DNA of 47,201 nucleotides from IMG/VR virus record IMGVR_UViG_3300032083_000228, positions 1 to 47,201 of that record. The stretch is one strand, 5' to 3'. A program made the translations under genes and the position numbers. Positions 1-47,201 of the stretch are shown here, one piece after another. The stretch comes from a virus. The notes below the pieces were generated by a model. It saw nothing but the letters and a program-made list of their open reading frames with translations, was not told the origin of the DNA and ran no database searches. Position 1 is the stretch's first letter; every line of letters starts with the position of its first letter.

Positions 1-26
1 TATTAACAACAACAAAGGAGGACTAA

Positions 27-353
27 ATGCAAAGACTAAAACGACAAACATTCTCAGATGAACTACATAAACTTGTAGGCTCTAAGATATTCTCAGCAAA
101 GTTTACAAAGAAAGATGGCTCGGATAGAGTTATCAACTGTATGCTTGGTGTGAAGAAACATCTGAGAGGTGGAGAGAGAACGACAAAGAAAGAAGAGTTT
201 ATGATTGTCTTTGATACTATTAAGAAACAGTATCGTAATATCAATCTTAAGACTCTTGATTGGATTCGTTTCAATGGACAGATGTATACTGTTGAGCTAC
301 AATACAATAAGAATCAAATGAAACTTACACCAGTAGTAGGTCTTGATGAGTGA
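27..353 (+). CDS. Small phage protein, possible WYL_2/SH3-like beta-barrel
   Basis: A 108-residue protein preceded by a strong ribosome binding site (AAAGGAGG at 14-21), which fixes the ATG at 27. The pattern of a basic N-terminus, a K-K-D-G-S-D-R turn, then a tyrosine/arginine strand (Y-R-N-I-N-L) and a final R-F-N-G-Q-M-Y strand resembles the small Sm/SH3-like barrel family I remember as WYL_2 (formerly DUF2693), common in phages. No catalytic residues are evident. It opens the left-hand block and overlaps the next small gene by 8 bases, so the two are probably translated together. Family assignment is tentative. Confidence 0.7.
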   Translation: MQRLKRQTFSDELHKLVGSKIFSAKFTKKDGSDRVINCMLGVKKHLRGGERTTKKEEFMIVFDTIKKQYRNINLKTLDWIRFNGQMYTVELQYNKNQMKLTPVVGLDE

Positions 354-516
354 GGGAAAGAAGAAGATAGCGACAGGCTGGGCATTGAGTATTGACTGGC
401 AATATGAAGACGGCACTTGGCACAACGAGTTGCTAACTGATTTGCCTAACTCAGTTGCCCAAACCGTTGATGATTTCATAACAGAATTAGAGGAGGACTA
501 CCTGAACAAAGCATGA
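346..516 (+). CDS. Hypothetical 56-aa protein
   Basis: A short frame (MSEGKKKIATGW..., ending LEEDYLNKA) starting inside the last codons of the preceding gene, an overlap typical of translational coupling. It is acidic at its C-terminus and contains four Trp, Tyr or Phe-rich turns but no recognisable motif. Its own 3' end holds a good Shine-Dalgarno sequence (AGGAGG at 491-496), which seems to serve the next, apparently frame-disrupted gene. Function unknown. It is supported by gene packing and by the absence of any competing frame. Confidence 0.6.
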   Translation: MSEGKKKIATGWALSIDWQYEDGTWHNELLTDLPNSVAQTVDDFITELEEDYLNKA

Positions 517-700
517 CACAGATGATACAATATTTGTTTGTTGGAATACAGAAGATGTTAGGCAACTAAGACCAGACTTAACAGACGCAGACTGCAGAAA
601 AGTTTTACATGCAGTCAAAGACAAACACGATGCTACTCTGGGTATATCATGGGATGTAATAGAAAGCATATCTTATGACATGTACCCAATACAAGTTTGA
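502..700 (+). pseudogene. Small protein with an apparent one-base frame disruption
   Basis: The frame 506-700 encodes a convincing small protein (DDTIFVCWNTEDVRQL..., LHAVKDKHDATLGISWDV...). This resembles a widespread small phage/bacterial protein with an R-P-D-L-T-D-x-x-C-R core and a later H-D-A-x-G-I-x-W motif. It has no usable start codon in frame, because a stop lies at 503-505. AGGAGG at 491-496 sits at ideal distance from CTG at 502, which is one base out of frame. Removing one base, for example G511, would give MNKHDTDDTIFVCW. Either an assembly indel, a genuine disruption, or a frameshift could explain this. The TGA stop is the first part of the hairpin at 698-752. Confidence 0.5.
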
Positions 701-752
701 TACGAACAAATGGTAAAACCCAAAGCTAGCTAGAGAGGTAGTGTTCGTATCA
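698..752 (+). repeat. 11-bp inverted repeat forming a long hairpin
   Basis: TGATACGAACA at 698-708 is perfectly complementary to TGTTCGTATCA at 742-752, with a 33-base loop. It begins with the stop codon of the preceding frame and abuts a second hairpin at 753-779. Together they separate the small leading genes from the primase promoter. It could be a transcript-end or processing structure, or a protein site. No U-tract follows. Confidence 0.7.
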
Positions 753-779
753 GGGAGCAGGTTAGTCGTTCCTGCTCCC
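753..779 (+). terminator. GC-rich hairpin upstream of the primase promoter
   Basis: GGGAGCAGG (753-761) pairs perfectly with CCTGCTCCC (771-779) around a 9-base loop. In this AT-rich genome a 9-bp GC-rich stem is striking. It is placed where a terminator is expected, between the first small genes and the promoter at 788. The following bases (actaatact) lack a proper U-run, so termination is not certain. An mRNA-stabilising or protein-binding hairpin is possible. Confidence 0.5.
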
Positions 780-787
780 ACTAATAC

Positions 788-816
788 TTGACAAAAAATA
801 AAAACTATGCTATAGG
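788..816 (+). promoter_or_regulatory. Sigma-70 type extended -10 promoter for replication genes
   Basis: TTGACA at 788-793, a 17-base spacer, then TATAGG at 811-816 preceded by TG plus one base (808-810), the extended -10 signature. Transcription should begin about 6-7 bases downstream, at 822-823, which coincides with the primase ATG at 823. No ribosome binding site precedes that ATG, so the message may be leaderless. Confidence 0.75.
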
Positions 817-822
817 TTTTAC

Positions 823-1614
823 ATGAATTACGCAGATCAGATAGAAGTTATAAAAGATTTAGGGTTAGATGAAGGGCAGTCCATAAGAATGGATTGCCCT
901 TTTTGCATGCGTAATAATACCTTCTCAATTAGCAAGGAAGACTCAAAAGTATTATGGTACTGTTTCTCTGCATCTTGTGATGCCAAAGGTGCATACTACA
1001 CTGAGAAAACTATGCATGATATAGAACATTTTATCTATCAAGATAAGGATAAAGTAGATGTAGATTTTATCGTACCAAAAAATTTTATATCTCCCCACTC
1101 CAGCAATAGATGTCTCAGATACTTGATGAACAATAATTCATTTACAGCTTTCAATACTAATAAAGCAGATGTGAGGTTTGATCCTGCACTAGATCGTGTA
1201 GTATTTATGGTGCATGATGATGAAGACAAGATCATTGGAGGTGTGGGCAGATCTTTAAATTACAATGTGCTGCCAAAGTGGTATGTATATGGCAGTAAAA
1301 AATACCCATTCATTTGTGGTGGTGGAGATACTGCAGTGATAGTAGAGGATTGTGCATCAGCATGTGCAGTATCAGATAACTTTGCAGGACTAGCATTAAT
1401 GGGTACAAGTTTACCACAAGAATACACAACAGTAATAAAGAAAAGATTTAAGAATGTTATCGTAGCATTAGATAGAGATGCAACAACGAAAGCATTTGAC
1501 ATAGCAAGAGAAGTAGGTATGGTAGCACATACTAGAGTTGTCATGTTAGAAGATGATCTAAAGTATTTTAAACCAGAAGAGATAAAGGAAATGTTATGCA
1601 GGAACGACAATTAA
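823..1614 (+). CDS. DNA primase (zinc-finger plus TOPRIM)
   Basis: A 263-residue primase, the counterpart of the primase half of T7 gp4. The N-terminal zinc ribbon is visible as C25-P-F-C28 and C47-(x4)-C52. The TOPRIM catalytic core shows E175 in the strand VIVED and the acidic pair D217-R-D219 in VALDRD. It would make RNA primers for lagging-strand synthesis. The helicase gene follows with an 18-base overlap, so primase and helicase are separate polypeptides here rather than fused as in T7. The start at 823 has no Shine-Dalgarno and sits at the predicted transcription start. Confidence 0.88.
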   Translation: MNYADQIEVIKDLGLDEGQSIRMDCPFCMRNNTFSISKEDSKVLWYCFSASCDAKGAYYTEKTMHDIEHFIYQDKDKVDVDFIVPKNFISPHSSNRCLRYLMNNNSFTAFNTNKADVRFDPALDRVVFMVHDDEDKIIGGVGRSLNYNVLPKWYVYGSKKYPFICGGGDTAVIVEDCASACAVSDNFAGLALMGTSLPQEYTTVIKKRFKNVIVALDRDATTKAFDIAREVGMVAHTRVVMLEDDLKYFKPEEIKEMLCRNDN

Positions 1615-2804
1615 TTAAGTTACTACTTAAAAAAAATTTTTACGAAAGAAACAAAGGCAAAGTATCTAAGACTACATTTACCAATGGGCTTGGTAACTTT
1701 TATTCTACAATAGAAAAAGCACACAAAGATTACGAAGAAGATCTTACAATAGATGAACTGATAGATTTACACACAGAAAAATATAATCCTGCATTGACAC
1801 GAGCTGCGAGATTAAACTTTGAAACTCTTGTACAAGAAATAAAAGATGAGCAAGAGCCAAATGAATCTGTTGCCACAGATATCATTGAAGCAGTATACAA
1901 AAGAAATCTTGCACACAAGGTGGCAGTTATAGCTACAGATATATTTAACGGGCAGGACAAATCGTTTAATGAAATCAAACAGTTACTAGATAATACGGAT
2001 GAAGATACAGATGAGCATGAATCAGTTACGGAGGATATACCAGAGTTATTAGAATCTTTAGATGTACAAACTAAGTTTGAATTTAATCTACCAAGTTTGC
2101 ATGAACAAGTTCCAGGCATTGGTCCAGGTAATTTAGTTATTGTTTTTGCAAGGCCAGAGTCAGGCAAGACTGCATTCTGGGTTAATCTTGTTGGTGGGCT
2201 AAAAGGATTTGCATCGCAAGGTGCAAAAGTGTGTGCGTTAATTAATGAGGAACCTGCAATCCGAACTCAGATGAGAGTAATTAATGCGCACACAGGTATG
2301 ACACGAGATGAGATTACCGATAATTTAGATTTAGCAAAAGAAAAATGGAAGGAGATAAAAGATAATGTTAAACTTATGGATACTGTTGATTGGACTATTG
2401 ATGACGTTGACAGTTTTTGCAGTAGCAACAAACCTGACATCCTCATTATTGATCAGTTAGATAAGGTAGGTGTGTCTGGCAACTTTACAAGAACAGATGA
2501 AAAACTTAGAGCAGTATATACTGGAGCAAGAGAGATAGCAAAACGACATGAGTGTTGTGTGATAGCAATATCACAAGCATCAGCAGACGCACATGGTAAG
2601 ACTAGAATATCTTTTGATATGATGGAGAACTCAAAGACTGGTAAAGCTGCAGAGGCAGATTTAATTATAGGCATTGGTAAGCATGGATCTTTAGATTCGC
2701 TTGATACTACTCGAGTTATGTGTATAAGTAAGAATAAGATATCAGGCTATCATGGAGAGATAACTTGTAATATCGAACCACAACTATCAAGGTATAGAGT
2801 ATGA
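1596..2804 (+). CDS. Replicative DNA helicase (DnaB/gp4-like, RecA fold)
   Basis: A 402-residue protein. The N-terminal 150 residues are helical and acidic. A RecA-like ATPase core follows with Walker A R186-P-E-S-G-K191-T192 and Walker B D-I-L-I-I-D286-Q. Downstream the S-Q-A-S-A-D segment and a short basic C-terminus match phage DnaB-family hexameric helicases. It would unwind DNA at the fork, working with the primase just upstream. Its stop overlaps the polymerase start (ATGA at 2801-2804), so stoichiometric coupled translation is likely. Confidence 0.88.
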   Translation: MQERQLIKLLLKKNFYERNKGKVSKTTFTNGLGNFYSTIEKAHKDYEEDLTIDELIDLHTEKYNPALTRAARLNFETLVQEIKDEQEPNESVATDIIEAVYKRNLAHKVAVIATDIFNGQDKSFNEIKQLLDNTDEDTDEHESVTEDIPELLESLDVQTKFEFNLPSLHEQVPGIGPGNLVIVFARPESGKTAFWVNLVGGLKGFASQGAKVCALINEEPAIRTQMRVINAHTGMTRDEITDNLDLAKEKWKEIKDNVKLMDTVDWTIDDVDSFCSSNKPDILIIDQLDKVGVSGNFTRTDEKLRAVYTGAREIAKRHECCVIAISQASADAHGKTRISFDMMENSKTGKAAEADLIIGIGKHGSLDSLDTTRVMCISKNKISGYHGEITCNIEPQLSRYRV

Positions 2805-4864
2805 TTACAGTATTAGATGTAGAGACCAGCTTTCAAATCGTGGATGGCAAAGTAGATCCACTACCATTTAATCCTAACAATTGCCTAGTTAGTATTGGAG
2901 TTAATGATGAGTATTATTTTTTTAATCACAATCACGAGAGCTTTGATATACAATCTAATCACAAGGCAGTTCAAGATATACTAGATAAGACTACACTACT
3001 TGTTGGCCACAACATTAAGTTTGATTTAGTGTGGCTACTGGAGTCAGGATTCAAATACACTGGCAGATTGTACGACACCATGATAGGTGAGTATATATTA
3101 CTTCGTGGATTAAGAAAGCCACTATCACTAAAAGATATATGTAAACGCAGGAGCATATCTCAGAAGTCGGATGCAGTAGATGACTATATGAAACGCAAAA
3201 TATCATTTGAAGATATACCTGTGAGTATTATTGAAGAGTATGGTAGGCAAGATGTTAGATCTACAAGAGCTTTGTTTGATGCACAGATGGTAGATTTTAA
3301 GAAAGAAGGTAACAAACCCTTACTTAAATCAGCCAAAATGATGAATGAATTTCTGCCAGTGCTTGCAGATATGGAAATAAATGGCATAAACATTGACCTA
3401 AATGCATTGAATGCTGTGGAGCAAGAGTTTAAAGAAGAGTTTGGCAGACTGGCACAGGAAATAAAAAAGATTATAAGAGAGAAGATGGGAGATACACCTA
3501 TCAATCCTGCTAGCACAGAGCAATTATCTTGGCTGATCTACTCTAGAAAAGTTATAGATAAAAAAAAGTGGGCAGAGACATTTAACATAGGCATAGATAA
3601 ATTTACCAAGAGAAAGAAACGCAGACCCACACTATCAAAGTCTAAGTTTAGAGATTTAGTAGCATTAAACACAAAAACAATTAAGCAGACATTAGCAGCA
3701 CAGTGCAGTCACTGTGAAGGTAAAGGTTTAATTAGAAGATTTAAAGTTAATGGAGAACCATTTAAGAATCTTACAAAGTGCCCTCATTGCAACGGAGAAG
3801 GAGTAATTTATTTACAGCTTAACAGAACTGCAGGTTTTAATCAGATGCCTGTTGGTGTCTCAGAGGTAGCAGAGGGTGGCTTTAAAACAGACAGAGATAC
3901 ACTGAAGAAGTTATCTATGAGGGCGCAAGGAGATATGAAAGAGTTTGTTGATTTAATTATCAGATACAATGCCATAGATACATATCTAAATACATTTGTA
4001 AATGGCATAAGAGATCATGTAAATGAGGATAGCGTATTGCATCCTAAGTTTATGCAGTGTGTTACAGCTACAGCAAGACTATCAAGTCGTGATCCCAACT
4101 TTCAGAACCAACCAAGAGGTAATACTTTTCCTATTCGTAAAGTTATATCTTCCAGGTTTAAGGGTGGTAAAATTATGGAGATAGATTTTTCACAATTAGA
4201 ATTTAGGACTGCTGTATTCTTAGCACAGGATAAGCAGGGCATGAAAGATATAGATGATGGTGTAGATGTACATCAGTTTACCGCAGATACTATTGGAGTG
4301 AGTAGGCAAGATGCAAAAGCACATACATTCAAACCTTTGTATGGTGGCATGTCAGGTAGTGATAGTGAGAAAAGATACTACAAAGCATTTCTTGAGAAGT
4401 ACAAAGACATAGCAAAGTGGCATGAGACTTTACAAAGTACAGCTATAGAGTTTAAGAAAGTAAAGCTACCATCAGGCCGTGAGTATTCATTTCCGTATGC
4501 ACAAAGACAGGCGTGGGGTGGCTCTAGTTATTCCACACAGATAAAGAACTATCCAGTTCAAGGTTTTGCAACTGCTGATATAGTACCCATAGCATGTATC
4601 AATGCTTACAAAATGATGAGAGATAAGGGTGTAAAAAGTTTATTAATAAATACTGTGCACGATTCCATAGTTGTAGATGCGCACCCAAATGAGATAGAAT
4701 TAATGACGGATCTACTAGACAAAGCAACTAGAAATGTTATTGATTCTTTGTATGACTTTTATAAAGTTGAGTTCAATGTACCACTTGACACGGAGCTGAA
4801 GATAGGCGATAATTGGTTAGAAATGAATGAAGTTTCCTTAAAAAAAGAAAGGGTGGTAATGTGA
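2801..4864 (+). CDS. Family A DNA polymerase with DnaJ-type zinc insert
   Basis: A 687-residue replicative polymerase. The 3'-5' exonuclease motifs are D6-V-E8, G69-H-N71...D75 and Y147-G-R-Q-D151. Polymerase motifs are A (D462-F-S-Q-L-E), B (K506...K511...Y514-G-G) and C (V-H620-D621-S). Between the two domains is a Cys-rich module, C302-S-H-C305-x-G-K-G and C327-P-H-C330-x-G-E-G, which looks like half of the DnaJ central zinc domain. I recall this insert in phage HMO-2011 and relatives; it is absent from T7 and E. coli Pol I. It likely replicates the phage genome. The role of the zinc module is unknown. Confidence 0.92.
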   Translation: MITVLDVETSFQIVDGKVDPLPFNPNNCLVSIGVNDEYYFFNHNHESFDIQSNHKAVQDILDKTTLLVGHNIKFDLVWLLESGFKYTGRLYDTMIGEYILLRGLRKPLSLKDICKRRSISQKSDAVDDYMKRKISFEDIPVSIIEEYGRQDVRSTRALFDAQMVDFKKEGNKPLLKSAKMMNEFLPVLADMEINGINIDLNALNAVEQEFKEEFGRLAQEIKKIIREKMGDTPINPASTEQLSWLIYSRKVIDKKKWAETFNIGIDKFTKRKKRRPTLSKSKFRDLVALNTKTIKQTLAAQCSHCEGKGLIRRFKVNGEPFKNLTKCPHCNGEGVIYLQLNRTAGFNQMPVGVSEVAEGGFKTDRDTLKKLSMRAQGDMKEFVDLIIRYNAIDTYLNTFVNGIRDHVNEDSVLHPKFMQCVTATARLSSRDPNFQNQPRGNTFPIRKVISSRFKGGKIMEIDFSQLEFRTAVFLAQDKQGMKDIDDGVDVHQFTADTIGVSRQDAKAHTFKPLYGGMSGSDSEKRYYKAFLEKYKDIAKWHETLQSTAIEFKKVKLPSGREYSFPYAQRQAWGGSSYSTQIKNYPVQGFATADIVPIACINAYKMMRDKGVKSLLINTVHDSIVVDAHPNEIELMTDLLDKATRNVIDSLYDFYKVEFNVPLDTELKIGDNWLEMNEVSLKKERVVM

Positions 4865-4944
4865 ATTTATTTGAATTTTGGTTTAATTTAGCTATGGCTG
4901 GCGTAATACTTTATATAATAATATTAGGTCATATTATCTATTGA
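4861..4944 (+). CDS. Possible 27-aa membrane peptide
   Basis: A GTG-started frame overlapping the polymerase stop by 4 bases, with a purine-rich AGGGTGG just upstream. The translation is almost entirely hydrophobic after residue 8 (AMAGVILYIIILGHIIY) and would form one membrane span. It could be a small inner-membrane effector, but its size makes chance occurrence possible. Confidence 0.4.
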   Translation: MNLFEFWFNLAMAGVILYIIILGHIIY

Positions 4945-4969
4945 CAAATGTAACAAAATGTGATAGTAA
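4941..4969 (+). promoter_or_regulatory. Possible weak promoter
   Basis: TTGACA at 4941-4946, a 17-base spacer and TAGTAA at 4964-4969 with an upstream TG (4961-4962). The -35 is perfect but the -10 matches only three of six bases. The predicted start would fall after the ribosome binding site (GGAGG at 4970) of the next gene. The two signals therefore conflict, and the promoter call is weak. Confidence 0.3.
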
Positions 4970-4978
4970 GGAGGTAGT

Positions 4979-5179
4979 ATGTCACAAATCTTAAAAGCAT
5001 TAGTAGATCGTTATAACTCTCAGATATCTGAGGCAAAGGCAACGCTTGAAATTTACTTAAATAATTCTGTTGGTATTGGAGAACATCCCCAACACATTGA
5101 TGAAGTAGATAAACAAGTACAAAAGATAGCGTCCGCCAGAGATAACCTTATGGCGATTGAAGAGATAAAAGATATATAA
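4979..5179 (+). CDS. Conserved hypothetical 66-aa protein (G-I-G-E-H-P-Q-H)
   Basis: Strong ribosome binding site GGAGG at 4970-4974 fixes the ATG. The protein is two amphipathic helices around the motif V-G-I-G-E-H-P-Q-H. I remember this motif from small proteins of marine T4-like and podo-like phages, where it also precedes replication or recombination genes. No enzymatic motif is present. Function unknown. Confidence 0.75.
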   Translation: MSQILKALVDRYNSQISEAKATLEIYLNNSVGIGEHPQHIDEVDKQVQKIASARDNLMAIEEIKDI

Positions 5180-5198
5180 TTAACAATAAGGAGGTCGC

Positions 5199-6035
5199 AT
5201 GACTAATAATGAAATATCAAATATAGATGGTCTGTCACAAGAACAGATTATGTCTATGATTGGACAAGAGAAATCTTCTACTGGTAACTTCTTACCGAAG
5301 TTAGCCATAAATAGATTTCCAGAAAATGATGATGGGGCAGAGGTACCAGTGGGATCATACGGTGTTTACGTTCCTGAATTAGATAGCATGGCTTACGGAA
5401 AGCCTGTTACATTTAGACCATTCATGAATGCATATCAGTACATGAAGTACGATGCAGAGAAGAATGAGTATAGCAACAGAAGTATAATCTTTAAGTCTTG
5501 GAAAGATGAGGCCATAGATATACAAGGTGGTATACGCTGTGGCAAAATACCTGCAAAGGAACTGGCTAATCTTTCTGATGAAGAAAGAATGAAACAGAAA
5601 GCAATAAAGTGCTATCGTTTAGTTTATGGTCTAGTTTCTTTTAAAGGTAGCCTTCCAGGTGGAGCTGATGCAGAGGTAACTAACTTGCCTGTACTATGGA
5701 AAGTAACAGGTAGTAACTTTAAACCTGTTGGAGAGGCAATAGAAAGTCTTAGACGCAGAGGTAAGGTGATGTTTAATCATACGCTTACACTTAAAAGTAA
5801 AAAGAAAAAGGCTGGAAGCAATGTATTCTATGTGTCTGATATAAGTGTAGACTCAGATGAAGTACAGTTTTCTGATAAAGAAAAAGAAATTCTTCTTGCT
5901 TTCCAAGACACTATCAACACAGAAAATGAGGAGATAGTAGAACTTTGGAGACAAGCCAAGAAAGCTGAACCTGTATCCGTACAGGCGGTAGAGGCAGAGT
6001 TTGATGATGATCCTATTGAAGTATTGTCGTCATGA
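5199..6035 (+). CDS. Putative single-stranded DNA-binding protein
   Basis: A 278-residue protein with ribosome binding site AGGAGG just upstream. Its central part has several aromatic- and basic-rich beta-like segments, and it ends in an acidic tail (VEAEFDDDPIEVLSS), the layout of phage SSBs such as T7 gp2.5. It sits between the polymerase and the nuclease genes and overlaps the nuclease start by 4 bases, which fits a replication or recombination role. I see no diagnostic motif, so the SSB call rests on tail, composition and context. Confidence 0.45.
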   Translation: MTNNEISNIDGLSQEQIMSMIGQEKSSTGNFLPKLAINRFPENDDGAEVPVGSYGVYVPELDSMAYGKPVTFRPFMNAYQYMKYDAEKNEYSNRSIIFKSWKDEAIDIQGGIRCGKIPAKELANLSDEERMKQKAIKCYRLVYGLVSFKGSLPGGADAEVTNLPVLWKVTGSNFKPVGEAIESLRRRGKVMFNHTLTLKSKKKKAGSNVFYVSDISVDSDEVQFSDKEKEILLAFQDTINTENEEIVELWRQAKKAEPVSVQAVEAEFDDDPIEVLSS

Positions 6036-6925
6036 GTTCGGACATCCTAGAAAAAGTTAGGGTGTTTTTGGAGGCTGCTAATAAAGATGCAGTCGAGGTA
6101 TCCGATGACTTGATCACTCAGTTTGGTAACGCTTGCATGGAATCATTCCGCAAGCAATTCACTGACCAAAGAAATAAAGAGTTTGGTCTTAGAGCATCAA
6201 GCATCGGTAGACCTTTATGCCAATTGCAGATGGAAAAGAAAGGCATTAAAGGTGAGTCGCAACCATATAATGTTAAGATGAGAAATCTATTTGGAGATCT
6301 TATAGAGCAAGCGGCAATGATTATTATGAAAGCATCTGGTGTAGAAATACAATCAGAGCAAACAAAGACTGAATACAAACTTGACGATGTTACTGTAAAT
6401 GGTACTCTTGATGTGGAGATTGAGGATAAGGTATGGGATATTAAAAGCGCATCACCATGGTCATTCACTAATAAGTTTGGAGAGAATGGTGGCTTTCATG
6501 CAGTAGCAAGTGATGACTTGTTTGGATATCTAGCACAAGGATATATGTATGCAGAAGCTAGACAAAAACCATTTGGCGGATGGATAGCTATCAATAAATC
6601 AACTGGAGAATGGGCACTAACTGAGGCTCCTTTAGCTGATGATGAATACAAAGAACATGCATTGAGTACTATTGATAATAATATTAGAGCTATAAATTTA
6701 GATAAGAAATTTAAAAGATGTTTCAAAGCCGAAGACGAATACTTTAGAAAACAAAAGACAGGTAATAAAGTATTAGGAACGGCATGCAGTTTCTGCCCTT
6801 ACAAGTTTCCTTGTTGGGGAGAAAACTTGCAGCTGCTACCACAACAGCAGTCGCAAGGTAAAAACCCCAAGTGGGTTTGGTATACTGAAGTCAATAATCC
6901 TAGGGTAGAGGACGATGGCTACTAG
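6032..6925 (+). CDS. PD-(D/E)XK exonuclease, Cas4/AddB-like with Fe-S cysteines
   Basis: A 297-residue nuclease. The catalytic signature is D127 and D136-I-K138 (strand VWDIKSAS). The N-terminal R-A-S-S-I-G-R-P-L-C63 motif and the C-terminal C252-S-F-C255-x5-C261 are arranged like the one-plus-three cysteines of the 4Fe-4S cluster in Cas4 and AddB nucleases. It probably resects DNA ends during recombination-dependent replication, or degrades host DNA. It overlaps both neighbours, an SSB candidate and a second nuclease. No other Cas genes or arrays are near, so this is a phage recombination nuclease, not CRISPR adaptation. Confidence 0.82.
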   Translation: MSSDILEKVRVFLEAANKDAVEVSDDLITQFGNACMESFRKQFTDQRNKEFGLRASSIGRPLCQLQMEKKGIKGESQPYNVKMRNLFGDLIEQAAMIIMKASGVEIQSEQTKTEYKLDDVTVNGTLDVEIEDKVWDIKSASPWSFTNKFGENGGFHAVASDDLFGYLAQGYMYAEARQKPFGGWIAINKSTGEWALTEAPLADDEYKEHALSTIDNNIRAINLDKKFKRCFKAEDEYFRKQKTGNKVLGTACSFCPYKFPCWGENLQLLPQQQSQGKNPKWVWYTEVNNPRVEDDGY

Positions 6926-7292
6926 TGTACGCAGTCGAAAAGCCAAGGGGCGAAGGCTACAAAACTGGGTTAGGGACGTGCTATTAAGTACGTTCCCTAA
7001 CTTAAAGAAAGACGAAGATGTTTCTTGTGCTATCATGGGCGAATCAGGTATTGATGTTAAGTTATCTAGATTTGCACAAGGACTATTTCCATTTTCTATT
7101 GAGTGTAAAAATAAAGAAACATGGAAAGGTTTGTATGATGCATATGACCAAGCAATATCTAATGCTAACTTAGAGCCTGTTGTGGTATTAAAGATGAATA
7201 AAAGAGATCCATTGATTGTGCTTGACTTTAAAAAGTTTGTTGCTATAATCAAAGAATCAAACATGAAAACTAACTTAGGAGACTTATTATGA
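6915..7292 (+). CDS. PD-(D/E)XK endonuclease, possible junction resolvase
   Basis: A 125-residue protein with a basic helical N-terminus, then G-E43-S-G-I-D47-V and F-S-I-E63-C-K65, the E...D...E-x-K geometry of the small PD-(D/E)XK nucleases. Size and motif spacing suit a Holliday-junction resolvase or T7 gp3-like endonuclease that trims branched DNA before packaging. It overlaps the Cas4-like nuclease by 11 bases and the next gene by 4, so it belongs to the same operon. The exact substrate is inferred. Confidence 0.7.
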   Translation: MATSVRSRKAKGRRLQNWVRDVLLSTFPNLKKDEDVSCAIMGESGIDVKLSRFAQGLFPFSIECKNKETWKGLYDAYDQAISNANLEPVVVLKMNKRDPLIVLDFKKFVAIIKESNMKTNLGDLL

Positions 7293-7474
7293 TGGTTACA
7301 TTTCCACAAGGAATAACTGATGAAGAAATAGAAACTTTATCAGAACAAGCACAAGAAGAGGTAGACACTGCCTTACATGACTTAGCAGTCAAAAGAAAAA
7401 AGTTAATAGAAGCTGGCGTGCCAGAAGAAGATAAAGAAATAAGAGAGCTTGATGCTCTGATTGAGGTTATATAA
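7289..7474 (+). CDS. Hypothetical 61-aa acidic helical protein
   Basis: Starts in an ATGA overlap with the nuclease stop; TAGGAGA upstream is a good ribosome binding site. The sequence is Glu-rich and predicted to be one or two helices (EEIETLSEQAQEEVD..., EEDKEIRELDALIEVI). No recognised family. Its stop is shared with the next start (TAATG), indicating coupled expression. Confidence 0.65.
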   Translation: MMVTFPQGITDEEIETLSEQAQEEVDTALHDLAVKRKKLIEAGVPEEDKEIRELDALIEVI

Positions 7475-7755
7475 TGGACTTTGATAAGCCAATAGATATA
7501 TTTCAATCTGTATCTGTAATTATAACGCCACATGATAAAGGATTTACATGTGGCATAATAGATCCAAAGTCACCTGATGATAGAGATGTGTGCTCTTATA
7601 TAGCAAAAGGTTTGGTTCGTTTTGTTACATCAAATCCAGACCTCATATACGAAGAGGGTATGTATGGATTTAAAGAAGATGAGTCCGAACCAAAAGAAAC
7701 GGACCTAGATAATGTTATAGATATTTTAACTTGGAAAAAAGGAGACTTACACTAA
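7474..7755 (+). CDS. Hypothetical 93-aa protein
   Basis: Begins on the TAATG of the preceding gene and ends on the TAATG of the phosphoesterase. It has a beta-like first half (VSVIITPHDKGFTCGII) and an acidic second half with a DLDNVIDIL segment. No catalytic motif is recognised. Coupled position within the replication and nuclease operon suggests an accessory role. Confidence 0.65.
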   Translation: MDFDKPIDIFQSVSVIITPHDKGFTCGIIDPKSPDDRDVCSYIAKGLVRFVTSNPDLIYEEGMYGFKEDESEPKETDLDNVIDILTWKKGDLH

Positions 7756-8501
7756 TGACAACTCACTTAGTAATAGGAGACCCCCATTGTACACCTAGTG
7801 CTAGTAATGAAAGATTTACTTGGGCAGGACGAATGGCTAAAGACTTAAAGGTAGATAAAGTTATTTGTATGGGAGACTTTGCTAGTATGGATTCTATGTC
7901 TAGCTATGATAAAAAGAAGAAATCTTTTGAGGGTAGGAGATATAAAAAAGATATAGAGCATGCACATGACGCACTACAAAAATTTAATGATGGTCTAGGC
8001 AAGTATGAGCCAGAGATGCATATGCTACTGGGCAATCATGAAGATAGGATTGATCGTATGGTAGAGGATAATCCAGAGCTTGAAGGCCACATGACTATAG
8101 ATGATCTAAAGTATCCTGAATATGGATGGCATACCTATGATTACAGATATCCTGCTGTGATCGATGGAGTATACTACTCGCATAACTTTCCTAGTGGTGT
8201 TATGGGCACAGCTATATCAGGTGAGAACATGGCCAGATCTTTAGTAAATAAAAATAAAGTATCTTCTACTGTTGGGCACTCTCATCTATTAGATTATGCT
8301 ATTGCATCACAGCCATCTGGTAAAAAGATAATGGGATTATCTGCAGGTTGCTACTTGACTCATAGAGAAAAGTACGCATATAACACACAGAGACTATGGT
8401 GGTCTGGATTAATTGTAAAACGAAATGTAAAAGGTGGGGAGTATGATATTGAGACTGTCCATATTAACGAGGTAAAGAAAAGATATGGAAGACGTAGTTA
8501 A
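7755..8501 (+). CDS. Calcineurin-like metallophosphoesterase
   Basis: All metal-binding motifs of the family are present: G8-D9-P-H11, G40-D41-F, G93-N94-H95-E96-D97, Y-S-H-N and G-H-S-H near residue 175. The start at 7755 gives MTTHLVIGDPHC and a GGAG at 7741-7744 with suitable spacing. An upstream in-frame ATG at 7731 would sit inside the previous gene, so I prefer the later one. Such phage enzymes may act on nucleic acid ends or cyclic nucleotides; the substrate cannot be read from the sequence. It overlaps the next gene by 17 bases. Confidence 0.85.
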   Translation: MTTHLVIGDPHCTPSASNERFTWAGRMAKDLKVDKVICMGDFASMDSMSSYDKKKKSFEGRRYKKDIEHAHDALQKFNDGLGKYEPEMHMLLGNHEDRIDRMVEDNPELEGHMTIDDLKYPEYGWHTYDYRYPAVIDGVYYSHNFPSGVMGTAISGENMARSLVNKNKVSSTVGHSHLLDYAIASQPSGKKIMGLSAGCYLTHREKYAYNTQRLWWSGLIVKRNVKGGEYDIETVHINEVKKRYGRRS

Positions 8502-8742
8502 CTTTCCTAAACATTATCGCCAGTCAAAGACTGAGACTATTGATCTAATCAAAGAGTCAATGACTACTGAAGAGTTTCATGGTTATCTCAAAGGTGCATG
8601 TATGAAATACATGTCAAGGTACAAGTACAAAGGACAGCCTGTTCAAGATTTAGAGAAGGCAGAATGGTACTTGAGGAGGTTAATCGTAGAAGTTTTAGAA
8701 CAAGATGTAGAAAAGCAACAAAAGGAGTATCCAGATGAATAG
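8485..8742 (+). CDS. DUF3310-like protein
   Basis: An 85-residue protein with V-N-F-P-K-H-Y, a helical middle, C-M-K-Y-M-S-R-Y-K-Y-K-G and D-L-E-K-A-E-W-Y-L-R-R-L. This is the pattern of the small phage family I know as DUF3310 (sometimes labelled nucleotide kinase, without firm biochemical proof). It is commonly encoded among phage replication or nucleotide genes. It is the last gene of the first plus-strand operon; a 140-base non-coding element follows. Confidence 0.8.
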   Translation: MEDVVNFPKHYRQSKTETIDLIKESMTTEEFHGYLKGACMKYMSRYKYKGQPVQDLEKAEWYLRRLIVEVLEQDVEKQQKEYPDE

Positions 8743-8882
8743 AATGTAGCAAATAACGTTTAAACGCTCATATCTTAACGTATAATAACAAGTGGTATGG
8801 GCTGGTATGTTGGTATCAAAACATACAAACTTGCTCATATTTGAGCGTCTCAGAAAGAAAAATTTAATAAAAGGAGAATAAA
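8743..8882 (+). promoter_or_regulatory. Non-coding element with TATAAT box, nested hairpins and direct repeats
   Basis: No gene fits here. It holds a 10-bp palindrome CGTTTAAACG (8757-8766) and a perfect TATAAT (8781-8786) with only a poor -35. Three direct copies of TGGTAT(G/C) lie at 8793, 8803 and 8811. A 7-bp outer stem pairs ACGCTCA (8764-8770) with TGAGCGT (8842-8848), and an inner hairpin pairs GTATGTT (8805-8811) with AACATAC (8820-8826). It could be a promoter with an operator, a structured leader, or a replication origin. The downstream gene has ribosome binding site AAGGAG at about 8873. Confidence 0.6.
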
Positions 8883-9092
8883 ATGGCAGAAAAACAACAA
8901 GAGCAGCAAGATATAGATACTCAGTATATTATATCTGGTACGCAAGTTCAAAGCATACTTCGTTACTTATTTACAAGACCATATGGAGAAGTAGTTCAAG
9001 GTATTGAAGTATTATCGAAAGGGTTAAGACAACTTGATCCTAATATAGGTGCTGACTTTGTAGCAAAACCTGCAGACAATGCCAAGAAGTAA
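8883..9092 (+). CDS. Hypothetical 69-aa protein
   Basis: Preceded by AAAAGGAGAATAAA, a clear ribosome binding site. The N-terminus is Gln/Glu-rich. A helical core ILRYLFTRPYGEVVQGIEVL follows, a motif I have seen in small marine phage proteins, with a basic C-terminus. No function can be assigned. It overlaps the next gene by 14 bases. Confidence 0.7.
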   Translation: MAEKQQEQQDIDTQYIISGTQVQSILRYLFTRPYGEVVQGIEVLSKGLRQLDPNIGADFVAKPADNAKK

Positions 9093-9303
9093 CTCAGAAC
9101 TTTTTACCATGAAAGTTTCTCTGACTAACAATAGTCAGATAGCAATTGATCTTGACTACATTCAGCCAAGTATGCTAAAAGATTCGTTAGAAGATATAGA
9201 TGAAATTTTTTATGCAAACTTATTGGCGAGTGTGGTCAAGCATTGCATTGAAACAAGTCAACGACTTAATGGTGATATTAAACAATTAATTGAAAGGATA
9301 TAA
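9079..9303 (+). CDS. Hypothetical 74-aa protein
   Basis: Starts inside the end of the preceding gene without a clear ribosome binding site; an alternative start is the ATG at 9109 (MKVSLTNNSQ). It is mainly helical and acidic in the middle (DSLEDIDEIFYANLL). Its stop overlaps the ATG of the next gene by one base, implying coupled translation. No family recognised. Confidence 0.6.
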   Translation: MPRSNSELFTMKVSLTNNSQIAIDLDYIQPSMLKDSLEDIDEIFYANLLASVVKHCIETSQRLNGDIKQLIERI

Positions 9304-9686
9304 TGAATAACGTGGCAAGAGCTGAAGTCCCAAATAGAATGAGAAGTACAACTATCCGTATGAATATAGACGATAGAAGAGTGTTAGCAATAGTAGACTA
9401 CACTGTAAATGAGTTAGGCATTTTGCCTATGGCTGTGTGGATTAAGGTAAGACCAACAGAGTCTACTTTAGATAGAGAACTGAGGGCATCGGGTAAGATG
9501 ATATCTTTATTGCTACAGTATGGTTGTAGCTTTAAAGAAGTGGCAGAAACTTTAACTAAGGATTCAATAGTAGGCTCTGCTGTAACCTACTTACATAAAA
9601 ATCTTGAGAGTATTTTAAGTGGGGAGCAAGGGGATAAGGTTCCTAGATTAAATACAGATCCGTATAAAATTAAGGATGTGGGTTAG
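9303..9686 (+). CDS. TSCPD-like domain protein (ribonucleotide-reductase-associated)
   Basis: A 127-residue protein. The segment from I-R-M-N-I-D-D through A-V-W-I-K-V and L-D-R-E-L-R-A-S-G-K-M-I-S-L-L-L-Q-Y-G, then S-F-K-E-V-A-E-T-L, follows the fold pattern of the TSCPD domain found at the C-terminus of class II ribonucleotide reductases and as stand-alone proteins. The T-S-C-P-D signature itself is not seen, so this is a resemblance, not a proof. If right, it could help make or regulate deoxynucleotides. No reductase large subunit lies in this window. Its last base pairs overlap the stop of the convergent lysin gene. Confidence 0.5.
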   Translation: MNNVARAEVPNRMRSTTIRMNIDDRRVLAIVDYTVNELGILPMAVWIKVRPTESTLDRELRASGKMISLLLQYGCSFKEVAETLTKDSIVGSAVTYLHKNLESILSGEQGDKVPRLNTDPYKIKDVG

Positions 9687-10900
9687 GGTTTTTTTCTTTT
9701 AGGAGCTTGAGGTCCAATAGACCCTCCAGAACCAGATTCAATATATTGTTTAAACTCTCTCGCATTGGTTATTCCTTCTGGTAACATGGACATTAAAGAT
9801 CTATCAGTAAATTTTCTTGCACCTTTTTTAGTATCAAAATATGCACGATCAAATATATCTTGTACTCTTGGATTACCTAAAACTTCAGGTTTAGTGTGAT
9901 GAAATTGTCCGTATAATTGTTTTGAAGCTTCTATGTCACCCTCTAACATTTTATTAATCAAATCATCAGTGCCTTTTTGTTGTTGTAAGTTAACTAAAAA
10001 TAATTCTTCTTGTTCCTTATAACTTAATTTATTTGGATCGTTGTGTTGTCTTGCCTCTTGTACCCAGTAAGGAACAGTTTGATTGTTTGCCTTATAAAAA
10101 TTTTCTACTCTTTGTAATCCAGTCATAAAGGCTGATCCTTTTGTTGATGTAGGATCATCAGGATCCACTAGAGTTTTAAATTGAAAATCTCCAGCAGCTG
10201 AAGATTTATTATTTAAATTTTTACCCCTGCTACTTTCTATATTATGCACAACATCTACAAACTTTTCTAAATTTTCTTGAGCATCACTTTCTCTATCTTT
10301 AAGTAAAAAATTTGTAATATTAAAATCTGTGTATGCATCATCTGATTTCATAGCACCAGCTATATTAATATCATCCATTCCTTTTTCAGCTTTTTTCATA
10401 GGCATCATCAATCCACTAGTAGTCTTAGCATCTAGTATACTAACTTTACCATCTCCAGTTGGCACTACAAGTTCAGCACCTTTTTCTCCAACAAGTATTG
10501 GGCCACTTACTTCTTTATCTTTCACACCATCAGCTGCATACTCGACAGGTCTCATTACCAAACTACCACTTTGAGGTGTCTCTTGTCTTTCAGTACGCAT
10601 GCCTGTTTGTTTTTCTTTTGTAGTTTCTTCAGATGATTTAACTGTGTCTCTAGTTTCAGCAACTCTAGATCTTGATGCTTTCTGTAAATTTTGCATCATA
10701 TTAAATACTTGATTTTTGTCTACAACATAATCTGGTTGTGGAGTATCCGTTAAACTTTTTTGTGTGCTAACATCAGGTGTCGTATCAAGTACATTAGATG
10801 CAGGTGCCATAATACTTTGACCAACAGGCGTTGGCTGTACTAAACTTTTATCTAAATCTCTTTGAGTAAATATTCTTTTTGGTGCTAATGTGTCTACCAT
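9683..10900 (-). CDS. Virion-associated or lytic peptidoglycan hydrolase (lysozyme-like)
   Basis: A 405-residue protein ending the late block. The C-terminal half has the goose-lysozyme or transglycosylase-like signature H-N-I-E222-S-S-R-G-K followed by N-K-S-S-A-A-G-D-F-Q-F, with E222 the likely catalytic acid. The N-terminal third is disordered (Ser/Thr/Gln-rich). A central G-P-I-L-V-G-E-K-G-A-E-L-V-V-P-T-G motif resembles one usually found near the end of tape-measure proteins. It probably cleaves host cell wall at entry or lysis. It lies beside membrane and exported proteins, consistent with a lysis cassette. Confidence 0.7.
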   Translation of the reverse strand: MVDTLAPKRIFTQRDLDKSLVQPTPVGQSIMAPASNVLDTTPDVSTQKSLTDTPQPDYVVDKNQVFNMMQNLQKASRSRVAETRDTVKSSEETTKEKQTGMRTERQETPQSGSLVMRPVEYAADGVKDKEVSGPILVGEKGAELVVPTGDGKVSILDAKTTSGLMMPMKKAEKGMDDINIAGAMKSDDAYTDFNITNFLLKDRESDAQENLEKFVDVVHNIESSRGKNLNNKSSAAGDFQFKTLVDPDDPTSTKGSAFMTGLQRVENFYKANNQTVPYWVQEARQHNDPNKLSYKEQEELFLVNLQQQKGTDDLINKMLEGDIEASKQLYGQFHHTKPEVLGNPRVQDIFDRAYFDTKKGARKFTDRSLMSMLPEGITNAREFKQYIESGSGGSIGPQAPKRKKP

Positions 10901-10908
10901 GTTTGCTC

Positions 10909-11187
10909 CTAGTTCAGTAATGGATTTGATTGCATAGCTTTTAGTTCTTCTATCTTTGCATCAAGATATTCTAATGCAGCCCCATTAATTTTGATATCAC
11001 CTTTCAGTGCTTCCAATTGTTTTATAATATCAGATAAATCTACTTCTTGATTTATTACAAACTCTGTATTTTCTAACTGTGCTATCCTATTATTAAACTC
11101 ACCCCACGCCATAAAGCCTCCACCAATGGCTCCAATAACGCCTGCGAGTGCGGCATAACTAGCTAGTTTATTGAATATTCCTTGCAT
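10909..11187 (-). CDS. Small membrane protein, possible holin or spanin
   Basis: 92 residues: one Gly/Ala-rich membrane span (about residues 8-28, YAALAGVIGAIGGGFMAW) followed by a coiled-coil-like tail (LEALKGDIKINGAALEYLDAKIEELKAM). This layout fits a holin-like or spanin-like lysis protein. It sits directly upstream of the lysozyme-like gene and overlaps the exported protein gene by 20 bases. No family motif confirms it. Confidence 0.55.
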   Translation of the reverse strand: MQGIFNKLASYAALAGVIGAIGGGFMAWGEFNNRIAQLENTEFVINQEVDLSDIIKQLEALKGDIKINGAALEYLDAKIEELKAMQSNPLLN

Positions 11188-12994
11188 TTAATAACTCCTT
11201 TAATTTTTTATATGCTTCATTTGTTTTTTGTTTTGCGTTGTTTACTTTAATTTGATATTGCACTACAGGATCTGTATCTGCTATACTTACTTGTGCAACG
11301 TAAATAGGTTTACTGTAGCTAGCAAGGCTAGCTTGTAGAAAAAAATCTTGATTGCCTGATGGCAATTGCCTAGTATCAAACAATGCCAAATTAGTATTAA
11401 AGTAAGATGACATATCAGGTTCTTGAGATATCATTTCTCTACTGACCACTTCATTTATAACCGTTAGTGTTGCATCTATTTGTTGTGCAACATTTTTTAT
11501 TTTACTTTGTATAGCCTGTTCAATCTTTGCAACCTTAATATCTAGATCAACTTCCACGTCTCCTTTAGGTTCTGTTCCTGGCTCTTCTGCAACTTCTGTA
11601 GGTCCTTCTTCAATTGGCTCCTCGATAACTTCTTCTTGTTCGGCAACTTCTGTTGTTGGTTCTGGTTCGTTTGCAGTAGGCTCTTCGCTACTGGGTTGCT
11701 CTTCAATTTCACTTGCTATCTCTTCTGTTGGTTCTTCTTCGATAACCTCTTCTTGGATACTTTCTTCTTGTACGACTTCTTCTTGGATTGTTTCTTGCAC
11801 TGGCATACTGGGTTCTTCTTGCATAGGCACAACTTCTTCTTCAACCATGGCAATTTCTTCCATAGGCTCTTCAAAATATTCTTCAACTTCATCTATAAAC
11901 TCCTCTTGCATTTCGTCTGTAAATTCTTCTACAAACATTGTTTCAGGCACTGCCTCATATATCTCTTCAATTACTGGCATTTCTTCAAACATTTCTATTG
12001 GTGGTAGCGCATCAAACATTTCTATTTCTTCTACCAACATAATATCTTCTGGAAAAAAGACTTCCAATTCAGGCTCTTCGTAATAGTCAGTTTGAAAGTA
12101 ATCCTCTTCAAAAAAAAATTTATCAAGTGCTAAAATTTCAAATGTATCTTCTTCTATTATAATTTCATCTTCAAAGATATTATTAAACTCATAGTCTATC
12201 TCCACATACTCAGGTAAAAATGTATCTTCTGGCACTTCAAAGTCAACTATAATAGTATCTATCTCTTCAATAATATCCTGAACATCTTCTATCTCTTCCT
12301 GACCTGGACACGTTGGCGGTGTCTGTTGCCAACAATATGTTATCTCACTTATAGTAGTACTAGATAAAGCGGTATAGTCTATCCTGGCAGATGGATCTCG
12401 CACATCCACGCCCGCATGCCCTCCATTATAACCTGCTTGATTGTTGTTTATAATATCAAAATCAAATCTATAGGTTGCCGTGCCGTGTGTCATATTGGCA
12501 TCAGGATTAACTACTAAAGTATTACCATATGGATTTACCTGATAGCTAGAGTTTGTAGTATCTTCAAAAGTTGTGCTTTGTGTTGTGGTGTCGATACCAT
12601 TACTAATAGATTGTGTCATGGTAACAGTAGATTCAACCTGATTCCACCACCTGATATTAGCCATAAAGTTTGAAGTAAAACCTAGTTTTAGTTCTTCTAG
12701 TGAAACATAATCTTCTGAGTCTATTGAAGTTTCTGCATACTTACCCTCTTTACCAGTTAACCAAGTTGAGTGATTGAGATCAGAATTATCTGGAAACATA
12801 GTACCATTCCAAGTACCATCAGCAAAATCTTGGCTTATCAAGTTATTACTAGTAACAGGATTACCTGTTGTCACAGTTGTAACAGTAGTAAAATCTCCCA
12901 CATTGGGCGTGTCAGGTATGACTACAACAGTATCCGCACTAATCGTTACCGAGTTTAATACGATTGCCGTTACCGTCAGTAATAATTTGTTCAT
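11168..12994 (-). CDS. Exported protein with very long Glu-rich region
   Basis: 608 residues with an apparent signal peptide (MNKLLLTVTAIVLNSVTISA), then a Thr/Ser/Asn-rich beta-like domain to about residue 225. From about 235 to 500 the sequence is extremely acidic and low in complexity (repeated E-E-P, E-E-V, Q-E-E and F-E-E units). The C-terminal 110 residues look globular and end in a basic helix. The start at 12994 lies 56 bases inside the upstream gene. It may be displayed outside the inner membrane during lysis or be virion-bound. Function unknown. Confidence 0.7.
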   Translation of the reverse strand: MNKLLLTVTAIVLNSVTISADTVVVIPDTPNVGDFTTVTTVTTGNPVTSNNLISQDFADGTWNGTMFPDNSDLNHSTWLTGKEGKYAETSIDSEDYVSLEELKLGFTSNFMANIRWWNQVESTVTMTQSISNGIDTTTQSTTFEDTTNSSYQVNPYGNTLVVNPDANMTHGTATYRFDFDIINNNQAGYNGGHAGVDVRDPSARIDYTALSSTTISEITYCWQQTPPTCPGQEEIEDVQDIIEEIDTIIVDFEVPEDTFLPEYVEIDYEFNNIFEDEIIIEEDTFEILALDKFFFEEDYFQTDYYEEPELEVFFPEDIMLVEEIEMFDALPPIEMFEEMPVIEEIYEAVPETMFVEEFTDEMQEEFIDEVEEYFEEPMEEIAMVEEEVVPMQEEPSMPVQETIQEEVVQEESIQEEVIEEEPTEEIASEIEEQPSSEEPTANEPEPTTEVAEQEEVIEEPIEEGPTEVAEEPGTEPKGDVEVDLDIKVAKIEQAIQSKIKNVAQQIDATLTVINEVVSREMISQEPDMSSYFNTNLALFDTRQLPSGNQDFFLQASLASYSKPIYVAQVSIADTDPVVQYQIKVNNAKQKTNEAYKKLKELLNARNIQ

Positions 12995-13694
12995 CTGGGT
13001 TAGCCTCTTGTTCTAATTCTATTGCAATTTTATTATCAACTCTTTGCATATAATTAAGAGCCTTAGTATATTCTTCGTAGTCTGGTCTTTGCTGATCATA
13101 TTTATTCCATTCAGCTAGAGCTTCATCACCTATCTTTCCTTGGAACGGACAAGGTGTGCCTGCCATGACCATGCTTTGAAATACTCTTGCATCTTGACAT
13201 AATATAGCAACAGCACTAACCTTCATATTAAAATCAAAAAGAAGTTTAGCCAGTTTCATACGTTCACAATTCATATCACGTTTAGTAATACCAATACTGC
13301 CGCCTATAAGTGGCTTTTGTATTCCTATACCAACGCCAACAGTACACAGATCTTGAGACATAGCAGAGATGCCAGGAGCAGATGCTGAAGGCACAGTTCT
13401 AGTGTCTCCTGTATAGGAGTTGTTATTGTTGTTGGTTGTGTTGGTTGTGGTTGTATTTTGAGAAGATCCTGATTGATAGTTTGTTGTTGCTTCACTGTGA
13501 TATCCTCCTGTTATAGCCGTATTACTTGATGATGATCCAGAAGTTACCTGATCATTTGTGGTACTACCAGCACCAGTTACGTCTGCCATAGCAGAATCCA
13601 TTAATGCGCTAAAGGCCCACAACATACATACTGTAATTATTACAGCTATGCCTATACTTCTTATCATACTTCTTCTCCGTATCTGCTTTCGCAA
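12939..13694 (-). CDS. Membrane-anchored or exported protein, cysteine-containing
   Basis: 251 residues. A strongly basic N-terminus (MRKQIRRR) precedes a single hydrophobic segment (IGIAVIITVCMLWAFSALM), either a signal anchor or signal peptide with a possible A-M-A cleavage site. Then come a Ser/Thr/Asn-rich low-complexity linker and a globular part with five cysteines (LCTVGVG, MNCERM, ILCQDA, PCPFQG). I recall similar proteins in other marine phages but no known function. It overlaps both neighbours, within the lysis or membrane group. Confidence 0.65.
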   Translation of the reverse strand: MRKQIRRRSMIRSIGIAVIITVCMLWAFSALMDSAMADVTGAGSTTNDQVTSGSSSSNTAITGGYHSEATTNYQSGSSQNTTTTNTTNNNNNSYTGDTRTVPSASAPGISAMSQDLCTVGVGIGIQKPLIGGSIGITKRDMNCERMKLAKLLFDFNMKVSAVAILCQDARVFQSMVMAGTPCPFQGKIGDEALAEWNKYDQQRPDYEEYTKALNYMQRVDNKIAIELEQEANPDEQIITDGNGNRIKLGND

Positions 13695-13879
13695 TAAAAT
13701 TCAAAACTTTTTAATTGGTTAGGGTAGTCAAGAACATGTTGTTTTAACAGATCAATTTTATTCTCGTGAATATATTCATGACAACTCCAATCGTCATTAA
13801 ACTGTTTAAGTTTATATTCTCTCTCCACTAGTACATCTGTACCATGAAACATTAGCATTACCGTAATTACCCAATACAT
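13664..13879 (-). CDS. Small exported or membrane-associated protein (71 aa)
   Basis: A hydrophobic start (MYWVITVMLMF) suggests a signal or anchor. The remainder contains two conserved-looking cysteines (W-S-C-H-E-Y and F-E-F-Y-C-E-S) that could form a disulfide outside the membrane. Its start is in the TAATG of the preceding membrane protein, so the two are coupled. Possibly a spanin or lysis accessory; no family recognised. Confidence 0.6.
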   Translation of the reverse strand: MYWVITVMLMFHGTDVLVEREYKLKQFNDDWSCHEYIHENKIDLLKQHVLDYPNQLKSFEFYCESRYGEEV

Positions 13880-14310
13880 TATTTTTTAACTAGCGATCCT
13901 CCAAAGTATAGGCCTATAATAGCCGCAACTAAGTTAGTATCTAGTGGGGTAATCACTATACCTTTATGCGCCATAGGCACCCACTGCATTACATCTTTAC
14001 CTTCAAAGAATAAGAAGCCTGGCTTCCATTCTGTATATCCTACAATAACATGAGCATCAGGACTAATTAATGGTAGTATCTTAGGTAGAACTACAATAGC
14101 GAATATAGCAGTTAATGCTATGATCCTTCTAGTCCACTGAAATCCTACGTTCTCATATTCTCTTGCTTCTTTAAAAGCTGCAGTCTGTACTTCAGCTCGT
14201 TGCAATAACATCTTTTGTTCTGCTTGTTTTGCTTTTATGCTTTGTGACCATATACTCATGATGCCACCAAGTACGGTAGACCCTAGCATGGTTATCATTT
14301 CAAATGGCAT
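13879..14310 (-). CDS. Membrane protein, holin-like candidate
   Basis: 143 residues with an N-terminal hydrophobic helix (MITMLGSTVLGGIMSIW), a cytoplasmic basic or Gln-rich coiled segment, a second long span (IIALTAIFAIVVLPKILPLI) and a third near the C-terminus (LVAAIIGLYFGGSLV). A multi-span small protein directly downstream of the virion genes and upstream of exported proteins and the lysin is well placed to be the holin. The sequence itself does not prove it. Confidence 0.6.
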   Translation of the reverse strand: MPFEMITMLGSTVLGGIMSIWSQSIKAKQAEQKMLLQRAEVQTAAFKEAREYENVGFQWTRRIIALTAIFAIVVLPKILPLISPDAHVIVGYTEWKPGFLFFEGKDVMQWVPMAHKGIVITPLDTNLVAAIIGLYFGGSLVKK

Positions 14311-14321
14311 TTTTATCTCCT

Positions 14322-17300
14322 TTAATCATATGCAGATCCTGGAATGTAGCTATCATCTAATCTATTATTGTGTAGTACATCCAATAAGAAACTGCTTTGT
14401 TTCATTTTTGATGGTTTATCCAGTCCTTTAATTCTATCAATAACTGTATTGTTCATCATTTCCATTCTATTAAATATTTTTTTCATAGCTTCATCATATG
14501 TATAACCTTGAGCAATCAAAGCCTCAACATAAAACATTGCTGTAGTATATCTTTGGTTAAGTAATTCTAAAGATGCGCCTACAACCATAGCTTCTTTTTT
14601 AGTTTTAATATTTCTACTTATTTTATTGTTAGCATAAATAGCCTTTAATACTAAACTCTCTTCAAAACTTTTACCAGATAAATATTTGTATAAAAATCCT
14701 TCTGCATCTCTTTTAATTTTACCACGCATTCCTTTATATGGATCTCTAATAACATACTTATCTTTTACTTTTTCATAGAATACGTTAGATACATCATCAT
14801 GAACAGTTGCTCTTGGATCTTCTCTCCATGGATTAAATATACCCTCTTTACCAAATAAAGATATAGCTGGTTTTGGAACAAGGTCGCCTTCTTGTGTTAC
14901 GTTTACTCCCCAACGTCTATCGATCTCACCTTGTAATACTGGAGGTGCAGTGACTTTTAAAAATTTATATACGTCTGCATCAGTCATAGAACCAGCCACA
15001 GTCTTGCCTATAAAATTAAATCCTTCACCAACTATACCTGAATTGTTACTATTCATTAAACCAAATAGATAATCCATAGACGGAAAACTAAATATATCAG
15101 CCAATCCCATACCAGGAGCAGCTAATGTAGATGACATATCTCCTCCCATTGCAGCAGAAGGTAATCCAAATTTTGCAGATGTAGGTAAATCTGAAACTAA
15201 AATTAAATCACTTGGTGTTGTAAACATGGGTTCTTTACCATAACTTGAAAGTACACCATTCATCCAATCTACTAAGGCATCAGCTTGTTCAATAGCCATC
15301 AAACCAAATAAACCAGCGGTAAATATCTGTGAGTATATATGAAATAGTAAAGGTTCTGCACCTTTTTTAAATCCATTTCTTGCCCAAGTTCTTACATACT
15401 CTGCAGTTTTACCATAATAGTTATGTTGAAATGTTTTAAATAATCCAATAAATGATCCTAAAGCACCTAAACCTTTATTGCCATATAAAAATGCACGATT
15501 CTTATAATCATATTCAACCATTAGATTATTACTTAATTCACCTGCTTCTTCTATCATTTGTTTTTTACCAACTTCTTTATCTCGTTTTCCACTCTTTAAG
15601 AAGTAATACATAAATGCAAACGATTGCAATCTACTAAATCTTTCTAATGCACCACTAGCTGTCTTACCACTAGTTGCATCTAACATAGTTTCTATTTTTC
15701 TTTGGCCAGGCGTTCTAACTGAACCTCCTGATTGTATATAATCATTAAACTCTTTTAAAAACTTTTGATCAATAACTCCACGTTCTACTGCAACACCTAA
15801 TGCCTTTACAAATTCTTTATCCGATCTAAAAAATATTTCATAAGATCCTCTTGCTAATGCCTCAGATGTACTGCCTTTAATATTGTAGTCTACTTTTAAT
15901 TGTTCTAATTTTGGTATAACAACTTGCCAAGGCTGAACAACTTGTGCAGACATAAATCTAACATTCCAAAATAATAATTTAGAATATAATGTTATTTTGT
16001 TAGCCGTTAAAATAGCATCTGGTAGTTTATTTAACAATGGCACATTGCCTACCATGTTTCTAAAATTTTCCCCTATAACATCTACAGTTTTATTTATAAC
16101 TTTTGTTACAGCAGCATCATTTCTACCTAATGCATTATCTAAATACATTTCTATAACTTTCATTTGATTAGGAAAGTCTTTTCTCCAACGTTGTCCTATT
16201 TCACTATTTAAATGTATTTCCCAGTTATGCCTAAACTCCATACCTTTAGCAGCTCTAATTGCACCTCTACCATAATCTTTGTGTGCTCTTATATAATTTT
16301 GTAAACCTTCCATACCTGGCTGTTCACCAGCAGCTCCCCTAACACCTTTTCTTTGCACAGGGGCTACAAAAAATCTATTCTTTGCTCTTACTTCTGATTC
16401 TACTTTACGAATTTTAGATACAACATCTGCAGGTAATAACTTATGGTATTCATGTGTTGTTAAAAATGCGTCTATTAAAGGTTGTCCTGTTCTTTCCCCG
16501 TATTCATTTTTTCTAAATTTATTAACAGAAAATTTACTGGTATCTGCAAACTCTGGATTTCTTTGTAAAAATACTTTCATAAACCTATTTAACTCAGGCC
16601 TAGTATGTCCAGGTATTACTGCAACAGTATCCCCTTTATTCATTATCTGTCCAGATTCTAATGTTGTTTTTTCTTTAGCCTTTATAAATGCTCTTTCTAA
16701 ACCAAACCAAGAACGAGGATCATAGTTTGGCCTTATCTGTATTGGCTTAGAATCTTGTGATTTAAATTTACCAACAGCATTATTATATATTAAGGCTTTA
16801 AGATACAAGCCTTGATCCATTAATTTAATTATATCTATTTCTTCTTTAGTTAATTTAAACTCTTTTTGCATTCTTTCGTATGTCATTTGATATTTAAATG
16901 TACCATCAGAATTTTTTGATAAATATTCTTTTTCTATCTTTGCACTAGTTCTATCTTTACCTGTAACATTTTTAATAGCAGAATCATACATTATATTATC
17001 ACGGTCAATTCTAGCCCTCATAATTTTTAAAGCAGAATTTATACCTTCTTTACCCCCACGTTGTATAAGAGCTTCAAATTTTGTCATAGCACCATCAAGT
17101 CCACGCTGAACAACAACATCATTTAAGGCTGTGCTTACAACAGAACGTATTCCTTTTACTCCAGCACCTTCTTCAAAGATATACTTTTGATCAAAAACAT
17201 CGCCTTTTTCTGTAACAACTCTTTTTTTGTAATCAACAAGGTTTATTAATGCTTGCGTTTCATAATTCATTTTTTCAAGTGCAGATACATAGGCTTTAAT

Positions 17301-19499
17301 TAATCGGCTACTCTCAATACCACCTATCATTTTTGGAGGATTTATATATGTTTCTGTAAAACGTAAACCATCATTTAACATTTTAAATACGCCAGATACA
17401 TTTTTTTCATTTATATCTTTTTCTTGTGGCCTACCATCTTTACCTTTCTTACGAGATTTAGAGCCATCCATTTTATAACTATATATAAGATGGTCTACTT
17501 CAATTCCGCTTTTTTCTTGGGACAATCCAACATTTTTAAATGCATCTTTATCTAGTAGTGCAGAAAAAACTTTATTAGCTGTATCTGTTGTTCTATCTAA
17601 AACTTTACTATAGTCATTAACTCTTTTACTTAATTGAGTTTCAAGAGTAGTTTTTATTTTTGTAGTATCTACTATTGCTTTATTTAACCAGTCTTTAGTT
17701 GATTTTATTCTAGTACCTTTATCCTCTTTTAATTTTACAAGATCAGATAACTTAGCTATAACTGCACCATCTCCTCCAATCTTAAATCCAAATCGTTCTG
17801 CAAAAGCAACAGTATTTGTTTTTGAAGTGGGTGCAGATTCTGCAGTAGCTTTCATTACTAAACCCTCATATAAATCTGTTTTAACAGGGTCAAAACCTTC
17901 AGTTCTTGTAATATAATCTGCTGTTCCTATTACTTTACCTTTACCATCTAATTTTACATAGACATCTAATAACTCTCCATCTCTAAATACTGTATCTCTT
18001 TCGACCAGTACTTCTTCGAATACAGGTTTTCTTTTTTCTTTTTCAGATTTAGCAGTCTCTTCTAGTTTTAATTGTTCTTCTAATTTTAAATCTTGTCTTG
18101 TTTCTCTTATATCCTCAAAAGGTTTTACTCTGTCTATAGGTTGGTTATACTCTTTAGACTCTGCAGTTTGTCTTTTAAATGTTATAACGTCTTGACCTTT
18201 TTCTATTTGACGTTTTGTTTTTTTAGTAGGTATAAGTTTTTCTAGATTGCCACGCTCACTATAGTCTGAAGAAATACTTTTTCTTTTTTCTTGAACTCGT
18301 GGATCAATTTCTAAAACTTCTCTTTTAGTTTCTCTAACAAAACCAGAGGCTTTTTTATCTATGGTAAAATCAGTTATGCCATCTATTTGTTTATGCAAAT
18401 CTGTTCTTTGAATAGTGTTAGCAATTTCTTCTGATCCTTTTCTAATTTCAATAATTTTATCACCCATCTTTTCAAGAGCAGCTACGTTAGGGTCTACTCT
18501 TTGTCTAAATCCTGTAGCCTCTAATCCTTTACTTAACCAAGGCACACCAAAGGCACCCATAACGATAGCACCAGATACAACGTCATCAAATTCTCCACCA
18601 TGTATGCCAGCACTACTTGCGCCTATAGCAGCAAAACCTGCAGCCTTACCTTTCCAAGTAAGATTAGATCCTACTACAGCACCAAATGCTTTACCTTCAA
18701 TAGCACCAAGTCCTGTATTCCAAAAAACATCTGCAAAATCTTGTTCATAGGAATCTAAAAAACTAACAAGTGCAAATCCTGCCATAGGACTTCTAGTTAA
18801 ATATGTTGCTAAACCAATAGTAGGTATAATTGCAGGCGCACTAGCAAAACCACTAATTGTTTTTTCTAAAATGCCTTGTGGTTTAAATCCCTGATACCAG
18901 TCTTGTTCTTCTGGGCGCATGCCATAAGATTTATCTTTAAGATAATTTTCAAATTGGTCTATAGTTGCAAGTGCATGAAAAGTTGCACGTTTAAAAGATC
19001 CAGGTTCTCCTGGCATCTCTTTGTTATTTCTAAATAATACTTTACTATTTAATTTTTTACTAACATCATTGTAATCTTGATCTGTAAGAATACCATTATC
19101 TTTTGCAAAATCTTCTCCATAGTAATAGTCATATGCCCACTTATCTGCATCACCACCAAAAAAATTAACTATACCATCTAACCCTCTATCAAACCATCCA
19201 GGAATACCTGATGAAGTATATAATGCACCAGACCAACCTTGATACCAGCCATATCTAGCTGCTTTACCAGGTTCTATTTTACTTTGATCATAGTCATCAC
19301 CTTCAACAAAAGGTAATTTTGAAGTGCCTAATTTATTTTGTATAGTATATATATCATCACGATTAAAGTTTACTTTATCATCTCCAAATAAATATGATGA
19401 ATCATACGAATTGGATTTAGAAAAACTATCGAATGTTAGTTTACTTTTTTTCTCTTCATCTTTTTCAAGAGGAAGAAAACTATCAACTGATAAAACCAT
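14322..19499 (-). CDS. Giant internal virion (ejection) protein
   Basis: 1,725 residues, the largest gene in the window. A hydrophobic, Gly/Ala-rich segment at about residues 215-330 (SGFASAPAIIPTIGLATYL..., GAVVGSNLTWKGKAAGFAAIG) could insert into membranes. Long charged, Lys/Glu-rich helical stretches follow to about 1,150, and smaller hydrophobic patches occur later (HIYSQIFTAGLFGLMAIEQAD). Length, position after the tail genes and composition match the gp16-like ejection proteins of podoviruses, which leave the capsid and help DNA cross the envelope. I see no clear lytic transglycosylase motif. No frame breaks are apparent. Confidence 0.7.
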   Translation of the reverse strand: MVLSVDSFLPLEKDEEKKSKLTFDSFSKSNSYDSSYLFGDDKVNFNRDDIYTIQNKLGTSKLPFVEGDDYDQSKIEPGKAARYGWYQGWSGALYTSSGIPGWFDRGLDGIVNFFGGDADKWAYDYYYGEDFAKDNGILTDQDYNDVSKKLNSKVLFRNNKEMPGEPGSFKRATFHALATIDQFENYLKDKSYGMRPEEQDWYQGFKPQGILEKTISGFASAPAIIPTIGLATYLTRSPMAGFALVSFLDSYEQDFADVFWNTGLGAIEGKAFGAVVGSNLTWKGKAAGFAAIGASSAGIHGGEFDDVVSGAIVMGAFGVPWLSKGLEATGFRQRVDPNVAALEKMGDKIIEIRKGSEEIANTIQRTDLHKQIDGITDFTIDKKASGFVRETKREVLEIDPRVQEKRKSISSDYSERGNLEKLIPTKKTKRQIEKGQDVITFKRQTAESKEYNQPIDRVKPFEDIRETRQDLKLEEQLKLEETAKSEKEKRKPVFEEVLVERDTVFRDGELLDVYVKLDGKGKVIGTADYITRTEGFDPVKTDLYEGLVMKATAESAPTSKTNTVAFAERFGFKIGGDGAVIAKLSDLVKLKEDKGTRIKSTKDWLNKAIVDTTKIKTTLETQLSKRVNDYSKVLDRTTDTANKVFSALLDKDAFKNVGLSQEKSGIEVDHLIYSYKMDGSKSRKKGKDGRPQEKDINEKNVSGVFKMLNDGLRFTETYINPPKMIGGIESSRLIKAYVSALEKMNYETQALINLVDYKKRVVTEKGDVFDQKYIFEEGAGVKGIRSVVSTALNDVVVQRGLDGAMTKFEALIQRGGKEGINSALKIMRARIDRDNIMYDSAIKNVTGKDRTSAKIEKEYLSKNSDGTFKYQMTYERMQKEFKLTKEEIDIIKLMDQGLYLKALIYNNAVGKFKSQDSKPIQIRPNYDPRSWFGLERAFIKAKEKTTLESGQIMNKGDTVAVIPGHTRPELNRFMKVFLQRNPEFADTSKFSVNKFRKNEYGERTGQPLIDAFLTTHEYHKLLPADVVSKIRKVESEVRAKNRFFVAPVQRKGVRGAAGEQPGMEGLQNYIRAHKDYGRGAIRAAKGMEFRHNWEIHLNSEIGQRWRKDFPNQMKVIEMYLDNALGRNDAAVTKVINKTVDVIGENFRNMVGNVPLLNKLPDAILTANKITLYSKLLFWNVRFMSAQVVQPWQVVIPKLEQLKVDYNIKGSTSEALARGSYEIFFRSDKEFVKALGVAVERGVIDQKFLKEFNDYIQSGGSVRTPGQRKIETMLDATSGKTASGALERFSRLQSFAFMYYFLKSGKRDKEVGKKQMIEEAGELSNNLMVEYDYKNRAFLYGNKGLGALGSFIGLFKTFQHNYYGKTAEYVRTWARNGFKKGAEPLLFHIYSQIFTAGLFGLMAIEQADALVDWMNGVLSSYGKEPMFTTPSDLILVSDLPTSAKFGLPSAAMGGDMSSTLAAPGMGLADIFSFPSMDYLFGLMNSNNSGIVGEGFNFIGKTVAGSMTDADVYKFLKVTAPPVLQGEIDRRWGVNVTQEGDLVPKPAISLFGKEGIFNPWREDPRATVHDDVSNVFYEKVKDKYVIRDPYKGMRGKIKRDAEGFLYKYLSGKSFEESLVLKAIYANNKISRNIKTKKEAMVVGASLELLNQRYTTAMFYVEALIAQGYTYDEAMKKIFNRMEMMNNTVIDRIKGLDKPSKMKQSSFLLDVLHNNRLDDSYIPGSAYD

Positions 19500-19507
19500 T
19501 ATTATTC

Positions 19508-21358
19508 CTATTCTGCTACGGTAACACCTTCGGGTAATTCGCCTGTTGCCTGGTAATCTCTCATTTGTTTTCTAGTTAGTTTATAGGGCTTGCCGTCTTT
19601 TTCAAATGTTTCTGCGCCCATATCAAAAATTTCTGAAAAAGTTTTTGGCCCTCCTACATCTGTAACACCTTCAGGAAGTACGCCATTTTTTGAGAATCTT
19701 TTTTGTTCTGCTTTAGTTAATTCATAAGGCTGACCATCTTTTTCAAATCTTGATTGTTTTTCTTCCTCTTCTTTTTCTTCTTCTAGTTTTGGATCTGCAC
19801 CAGGAACAATAGGTAATTCTTGAATTGGTGCTCCTAATTTTCTATTTAAATTAAATGGATCATTAATATCTAGTATAGCATTTAATTGATCAAATTGAGG
19901 ATTACTATTTGTTTGAACATTATATCCTAATTCTGGTTTATAATATATATTTAATTCTTTATTAGGATTGCCGCCCCGTTCTATCTTAGTTATGTTTTCA
20001 ACTTTAAAAAAATCTAAAGGTTCATTTGGATTAGGATTTTTAGCATCTAATATTTTAACATAACCTTCTGCAGAAATAGGATAAATTACAATTTCACCAT
20101 ACTCTTTTGTATTAACTTTTGTATAGTCTGGATAGTCAATAGGAGAATATGCACTTAAAAATTTTTTTTCAATGTCATAGTATCCTGTTTGCCCTACTAA
20201 AGCTACAGCTTCTTGATAAGTTTGTTCTGTAACATTTTCCCAATTTGATAATGCTGTTGTCGCAGCTTCTTCTCCATTTGAATTTATATAACCTTCAGGA
20301 TCTTGTTTATATTGATCATAGGCAAATTTCATTTGTTGTAAATTTTGATCAACAGCAACTTTTTCTATTAGTCTTTTTTCTGCAATTTGTGCAGCAGGAT
20401 CTCTTGTTATAATACCAATGATAGTATTATTAGGTATTACCCCCATTCTAACAAGTTCATCAGGCTCTCCATCTTCACCAAAGTAGCCTTGAGTTTTTAG
20501 TTTATCTCTATAATATATTGCATCTGTTAATGTGGATAATTCTGCAGCTTGTGCATTTCCTCTATACTCTTGCATGTAACCATTAAACATTGTATCGTAT
20601 GTTGGCATGTCTACAAAGTTTACAACTCTTAAAAAATCTTGTGAAGATAAAGCACTAGGTTGTTCGTATAATTTTCTTTGAGCTATTGAAGTTTGATTTT
20701 TTACAAACTCATCTGTAGTCATCATGTCTTCACCACGAAACTCTTCGTACATCTTACGAGACTCAAAACGTTCTTGAGCACCTTCTCCTGGAATAAAATC
20801 ACCTACCATTAGTTTTGCAGAGTTTGGCCCAGCTGCATCTGCTAAACTTTCTTGCACATTTGTAACCATACTTTTATAGTTATTTCTCCATATTTCACTT
20901 GTGCTTGTTCCTAAAATTTCTTGTGGTGCTGTTTGATCTATAGTTCTATAACCACCTTCAGTTTGAACGTCTCTAACTCTAGTAACACCCTCTGGACTTA
21001 TATCAGGTAATGTGGGGCTTAATAAAAACTTTTCTACATTATTTTTTACTTCTTTAAAATTACCTTCAAATAGAAAAGGCCTAGATCTAGCAAGTAAATT
21101 TAATTCTTCTAATTTATCTTGGCCATACTCATTTAGTATTCTGTCAAAATTATCTGCTGCATCAAGAGGTTTTTCTCCAATTCTAGAATAGTTATTGTTT
21201 ACAATATTCATTGTGCTTTTTACCATATTATTGTAAAACTCATCTTTATCTTTAAATGCGTCTTCTATTTGTTGCTTTTCTCTATCAATCTTTCCAAATT
21301 TTTCTTCAGTAAGACCCGCAAGTCCGCCTTCTAACATTGCCATTAATCCATTTGCCAT
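19508..21358 (-). CDS. Internal virion or structural protein with C-terminal tandem repeats
   Basis: 616 residues, mostly helical and acidic. The C-terminus carries two copies of a unit beginning F-E-K-D-G-(Q/K)-P-Y-(E/K)-L-T and ending L-P-E-G-V-T, encoded at about 19,670-19,755 and 19,511-19,600. A linker with E-E-E-K-E-E-E-E-K precedes them. The gene sits among putative ejection proteins and is almost contiguous with its neighbours, so a role inside the virion is likely. The repeats look like a short binding module, perhaps for another virion protein. Confidence 0.6.
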   Translation of the reverse strand: MANGLMAMLEGGLAGLTEEKFGKIDREKQQIEDAFKDKDEFYNNMVKSTMNIVNNNYSRIGEKPLDAADNFDRILNEYGQDKLEELNLLARSRPFLFEGNFKEVKNNVEKFLLSPTLPDISPEGVTRVRDVQTEGGYRTIDQTAPQEILGTSTSEIWRNNYKSMVTNVQESLADAAGPNSAKLMVGDFIPGEGAQERFESRKMYEEFRGEDMMTTDEFVKNQTSIAQRKLYEQPSALSSQDFLRVVNFVDMPTYDTMFNGYMQEYRGNAQAAELSTLTDAIYYRDKLKTQGYFGEDGEPDELVRMGVIPNNTIIGIITRDPAAQIAEKRLIEKVAVDQNLQQMKFAYDQYKQDPEGYINSNGEEAATTALSNWENVTEQTYQEAVALVGQTGYYDIEKKFLSAYSPIDYPDYTKVNTKEYGEIVIYPISAEGYVKILDAKNPNPNEPLDFFKVENITKIERGGNPNKELNIYYKPELGYNVQTNSNPQFDQLNAILDINDPFNLNRKLGAPIQELPIVPGADPKLEEEKEEEEKQSRFEKDGQPYELTKAEQKRFSKNGVLPEGVTDVGGPKTFSEIFDMGAETFEKDGKPYKLTRKQMRDYQATGELPEGVTVAE

Positions 21359-21359
21359 T

Positions 21360-21920
21360 TTATTTTTCCTCTTCTGTCCCTAATTCTATTTCTGATTTTG
21401 GTTCTGTCCTAGCCATTAAGCCCATAGCTGGATTTTGTTCTGGTTTATCTTCTTCAACTTTTTCTATTTTTTCAAAATCTTGTTCTGTTTTTTGTGCTAA
21501 TCTATTTGCTAAATCTAATTGGTTCATACTTGATTTAAATTCTAAATCTTCAGTATCTCTATTTCCTAATCCAACTTTTAAATTATCTACTTTACCCATT
21601 ACTCCTATAGTTAGTATTGCTTCAAGTACATTTTTTGCCATCATAAAACCAACATCAGGCGTATATTGACCATTCATAAATCCAGAAAAAACAACTGTTC
21701 TAGCTATACCTTCAACTGGTACGCCTGCTTCTAACATAGTTAAAACTTTTTCTGACTGTTCAGGTTTAAATAATTTTTCCATTGTCATATCTAATGCTTG
21801 CTCAAAATCTGCGTACTTAGGAGGTCTATCCCAAGGCCATTTTTTAGGCTCTGCAGTTAATGATTGCCCATTAATAGGCGCATTAAATATATCGTATTCT
21901 TGATCTGGTATATCAACCAT
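21360..21920 (-). CDS. Hypothetical structural protein (186 aa)
   Basis: One base separates its stop from the downstream gene and its start overlaps the upstream stop, so it belongs to the ejection-protein cluster. The first half includes a Pro/Trp-rich segment (KKWPWDRPPKYADFEQAL) and an amphipathic central helix (GFMMAKNVLEAILTIGVMGKV). The C-terminus is acidic (EKVEEDKPEQ, ELGTEEEK). No homologue recognised. Confidence 0.6.
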   Translation of the reverse strand: MVDIPDQEYDIFNAPINGQSLTAEPKKWPWDRPPKYADFEQALDMTMEKLFKPEQSEKVLTMLEAGVPVEGIARTVVFSGFMNGQYTPDVGFMMAKNVLEAILTIGVMGKVDNLKVGLGNRDTEDLEFKSSMNQLDLANRLAQKTEQDFEKIEKVEEDKPEQNPAMGLMARTEPKSEIELGTEEEK

Positions 21921-22294
21921 TAGCCTAACTCCTTCGGTCGTTTCATATATGTTCTTGATGTTATAGTTCTGTATGGGTTAACGCTTGTTCCTTGCGCTTC
22001 ACGTCTAGCTCTTTGTAAAATTGCTGACCATCTTGATGCATGAACTGCTGCAGCATTTGCTGCACCACTTTGTATAGCCTGTGTTCCTCTAGAACCTGAA
22101 GGGCTTCTAACATCTAGACTATACCTACCAGCTAAATTAACCCGTGGTCTTGTTCCGCTATCTTTTTCTTGTTGTTTATAATCTTCATATAAATATTTAC
22201 CTGCTTTTTCTGCAGCTTCTTTCCAGTCTACATCTTTAAGTATTTCGGTTCCATAGCTAACCGCACTATCCCATATACCCTTTAAAAAATCCAT
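21920..22294 (-). CDS. Hypothetical structural protein (124 aa)
   Basis: An acidic aromatic N-terminus (MDFLKGIWDSAVSYGTEILKDVDW) is followed by a basic, Ser/Arg-rich C-terminal half (RARREAQGTSVNPYRTITSRTYMKRPKEL). Its stop is shared with the next gene start. Such two-part small proteins occur among podovirus internal proteins, and placement here supports that. No function assigned. Confidence 0.6.
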   Translation of the reverse strand: MDFLKGIWDSAVSYGTEILKDVDWKEAAEKAGKYLYEDYKQQEKDSGTRPRVNLAGRYSLDVRSPSGSRGTQAIQSGAANAAAVHASRWSAILQRARREAQGTSVNPYRTITSRTYMKRPKELG

Positions 22295-22302
22295 TTGTCC
22301 TC

Positions 22303-23661
22303 CTAATCAAAAAGAGTTGAAGCAAATGCCCCAACTAGTGCTAATAGTTTATTTTTTTGTGCCTCATCCATAATATCAAATTCAGTGGATCTTTCCATAG
22401 CGGCTACAGCCATATTATGTGCTCTATTTTTTGCGTTATCAGCAGTTGTATTTGCCCAGTCAGCCTCATCTCTCCATTGCTGCCACATAGAGTTCATGGC
22501 CCAGTTACTAAGATCTAATAAGTTTTGGGCATTAGTTTGATTGGCTGCATTTGTTGCAGCAGTATTTGCTGTATTAATAGAACGTCTCCATTCAACATTA
22601 CTTTGATCTATTATTCTTTGGTTCTCAACATTAAATTTATCTCGTGAATCTCTTAGTGTTACATTAAATTCATCTATAGCAGCTTTTCTTGCAGCATTAG
22701 CCTCACTAACAGCTATAGCATTTTTAGCATTTGTAGCTGTAATTTTGTTAACTTCAGATTGATTAAACTGTTTCATGGCATCAGAACGAGCTGCATTATT
22801 AACTGCTATATCTTTATTTACATTAGCAAAAAATGTATCTATTTGATTTTGACTTTGTGCATTAAATTGTCTTGCAGCGTTTGTTGCAGATTGATCTGAT
22901 AATAATTTTTGTTGAGTCATCTGTGCATTTGCCATAGATATCTGTTGTTTATTATTAAGATTAGATAAATCCATTTGAAAATAATTTTGAGCATTAGTCA
23001 TCATTGCCTGTTGTCTATTGCTTAAATTTTGAAATATCATTTGCTTATAGCTATCAGCATCTGCTTTTGCAATTTGTGTAGATGCTCTAAGTACACCTTC
23101 AGCTACTGCATCAGCTGCTATAGTGCTAGCAGATAATCCTCTTTGTGCCATAGCTGCCATAGCCATTTTAGATGCACCTCTAGCAAATGCAGGTAATGGC
23201 GTTCCTGCCGCAAGTGATGCTTCAATGTCTTGTGTAATATTTGCAAGTTGGCCTTGAACGGTTGCCTGTTGAGTAATAGATCCAGACGCTCCTACTGCAG
23301 GTTGTGTTAGTGCATTCATCTGTGCAGCTTGTGCTTGTGCCGCTGCTCCTGTGGTATCAACAGTCATCTGTGTGGCTGTTGGAGTAGTCATGGTTCCTGC
23401 TGCTGTAGTGCTTTGCCCCACAGTTGCAGTTTGTGGAGTTAGAACTGCGTTTTGAGGTAATATTGTAGGTAAAGTATTAGTTACACCTGAAGTTACCATT
23501 GCTTCGCCAGTTTTTTGATTAATTAATGTAGGATTAATTGCACTTCCTGGCACTGCTTGAGGCTGGTTTACTAAACCTCCTACTACTTCTTGTATAGCTT
23601 GAGATGCCTCTGGTACTGCTGTACCTTGAACTTCTGTTTGCTCTGTTGTTGTCTCTGCCAT
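22303..23661 (-). CDS. Ala/Asn/Gln-rich internal virion protein
   Basis: 452 residues. The N-terminal 130 residues are Thr/Gln/Ala-rich and probably disordered. From about 150 a long helical region begins with A-M-A-A-M-A-Q-R-G-L-S-A-S-T-I-A-A-D-A, a motif I have seen in internal proteins of marine podoviruses, and continues as a heptad-like A/N/Q-rich coil to about 430. This is typical of core or ejection proteins stored inside the capsid. Its start codon overlaps the stop of a small basic protein gene. Confidence 0.65.
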   Translation of the reverse strand: MAETTTEQTEVQGTAVPEASQAIQEVVGGLVNQPQAVPGSAINPTLINQKTGEAMVTSGVTNTLPTILPQNAVLTPQTATVGQSTTAAGTMTTPTATQMTVDTTGAAAQAQAAQMNALTQPAVGASGSITQQATVQGQLANITQDIEASLAAGTPLPAFARGASKMAMAAMAQRGLSASTIAADAVAEGVLRASTQIAKADADSYKQMIFQNLSNRQQAMMTNAQNYFQMDLSNLNNKQQISMANAQMTQQKLLSDQSATNAARQFNAQSQNQIDTFFANVNKDIAVNNAARSDAMKQFNQSEVNKITATNAKNAIAVSEANAARKAAIDEFNVTLRDSRDKFNVENQRIIDQSNVEWRRSINTANTAATNAANQTNAQNLLDLSNWAMNSMWQQWRDEADWANTTADNAKNRAHNMAVAAMERSTEFDIMDEAQKNKLLALVGAFASTLFD

Positions 23662-23801
23662 TATCTTTTTCCTTGTCCTCTATATTTCTTAAAACTTGCT
23701 CGTTTCTTTTTGTTCATTGTACTTGTTATAGGGTTGCGTCCTATAGATGTTCCTTTATGCACTGCTTCATGTTCTGTATGGGACTTCCATTTCTTTGCCA
23801 T
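23661..23801 (-). CDS. Small basic protein (46 aa)
   Basis: MAKKWKSHTEHEAVHKGT..., ending KKRASFKKYRGQGKR: a short Lys/Arg/His-rich protein whose stop overlaps the start of the next gene (TAATG) and which begins one or two bases after the upstream gene ends. The H-E-A-V-H-K-G-T-S-I-G-R and R-A-S-F-K-K-Y-R-G-Q-G blocks look conserved, and I recall similar small frames in marine phages. Possibly nucleic-acid binding. Confidence 0.7.
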   Translation of the reverse strand: MAKKWKSHTEHEAVHKGTSIGRNPITSTMNKKKRASFKKYRGQGKR

Positions 23802-23802
23802 A

Positions 23803-24048
23803 CTACATCATACCCAATAAAGTCTCTAATACCATTAATGCCACAGCCCCCACAGTGGTTAGAACTACCCAATAGATCTTATCTATCTTGCCACCCAACT
23901 TCTCTACGTCCTCATGAACGTGTGAAATCTTTTCATCCAGGTGTGCTAGATGATTATCTTTAATTACAGCTATGTCTTTTTTAACACCTGTAATGTGTCC
24001 CTGAAGGGATATAATATGTTCTCTCTCTGTCTTTGGCTCCATGTCCAT
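23803..24048 (-). CDS. Coiled-coil plus C-terminal membrane span (XhlA-like)
   Basis: 81 residues: a heptad-rich N-terminal part (EREHIISLQGHITGVKKDIAVI..., HVHEDVEKLGGKIDKI) then one membrane span (IYWVVLTTVGAVALMVLETLLGMM). This arrangement is that of XhlA/hemolysin-like phage membrane proteins, which assist holins. It is separated from the other membrane genes by the ejection cluster, so it could instead be a tail-associated anchor. Confidence 0.55.
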   Translation of the reverse strand: MDMEPKTEREHIISLQGHITGVKKDIAVIKDNHLAHLDEKISHVHEDVEKLGGKIDKIYWVVLTTVGAVALMVLETLLGMM

Positions 24049-24049
24049 T

Positions 24050-24379
24050 TTATGCGTCTTTAACGTTCGATAACTGGCTATTAGTTTTTAAATCTGCATA
24101 TGCAAGTTTAACAGGATTATCTGTTGCATCTAAGCTGTAGTCAATTTTAAAATGATCTACGTGAAGATTTTTAATACGCATAGATTGCTCTTTAGTTGCA
24201 TCATCACGAGTGGCTTTGTCTTTATAGATAAGCACATCATAGACTAGCTTCCAAACTTTTGAAGTGTTACCTTCACTATCTGTTTCTGGTATTTTTTTTA
24301 CATATGTAGATGAAACTCTAAGATATACATCGGTTAATGCTATTCCATCATGTGTTGTCATATTTGCTGTTATTGCCAT
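24050..24379 (-). CDS. Hypothetical structural protein, tail region (109 aa)
   Basis: A compact protein with alternating beta-like segments (MAITANMTTHDGIALTDVYLRVS, KVWKLVYDVLIYKD, LHVDHFKIDYSLD). It follows the tail-fibre genes and has a good upstream AGGAC ribosome binding site. Position and composition point to a virion or tail accessory protein. No family recognised. Confidence 0.6.
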   Translation of the reverse strand: MAITANMTTHDGIALTDVYLRVSSTYVKKIPETDSEGNTSKVWKLVYDVLIYKDKATRDDATKEQSMRIKNLHVDHFKIDYSLDATDNPVKLAYADLKTNSQLSNVKDA

Positions 24380-24391
24380 TTTTTAGTCCTC

Positions 24392-25933
24392 TTAGTTTAA
24401 TAGTTTTATATCATGTTTTTTTAATATTGCATCGGCTTTATCTGCGCCTAACGTCTCTTTTGCCATCTCATATACTGCCTCTGCTAGTCGTTGATGCTTT
24501 TCGTATTGTTGCCAAATAGCACCATTGTGAAGTCTTTGAAACCCTGTAATATTTACAAAATGATTTGGAGTGCCATCAGGCTCTCTACCAACAAGATTTG
24601 CTTTAGCTAAATCTTCGTGATTATATTTTATAAAGTCATCAAACTTAGAATTAATTACACCTTTGCCGTGCGTTAAATCATAAGCACGAACTAGTTGAGC
24701 ATCTTCGTAAGTATCAAAAGTACCAACAGTAGCAGTCTGATCGTTATGTAATTCACCATCACCTTTAACAATAAAACGAGTTGTGCCTGAATCTCTAACA
24801 ACAAGCATATTATCAACATCGTCCATAGACTGTGTAGTTGTGCCATTTTTCTTTCTTGCATTTATACTAACAGGTGCTTTTGCAGATGTATTAGTTCCAC
24901 TATCACGATTAACTACGATACCATCTAAAGTAATACCAGCATCATCAGTTTCACTTAGCCCTCGTAATTCAACTCCGCCACCAGTATCATTTTCTTTTGC
25001 TAGTCTAAAAAAAGTATCGGTTTCTGCAATATTTGTCATTCCGTGTGCAACATCAGAAGATTTACCAGTCATAAAACCACCATCACCAGCGTTCATTTGT
25101 AAAGTCAAACCACCAACATTAACATCAGTAACAGTCTCTCCACCTGTTGATAATGTACCATCTCCGTGAACACGGAATCTTTCATTATTACCATTAGTTT
25201 GTGCTATTACCGCTCTATTATTATGAGCTGACAAAATTAAATTTGATAAAGACCCGTCACCTGCAATAATTTCAGCATTTAAATCTGTATTGTTCCTATC
25301 ATAAAATTGAATTTTACTAACAGCATCATCTTCCGAGGTACTGTTGGAGTCAGATATTCTTAAAATAGGTGCAGTTGCTTCAAGGTGTAAAGTAGTTTGT
25401 GGACTTGTGGTGCCGATTGCAACTCTACCATCACTCGTAATTCTCATTCTTTCAGCTAAAGCATTAGAGCCATCAGGCACTGTTTGAAACTCTATTCTAC
25501 TAGGCATATCGTCATCACCTGGTGTGCCATCTACTCTAAAAGATATGCGTGGGCCATCTATATAAGCAGTGCCATCATAAGCAGTAGATTTAAACTCAAC
25601 TAATCTATCGCCACTTTGAACAATAGACGGAGACGCAATTGTGCCTCTTTGATGTTGACCAAGATAACTTGGGCCAAAAGTTGTGCCACCGTCTCTAAAG
25701 GCTTGTACAGAGCCAGAATTAGTTAAATTAAATTGTTTTTTACCAGCAGTAAAAAATTCTATGTTGTCATCTGTAGATGCTTGTATTTTTGTATCAGCAT
25801 CAGTATCTAAAATTAATGCACCAGCAGTACCATTAACATCAATAGTAGTATCTTTAATTAATACACCATCAATAGTTACACCACTGCCTGACGTTTGTTC
25901 TGATATAGTATCTACTTTTATTTCACTTGTCAT
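24392..25933 (-). CDS. Tail-fibre protein with shared N-terminal module
   Basis: 513 residues. The N-terminus (SEIKVDTISEQTSGSGVTID) is nearly the same as that of the gene at 26,259, suggesting a common anchor to the tail. A long beta-repeat body follows, rich in Asp, Gly and Thr, with N-x-G-x-L and R-I-T-S-D-G-R-V-A-I-G-T-x-S-P turns typical of trimeric fibres (the same motif that precedes S74 domains). The C-terminal 100 residues become helical (AEAVYEMAKETLGADKADAILKKH); no S74 chaperone D-E-R-I-K motif is seen. Likely a receptor-binding fibre. Confidence 0.72.
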   Translation of the reverse strand: MTSEIKVDTISEQTSGSGVTIDGVLIKDTTIDVNGTAGALILDTDADTKIQASTDDNIEFFTAGKKQFNLTNSGSVQAFRDGGTTFGPSYLGQHQRGTIASPSIVQSGDRLVEFKSTAYDGTAYIDGPRISFRVDGTPGDDDMPSRIEFQTVPDGSNALAERMRITSDGRVAIGTTSPQTTLHLEATAPILRISDSNSTSEDDAVSKIQFYDRNNTDLNAEIIAGDGSLSNLILSAHNNRAVIAQTNGNNERFRVHGDGTLSTGGETVTDVNVGGLTLQMNAGDGGFMTGKSSDVAHGMTNIAETDTFFRLAKENDTGGGVELRGLSETDDAGITLDGIVVNRDSGTNTSAKAPVSINARKKNGTTTQSMDDVDNMLVVRDSGTTRFIVKGDGELHNDQTATVGTFDTYEDAQLVRAYDLTHGKGVINSKFDDFIKYNHEDLAKANLVGREPDGTPNHFVNITGFQRLHNGAIWQQYEKHQRLAEAVYEMAKETLGADKADAILKKHDIKLLN

Positions 25934-25936
25934 AGT

Positions 25937-26257
25937 TTATTCCTTTGGATTATCGTCTTTAATTTGTTTGATACGTGCTTTCCATGCATCAATGTCTTTG
26001 TATATTTCATCAAGTTGTTCACCAATATCTCCATATGCTTTTTTTCTAGTTTTTCTTACTAAATTGTTTGCGTCAACAATGTTACCTGCTGACTCATAAG
26101 AATTTAATTGAGTATCACTTGGTTTTGCAAGACCATCTATATTCCATTCTTTAATATAAGATCCACTACCATCATCTTGTAATACAATTTTTGTATCATC
26201 CCATGTTTTAGAATTAGCTTCTAAGTATAAACACACTTTTGTATATAACTGTGCCAT
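25937..26257 (-). CDS. Tail-fibre assembly or chaperone-like protein
   Basis: 106 residues with the pattern R-K-x-A-Y-G-D-I-G-E-Q-L-D-E-I-Y-K-D-I, then W-K-A-R-I-K-Q-I-K and a terminal P-K-E. The Y-x-x-I-x-x-Q-L-D core is shared by many small phage proteins placed next to tail-fibre genes (XkdW-like/tail assembly chaperone). It lies between two fibre genes with 1-3 base gaps, fitting a role in fibre folding or attachment. Confidence 0.6.
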   Translation of the reverse strand: MAQLYTKVCLYLEANSKTWDDTKIVLQDDGSGSYIKEWNIDGLAKPSDTQLNSYESAGNIVDANNLVRKTRKKAYGDIGEQLDEIYKDIDAWKARIKQIKDDNPKE

Positions 26258-26258
26258 A

Positions 26259-26780
26259 TTATGATGTTCCTCCTAATTTAAAAATGTATAAAGCAGCGTT
26301 AGTTAAATTTTGTGAGTCTCCGCTGTTTTGATACCAATACATTTTGATTGTATTAGTAGCTGCTAAATTTAAAAAACCACCACCACTATATTTTACTTCT
26401 GTGTCTGTTGCATGAGAAGTCATTCTGTTCTCAAAAAAACTGTTTGCAGAACCATTTAAATAAATTCTTAACTGTGTAAATTCACCTGCGTCTATGCCTT
26501 GCATGCCACCAAAACCAAATATACCATACATACCACCTTCTCCTGAAGGTACGGTAAAGGTATTGCTTGCAAACGCACTATCAGTATCTATAGTTTCTGT
26601 GTCAAAGGTCACTAATGTATTAGTAGCATTTGCTATAGATTGGTTGCCTGAGTTTGTTACTAATACTGCTGGTTTAGCATCTAAAGCTGCACAGCCACCA
26701 TCTTTAATTAATAGACTATCTATAGTTACACCAGATGTTGATGTCTTTTCTGATATAGTATCGACTCTTATTTCACTCAT
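26259..26780 (-). CDS. Short tail-fibre or spike protein with C1q-like domain
   Basis: 173 residues. The first 27 residues repeat the anchor module SEIRVDTISEKTSTSGVTID shared with the gene at 24,392. The rest is a single beta-rich domain (ATNTLVTFDTETID..., FTQLRIYLNG..., AATNTIKMYWYQNSGDS..., AALYIFKLGG). Its strand pattern resembles a C1q/TNF-like trimeric head, which in phage fibres binds receptors. The C1q likeness is my pattern impression. It forms a three-gene fibre set with its neighbours. Confidence 0.62.
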   Translation of the reverse strand: MSEIRVDTISEKTSTSGVTIDSLLIKDGGCAALDAKPAVLVTNSGNQSIANATNTLVTFDTETIDTDSAFASNTFTVPSGEGGMYGIFGFGGMQGIDAGEFTQLRIYLNGSANSFFENRMTSHATDTEVKYSGGGFLNLAATNTIKMYWYQNSGDSQNLTNAALYIFKLGGTS

Positions 26781-26783
26781 AAT

Positions 26784-28448
26784 TTATCCTTCTAATGTTG
26801 TTACTCTTGCTTGTAAATCTTCTATTTTGGTCATAGCTTCTTGTAATGCTTTGATGGCTTTCATATAAAGAACAGAATAATTAACAGATTTAACTTGTTC
26901 TTTAATTTCTTTAACATCACCAATTTGTTTTGTAGATGGAGTTTTAATATCTCCAACATTTTTATCACCATTGATAACTTCTTGGTCATCAGATGAATAT
27001 AAAACTGCGTCTTGAGTTTCAGAATCATCAGAAGTATAAAGAGTTCCAAACTCAGCATTAGAAATTATATCACAAGGATTAGGGTTGTGTTTTCGTATAA
27101 GTTTAGGAGATACTGTTTCTAACTCTTGTGCTATAACACCTATTTGTTCCCAAGCATTATCCCCATACTGTCTAACATCATCTTTCTTTTTAAAGTTTCT
27201 AACTTTAACAGCCTTAATATCGTCCCATTGTGAATTACTATCTCTTATATCTTGTTTAATTCTTTCATCTGATAAAGCACCATAACTATTGTCGTGATTT
27301 TTTATATCACCATCTGAAAATATTGTGCATCTAGTAGCACCAGTGTCCATAGCTATGAAAAATTCATTATCACTTCCTGTATCGGGAGCCGCACCTGAAT
27401 AATTGTTTAGTATTCCATAAGGTGCAGATGAGCTAGCATTATCAAACTGAACAGCATATTCAGAATAACTTGCAGGTGTTTTAACTAAAAACATTCTGTT
27501 GGTAGTTGTGTGACCAATAGCAACGTGACCATCTTCTTCAATTCTCATTCTTTCAGTTGATGAAGATGCACCATTAGCAGTTGTTAAAAAAAGTAGTCTG
27601 CCAGGCATATCATTACTACCAGGTGTACCATCAACCTCTGCGGCAATTATAGCTCCTTGAGAATTTAGATCAGAACCATCGTCTCCGTGAAAAATTATAT
27701 TACCTAAACGGTCTCCATCTTGAACTACAGTTCTTGAACCATAGGTAGTGTTTCTAGTTTTACCAAAAACTAATGAACCTGATGCTGTAGAAGCTACTCC
27801 TCTAACTATAGATAAAGCACCAGTAGCGGCTCCATTTCCAAATATTTGATTGGCAACAACATCTCCACCTATTGTGTCAGCAGTAGCAGTACCAAATAAT
27901 ACAGTATCAGTTCCACCATCTACTACAAATCTATTAGCATCACCATTGGATTCTACTCGGAAGTCTATGTCAGCAGAGCCTTCGTTAAAGACAACGTGGT
28001 CACCATCAAACTCTAAATAATTTACATTACTACCGCCACGAAAACCTTTAAATACCATTTGTACATCTTCATCACCATTGGAAGCATCTCTTATGTTTGC
28101 TGACATAGAGAAGAATGATGTTGTATTACCAGCATCATCATCTGCGTTAAAATGAATTTCACCGATAACATCTCCATCTGCTGGAGAGCCTGAATCTCTG
28201 TTTAGTCTTAAAATTGGACCAGAATTACCATCAGCATCAGTTGATTTTAATGTAAGTGTATCTGTGTTATCAGCAGTTGTGATTGTAGTGCCGTCATTAA
28301 TAGTAAGAGTAGTTGCGGTAAAAGTAGCTAGGGTGTTACCACCAGCTTCTATTACTAACGTATCATCTGTATTAGCAGATATACTGGTATCCTGATCGTC
28401 ATCAAAGTCGATCTTATTATTTACACCGTCTATTTGTACACCAGCCAT
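26784..28448 (-). CDS. Tail fibre with C-terminal S74 intramolecular chaperone
   Basis: 554 residues. A beta-helix-like body contains Asp/Gly/Thr-rich repeats and R-M-R-I-E-E-D-G-H-V-A-I-G-H-T. A peptidase S74 chaperone domain begins at about S-D394-E-R-I-K-Q-D-I and includes G-V-I-A-Q-E-L, with a terminal coiled coil (ALQEAMTKIEDLQARVTTLE). S74 domains trimerise the fibre and then cut themselves off at a Ser-Asp or Ser-Lys type site near their start. It is a likely receptor-binding fibre. Its start overlaps the stop of a small upstream gene. Confidence 0.82.
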   Translation of the reverse strand: MAGVQIDGVNNKIDFDDDQDTSISANTDDTLVIEAGGNTLATFTATTLTINDGTTITTADNTDTLTLKSTDADGNSGPILRLNRDSGSPADGDVIGEIHFNADDDAGNTTSFFSMSANIRDASNGDEDVQMVFKGFRGGSNVNYLEFDGDHVVFNEGSADIDFRVESNGDANRFVVDGGTDTVLFGTATADTIGGDVVANQIFGNGAATGALSIVRGVASTASGSLVFGKTRNTTYGSRTVVQDGDRLGNIIFHGDDGSDLNSQGAIIAAEVDGTPGSNDMPGRLLFLTTANGASSSTERMRIEEDGHVAIGHTTTNRMFLVKTPASYSEYAVQFDNASSSAPYGILNNYSGAAPDTGSDNEFFIAMDTGATRCTIFSDGDIKNHDNSYGALSDERIKQDIRDSNSQWDDIKAVKVRNFKKKDDVRQYGDNAWEQIGVIAQELETVSPKLIRKHNPNPCDIISNAEFGTLYTSDDSETQDAVLYSSDDQEVINGDKNVGDIKTPSTKQIGDVKEIKEQVKSVNYSVLYMKAIKALQEAMTKIEDLQARVTTLEG

Positions 28449-28624
28449 TATATTACCACCATGTTTCCTGTGATTGTTACCACAGCATTAATTGTTATTG
28501 GCCCTGCAACAACTGCACTGCCAACTGTTTGATTTTCATCCACTGTAGAATCATGTTCAGGTATCTGCTCTGATGCAGGTCCTGATCCTACAAATAATGG
28601 ACCTCCTACTTCTTCTTGTGCCAT
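28448..28624 (-). CDS. Small fibre-associated protein (58 aa)
   Basis: MAQEEVGGPLFVGSGPASEQ..., then S-A-V-V-A-G-P-I-T-I-N-A-V-V-T-I-T-G-N-M-V-V-I. The alternating hydrophobic C-terminus resembles the short beta tips often encoded beside marine phage fibre genes. A strong AAGGAGATAT ribosome binding site precedes it and its stop overlaps the next ATG (TAATG). Probably a virion tip or adaptor peptide. Confidence 0.65.
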   Translation of the reverse strand: MAQEEVGGPLFVGSGPASEQIPEHDSTVDENQTVGSAVVAGPITINAVVTITGNMVVI

Positions 28625-28633
28625 AATATCTCC

Positions 28634-28966
28634 TTATTCACTAATTGCGTCTACTCGACTAACCCAGCAATCAAAACCATTTGCTGTACCACTTTGTGCC
28701 TTTAGTACATCTCCATTTTGCATAACTATTTTAGAACCACCTTGAACTATTTCAATAGATGAAGTAGCTGGTACACTTACGCCTTTTATTAAATATCTGG
28801 CAGTATCACTATCGCCAGCATCTGTAATAAATACATCAAGTGTATCTGTAGTTGTTAAAATATTAGCAAACCGAAGACCTACTATAGCATCGTCACTATT
28901 TGCTGTGACTATAGTGGTAGCAGAGTTTGTAATTCTCTTACCATTTGATTCAAAATCTTGTGCCAT
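28634..28966 (-). CDS. Tail-associated beta-rich protein (110 aa)
   Basis: I place the start at 28,966 (MAQDFESNGKRITNS) because AGGAGGATAT lies just upstream, rather than at an earlier ATG that would overlap the fibre gene. The protein has repeated beta segments (DAIVGLRFANILTTTDTLDVFITDAG, ARYLIKGVSVPATSSIEIV, KIVMQNGDVLKAQS). This pattern of small phage virion proteins lies between fibre genes. No catalytic motif. Confidence 0.68.
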   Translation of the reverse strand: MAQDFESNGKRITNSATTIVTANSDDAIVGLRFANILTTTDTLDVFITDAGDSDTARYLIKGVSVPATSSIEIVQGGSKIVMQNGDVLKAQSGTANGFDCWVSRVDAISE

Positions 28967-28979
28967 ATATCCTCCTATA

Positions 28980-31169
28980 TTATAATGCGATCGCCATAGC
29001 GACTGCGAATCCTTTTGATGCTCCATCACCAGATGCGTATGTTTTTAGCTGAGAAGCATTTACATATTTAGTAGCTCCTGCATCATCTACTATTAATTTA
29101 TCTGCATCAGCTATAGTAATTCCTGTTCCATCTGTAGCTCCATCTACTTGAATAGCTGCTGCTGAAACTTTATCTGCTGTAGATATTGTAGCTAATTTAC
29201 TATCTGCAATAGCAGCACTTGAAGCAATACTAGCATTAACTACAGCATTTGCAGCTAATTGGTCAGCACCTACAGCATTATCTGCAATTTTAGCTTGTGT
29301 TACATTGTCATCTACAATAGAAGCAGTAACAACTGCATTAGCAGCTAACTCATCAGCACCCACAGCATCATCTGCAAGCATTGAATTTACAATAGCACCA
29401 GCACCAATAACAAAGTCTAGTGTATTATCACTATCATCATATGTTACAGATATACCAGTTTCAGTATTAGAACTAACCATTGCTCCAACTGTATCTGATA
29501 TTGTCTCAGCTAAAGTAACACCACCAATTGTAATGGCATCAGCCTCTAGTGTTCCATCAAAGTCTCCATCAACTGCATCAATGTTACCTTTAAATATAGT
29601 AGCTGAAACTGTACCTGTACTTGGATTATATGCAAAGTCACCATCTGATTCTAAACCGACATTACCTGTAGCAGAAGCATCTTCAATAAAAGGTATGAGG
29701 TTTTCTTCATTAGTGCTTTCATTATCTGTAACAGTAACATGAGTTGCATTAGCAGCTGTACCAGTAGTGTCTTGGTTTAAAGTGCCTATAACAAAGTCTA
29801 ACGTATTATCACTGTCATCATAGCTAACTGTAATATTTGTTTCTGTGTTAGAACTTACCATAGCACCAACAGTATCAGAAATAGTTTCTGCTAGTGTTAC
29901 TCCGCCAATAGTGATTGCATCAGCTTCAAGAGTTCCGTCAATATCTGCATCACCAGATATATCTAAAGAACCTGCATCAAGTTCTCCAGTTAATGTTATA
30001 TTTCTAAAACCTGTTACGTCTTTATTAGAATCTGCAATTACAGCTAATGAAGCTGAAACAGTTCCTGCTGTAATGCCATCTACTAAATTTAATTCTGCTG
30101 CTGTTGATGTTACTGCAGTTCCATTTATAGATAAAGCATCAGTCTCTAAAGTGCCATCAATGTCAGCATCTCCTGATACATCTAAAGAGCCTGCATCTAA
30201 TTCACCAGTAAGTGTAATATTTCTAAATGATCCAATATCTTTATTAGAATCTACAACAACTGCTTTAGAAGCAGCTACTGTTCCTGCAGTTACGCCATCT
30301 ATAGTTTCTAACTCTGCTTCAGATATATTTGCAGAACCTATAACAAAACTAGTACCAGTAATTGCTGTACCTGTTATTGCAGCAGCACTACTGCCACCAA
30401 TAATAGCACCATCTACTGTACCACCGTTAATATCTGCTGTGTCTGCAACTAGAGCATCAGTTGTTACTGTGCCATCAAAAAATGCATCTTTAAACTCTAA
30501 TGAACTTGTACCTAGATCAATATCATCATCTACAGAAGGAACAATAGAACCATTGTTAAATGTAAACTGAGCGTCTCCTCCTGCTGTTATTGTAATAACA
30601 TCAGAGCCACTAAATGTAATACTTGTATTAGTATCGCCATCTCCAGCTATTGAATCTAGTTGTACTGCACCTACATTTGATAATGCCGCATCTCCAAAGT
30701 CTACTGCACCAGCAACTGTAAGAGTTCCTGATACATCTACGTTACCATTTATATCTATTGTAGTAGCTGCTATCTGTATTTCTGAGTCTGCTACTAAATC
30801 TAATTGTCCATCTGTAGATGAGTTAATATATATTGCAGTATCTCTAAACTGTAATTTTTCTGTAGTTGTTAATAGTATATCATCAGAGAACTGAAAGTAG
30901 TCTTCATCTTCCATCCATGTTAATACACCATCAGATGTATTGCCATCAAATGTAATAGCAATATCTGTATCGGCACCTGTACCAAATGTTATTGCATTAC
31001 TAAATAATTTAGATATAGGGCCACCATCTCCAGCAGTACTGCCGTCATGTGTGTGACCTGTTGATACATTAAACGCTGCTAATATCTGATTAAATTCATC
31101 ATTAGTGTGTGCAGCAGTGATAGTATCACCGTCACTATATGAACTCTGTCTAGCTGAATATCCTGCCAT
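28980..31169 (-). CDS. Long repetitive tail-fibre/appendage protein
   Basis: 729 residues. An N-terminal segment (GDTITAAHTNDEFNQILAAFN, HTHDGS) typical of tail-fibre bases precedes many beta-helix-like repeats: D-A-D-I-D-G-T-L-E, L-T-G-E-L-D-A-G-S-L-D, and two copies of a block running A-D-A-I-T-I-G-G-V-T-L-A-E-T-I-S-D to T-L-D-F-V-I-G. The C-terminus (SKGFAVAMAIAL) may be a trimerising tip. The repeated blocks are nearly identical in protein but clearly diverged in DNA. Probably the main side fibre or its base. Confidence 0.75.
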   Translation of the reverse strand: MAGYSARQSSYSDGDTITAAHTNDEFNQILAAFNVSTGHTHDGSTAGDGGPISKLFSNAITFGTGADTDIAITFDGNTSDGVLTWMEDEDYFQFSDDILLTTTEKLQFRDTAIYINSSTDGQLDLVADSEIQIAATTIDINGNVDVSGTLTVAGAVDFGDAALSNVGAVQLDSIAGDGDTNTSITFSGSDVITITAGGDAQFTFNNGSIVPSVDDDIDLGTSSLEFKDAFFDGTVTTDALVADTADINGGTVDGAIIGGSSAAAITGTAITGTSFVIGSANISEAELETIDGVTAGTVAASKAVVVDSNKDIGSFRNITLTGELDAGSLDVSGDADIDGTLETDALSINGTAVTSTAAELNLVDGITAGTVSASLAVIADSNKDVTGFRNITLTGELDAGSLDISGDADIDGTLEADAITIGGVTLAETISDTVGAMVSSNTETNITVSYDDSDNTLDFVIGTLNQDTTGTAANATHVTVTDNESTNEENLIPFIEDASATGNVGLESDGDFAYNPSTGTVSATIFKGNIDAVDGDFDGTLEADAITIGGVTLAETISDTVGAMVSSNTETGISVTYDDSDNTLDFVIGAGAIVNSMLADDAVGADELAANAVVTASIVDDNVTQAKIADNAVGADQLAANAVVNASIASSAAIADSKLATISTADKVSAAAIQVDGATDGTGITIADADKLIVDDAGATKYVNASQLKTYASGDGASKGFAVAMAIAL

Positions 31170-32713
31170 TATCTTCTTCCTCCTGGGACAAATTCTAATT
31201 CAAAACCTTTTAAACTTATTGGTGGGTTTGTACTATCGTCTGTAACTTTTACAGCCACTGTAAAACCTGAACCCACAACATGTTGTCTTACTAATGGTAT
31301 ACCTGATTGTCCGTATACTGAAGTTGCGTATATACCAGAATTATATAGTGCTGGTATGTTACCTGTTCCAATTGATACGGCTGAAGGCTGTGGTGTAGTG
31401 TTAGCATCAAAGTCATATCTTAATTGTAAGCTAGCATCTACTGTGCCTTCATTAGTGTAGTTTGCTATAACTCTTTGCATATTTTTTCTTATACCTGGAT
31501 CTCCCATAGTTAAGTCAGGAGATCTATATCTGCCTTTTATTGCAGTAGTTGTTGCTGATCTTGCAAAATTATTACCTGATTCTTGTTTATATACATAACC
31601 ATCATAACCCCCACTTACTACAGTTTCAGAACCTCCAGTAAATTCAGAATCAGTTGATGATACTTTTAATCCAATCATATCTGCATACTCATATCCAAGT
31701 TGTCCTGTGTTAGTGTTAACTTTAATTACAGCTAAGATTGCTTTTGAAGAATCTTCACCACCAGCAGTTGTTGGATAGAATAATCTATACTGTGATTTTT
31801 TTCTAATTACTACAGAGTTAATATTGTCTGTTGTTATGTCATCAATACGTTGTTGTATTTGTTTAGATATAGTACCAAGTTCTACGTCACCAATTCTTTC
31901 TGTACCAGCTACAGTTCTTAATCCATCTGGTGCTAAATAAATTATATCACCACCAAGTTCCTGTATTGATCCACCATCTATACATCCTATTTTTCTAGTA
32001 ACAGGTGCTATTGCAAAATCACTCAACGAAGTACCTACTAACTTAAATATTTTATCTTCACCAAATATAAATAGTGCATCCCTAAATACTTTTAATCCTA
32101 CAATTTTTGTATCTACTTTTATTGCTCCGCCACCATTACCTGATGTAAAATCATTAGTTTGAAACGGACCCATAAAACTTATTTCTTGTTCGGCTGTTGG
32201 TTTACCTGCAAAAAATATATGGTTCTTAAATATTTCTACATGTTTAAAATTTGCTGTACCTGTTGCATTTACAACTGATGCAGAAAACGCTGCAGTTAAA
32301 AGCTGTGGGCTAGAAGTTCCTGTAGTAATAATTATTCTTTCAGTTCCATCAAAATTAAATTTTCTAAACTCATAGTTTCTAGTAGGTGTTCCTAGTCCAG
32401 TTATTGTAGATGTCCAGCTACCTGATGTCCCTGCTCTATGTATACTACCACCTCTAGCTGCTAAAACTTTTTCGCTAAATAGTGCACTCATTACAACTCG
32501 TTCGCTAGATGCTGAAACTTGTGGCACAATATTAGAATTATACTTTGTTGTACCTAATATTTTTTTATACCCACCATTTACATCTGGCTCAAAGTTAGTT
32601 AATACTTTTGACTCTCCAGGTTGATATGAAAATGAGTCTTTGTTTAGTACAAGTCCTCCACCGCAACCAAATACAAAAGGTGATATCTGTGAAGTATCAG
32701 CCACTAATTGCAC
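31169..32713 (-). CDS. Tail tube/nozzle protein (gp12-like)
   Basis: 514 residues, beta-rich, with an N-terminal F-V-F-G-C-G-G-G-L motif and blade-like repeats: VVMSALFSEKVLAARGG, RNYEFRKFNFDGTERIIITTG, KHVEIFKNHIFFAGK. This is the composition of podovirus tail-tube B or nozzle proteins, which extend the tail below the adaptor. It overlaps the adaptor gene upstream and the fibre gene downstream, keeping the usual tailA-tailB-fibre order of T7-like tails. Confidence 0.68.
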   Translation of the reverse strand: MQLVADTSQISPFVFGCGGGLVLNKDSFSYQPGESKVLTNFEPDVNGGYKKILGTTKYNSNIVPQVSASSERVVMSALFSEKVLAARGGSIHRAGTSGSWTSTITGLGTPTRNYEFRKFNFDGTERIIITTGTSSPQLLTAAFSASVVNATGTANFKHVEIFKNHIFFAGKPTAEQEISFMGPFQTNDFTSGNGGGAIKVDTKIVGLKVFRDALFIFGEDKIFKLVGTSLSDFAIAPVTRKIGCIDGGSIQELGGDIIYLAPDGLRTVAGTERIGDVELGTISKQIQQRIDDITTDNINSVVIRKKSQYRLFYPTTAGGEDSSKAILAVIKVNTNTGQLGYEYADMIGLKVSSTDSEFTGGSETVVSGGYDGYVYKQESGNNFARSATTTAIKGRYRSPDLTMGDPGIRKNMQRVIANYTNEGTVDASLQLRYDFDANTTPQPSAVSIGTGNIPALYNSGIYATSVYGQSGIPLVRQHVVGSGFTVAVKVTDDSTNPPISLKGFELEFVPGGRR

Positions 32714-33788
32714 CCCTTCTATTATACCCTAAATTTATTCTAGTATCTAACATTTCACTTGGTGCGTTAATTAATTCTATTCTCATTCTTTTAACACCCT
32801 CTCTAAAATCTTTATCTGCAAACTGTGTAAACTGTGGATCAGATCTAAGATTATAAATATAGTATTTAGCTCTTGCTACAACTACATCATGAAATCTAGC
32901 TGGTATATCTGGAGTATCTGTTGATCCAGATAAATCAGAATGTGTTTTCCAATACTCATAGTTTATTGTATAGCCATCTGAATCAGGAACTCTGTATAAA
33001 CCAAACTTATCGTCCTGTGTTTTAAATACATAATCAGGTGTACCATAATGATCACTATTATTAGTTTGTGCTGTTGATAAAAATCTTCTTCTGTAATCAT
33101 CATAAGTTATATACACTAATTTTTTAGGTGGTATATTTTCTGATACTTTTACAAAATCTACATCTAAATTATTAGAATCATCATTATCTAATGTGATATG
33201 TGTTGTAGATGCTGTTGCTGTAAACTTTGTATCTAATATTTTACCATTACCAAAATCTGTTACGGTAACAGTTGTGTTTAAATTTTGTGTGCCTGCAGCT
33301 GATGTTCCTACTTGTACTTTTAAACTAGAGCCACCAGATGATGTATCCATAACTCTTACCTGTACTCTATATTCTTTATTTTTTATTGTAGATAAACTTG
33401 CAGAAGCTGCTGCTGCATTTAATCTTAATCTTCCATTACCACCAGAGTTATATGCTGGTGATCCTGATACTGTTGACCAGTTAGTTATATTACTATCAAA
33501 AGTAGAATTAGTTACTAATTCTGTAGGCACTAAATAAAAAGACTCAAAATCAACTGATCGAAAATCAGTTGGTAATGAGTACTCTTTTTGTCCAGCGTAT
33601 GTAACTTGTGTTTTATCACTATGTAGCCAAGGCCACTCTAATTCTGATGAATATACATCTCTTAATGCCTTATTAATAATATCTTTTACAGTTGTTTGAA
33701 TACCACTACTAGATGCAAAATTTGAAGAAGTGAGTTGCACCTCATTAAGTTCTGCTAATACTGCGTTTGTAAGTTGTAGGTAATTCAT
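32697..33788 (-). CDS. Head-tail adaptor/tail tube A protein (gp11-like)
   Basis: 363 residues starting M-N-Y-L-Q-L-T-N-A-V-L-A-E-L-N-E-V with an amphipathic helix, then the W-P-W-L-H and Y-S-L-P-T-D-F-R segment that typifies podovirus tail adaptor proteins (T7 gp11/P22 gp4 type). It would bind the portal ring and seal DNA. The middle third is an inserted beta domain (about residues 95-205: SNITNWSTVSGS..., RVQVRVMDTSSGG...) resembling a carbohydrate-binding-like sandwich, unusual for the family. Confidence 0.68.
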   Translation of the reverse strand: MNYLQLTNAVLAELNEVQLTSSNFASSSGIQTTVKDIINKALRDVYSSELEWPWLHSDKTQVTYAGQKEYSLPTDFRSVDFESFYLVPTELVTNSTFDSNITNWSTVSGSPAYNSGGNGRLRLNAAAASASLSTIKNKEYRVQVRVMDTSSGGSSLKVQVGTSAAGTQNLNTTVTVTDFGNGKILDTKFTATASTTHITLDNDDSNNLDVDFVKVSENIPPKKLVYITYDDYRRRFLSTAQTNNSDHYGTPDYVFKTQDDKFGLYRVPDSDGYTINYEYWKTHSDLSGSTDTPDIPARFHDVVVARAKYYIYNLRSDPQFTQFADKDFREGVKRMRIELINAPSEMLDTRINLGYNRRGAISG

Positions 33789-33789
33789 A

Positions 33790-33954
33790 CTAATCTCTTA
33801 ATAGTTCTAATATCTTATCTAATTTTTTATCTTGTTCTAATACTTTTTTTTCTAATTCATCAAATGCTTCTAAACTAACTGTCTGTCCAAAAAAAGGTTT
33901 CTTTATTTGTCCTGTAGAAACTTCTGATTTTTTTCTTAAATCGTAAGTTGCCAT
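33790..33954 (-). CDS. Small coiled-coil protein (54 aa)
   Basis: MATYDLRKKSEVSTGQ..., then a helical second half E-L-E-K-K-V-L-E-Q-D-K-K-L-D-K-I-L-E-L-L. A GGAAGT-like ribosome binding site lies upstream and the downstream gene starts one base after its stop. It shares the first six residues MATYDL with the decoration protein just upstream. It is the first gene past the capsid-end hairpin. Function unknown. Confidence 0.65.
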   Translation of the reverse strand: MATYDLRKKSEVSTGQIKKPFFGQTVSLEAFDELEKKVLEQDKKLDKILELLRD

Positions 33955-33974
33955 AACTTCCTTCCATAGAAGAA

Positions 33975-33992
33975 GGGAGTCTAACGACTCCC
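33975..33992 (-). terminator. Hairpin after the head genes, likely attenuator
   Basis: A perfect 7-bp stem (GGGAGTC/GACTCCC) with a 4-base loop lies 12 bases beyond the decoration-protein stop. Read leftward it is followed by TTCTTCT, a weak U-rich tail, so partial termination is more likely than a full stop. Read rightward it is followed by a run of eight T. Its place just after coat and decoration genes parallels the T7 terminator after gene 10. Confidence 0.6.
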
Positions 33993-34004
33993 CTCTAATT
34001 TTTT

Positions 34005-34454
34005 TTATGCGTTACTTGCTGTCTCGTAAGTTCCAGACACATCGCATAGTATAGCCCAAACTCGGACTTTACCAGCTGTAGAGGCTGCAGATAAGACTGT
34101 GATATCAATTGTATCAGCAGATGCATTTGGTGCTGGTCTAGCAGTCGCAGTTAGCGTTGCGTAACCAGTAGCATTTGTATCTCCATCAACAAAGTTATCT
34201 ACGTCAGTCATACCTAAGTCTAAAGTTACACTACTAGAAAGTGCAGTAAGCACTTCTATACCAGCGTGTAAAACTAAAGTCTCAGCAGGTACATCAATTA
34301 TTTGTAGTAAATCATTTTGAGCAGCTCCAGAAGAATTGTTCACTTTTGAAATATCTACAGTGTTTTCCACAAGGTAAGGAGTTCTTACACCTGGGTTCAT
34401 TCTTGACGGTCTACCTGTAGCAGTAGTACTCGCAGTAAGATCATATGTTGCCAT
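34005..34454 (-). CDS. Putative head decoration protein
   Basis: 149 residues, nearly all short beta strands with Thr/Ala/Ser-rich turns (LLQIIDVPAETLVLHAGIEVL, SSVTLDLGMTDVDNFVDGD, KVRVWAILCDVSGTYE). It is encoded directly after the coat protein with its own ribosome binding site (GGAAGGAAC). Decoration or head-fibre proteins usually occupy this place and are similarly small and beta-rich. No specific family motif is visible. Confidence 0.6.
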   Translation of the reverse strand: MATYDLTASTTATGRPSRMNPGVRTPYLVENTVDISKVNNSSGAAQNDLLQIIDVPAETLVLHAGIEVLTALSSSVTLDLGMTDVDNFVDGDTNATGYATLTATARPAPNASADTIDITVLSAASTAGKVRVWAILCDVSGTYETASNA

Positions 34455-34472
34455 TGTATTGTTCCTTCCTTA

Positions 34473-35390
34473 TTAATCAATTAAAATGTGTTCTGCAATC
34501 AGAGCGTCTGATCTTAGAACTTTTCTGCCAAAGACGTGTAAACCTCTAACAACATCAGCAAATGATTCCTGGTCTCTTACAACTTCCATTTTTGCAATGT
34601 GATTAGCAGTTGCAGTAGAAGACATATGTCCAGAAAGCACTTTGAAGTAATTAGATGTGCTTGACGCAGCAAAGTTATTAGTTTGATACATTGTGAAGTT
34701 ATGGATTTTTCCATTGTATACTTGACCGTTTCTTAGTGGTCCAGCAGCTCCAGTAGTATCAGCCATTAATTTACTGTTTGCTTTACCTAGTTCTTCGTAG
34801 AAGTCAGGGCTTGCTAAAAACCATCTTCCTTCCATTGGAACATCAGCAGAGTCTAGTCTTTTAGCATGGTTAGCTATTATGTTAACTGGATCAATTTCTG
34901 GTGTACCAGATAGAGACAGACCTTCTGCGTAAGTGCCTACATCTTGTCCAGATCCATCAGATCCAACAGTAGTTCCTGCACCAGCAAACATTGCAGCGAT
35001 GATGTTTTTGTCATATGCATTTTTAAGAGCATAAGCACCAGATGAAGATGCAACAGACTCAAAATTAATATGAGAGTGTCTTTCTTCGATATCATCTACT
35101 TTAAATGCAAAAGCATTTGCTTGGTCAACAACCAATGTAATTTGATCGTCAGCTAAGTTTTGTGTATCAATTGCAGCACCACGAGTGTATGATGCGACAG
35201 TGACCACAGGTTCTTTAATAATTCTTACCGTATCACCAAAATTTTCAATTTCTCCAGCGTAGTCGGTGTTTGTAATATCTTCAACAACCGAAGCAGTTCT
35301 GAAAAACTTTTGAACCTTCTGGCTATAAATTTCAGGTATGAAATTATCATTAGGTAGGTTATTATACCCACTTGATCTTGATATTGCCAT
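34473..35390 (-). CDS. Major capsid protein
   Basis: 305 residues. Its first part (DNFIPEIYSQKVQKFFRTASVVEDITN..., GDTVRIIKEPVVTVASYTRG) and the later D-Q-A-N-A-F-A-F-K-V-D-D-I-E match the HK97-fold coat proteins of podoviruses: an N-terminal arm followed by the E-loop-like region and the long spine helix (SSGAYALKNAYDKNIIAAMF). Placement between scaffold and decoration genes fits. It has a strong ribosome binding site (AAGGAGAATA) as expected for the most abundant protein. Confidence 0.8.
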   Translation of the reverse strand: MAISRSSGYNNLPNDNFIPEIYSQKVQKFFRTASVVEDITNTDYAGEIENFGDTVRIIKEPVVTVASYTRGAAIDTQNLADDQITLVVDQANAFAFKVDDIEERHSHINFESVASSSGAYALKNAYDKNIIAAMFAGAGTTVGSDGSGQDVGTYAEGLSLSGTPEIDPVNIIANHAKRLDSADVPMEGRWFLASPDFYEELGKANSKLMADTTGAAGPLRNGQVYNGKIHNFTMYQTNNFAASSTSNYFKVLSGHMSSTATANHIAKMEVVRDQESFADVVRGLHVFGRKVLRSDALIAEHILID

Positions 35391-35425
35391 ATTATTCTCC
35401 TTATAGCGTTAAGTTAAGTTTTTAC

Positions 35426-36316
35426 TTATTGCTTTATACGACCTTCTCTTCTAGCTAACATAATTTCTTTTTCGTGTTTATCAAATTCATGAGGTTTTAA
35501 CTTAGAAATTTCTGCAACACTCCAAATTTTCTTTTCAGTTACATTTACTTGATTTGCTTTTTTAGTTGAAGTTATAGCTTTAGCTGCTTCTTTCTTTAAA
35601 GTTTCAGTTTTAACTTTACTTTTTTTAGAAGTAATACCTTTATCTATTTTATAAAGATCAATAGCTCTAGCACATAAATCAGCATTATCTGGATTATCAT
35701 ACAGCCATCCTTGTATTGTTGGATCTTGTACTGATACCCATTCGTGAAAATCATCTGTTGCACGAATTTCCTGAAAGTCAGGATGCTTCTTTAATAATTC
35801 TACTTCTGCTTTTTCTTTAGCAATTTGCGCTTGTTGAGTTTGTAGAAATTCATATTTTTCTTCTAACTTTTTAGCACGAGCATCTGCTTGATTTAAAGCA
35901 ACAGATTCTATAACATCATAGACATCTGGATATTTTTGTCTCCATGCCTGAAGTTCATTTGGATCTTTAGGCGGTAACATTTGGCTCGTAGCCTGTTCAA
36001 CTTGCGTTTTTAGTTTTGTAACTTCGGTTTTATGTTTGTTCAAAGTTTTGTCGTAATGGCGTTTAAGATCGTCATAACGTTTCTTAAAAGCCTTTTCCTC
36101 GGCTGTTACAGGGCGTTCTTCAGGAGTAGCCTCTTTTTCTTCGGTGTCCTGTTGTTCGGTAGCTGTATCAGTATCCTTATCATCGAGATCTCTTCTATAA
36201 TTATTTTGATAAGGTGTAGGTTCAAGTATTTCTTGTACTTGTTCCTCTTCAGCTGTAGTTTCTACTATTTGTTCTTCTTCTGTAGTTTCTACTACATCTT
36301 GCGTTTCGTCAACCAT
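35426..36316 (-). CDS. Scaffolding protein
   Basis: 296 residues, highly charged. The N-terminal 70 residues are Glu/Thr/Gln-rich and disordered. A long coiled coil (about 85-185: KKRYDDLKRHYDKTLNKHKTEV..., ARAKKLEEKYEFLQTQQAQIAKEKAEVELLKK) and a basic C-terminal region (TSKKSKVKTETLKKEAAKAI, KIWSVAEISKLKPHEFDKHEKEI) that should dock onto the coat follow. Composition and location just upstream of the coat gene are characteristic of podovirus scaffolds. AGGAGG precedes the start. Confidence 0.78.
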   Translation of the reverse strand: MVDETQDVVETTEEEQIVETTAEEEQVQEILEPTPYQNNYRRDLDDKDTDTATEQQDTEEKEATPEERPVTAEEKAFKKRYDDLKRHYDKTLNKHKTEVTKLKTQVEQATSQMLPPKDPNELQAWRQKYPDVYDVIESVALNQADARAKKLEEKYEFLQTQQAQIAKEKAEVELLKKHPDFQEIRATDDFHEWVSVQDPTIQGWLYDNPDNADLCARAIDLYKIDKGITSKKSKVKTETLKKEAAKAITSTKKANQVNVTEKKIWSVAEISKLKPHEFDKHEKEIMLARREGRIKQ

Positions 36317-36369
36317 ATTGTCCTCCTTAGTTGAGTTGGGTGCCTTATGGGAAGGGTAGCCCTCGTGTG

Positions 36370-36843
36370 CTATGCCATTGGCGGCATAGGTGGCACGTTA
36401 GTTTGTGGAGATTCCATCATTGGTTCTCCGCCTAATCCACCTTGTGGTGATTTAGGAATATCGTTTTGTGCTTTTCCTGCAAAATCTCTACCCATCATTT
36501 CAATAGAAGATTCAATACTATCTGCTGGATATGCTTGTGCAACAACAGATACAGGTATATTTATTGTAGGTTCTTCAGGCCCAAGGTCTTTTATTAGTGG
36601 TTCTATACCAGGACCTAATAATTTTATTACTGCTTTTTTCATTACTGGTGTTAAGTGAGTTTCTAGAGCTTGAATATCAGATTCATCTAATGTATTTAAT
36701 GCTTGTGCAAATTGGCCTTGATCAATGTTTAATCCCATTTGTTGTGCTTGTTGCTGTACAGGAGCAGCTTGCATTGGTCCTGGTTCAGGATTCATTGCAG
36801 GTTTTCCTGGTGGTGCCATCATTCCCATATTACCGTTTGCCAT
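36370..36843 (-). CDS. Pro/Met/Gln-rich head-region protein
   Basis: 157 residues. Low-complexity ends rich in Pro, Met and Gly (MANGNMGMMAPPGKPAMNPEPGP and a final MPPMA) flank a helical core (QFAQALNTLDESDIQALETHLTPVMKKAVIKLLG). It overlaps the upstream gene by 14 bases and precedes the scaffold, so a virion or assembly role is likely. No family recognised. Confidence 0.6.
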   Translation of the reverse strand: MANGNMGMMAPPGKPAMNPEPGPMQAAPVQQQAQQMGLNIDQGQFAQALNTLDESDIQALETHLTPVMKKAVIKLLGPGIEPLIKDLGPEEPTINIPVSVVAQAYPADSIESSIEMMGRDFAGKAQNDIPKSPQGGLGGEPMMESPQTNVPPMPPMA

Positions 36844-38617
36844 TCTTCATCTCCTTTTTTCCTACTATATAACATATTGGCTCTAATATAATTCTATATA
36901 CTCTACCTAAAATATGTCTTTTATTATTTCTCATTTCTTGCCTTATATCTAAAGTTCTATGCCTAGCAATATGCTCTAATATTTTTTTTACAATTAAATT
37001 AGATAATTTATTACCTTTTGCATAGTTAACTAGTGGTAAGAATAATTTATGGTATCCTATTTGATACTCTGGTTTTAAATTTTTAGAATGCTTTAACCAT
37101 ATTTTATTTCTAAAAGATCCAAAGCCATATGATTCATTCATCATGGTACAAACTATTTTTTCACTTCTATTTTTATCTTTTTGTTTTTCTTGTAGTTTTT
37201 TATTATTAGCAGGATTACTAACTACTGCTGTAGTAGTTTTATTGCCATCCTCATCTGTTTGAGTATTTGTTACAACGTTGCCATTTGCGTCTGATACTTC
37301 ATTTTTTCTAGCTTTATTATCAACAGCGTCATCTGTATTTACAGAAGTTCCTGGTTCTCTTTCTTGTTGTCCTGCTATTTCTCTTGCTTCTGCTACTGAT
37401 CCTGGTGCAGTAGATCCATCTTCATTAAGTCCTTCTCTTTCTTTTGCTCTTCTTTCACTATAGGTTCCTGTTTGAGTACTCTCCATTGAGGTTCCTTTAA
37501 ATTGTGTTTTAGTTTCTCCCTCATATCCAAACCCTGCATTTGCAGTAGCAGCACTAAAATCTTTATTTTTATTTTTTTCTGCAGTATCTCTTGATAGACC
37601 CATATAACCAGACTGTAACATAGAGTTACTCATAGCAGCTGAATAATTACCTTCATCAATTGCAGAGTTTTTAAGTTGTCCAAATGTTTTAGCTTTTTCT
37701 GTTATATCTGGTCCAGATCCTTGTATTATACCGCCTCTTTCTTGTTCTAAATTTTGTGCACTACGTTCTAAAGCTGCTTGGTAACGATCTTCTGCAAATA
37801 TATTTTCTGCTATTGATGCATCTCCAGTCATTGGATCTTGTACAATTGTACCAGAAGCTACGCCTAAATTAGGACTTTGTCCATATATACTTTCTGCTAC
37901 TTGTGCGTCTCCAGTCATTGGATCTTGTTTAGCCACAAACATAGAATCCATTATACCTGTTTTTATTGTTTCAGATAAATCTTTTATATTTGCTAAATCT
38001 AATAACTGTTCATTTGTTAAGCCAGTAGTTATAGCACTTAAATTTAGTTCATCTTCTGCAGCCCTTCTTTCTAACTCTCTTCTATAACTAGCCTTTTGAA
38101 AATAACTTAATACCCCCAAACCTAATGATACAGGAGTTGGTGCAATTAAACCTATACCTTTTCTAATATAATTTTGTGCAGATTCAGGATTAAGTCCAGC
38201 CAATAAATCTTGAGTGCTCATTTGTCTAATATCAAATGATGCTGTTTGATTCATATTACGATCACCGCCACCACCTTGACCACCATCTTGATTTCCTACA
38301 ATACTTGTACTGGTACCTGTGCCACCACCTGTGTTACCACCTGTGTCACCACCACCAGTATCGCCACCGTCTCCACCATCTCCTCCTGTATAAGAAGGAG
38401 TAAAAAATTCAGTTTGAGGAGTAGTTAATTTTGTTTGCGTTACTTGGGCAGGCGTTTGCCCCCCTACTAAATCTGCAGAAGTTAATGGTGCAGGTTTAGT
38501 ATATTCATATTTAAGTTTATACACACCAGTTGTTTGATCAACTTTCATTACTTGTTTATAATTAGGCAATCTTCCAGTTCTTGGATCTATAGCTGGTGGT
38601 GTATCGTATAGTGCCAT
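36830..38617 (-). CDS. Structural protein with Gly-rich linker and conserved C-terminal domain
   Basis: 595 residues. After an N-terminal segment starting MALYDTPPAIDPRTGRLP, residues about 75-120 form a Gly/Asp/Thr-rich linker (many GGDGGDTGGG units). The centre has repeats around D-P-M-T-G-D-A and is Gln/Asn/Ala-rich. From about residue 490 a distinct compact domain begins: K-I-V-C-T-M-M-N, Y-G-F-G-S-F-R-N-K-I-W, G-Y-H-K-L-F-L-P-L-V, I-L-E-H-I-A-R-H-R. I have seen such a C-terminal domain in other phage structural proteins, function unknown. It lies between portal and scaffold genes. Confidence 0.62.
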   Translation of the reverse strand: MALYDTPPAIDPRTGRLPNYKQVMKVDQTTGVYKLKYEYTKPAPLTSADLVGGQTPAQVTQTKLTTPQTEFFTPSYTGGDGGDGGDTGGGDTGGNTGGGTGTSTSIVGNQDGGQGGGGDRNMNQTASFDIRQMSTQDLLAGLNPESAQNYIRKGIGLIAPTPVSLGLGVLSYFQKASYRRELERRAAEDELNLSAITTGLTNEQLLDLANIKDLSETIKTGIMDSMFVAKQDPMTGDAQVAESIYGQSPNLGVASGTIVQDPMTGDASIAENIFAEDRYQAALERSAQNLEQERGGIIQGSGPDITEKAKTFGQLKNSAIDEGNYSAAMSNSMLQSGYMGLSRDTAEKNKNKDFSAATANAGFGYEGETKTQFKGTSMESTQTGTYSERRAKEREGLNEDGSTAPGSVAEAREIAGQQEREPGTSVNTDDAVDNKARKNEVSDANGNVVTNTQTDEDGNKTTTAVVSNPANNKKLQEKQKDKNRSEKIVCTMMNESYGFGSFRNKIWLKHSKNLKPEYQIGYHKLFLPLVNYAKGNKLSNLIVKKILEHIARHRTLDIRQEMRNNKRHILGRVYRIILEPICYIVGKKEMKNGKR

Positions 38618-38842
38618 TTAAAAAAACCTTCTACTTTTATCGTCCTTCTTGGTTAGCTGCGACTCTAGGAAAAGCAATCTCTTGAGAGAAATCAGCTTCC
38701 CCTGGCTGCGGAACATTTCCTGTTCCGATGTTGCCACCTCCAACTCCTGTTGCGTCTGCTGGATTTGCTCCTGGAGGTACTCCTTGATTAGGTCCCATGC
38801 CACCTTGTTGTTGATTATTGCCTTGAGCTTGTTGGTTTCCAT
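38618..38842 (-). CDS. Coiled-coil protein overprinted on the portal gene 3' end
   Basis: 74 residues: METNKLKAIINNKVAWDLIKEYL..., with helix QTQQELEVATSEQEMFRSQGKL and a final basic tail. 206 of its bases lie inside the portal gene in another frame, and it continues 19 bases past the portal stop to end against the next ATG. Its W-x-x-I-x-x-Y-L, E-x-F-R-x-Q-G-K-L-x-x-L-x-x-L-L-x-L pattern resembles the small coiled-coil genes placed right after portal genes in related phages, so it looks real. A GGGGATGACAA ribosome binding site precedes it. The portal frame here is Gly/Gln/Asn-rich and flexible. Confidence 0.72.
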   Translation of the reverse strand: METNKLKAIINNKVAWDLIKEYLQEQIQQTQQELEVATSEQEMFRSQGKLISLKRLLFLESQLTKKDDKSRRFF

Positions 38843-40778
38843 TTGTCATCCCCATTATTTTTGCAAAAATTTGTGCATTCTCTGGATCATTAATTAATTG
38901 ATCTGGATCTATATCTAATGATTTTGCAATTTCTTTTAGTATAGAATGCCATCTAACAAACGGGGCGATGTTTGGATTATTAGCGGTTTGCATAAACGTC
39001 ATTAATCTTTGTGACCTAACTTCTTTTTGCATTAAAGAAGATGTGCCTCTTGCTTTAATTTCTAGATCACCTTTTATTGCTTCAATATCATCATTAAATT
39101 GCATATTCCATGCAAATAAAGATTCGCCAAGAGGTCTTAATAAATAATCATCTATGTTCTTAACAACTGTTTTAATACTTAATGCAGCTGCTCCCATAAG
39201 CATTGACATACCTGCTGCTGTTCTTGTAGTTGATTGAACCCCAGTTGCACCATGAGAGTATGATGGTATACCTGTTGATTCATCTGCAAGTTGTCTAAAC
39301 TTATCAAACATCATTAAATTTTCTGGTGCAGTATTAGGAAACTTTAATCCATTAATTGCAGTTCCTGTTACACCAGACTGCCTTCTAAATATTTTACCAG
39401 GATATATACTCATATCTTGTCCTGGAACTAATTGTGTTTCGTCAATATCAAATACTAAATTACCTGCTAATGCTAAATTATCTATAGCCATTCTTGCGTG
39501 GCCATTCATTACCATTTGTGCATCTTCCATATTTTCTGGTATACCTACACCAAAAAATTGATATGGATTTATTTCATATGGGCAGATATGAAATGGTATT
39601 CTTTCAGGTGTAAATGGATTCATAACTAATCTTAGTATATGTCCATTACAAATCCATGCATTTACTTGAACTTCATCAAGTTCTTCCATCTCTTCACTAA
39701 TTTCAAGACCTGCTTCTTCAGCGAGTAATCTATCCATTGATCCCCAATATTCATAAATTTCAAATCTATTTTTTTGAAGATCATCTACATTTTCTCTATC
39801 TAGTAATGCAGTTTCAAATCCACGAACTTCATAGTTTGCACCCATCATTAAACATTTTTTAATTGATTCTTTTCTAAAGTATGGTCTATTCTGTAAGTCT
39901 CTTAGCTGTGATCTATTAAATGAATGTCTTTGTATAACATAATCGCAATCTTCTATAGTTGTTGCATCTGGATCTGGATAAAAATTCCATATGCTAACAG
40001 CTTCTAATTTAGGTACTGTTTTAATTTTTGGACTATATACAGTCTCGCCTTCTTCCCCTTTATCCCATTTATGTAAAACTTTTTCATGAGTAAATGGTCC
40101 TTTTAAAACCCCAGTTCCAAGTAAAACCATTTCAAATAAAACATGCCGTAACATAGTTATAGCAGAAGTTTCTTCTAATTGATCGTGTAATAACTTTTGT
40201 AAATTTTCAGATGCTTCTCTAGCTGGTTCTATTTGAGGAATTTGAGGAGATTGAATTGAGGGTCCTTCTTTTAAATCTAAACCTTCATACTTTTCTGCAA
40301 GTCCTCTTAATAAATCAGCAGATGTAGTTCCTGGAGGAACTTCTCTACCATCACCTTCATAACCATAGATATCTTTTATTTCTACTTTAGGTTCTACTTT
40401 AGTATCTTCTTCAGATAAACTAGCATATTTTGCAATACCATCAGGTATTGTTGTTGGCTCTACCCCAATTGGAAATTTTCCACTTGAAAATAAAACTTCA
40501 ATTAGTTGACCAAAAGCAGCTAAAACTTTTGTTTTAGTTATTTTAACAAATACCCTAGACTTTTCCTTTTCAGTAAAAGACATATCAGAACCATAGATTC
40601 CTCTATAGTTACGATATGATCTTAACCATCTGCTTTCATCAAAAAGTCTAGCATCCTCTGCTCGAAAAAATCTACTTTTAACTAAGCCTTGAAGACCGTC
40701 AAAATTTTCAGTAGTTTTTTCTTTTTCTTTAGGTTCATCTAAACTAATAGTAGTATCATCTGAATTTTCAATAGCCAT
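38637..40778 (-). CDS. Portal protein
   Basis: 713 residues, close to the size of P22-type portals. Recognisable parts are the early W-L-R-S-Y-R-N-Y-R-G-I-Y segment, T-K-V-L-A-A-F-G-Q-L-I-E-V-L-F, F-Y-P-D-P-D-A-T-T-I-E-D-C-D-Y-V-I-Q-R and the G-I-P-S-Y-S-H-G loop before the long stem helix, all typical of podovirus portals. The last 90 residues are Gln/Gly/Asn/Pro-rich and probably unstructured, and they carry the overprinted gene. It forms the dodecameric ring through which DNA is packed. It lies two genes below the large terminase. Confidence 0.85.
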   Translation of the reverse strand: MAIENSDDTTISLDEPKEKEKTTENFDGLQGLVKSRFFRAEDARLFDESRWLRSYRNYRGIYGSDMSFTEKEKSRVFVKITKTKVLAAFGQLIEVLFSSGKFPIGVEPTTIPDGIAKYASLSEEDTKVEPKVEIKDIYGYEGDGREVPPGTTSADLLRGLAEKYEGLDLKEGPSIQSPQIPQIEPAREASENLQKLLHDQLEETSAITMLRHVLFEMVLLGTGVLKGPFTHEKVLHKWDKGEEGETVYSPKIKTVPKLEAVSIWNFYPDPDATTIEDCDYVIQRHSFNRSQLRDLQNRPYFRKESIKKCLMMGANYEVRGFETALLDRENVDDLQKNRFEIYEYWGSMDRLLAEEAGLEISEEMEELDEVQVNAWICNGHILRLVMNPFTPERIPFHICPYEINPYQFFGVGIPENMEDAQMVMNGHARMAIDNLALAGNLVFDIDETQLVPGQDMSIYPGKIFRRQSGVTGTAINGLKFPNTAPENLMMFDKFRQLADESTGIPSYSHGATGVQSTTRTAAGMSMLMGAAALSIKTVVKNIDDYLLRPLGESLFAWNMQFNDDIEAIKGDLEIKARGTSSLMQKEVRSQRLMTFMQTANNPNIAPFVRWHSILKEIAKSLDIDPDQLINDPENAQIFAKIMGMTNGNQQAQGNNQQQGGMGPNQGVPPGANPADATGVGGGNIGTGNVPQPGEADFSQEIAFPRVAANQEGR

Positions 40779-40788
40779 TTAATTACCT

Positions 40789-40971
40789 TTAGTAATCTCT
40801 TTCATCAGCCATTGAAAAAATTTTGCCGTCCACCATATTAGTTTTTACTTTTGGTGCATCGACATTTTGTCCGCCTACTTCATCAGCAGGAAGATTCATA
40901 GGATCGTTAGCAGTTTTTGCACTAGGCACTTCGTCTAAATCACCTTGTTTATATTTTTTCATGATGTCCAT
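40789..40971 (-). CDS. Hypothetical 60-aa protein between terminase and portal
   Basis: MDIMKKYKQGDLDEVPSAKT..., ending KIFSMADERDY. An acidic, Asp/Ala/Pro-rich, probably disordered peptide whose start is one base after the upstream stop. Ribosome binding site AAGGAGAAATAAC is adequate. Such small linkers near portal genes are common in marine podoviruses. No function assigned. Confidence 0.6.
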   Translation of the reverse strand: MDIMKKYKQGDLDEVPSAKTANDPMNLPADEVGGQNVDAPKVKTNMVDGKIFSMADERDY

Positions 40972-40972
40972 G

Positions 40973-41341
40973 TTATTTCTCCTTATGTTTAGTTTTTGAT
41001 AATGACTCTTGTATAAATTTTAAGAGCCATGGATTATCTCGTAAGACAATATGTATTTGGTTAGCTAATGTATTAGTAACAACTTCTTCTCTATCTTCAT
41101 CTGATAGTGGATTAGATTTAGTTGTAAGCCCACCAACGTAACAACACGCATGTAAAACTTCATGAATTACTGTATTTAATAAATCGTGACTTTCTAAATT
41201 TGTGTTAATTTGTATTTTATTTTCTCGTTGCAGATAATGACCATAACAATCCGTAAGATTGTCTGTTCTAAAATCTGCATCTTTTAATTCTATTGTTAGA
41301 TCTTGAAATCCAACTCGTAATTTTTTTCCGTCTATATCCAT
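40973..41341 (-). CDS. HExxH zinc metallopeptidase-like protein
   Basis: 122 residues. The helix N-T-V-I-H60-E61-V-L-H64-A-C-C contains the zinc-binding HExxH motif. The upstream Y-L-Q-R-E-N-K-I-Q-I-N-T strand and the acidic segment after residue 75 fit small SprT- or ImmA-like metallopeptidase folds. A possible third ligand is not obvious to me. It sits between the large terminase (start overlaps the terminase stop) and the portal. It may process a head protein or act on host proteins; both are inference. Confidence 0.6.
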   Translation of the reverse strand: MDIDGKKLRVGFQDLTIELKDADFRTDNLTDCYGHYLQRENKIQINTNLESHDLLNTVIHEVLHACCYVGGLTTKSNPLSDEDREEVVTNTLANQIHIVLRDNPWLLKFIQESLSKTKHKEK

Positions 41342-42957
41342 TAATATCCAAATACTCTATCTGCTGGTTTAAAACTTTGTTGTTTACCAAAGCCATCTAT
41401 TCCTATTCCATGTGGATTAATGGGGCGAGACATACATCCATATCTTAAAGCATCATATGCATGATCCTCTGTGTGCGTATCAACATCCTCTGGATTGTTT
41501 TTATCACATGGTAAAAGCGGTAGTGTTCGTATTAAGTTTACACAGTTGTTAAAGATAAACAATGATGGTTTCTTTTCATTATTTTTTTCTCTAACAGATA
41601 GTCGTTTGTGCAATTCCAGTTTACCGTTGATACGACTTCTTGGTGATCTATCAGATGGTCTCCATCTACATCCTGCAGTAATCATTGTCTCTGCAATACT
41701 TGGGCCAACATCACCTCTTCGTGCCCAGGTACTTGAATCTAAAACTCCGTATCTTATATATTCGTTGTGTTCTAGATTTAAAACTTGTTGTGCAAATACA
41801 TCAGCTGTAACTTTTTTTGTATACAGTTCTCTATAAATCCATAAGTTATTATCAAAATCTATAGCGAACCAAAGTACACAAGCTGGTGAAGAATATCCCC
41901 AGTCACATGCTCTAAACTTATGCCAGTTGTTAGGCATCTCAAATGGTTCTACAACATGATCAGATAAATTAAACTCTGGAAATGCTGCATCTTCATAAGC
42001 TCCCCAATCACCATCTAAGAATTGTTTTCTTTGTACTTCAGGTAGAGAAGCTAGCATAATATAATAATCCTCTGTTTGCATCAGATATGGATTATCTTGT
42101 AACTTAGCTGGTATAAATCTTCTTGTTATTTTTCTTGGACCAACTGGTGTTTGTATTTCAATATCAAATCTTGTATTAGGAACTGCTGGGTCTACAAACA
42201 TTTCTTTTACCCATGTTGATCCTACGTTGCCTGGATTGCCTGTGGCTCTCATGTACACTGGTATCTCTGGATCTACTGATCGAAGAGATGACCTTAGAAA
42301 ATTATAAATATCTGGATTGGGATATTGTGGTAGCTCATCGATTCCAATCCATGTGTAAGATTGACCTTGATATCGAAGTGCATCAGTAGTGTTCTCAGCG
42401 TATCCAAATTCTATTTTCGCCCCTGACGGAAATCTCCATTCTTTTTCTTGTTCTCTCCATTTAGCACCAGGGTATGCTTTAGGATATAATTGTTGTGAGT
42501 GATTAATTAAATCTCTCAACTCAGGCATTGATCGTCTTAGTAATAAACCTCTATGCTTTTGTTTATCACAATATCGTAGTGGGTCGATAAGCATTGCATA
42601 TGATTTACCACCACCTCGTGCACCACCGTAAAATACTTCTCTTTCTGATGCAGCTAAAAATTGTGTTTGAGGTCCACTGTTTGGTTCAAATATTACTTCT
42701 TGTTCTTTAACTGCTTCTTTTACATTTGGTGGAGCATTATCAAACTCTTCTTCAACAAATATATTTTGTTTATTTTCTAATATATTGTCAGCTTTTTTAA
42801 TTACTTCTTTTTTATTTTTTAATTTTTTTTGTGCATTATGATAATTATCTTTTGCTTTTTGTACTTGTTTAGCTATATCACTAATGCTAGCTTTAGCTGA
42901 TTTTTTTGCTTTAGCTACTTTTTTCTTTTTTGGTTTAGGAGGTAATACATCATTCAC
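41341..42957 (-). CDS. terL: Terminase large subunit
   Basis: 538 residues. A Lys-rich N-terminal extension (about 1-60) precedes the ATPase with Walker A G111-G-A-R-G-G-G-K118-S and Walker B W-I-G-I-D207-E208. The RNase H-like nuclease shows D352 (A-C-D-W-G), D407 (V-L-D-S-S) and D498/D502 (E-D-H-A-Y-D-A-L-R-Y). It drives DNA into the prohead and cuts it. The small terminase candidate lies about 1.4 kb upstream, separated by small basic genes. The basic N-terminal tail is longer than usual and may bind DNA. Confidence 0.9.
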   Translation of the reverse strand: MNDVLPPKPKKKKVAKAKKSAKASISDIAKQVQKAKDNYHNAQKKLKNKKEVIKKADNILENKQNIFVEEEFDNAPPNVKEAVKEQEVIFEPNSGPQTQFLAASEREVFYGGARGGGKSYAMLIDPLRYCDKQKHRGLLLRRSMPELRDLINHSQQLYPKAYPGAKWREQEKEWRFPSGAKIEFGYAENTTDALRYQGQSYTWIGIDELPQYPNPDIYNFLRSSLRSVDPEIPVYMRATGNPGNVGSTWVKEMFVDPAVPNTRFDIEIQTPVGPRKITRRFIPAKLQDNPYLMQTEDYYIMLASLPEVQRKQFLDGDWGAYEDAAFPEFNLSDHVVEPFEMPNNWHKFRACDWGYSSPACVLWFAIDFDNNLWIYRELYTKKVTADVFAQQVLNLEHNEYIRYGVLDSSTWARRGDVGPSIAETMITAGCRWRPSDRSPRSRINGKLELHKRLSVREKNNEKKPSLFIFNNCVNLIRTLPLLPCDKNNPEDVDTHTEDHAYDALRYGCMSRPINPHGIGIDGFGKQQSFKPADRVFGY

Positions 42958-43183
42958 TTCGTTTTAACACTTTCATTAAACCTGGAGCAGATATATATCT
43001 ACCTGTTTTTCTTTGCATCCAACCAGCAACTTCTCGATAGGAACAACTTTTAATATATTGTTTTGCTTGCTCTATAGCTTCAAGTTCCTCTTGGATTGGC
43101 TCTAATAATTTATCATCCTCTTCGTTAACTTTATAGCCAAAAGGAATAGTTCTTGCAACTCTTCGTTTAAGACCTAAAGACAT
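42950..43183 (-). CDS. Small HTH-like protein upstream of terminase
   Basis: 77 residues. The C-terminal half (SCSYREVAGWMQRKTGRYISAPGLMKVL) has the helix-turn-helix pattern seen in resolvase-type or recombinase HTH domains, with S-Y-R-E-V-A-x-W as first helix. The N-terminus is basic. It overlaps the terminase start by 8 bases. It may bind the packaging site or regulate the packaging operon. There is no recombinase catalytic domain, so it is not an integrase. Confidence 0.6.
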   Translation of the reverse strand: MSLGLKRRVARTIPFGYKVNEEDDKLLEPIQEELEAIEQAKQYIKSCSYREVAGWMQRKTGRYISAPGLMKVLKRSE

Positions 43184-43450
43184 TTAACAATTCCATGCTC
43201 GTAATGATTTATTAATTCTTGAATTAGGATCATTAGCTGTTTTTTTAGAAGTTAGTTTTTTCTTCATTCCCTTCATTCTTGCGCAAAAAGATGCTCTTCT
43301 TTTATTTCCTACTTTTTTACTTGGTGCTTTAAGGTTACGTTTTTTACCTGTTTTAGTTCTACCTTTATTATAAGACGCACGACCCTTGGCATTTAACCCA
43401 CCCTTTGGATTCTTTCCTTCTTTTCTTTGCCATGCTGGAGTCTTTGCCAT
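43184..43450 (-). CDS. Highly basic phage protein (DUF6321-like)
   Basis: 88 residues: MAKTPAWQRKEGKNPKGGLNA..., then N-L-K-A-P-S-K-K-V-G-N-K-R-R-A-S-F-C-A-R-M-K-G-M-K-K-K-L-T and a final SRINKSLRAWNC. I recognise this as a small protein recurring in cyanophages and pelagiphages next to terminase genes, which I remember as DUF6321. It is rich in Lys/Arg and probably binds nucleic acid. It starts after an AAAGGTAAATG leader and abuts the HTH-like gene. Confidence 0.8.
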   Translation of the reverse strand: MAKTPAWQRKEGKNPKGGLNAKGRASYNKGRTKTGKKRNLKAPSKKVGNKRRASFCARMKGMKKKLTSKKTANDPNSRINKSLRAWNC

Positions 43451-43463
43451 ACATCATTTACCT

Positions 43464-43604
43464 TTATACAACAGATCTATTTTTATTTTTTCTTAGTTTG
43501 GTAAAGTCTGCAGATGTAATTCTATTTCTAGGCTCCGCAACACGGGCTATTTTCATCTGACTATCTGTTAATCTTTTTTTACCGTTTGGTTTATTTCTTG
43601 GCAT
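43464..43604 (-). CDS. Small basic protein (46 aa)
   Basis: MPRNKPNGKKRLTDSQMKIA..., ending FTKLRKNKNRSVV. The block R-L-T-x-x-Q-x-K-I-A-x-x-A, then R-I-T-S-A-D-F-x-x-L-R-K is a pattern I recall from very short proteins in many marine phages. AAGAGGAAACACG upstream gives a ribosome binding site, and it overlaps the upstream gene by 14 bases. Part of the basic-protein cluster flanking the terminase genes. Confidence 0.72.
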   Translation of the reverse strand: MPRNKPNGKKRLTDSQMKIARVAEPRNRITSADFTKLRKNKNRSVV

Positions 43605-43878
43605 CGTGTTTCCTCTTTAATGATTGTTTAGCTTTCTTTGCAATACTTACAACTTTGTCTTTACCCATAACCTTTGCACGTTGTTCCATTACTGTAAGTA
43701 TTTGTATTTTACGAGCGTATGGTTTATTAACTTTTTTTACTTTAGCAACCGTAGCTCTTGCATCAGCTGGTGTTGCAAACTTTATACTGACTGTATCTTT
43801 TGGATTCTCATCAGTGTATAATCTTCGACCTGATCCTTTTGGTTTTTTACCTGTTCCTTTTTTTGGATCTTTTGCCAT
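43591..43878 (-). CDS. Basic conserved phage protein (95 aa)
   Basis: MAKDPKKGTGKKPKGSGRRLYT..., then D-T-V-S-I-K-F-A-T-P-A-D-A-R-A-T-V-A-K-V-K-K and Q-I-L-T-V-M-E-Q-R-A-K-V-M-G-K. The block order is familiar from proteins of marine phages that I cannot name. A short helix-strand core is framed by Lys-rich ends. It overlaps the upstream gene by 32 bases, typical of compact coupled genes. Probably DNA-binding or packaging-related. Confidence 0.72.
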   Translation of the reverse strand: MAKDPKKGTGKKPKGSGRRLYTDENPKDTVSIKFATPADARATVAKVKKVNKPYARKIQILTVMEQRAKVMGKDKVVSIAKKAKQSLKRKHDAKK

Positions 43879-44158
43879 TTGATTTCTTTTTTAATATCGT
43901 TTTAACATTTGTTGGTTTACCACCAACTCCTTGTGCTTTAGATCTTTTTCTAGATACAGCACTTTTAATTTGTCCTGATGACATAGACTTTGCTTTAGAT
44001 CTTGGTACACATTTAGGATAGCCTCTTTTACTTTTACTTGCTGACTTACGTCCACAGGCTTGAAACTTTCCTTTTTTCTTTGGGGCACTAATATCAACCC
44101 AATCTCCTTTAGGTCCTTTACCAAACCAGGCTGTTAATCCTCCTTTTGGTTTGGCCAT
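43847..44158 (-). CDS. Basic conserved phage protein (DUF5872-like)
   Basis: 103 residues: K-G-G-L-T-A-W-F-G-K-G-P-K-G-D-W-V-D-I-S-A-P-K-K-K-G, then F-Q-A-C-G-R-K, K-R-G-Y-P-K-C-V-P and S-S-G-Q-I-K-S-A-V-S-R-K-R. I recognise this as a widespread cyanophage/marine virus protein, which I recall being labelled DUF5872 (name not verified). Two cysteines and strong basic charge suggest nucleic-acid binding. TAGGAACTCC-type spacing upstream is poor but its start overlaps the next gene stop (TAATG). Confidence 0.78.
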   Translation of the reverse strand: MAKPKGGLTAWFGKGPKGDWVDISAPKKKGKFQACGRKSASKSKRGYPKCVPRSKAKSMSSGQIKSAVSRKRSKAQGVGGKPTNVKTILKKKSNGKRSKKRNR

Positions 44159-44334
44159 TAGGAACTCCTGTATCCGCCACCTCTTTTTTTATACGTTCTG
44201 ACTAACCAGCCATTAGCATAAGCAGATGGGTATACTTTAAACTTACGCTTTGCCTCTGCCTTCACTCTTGCATAGAGCGATGGGTTAGTTGGCGTTGCTT
44301 TTCCTTTTTTACTTTTTGATTTCTTTTTTGCCAT
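44158..44334 (-). CDS. Small basic protein with Y-A-R-V-K core (58 aa)
   Basis: MAKKKSKSKKGKATPTNPSL... followed by Y-A-R-V-K-A-E-A-K-R-K-F-K-V-Y-P-S-A-Y-A-N-G-W-L-V-R-T-Y-K-K-R-G-G-G-Y. This core is conserved in phage and algal-virus proteins I have seen. The start overlaps the small-terminase stop (TAATG) and its stop overlaps the next start, so it is coupled on both sides. Highly positive, likely nucleic-acid binding. Confidence 0.78.
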   Translation of the reverse strand: MAKKKSKSKKGKATPTNPSLYARVKAEAKRKFKVYPSAYANGWLVRTYKKRGGGYRSS

Positions 44335-44717
44335 TATGCTTCCTTTGGTGGTAGTATAAATATACCATGCGCTACTTTTGCATTAATATCTATTTTTTCT
44401 TTTTTAACCAGACCAACTCTATCCAAGACTTGCTTTGCTGCTTCCATCCTGATATTAGCACCAGGAATCGATCCATCATCGTCAATCGCATTTGCCATAC
44501 TGATTGCAGCTTTTGGAGAATGCGCTGCCAATACTGATTCAGCACGCTCAAGTATTTCGTCTTTAAGTCCTTGCACAACTTTAGGATAAGATGTAGGCGA
44601 GTAGCCAGCCAGTTCTGCAGCTGCTTTAGGATCGCCTTGAGCTTCTCCAAATAGTGTACTAAGGAATGTTTTTTGTTTATCACTTAGTTCCTTACTTTGT
44701 TTCTTGTCTATTAACAT
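44334..44717 (-). CDS. terS: Terminase small subunit
   Basis: 127 residues. The sequence L-S-D-K-Q-K-T-F-L-S-T-L-F-G-E-A-Q-G-D-P-K-A-A-A-E-L-A-G-Y-S is the N-terminal DNA-recognition helix-turn-helix pattern of small terminases. It continues with a helical oligomerisation core (EILERAESVLAAHSPKAAISM) and L-D-R-V-G-L-V-K-K-E and ends in F-I-L-P-P-K. It should recognise the packaging site and load the large terminase. It overlaps the Cys-rich gene by 26 bases. Confidence 0.75.
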   Translation of the reverse strand: MLIDKKQSKELSDKQKTFLSTLFGEAQGDPKAAAELAGYSPTSYPKVVQGLKDEILERAESVLAAHSPKAAISMANAIDDDGSIPGANIRMEAAKQVLDRVGLVKKEKIDINAKVAHGIFILPPKEA

Positions 44718-44895
44718 TGTTATCTAATCTATCGTAAAAATCATCTAATGCATTATGCTCACAGTTAATGCAGGCACAACTAGCACATTTACCAGAGCTG
44801 CTGCAATGACAGCTATGTTCACAGTGCTTGCACATTAGTTTTACTTTCTTTCTTGATTCTCTTTGCTTTTCGGGTAGTCCTAGATCTAGTTGCAT
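44692..44895 (-). CDS. Cys-rich small metal-binding protein
   Basis: 67 residues with C-K-H-C-E-H-S-C-H-C, then K-C-A-S-C-A-C-I-N-C-E-H: eight cysteines and three histidines in 30 residues, enough for two zinc sites or a metallothionein-like cluster. AAGGAGCAAGCCC upstream is a good ribosome binding site. It lies just before the small terminase. A zinc-knuckle nucleic-acid protein or metal buffer are both possible. Confidence 0.68.
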   Translation of the reverse strand: MQLDLGLPEKQRESRKKVKLMCKHCEHSCHCSSSGKCASCACINCEHNALDDFYDRLDNNVNRQETK

Positions 44896-44953
44896 GGGCT
44901 TGCTCCTTAGATTTTCTATTTAACAATTCTGCTAGTTCTGCAAATGTCGTCAT
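44819..44953 (-). CDS. Possible 44-aa basic protein
   Basis: MTTFAELAELLNRKSKEQAHA..., basic C-terminal half (RSRTTRKAKRIKKESK). It overlaps the Cys-rich gene by 77 bases in another frame. Its ATG forms an ATGA overlap with a stop in the frame that would continue the upstream Lys-rich peptide after a one-base slip. It has no ribosome binding site of its own, so it is a plausible but uncertain coupled gene. Confidence 0.42.
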   Translation of the reverse strand: MTTFAELAELLNRKSKEQAHATRSRTTRKAKRIKKESKTNVQAL

Positions 44954-44993
44954 GATATTACTATTAGTAAACCTTTTTTCTTAGTTGATTTTT

Positions 44994-45077
44994 TTACTTT
45001 TTTTTTACGTTTTTCTTTTTCTTTTTTTTCATCATTTCTTTTTTATTCTTCTTTGAAGATTTTTTCATTCCTCGCAT
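44994..45077 (-). CDS. 27-aa Lys-rich peptide with possible slippage
   Basis: MRGMKKSSKKNKKEMMKKK..., more than half lysine. A very good ribosome binding site (AGGAGA, six bases from the ATG) supports translation. The frame ends shortly after a run of nine A. Shifting there would extend it as KVKKSTKKKGLLIVIS to a stop overlapping the ATG at 44,953. The true product may therefore be longer, by slippage, or the A-run length may be an assembly error. Confidence 0.55.
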   Translation of the reverse strand: MRGMKKSSKKNKKEMMKKKKKKNVKKK

Positions 45078-45601
45078 AGTAGTCTCCTATAAGTTTTACG
45101 TTTGGTTACTGTGGATTCATAGTATTCTTGTGGCCAAGATTTATAGAATCCTATCTTATTTAAGTTAGAACTTGCTTTTTCTAACTCTTCGAATGGTTGT
45201 ATAAGCACCATTAGAAACTCGTTGTCTGATTCCCAGTCTGTATTCTCTAAAAACTCTACAGGTTCTAGATTATTACCTGGGTGTGATGCCATCAGGTATA
45301 CATCCTGTGGCACAAATACATGATTTAGTGCGTGAACATAGCTATCTAACTCATCTGCTGTCACTTCTAGGTCTGGACAAGCTACAATACAGATCTTTTT
45401 ACCAGTTTGTTTAAAGTTATTACACTGGTTAACAACTGTTTGTAGTAATTTTTCGCCAGATTCCTCTACAACTATGTTAATCTGCCCAGATGTCCTTGCC
45501 TGTTTAGCGTATGGACATACAGGTTTACCTCCTAGTTCTTTATTTGGTAACTCTAAGAAGTCTTTTGACCAGGAGATAATGTCTTCTGTGATTGTTCGCA
45601 A
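45065..45601 (-). CDS. Conserved hypothetical protein with C-P-Y-A-K motif
   Basis: 178 residues from a TTG start (no upstream ATG is possible because a stop lies three codons earlier). Features: W-S-K-D-F-L-E-L-P-N-K-E-L-G-G-K-P-V-C-P-Y-A-K near the N-terminus, I-C-I-V-A-C-P-D in the middle, A-L-N-H-V-F-V-P-Q-D-V-Y-L-M-A-S-H-P-G, and G-F-Y-K-S-W-P near the end. It resembles a small family seen in marine phages and bacteria (the CPYA signature recalls DUF1415), with no known activity. First substantial gene of the late transcript; the following Lys-rich gene overlaps its end. Confidence 0.68.
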   Translation of the reverse strand: MRTITEDIISWSKDFLELPNKELGGKPVCPYAKQARTSGQINIVVEESGEKLLQTVVNQCNNFKQTGKKICIVACPDLEVTADELDSYVHALNHVFVPQDVYLMASHPGNNLEPVEFLENTDWESDNEFLMVLIQPFEELEKASSNLNKIGFYKSWPQEYYESTVTKRKTYRRLLCEE

Positions 45602-45702
45602 CTTTTTTTAGATTTTTTCCTAAATATACTGTTAAAATGCTCCTCATCGAAGCGATGATAATGGCTTGGTCGCCAATACTTCCTAACTCTTCTTATAGCC
45701 AT
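45553..45702 (-). CDS. Possible 49-aa basic protein
   Basis: MAIRRVRKYWRPSHYHRFDE..., basic and aromatic. It overlaps the start of the next gene by 49 bases in another frame and has no clear ribosome binding site. Just upstream of its ATG is the 14-bp palindrome at 45,709-45,722. The sequence looks protein-like (balanced R/K/H/Y/W) rather than random, but the call is uncertain. Confidence 0.45.
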   Translation of the reverse strand: MAIRRVRKYWRPSHYHRFDEEHFNSIFRKKSKKSCEQSQKTLSPGQKTS

Positions 45703-45708
45703 ACAAAA

Positions 45709-45722
45709 ATATCTATAGATAT
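45709..45722. promoter_or_regulatory. 14-bp palindrome ATATCTATAGATAT
   Basis: A perfect inverted repeat just upstream of the ATG at 45,702 and downstream of the late leftward promoter. It may be an operator or leader hairpin. An AT-only palindrome this long can arise by chance more easily than a GC-containing one. Confidence 0.4.
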
Positions 45723-45725
45723 CAT

Positions 45726-45789
45726 GTAGTTACCGTGAATGTCCATGTGTTTTTTTAGTATTCATTGTGTGTGACCCTTTGGTAACTAC
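45726..45789 (-). repeat. 9-bp inverted repeat in the late leader
   Basis: GTAGTTACC at 45,726-45,734 and GGTAACTAC at 45,781-45,789 are perfect complements, 46 bases apart. In the leftward transcript they would fold a stem enclosing the 11-codon frame at 45,730-45,765, whose stop lies in the stem. This fits an attenuator-like leader, or a pair of binding sites flanking the start. Confidence 0.5.
45730..45765 (-). CDS. Possible leader peptide MNTKKTHGHSR
   Basis: An 11-codon frame starting about 30 bases after the predicted late transcription start, with a weak GGG-type ribosome binding site. Its stop codon overlaps the 9-bp inverted-repeat stem, the geometry of translation-coupled attenuation. 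It has a run of basic and polar codons but no amino-acid bias that would identify a metabolite sensor. Very short, so tentative. Confidence 0.3.
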   Translation of the reverse strand: MNTKKTHGHSR

Positions 45790-45800
45790 TAATTATATAT

Positions 45801-45829
45801 ATTATACAGCTGTATAGCGATTCTGTCAA
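45801..45829 (-). promoter_or_regulatory. Perfect-consensus promoter for the late block
   Basis: On the minus strand: TTGACA (complement of 45,824-45,829), a 17-base spacer and TATAAT (complement of 45,801-45,806). It matches the sigma-70 consensus fully and points leftward into the packaging and virion genes; predicted start about 45,794. No phage RNA polymerase gene is in the window, so host polymerase would be used. Confidence 0.88.
45803..45816. promoter_or_regulatory. 14-bp operator-like palindrome across the -10
   Basis: TATACAGCTGTATA is a perfect palindrome covering four bases of the late -10 box and ten of the spacer. A repressor bound here would block the leftward promoter. The half-site (CTGTATA) recalls SOS-type LexA boxes of gamma-proteobacteria, but the spacing differs and the regulator is unknown. 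Confidence 0.6.
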
Positions 45830-45849
45830 TACATTTTTTTATTTTTTTA

Positions 45850-45878
45850 TTGACAAAATCGAAATAGGGGTGTATAAT
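45850..45878 (+). promoter_or_regulatory. Perfect-consensus rightward promoter
   Basis: TTGACA at 45,850-45,855, a 17-base spacer and TATAAT at 45,873-45,878. It lies 20 bases from the divergent late promoter. Its transcript would start about 45,885 (AGGGTCC...) and enter a region with no recognised gene. Confidence 0.88.
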
Positions 45879-45983
45879 GGTATTAGGGTCCCCCCCGAGG
45901 GTCCTATATGTATTACATAGGGTACTCCTATTAGGGACTCCATAGATAAATGCCCGAAAGGATCCATACTAATGTGGCCGCTA

Positions 45984-46234
45984 AAGTGGTTTACAAAGAT
46001 ATTTAGTAATTTTCCAGTAGTGGCGTATAGGATATAGCACCCACCCCCCTAGGCTACCTGCCTATCCCCTTGATAAATTTATAAAATTATTTTTATAGGT
46101 AAAATAAAAGTATCTATAAAATTTTTTTCATAGTCTTATAAAAAAATCTTTTAAATATCTTCAATTGATTAACGTTAAAAATAAAATCATGGCATACAAG
46201 ATTGCGTATCTTTTAAGCAACTTGTAAACCACTT
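45984..46234 (+). repeat. 13-bp inverted repeat spanning the non-coding region
   Basis: AAGTGGTTTACAA at 45,984-45,996 and TTGTAAACCACTT at 46,222-46,234 are exact complements 225 bases apart. Such a long match is unlikely by chance in a 500-base stretch. It either closes a long-range stem in the transcript or marks paired binding sites. Confidence 0.65.
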
Positions 46235-46335
46235 AATAAAACTTTAATGACTGGCTATGGTGTGTCTATTGAGTTTCTTTGGGGTAGCTGTCGTGAAGCT
46301 GTGGTGATGTGGGCGTAAAAAATTTAGGCATAAAA

Positions 46336-46367
46336 AAAGACCCATCAAAATTAATCAATGGGTCTTT
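46336..46367. terminator. Bidirectional intrinsic terminator
   Basis: A perfect 10-bp stem (AAAGACCCAT/ATGGGTCTTT) with a 12-base loop, 13 bases from the stop of the rightmost gene. On the minus strand it is followed by a run of T (stem plus TTTT), an ideal terminator for that gene. On the plus strand a T-rich tail (aattgtttttt) also follows, so it may end the rightward transcript too. Confidence 0.85.
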
Positions 46368-46380
46368 AATTGTTTTTTAT

Positions 46381-47201
46381 TTAGGCGACTTGAGTGTGTT
46401 CCTCAATTCCTTGATCTTCAATTACAGTTTCTTTATATCCTGTAATTGTTTTCTGATGTGCTTTAATTGTTTTTAAATGTTCACTTGCTAACTCTTTGCT
46501 AACTTGAACGGTTATATTATCAGGATCATTTAAATCAAAATTATTTTCATCATTTACATAGTTTAATAAATTTTGCCATGTACTAATAACTTTTAATAAA
46601 TCTTGAGTTGCTTCATTTATTAATTGAAAATCAAGCTGTGATTTTTCAGCAAGATCGTCATACTTAAATGAAATTTCTTTGTTGCCTTGCTTCTGTTCTT
46701 TTTTGTTAGGCTCCTTAACAAATGATCTAATTAAAGTTTTAAAAGTTTCCTCATTAAGGTTTTGTATTTTTCTTAATAAACTTTTTTGTCTGCTCGCTTC
46801 GCTTTCAGTCTTATTGATTGCGTTGTAAACATCTTTAATTTTTTCAAGTGAACATCTTGCATACGTGCCTTTAAAGTCATCAGCCGTTTTTATATATTCT
46901 TTATGAACTAACAATTTATTATTTTTGAAATAAAGATAATCAGATTTTTCTGTATTTCTTAAATCGCTGTCATCATGAAAGTACCAAATTTCAGCAATTA
47001 AGTATGCTCTTAAAACATTATTTTCAAAAGTGGTGTTTCTATCACTTGTTATAATGTTCCAGTCATCTTTTTGCTCACCTTTATATTTAGCCATTGTGTA
47101 AATTCTCTCAATAATTAAATCTTTTTGTAAGGACTTGCCTTTATATTCAGTATTTAACCAGTTCAAAATATGCGTGGCAAAGTTTTCAATTACACTTGAT
47201 G
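46381..47201 (-). CDS. Hypothetical protein, 5' end outside the window
   Basis: At least 273 codons. The frame stays open to the window edge (residues SSVIENFATHILNWL precede the TTG at 47,166), so the real start lies beyond. It is helical and charged: K-Y-K-G-E-Q-K-D-D-W-N, A-Y-L-I-A-E-I-W-Y-F-H-D-D-S-D-L, S-L-L-R-K-I-Q-N-L-N-E-E-T-F-K-T-L-I-R-S-F, then a basic linker and a terminal helix. No motif or family recognised. It is convergent with the rightward transcript and separated by the terminator. It may be phage or flanking host sequence. Confidence 0.65.
   Translation of the reverse strand, partial: SSVIENFATHILNWLNTEYKGKSLQKDLIIERIYTMAKYKGEQKDDWNIITSDRNTTFENNVLRAYLIAEIWYFHDDSDLRNTEKSDYLYFKNNKLLVHKEYIKTADDFKGTYARCSLEKIKDVYNAINKTESEASRQKSLLRKIQNLNEETFKTLIRSFVKEPNKKEQKQGNKEISFKYDDLAEKSQLDFQLINEATQDLLKVISTWQNLLNYVNDENNFDLNDPDNITVQVSKELASEHLKTIKAHQKTITGYKETVIEDQGIEEHTQVA

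Follow-up and report, generated by a model that had tools for sequence, protein, structure and literature searches.

A conserved non-coding locus of HMO-2011-type marine phages is a possible cis-acting control site and candidate replication origin

The 47,201-nt stretch analyzed here (the window) is a virus record with minus-strand structural genes at approximately 9.7 to 45.6 kb and plus-strand replication genes at 0.8 to 9.7 kb. Three of the relatives compared (L002, L006, and L032) run past its right end and join its left end, indicating that about 5 kb of a genome of about 52 kb is missing from the window. Judged by its sequence, it is an HMO-2011-type marine phage. In this group, the hallmark is a partial DnaJ domain in the center of PolA, flanked by the exonuclease and polymerase domains (PMC9038755). 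The window's PolA carries a DnaJ-type zinc domain (Pfam DnaJ_CXXCXGXG, residues 297 to 337, E value of 5.5e-6) between exonuclease (residues 23 to 160) and polymerase (residues 357 to 674) domains, with a score of 27.0 bits that falls under the curated cutoff of 32.7. Its terminase is 71.6% identical to that of Pelagibacter phage HTVC033P and 49 to 55% identical to those of other isolates, with values of about 50 to 55% for HMO-2011 and the Roseobacter CRP phages. As a type, these phages belong to the dominant marine phages, HTVC033P ranking among the most abundant of the pelagiphage isolates (PMC9038755). The replication module consists of a primase, a DnaB-like helicase, and the DnaJ-domain PolA; no recognized replication initiator, and no protein recognizable as a binder of the repeated sites described below, was found among the early proteins scanned, with about 5 kb of the genome lying outside the window. 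The early region also encodes a Cas4-domain-type exonuclease adjoining a RusA-like resolvase (6032-6925, plus strand). No tRNA genes were found in the window.

Two sigma70 promoters with perfect consensus (TTGACA-17-TATAAT, 12/12) lie back to back near the right end of the window. The leftward promoter (45801-45829, minus strand) is upstream of the minus-strand structural operon, and the rightward one (45850-45878, plus strand), recognized by its match to the consensus, feeds a predicted non-coding transcript. These are the only two consensus-perfect promoters in the window, where shuffling gives an expectation of 0.05. The first-pass annotation had called the rightward promoter perfect, which we can confirm, and had not mentioned its divergent partner. 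Among 55 unique metagenomic loci of the same kind, the rightward promoter matched at 11 or more of 12 positions in 54 (2/55 after shuffling), and the leftward one did so in 53, with 12/12 in 51. A clear rightward consensus promoter was not found in most of the Roseobacter and SAR116 relatives. The promoter pattern had two matches in host genomes, neither with the conserved core described below, which is consistent with chance. At L209 (BNVH01000148.1), from a Synergistales genome, the pattern was matched within an apparent CRISPR array whose repeat is GTTTTATGTCTTCCTTTTAGGGATTGAAAC; this match is probably due to chance.

The transcript, predicted solely from the promoter, would cover 45885-46370 on the plus strand. 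It had been described as about 490 nt without a recognizable gene, and this holds: the longest plus-strand open reading frame wholly within 45885-46335 encodes 23 amino acids, and frame-breaking indels occur among relatives. A small protein encoded at the locus was rejected, as there is no conserved open reading frame. The predicted transcript begins with a GC-rich hairpin (45884-45906, plus strand; TAGGGTCC / GGGTCCTA) for which 92% of cells are paired among 13 relatives, with no double changes. The 5' part has a G+C content of 41 to 44%, versus 24 to 34% in its surroundings, so that it is indeed GC-rich, if slightly less strikingly than first stated. It gives way to an AT-rich stretch with 16 to 24% G+C (46080-46200). 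A hairpin at 46336-46367 had been taken for a strong terminator of this transcript. The hairpin is present, but its canonical U-tract is on the minus strand, the plus-strand side has a poorer tract (AATTGTTTTTT), and terminator prediction flags the minus strand only. A run of at least five U residues follows the hairpin on the minus strand in 24 of 48 relatives, versus 4 of 48 on the plus strand. The hairpin therefore appears to serve chiefly the convergent gene at 46381-47199, and the 3' end of the plus-strand transcript is only provisional.

Relatives of the locus were gathered by DUF6875-neighbor, pattern, and terminase searches, which yielded 66 unique core-bearing loci, 55 of them metagenomic. 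A nucleotide search of a phage collection gave no match, and the relatives were drawn from metagenomic viral contigs. The promoter pair and a core of approximately 85 nt are common to the 55 metagenomic loci. In the window, the core occupies 45984-46068 on the plus strand, reads GTGGTTTACA .. ATTTTC .. TATA .. ACCCCCC .. GGCnACCTGC, and is detected with an nhmmer E value of 3.5e-18, once per genome; the wider consensus is GTGGTTWACA - ATTTTC - TATATA - ACCCCC - TGGCnCnYGC. The loci fall into group A, which resembles the window (TATAATGGTATTA), group B, which resembles HTVC033P (TATAATGTTATTAGG), and the more distant groups C and D. The AT content of the stretch after the core is 0.77 to 0.83 in group A and 0.61 to 0.62 in group B, so that AT-richness is marked in the former and absent in the latter. 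In group B (L137 to L191, about 45 nt after ATTTTCTGG), core cassettes are swapped between near-identical flanks, as a comparison of L147 with L149 shows, a pattern suggestive of recombination or of diversifying selection.

The core is also present as a single copy in nearly all related isolates examined, whose hosts are SAR11, SAR116, and Roseobacter. It lies at 53,555-53,637 of the HMO-2011 record and at 51,728-51,807 of the HTVC033P record, the latter phage carrying the full architecture of the locus, and it is likewise single in CRP-1, -2, -9, -13, -207, -235, -345, and -603, HTVC103P, HTVC104P, and ctYwJ313. Scores were weak in CRP-3, CRP-212, and HTVC033P, and the CRP-738 core was recognized by eye only. 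In HTVC115P, inspection by eye indicates that the promoter pair is kept, that the C-rich part is on the opposite strand, and that a terminator-like hairpin precedes the core. Across the isolates examined, the core always lies within an unannotated gap and on the strand opposite the terminase. Such a range of hosts, with one core per genome, is what would be expected if the element served replication or control.

The genes next to the locus vary. Nearly every member has a convergent gene downstream, and these genes sort into six or more families among which no relationship was detected, in a comparison that left out the plus-strand downstream proteins of the two exceptions, L032 and L068. In CRP-235, -212, and -3, minus-strand genes flank the gap on both sides. 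These arrangements argue that the locus is not the leader of one gene, and the reading as a 5' leader of the downstream gene was rejected for almost every member on the convergent orientation of that gene and its membership in several unrelated families. A partner protein encoded by the downstream gene was rejected for want of a common family. The position of the convergent gene (46381-47199 in the window) is an exchangeable slot, filled by several unrelated, highly charged proteins of about 260 to 390 amino acids that belong to no known family.

The element that opens the core recurs at the locus as GTGGTTWACA-type sites. Four of the window's eight best sites, in a matrix scan of all 47,201 bp with a matrix built from core sites that included the window's own, fall within 507 bp. 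Two lie within the leftward-operon leader (GTAGTTACCG, 45726-45735, plus strand, ranked eighth; GTAGTTACCA, 45780-45789, minus strand, ranked fourth), where they form an imperfect inverted repeat (I1), and two joint-best copies of GTGGTTTACA lie at 45986-45995 (plus strand) and 46223-46232 (minus strand). In HTVC115P and HTVC103P, the corresponding copies (CTAGTTAACA/CTAGTTTACA) are direct repeats, three in the former, one of which falls inside the spacer of the leftward promoter, and two in the latter. Direct repeats cannot form the long-range helix described below and so fit DNA sites rather than an RNA stem. The third-best matrix match is nearby, at 45425, where a half-core-like stretch (CTGGTTAACAACTGTTTGTAGTAATTTTTCGCCAG, 45425-45460, plus strand) lies inside the DUF6875 gene; this stretch recurs in L008, L009, L012, L013, L048, and L051. 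The leftward-operon leader (45703-45795, minus strand) contains an imperfect inverted repeat (GTAGTTACC / GGTAACTAC) and an element, TGTGTGTGACC, conserved in group A and partly in group C. DnaA boxes numbered 11 versus 5.8 expected, an unconvincing excess on which a DnaA-dependent origin was rejected.

The simplest reading offered by the first-pass annotation was a dedicated structured RNA, and a 13-bp long-range complement had been proposed as its closing stem. The complement is exact (AAGTGGTTTACAA, 45984-45996, and TTGTAAACCACTT, 46222-46234, plus strand), and this helix is the one RNA feature with support, in the form of compensatory, G-U-tolerant change. Among 13 group A sequences, 86% of its cells are paired and eight are double-change cells (P = 0.0075 for both by arm shuffling), and pairing falls to 30 to 40% when the partner is slid along the sequence. 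Among 39 group B sequences, 88% of cells are paired, which is not significant by arm shuffling (P of 0.06 to 0.14 for pairing and double changes); there, the 3' arm has C or U opposite the two central invariant G residues in all but two cells. The group B 5' domain had no covariation in excess of a tree-based null, and its folds were no better than those of alignments evolved on the same tree. As a single sequence, the window transcript folds only moderately better than shuffled versions (z of −2.2). Mean fold z-scores among relatives were −1.5 for the plus strand and −2.4 for the minus strand, and values for the Roseobacter and SAR116 gaps lay between +0.4 and −3.5, the plus strand not being favored. 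Seventy core cassettes had mean z-scores of −0.15 on one strand and −0.20 on the other, like shuffled sequence. There was no Rfam match at gathering or relaxed thresholds, and GOLLD and ROOL were absent even from the relaxed matches. A large structured RNA was rejected on the modest z-scores, the lack of covariation above the tree null, and a core that folds like shuffled sequence. What stands of that reading is a conserved promoter with only a non-coding product, placed independently of its neighbors, and one covarying helix.

Taken as a whole, the locus resembles a DNA control site with a secondary untranslated transcript more than it does a large folded RNA machine. The reading that we favor, at a probability of roughly 40%, is that of a conserved non-coding locus exerting control in cis, which most likely is a replication origin activated by its own untranslated transcript. 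The locus lies at the divergence point of the genome's two transcription arms, and the approximately 85-bp linear core and the repeated GTGGTTWACA-type sites would be its essential part. Its conservation, promoters, and site cluster and its lack of a conserved gene are observed; the mechanism that follows is inference. Host RNA polymerase would fire from the perfect rightward promoter, and the untranslated transcript would cross the core; transcription through the core could open or prime the DNA, giving access to the primase, the DnaB-like helicase, and the DnaJ-domain PolA of the phage, and the repeated sites may bind a phage or host factor. Consistent with a transcript-activated origin, a near-perfect promoter (by consensus) is directed into non-coding DNA although it feeds no gene, and the core shows no RNA-fold constraint. 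Against it, DnaA boxes are not in convincing excess, most Roseobacter and SAR116 relatives have no clear rightward consensus promoter, the rightward transcript of HTVC115P appears by eye to terminate before the core, the AT-rich stretch is found in group A but not in group B, and the long-range helix covaries as RNA. The first-pass annotation had named an origin or packaging site as its main alternative; the clustered sites and linear core fit this at least as well as they fit a structured RNA.

The main rival, which we regard as rather unlikely, is a functional early non-coding RNA of approximately 400 to 490 nt with a dedicated promoter, closed by the long-range helix that joins the core to the 3' part, with a trans-acting role directed at RNA or protein of the host or the phage; such an RNA would be largely unstructured or protein-chaperoned rather than ornate. 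Points in its favor are a dedicated promoter that is near-perfect at 54 of the 55 loci, the independence from neighboring genes, and the 86 to 88% pairing of the helix, which in group A has undergone compensatory changes and in group B has C or U opposite two invariant G positions in nearly all sequences. However, beyond this helix there is no consensus fold, z-scores are weak with the minus strand no worse, the group B helix is not clearly above arm shuffling, and the inverted arrangement of sites is lost in HTVC103P and HTVC115P. In addition, the subtype of L032 and L068 has a plus-strand gene downstream with no clear terminator, and the 3' end is provisional. Antisense pairing with the leftward leader was rejected, as complementarity scores were 22.5 within phages, 22.6 between phages, and 22.3 for shuffled sequence. 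That the locus represents an undescribed class of phage non-coding RNA, namely, a short, early, trans-acting transcript with an approximately 85-nt core across SAR11, SAR116, and Roseobacter phages, a hypervariable cassette that recombines, and closure by a long-range helix, seems doubtful to us.

A cluster of operators without origin function also fits the repeats. Here, a phage regulator bound to the GTGGTTWACA-type sites would switch the divergent promoters between early and late expression, and the transcript would be a by-product. The sites flank both promoters, the promoter pair is nearly invariant, and a site copy sits within the leftward promoter spacer of HTVC115P. Yet the core reaches far past the sites and lies 100 to 150 bp downstream of the rightward promoter, group B has no evident sites in its leaders, and no regulator gene was identified. 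We consider this reading improbable. A packaging (pac) site recognized by the small terminase subunit is very improbable: terS is the first annotated gene beside the locus in HTVC033P, HTVC103P, and HTVC115P, but in HMO-2011 and the CRP phages kilobases separate the two, and a pac site has no need of a promoter.

Transcription-activated or transcript-primed phage origins include the T7 primary origin, the T4 R-loop origins, and lambda ori. The locus shares with these a promoter directed into non-coding DNA, an AT-rich stretch (in group A), and an accompanying primase, DnaB-like helicase, and PolA; it differs in its host-type sigma70 consensus promoters, its C-rich core, and its paired GTGGTTWACA sites, and in being known from sequence alone. 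With iteron-type origins and operator arrays it has in common clustered repeats of one site of approximately 10 bp, as found with the matrix that includes the window's sites, whereas its copies are few and widely spaced, their orientation varies between phage groups, and no initiator was identified. GOLLD and ROOL are likewise phage-encoded, non-coding, and several hundred nucleotides long, with extensive covarying structure and often a location near tRNA islands (PMC12286853); unlike them, the locus has no Rfam match, a weak fold, and no tRNA nearby. The nearest counterparts are the gaps of HMO-2011-type isolates (HTVC033P, HMO-2011, CRP-1, and others), which have the same core on the same strand relative to the terminase and are unannotated in their records. 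A word search of the main paper on these phages (PMC9038755) found no use of "promoter," "intergenic," or "ncRNA," and no published description of an HMO-2011 non-coding RNA or replication origin was found in the open literature, subscription journals and preprints being outside the scope of the search. The isolate records examined carry no annotation for the most conserved non-coding locus of HMO-2011-type phages. To name this locus provides a testable candidate for the start of replication or for the split between early and late transcription, and it is carried by cultured phages with known hosts (HTVC033P on HTCC1062, the CRP phages, and HMO-2011 on IMCC1322).
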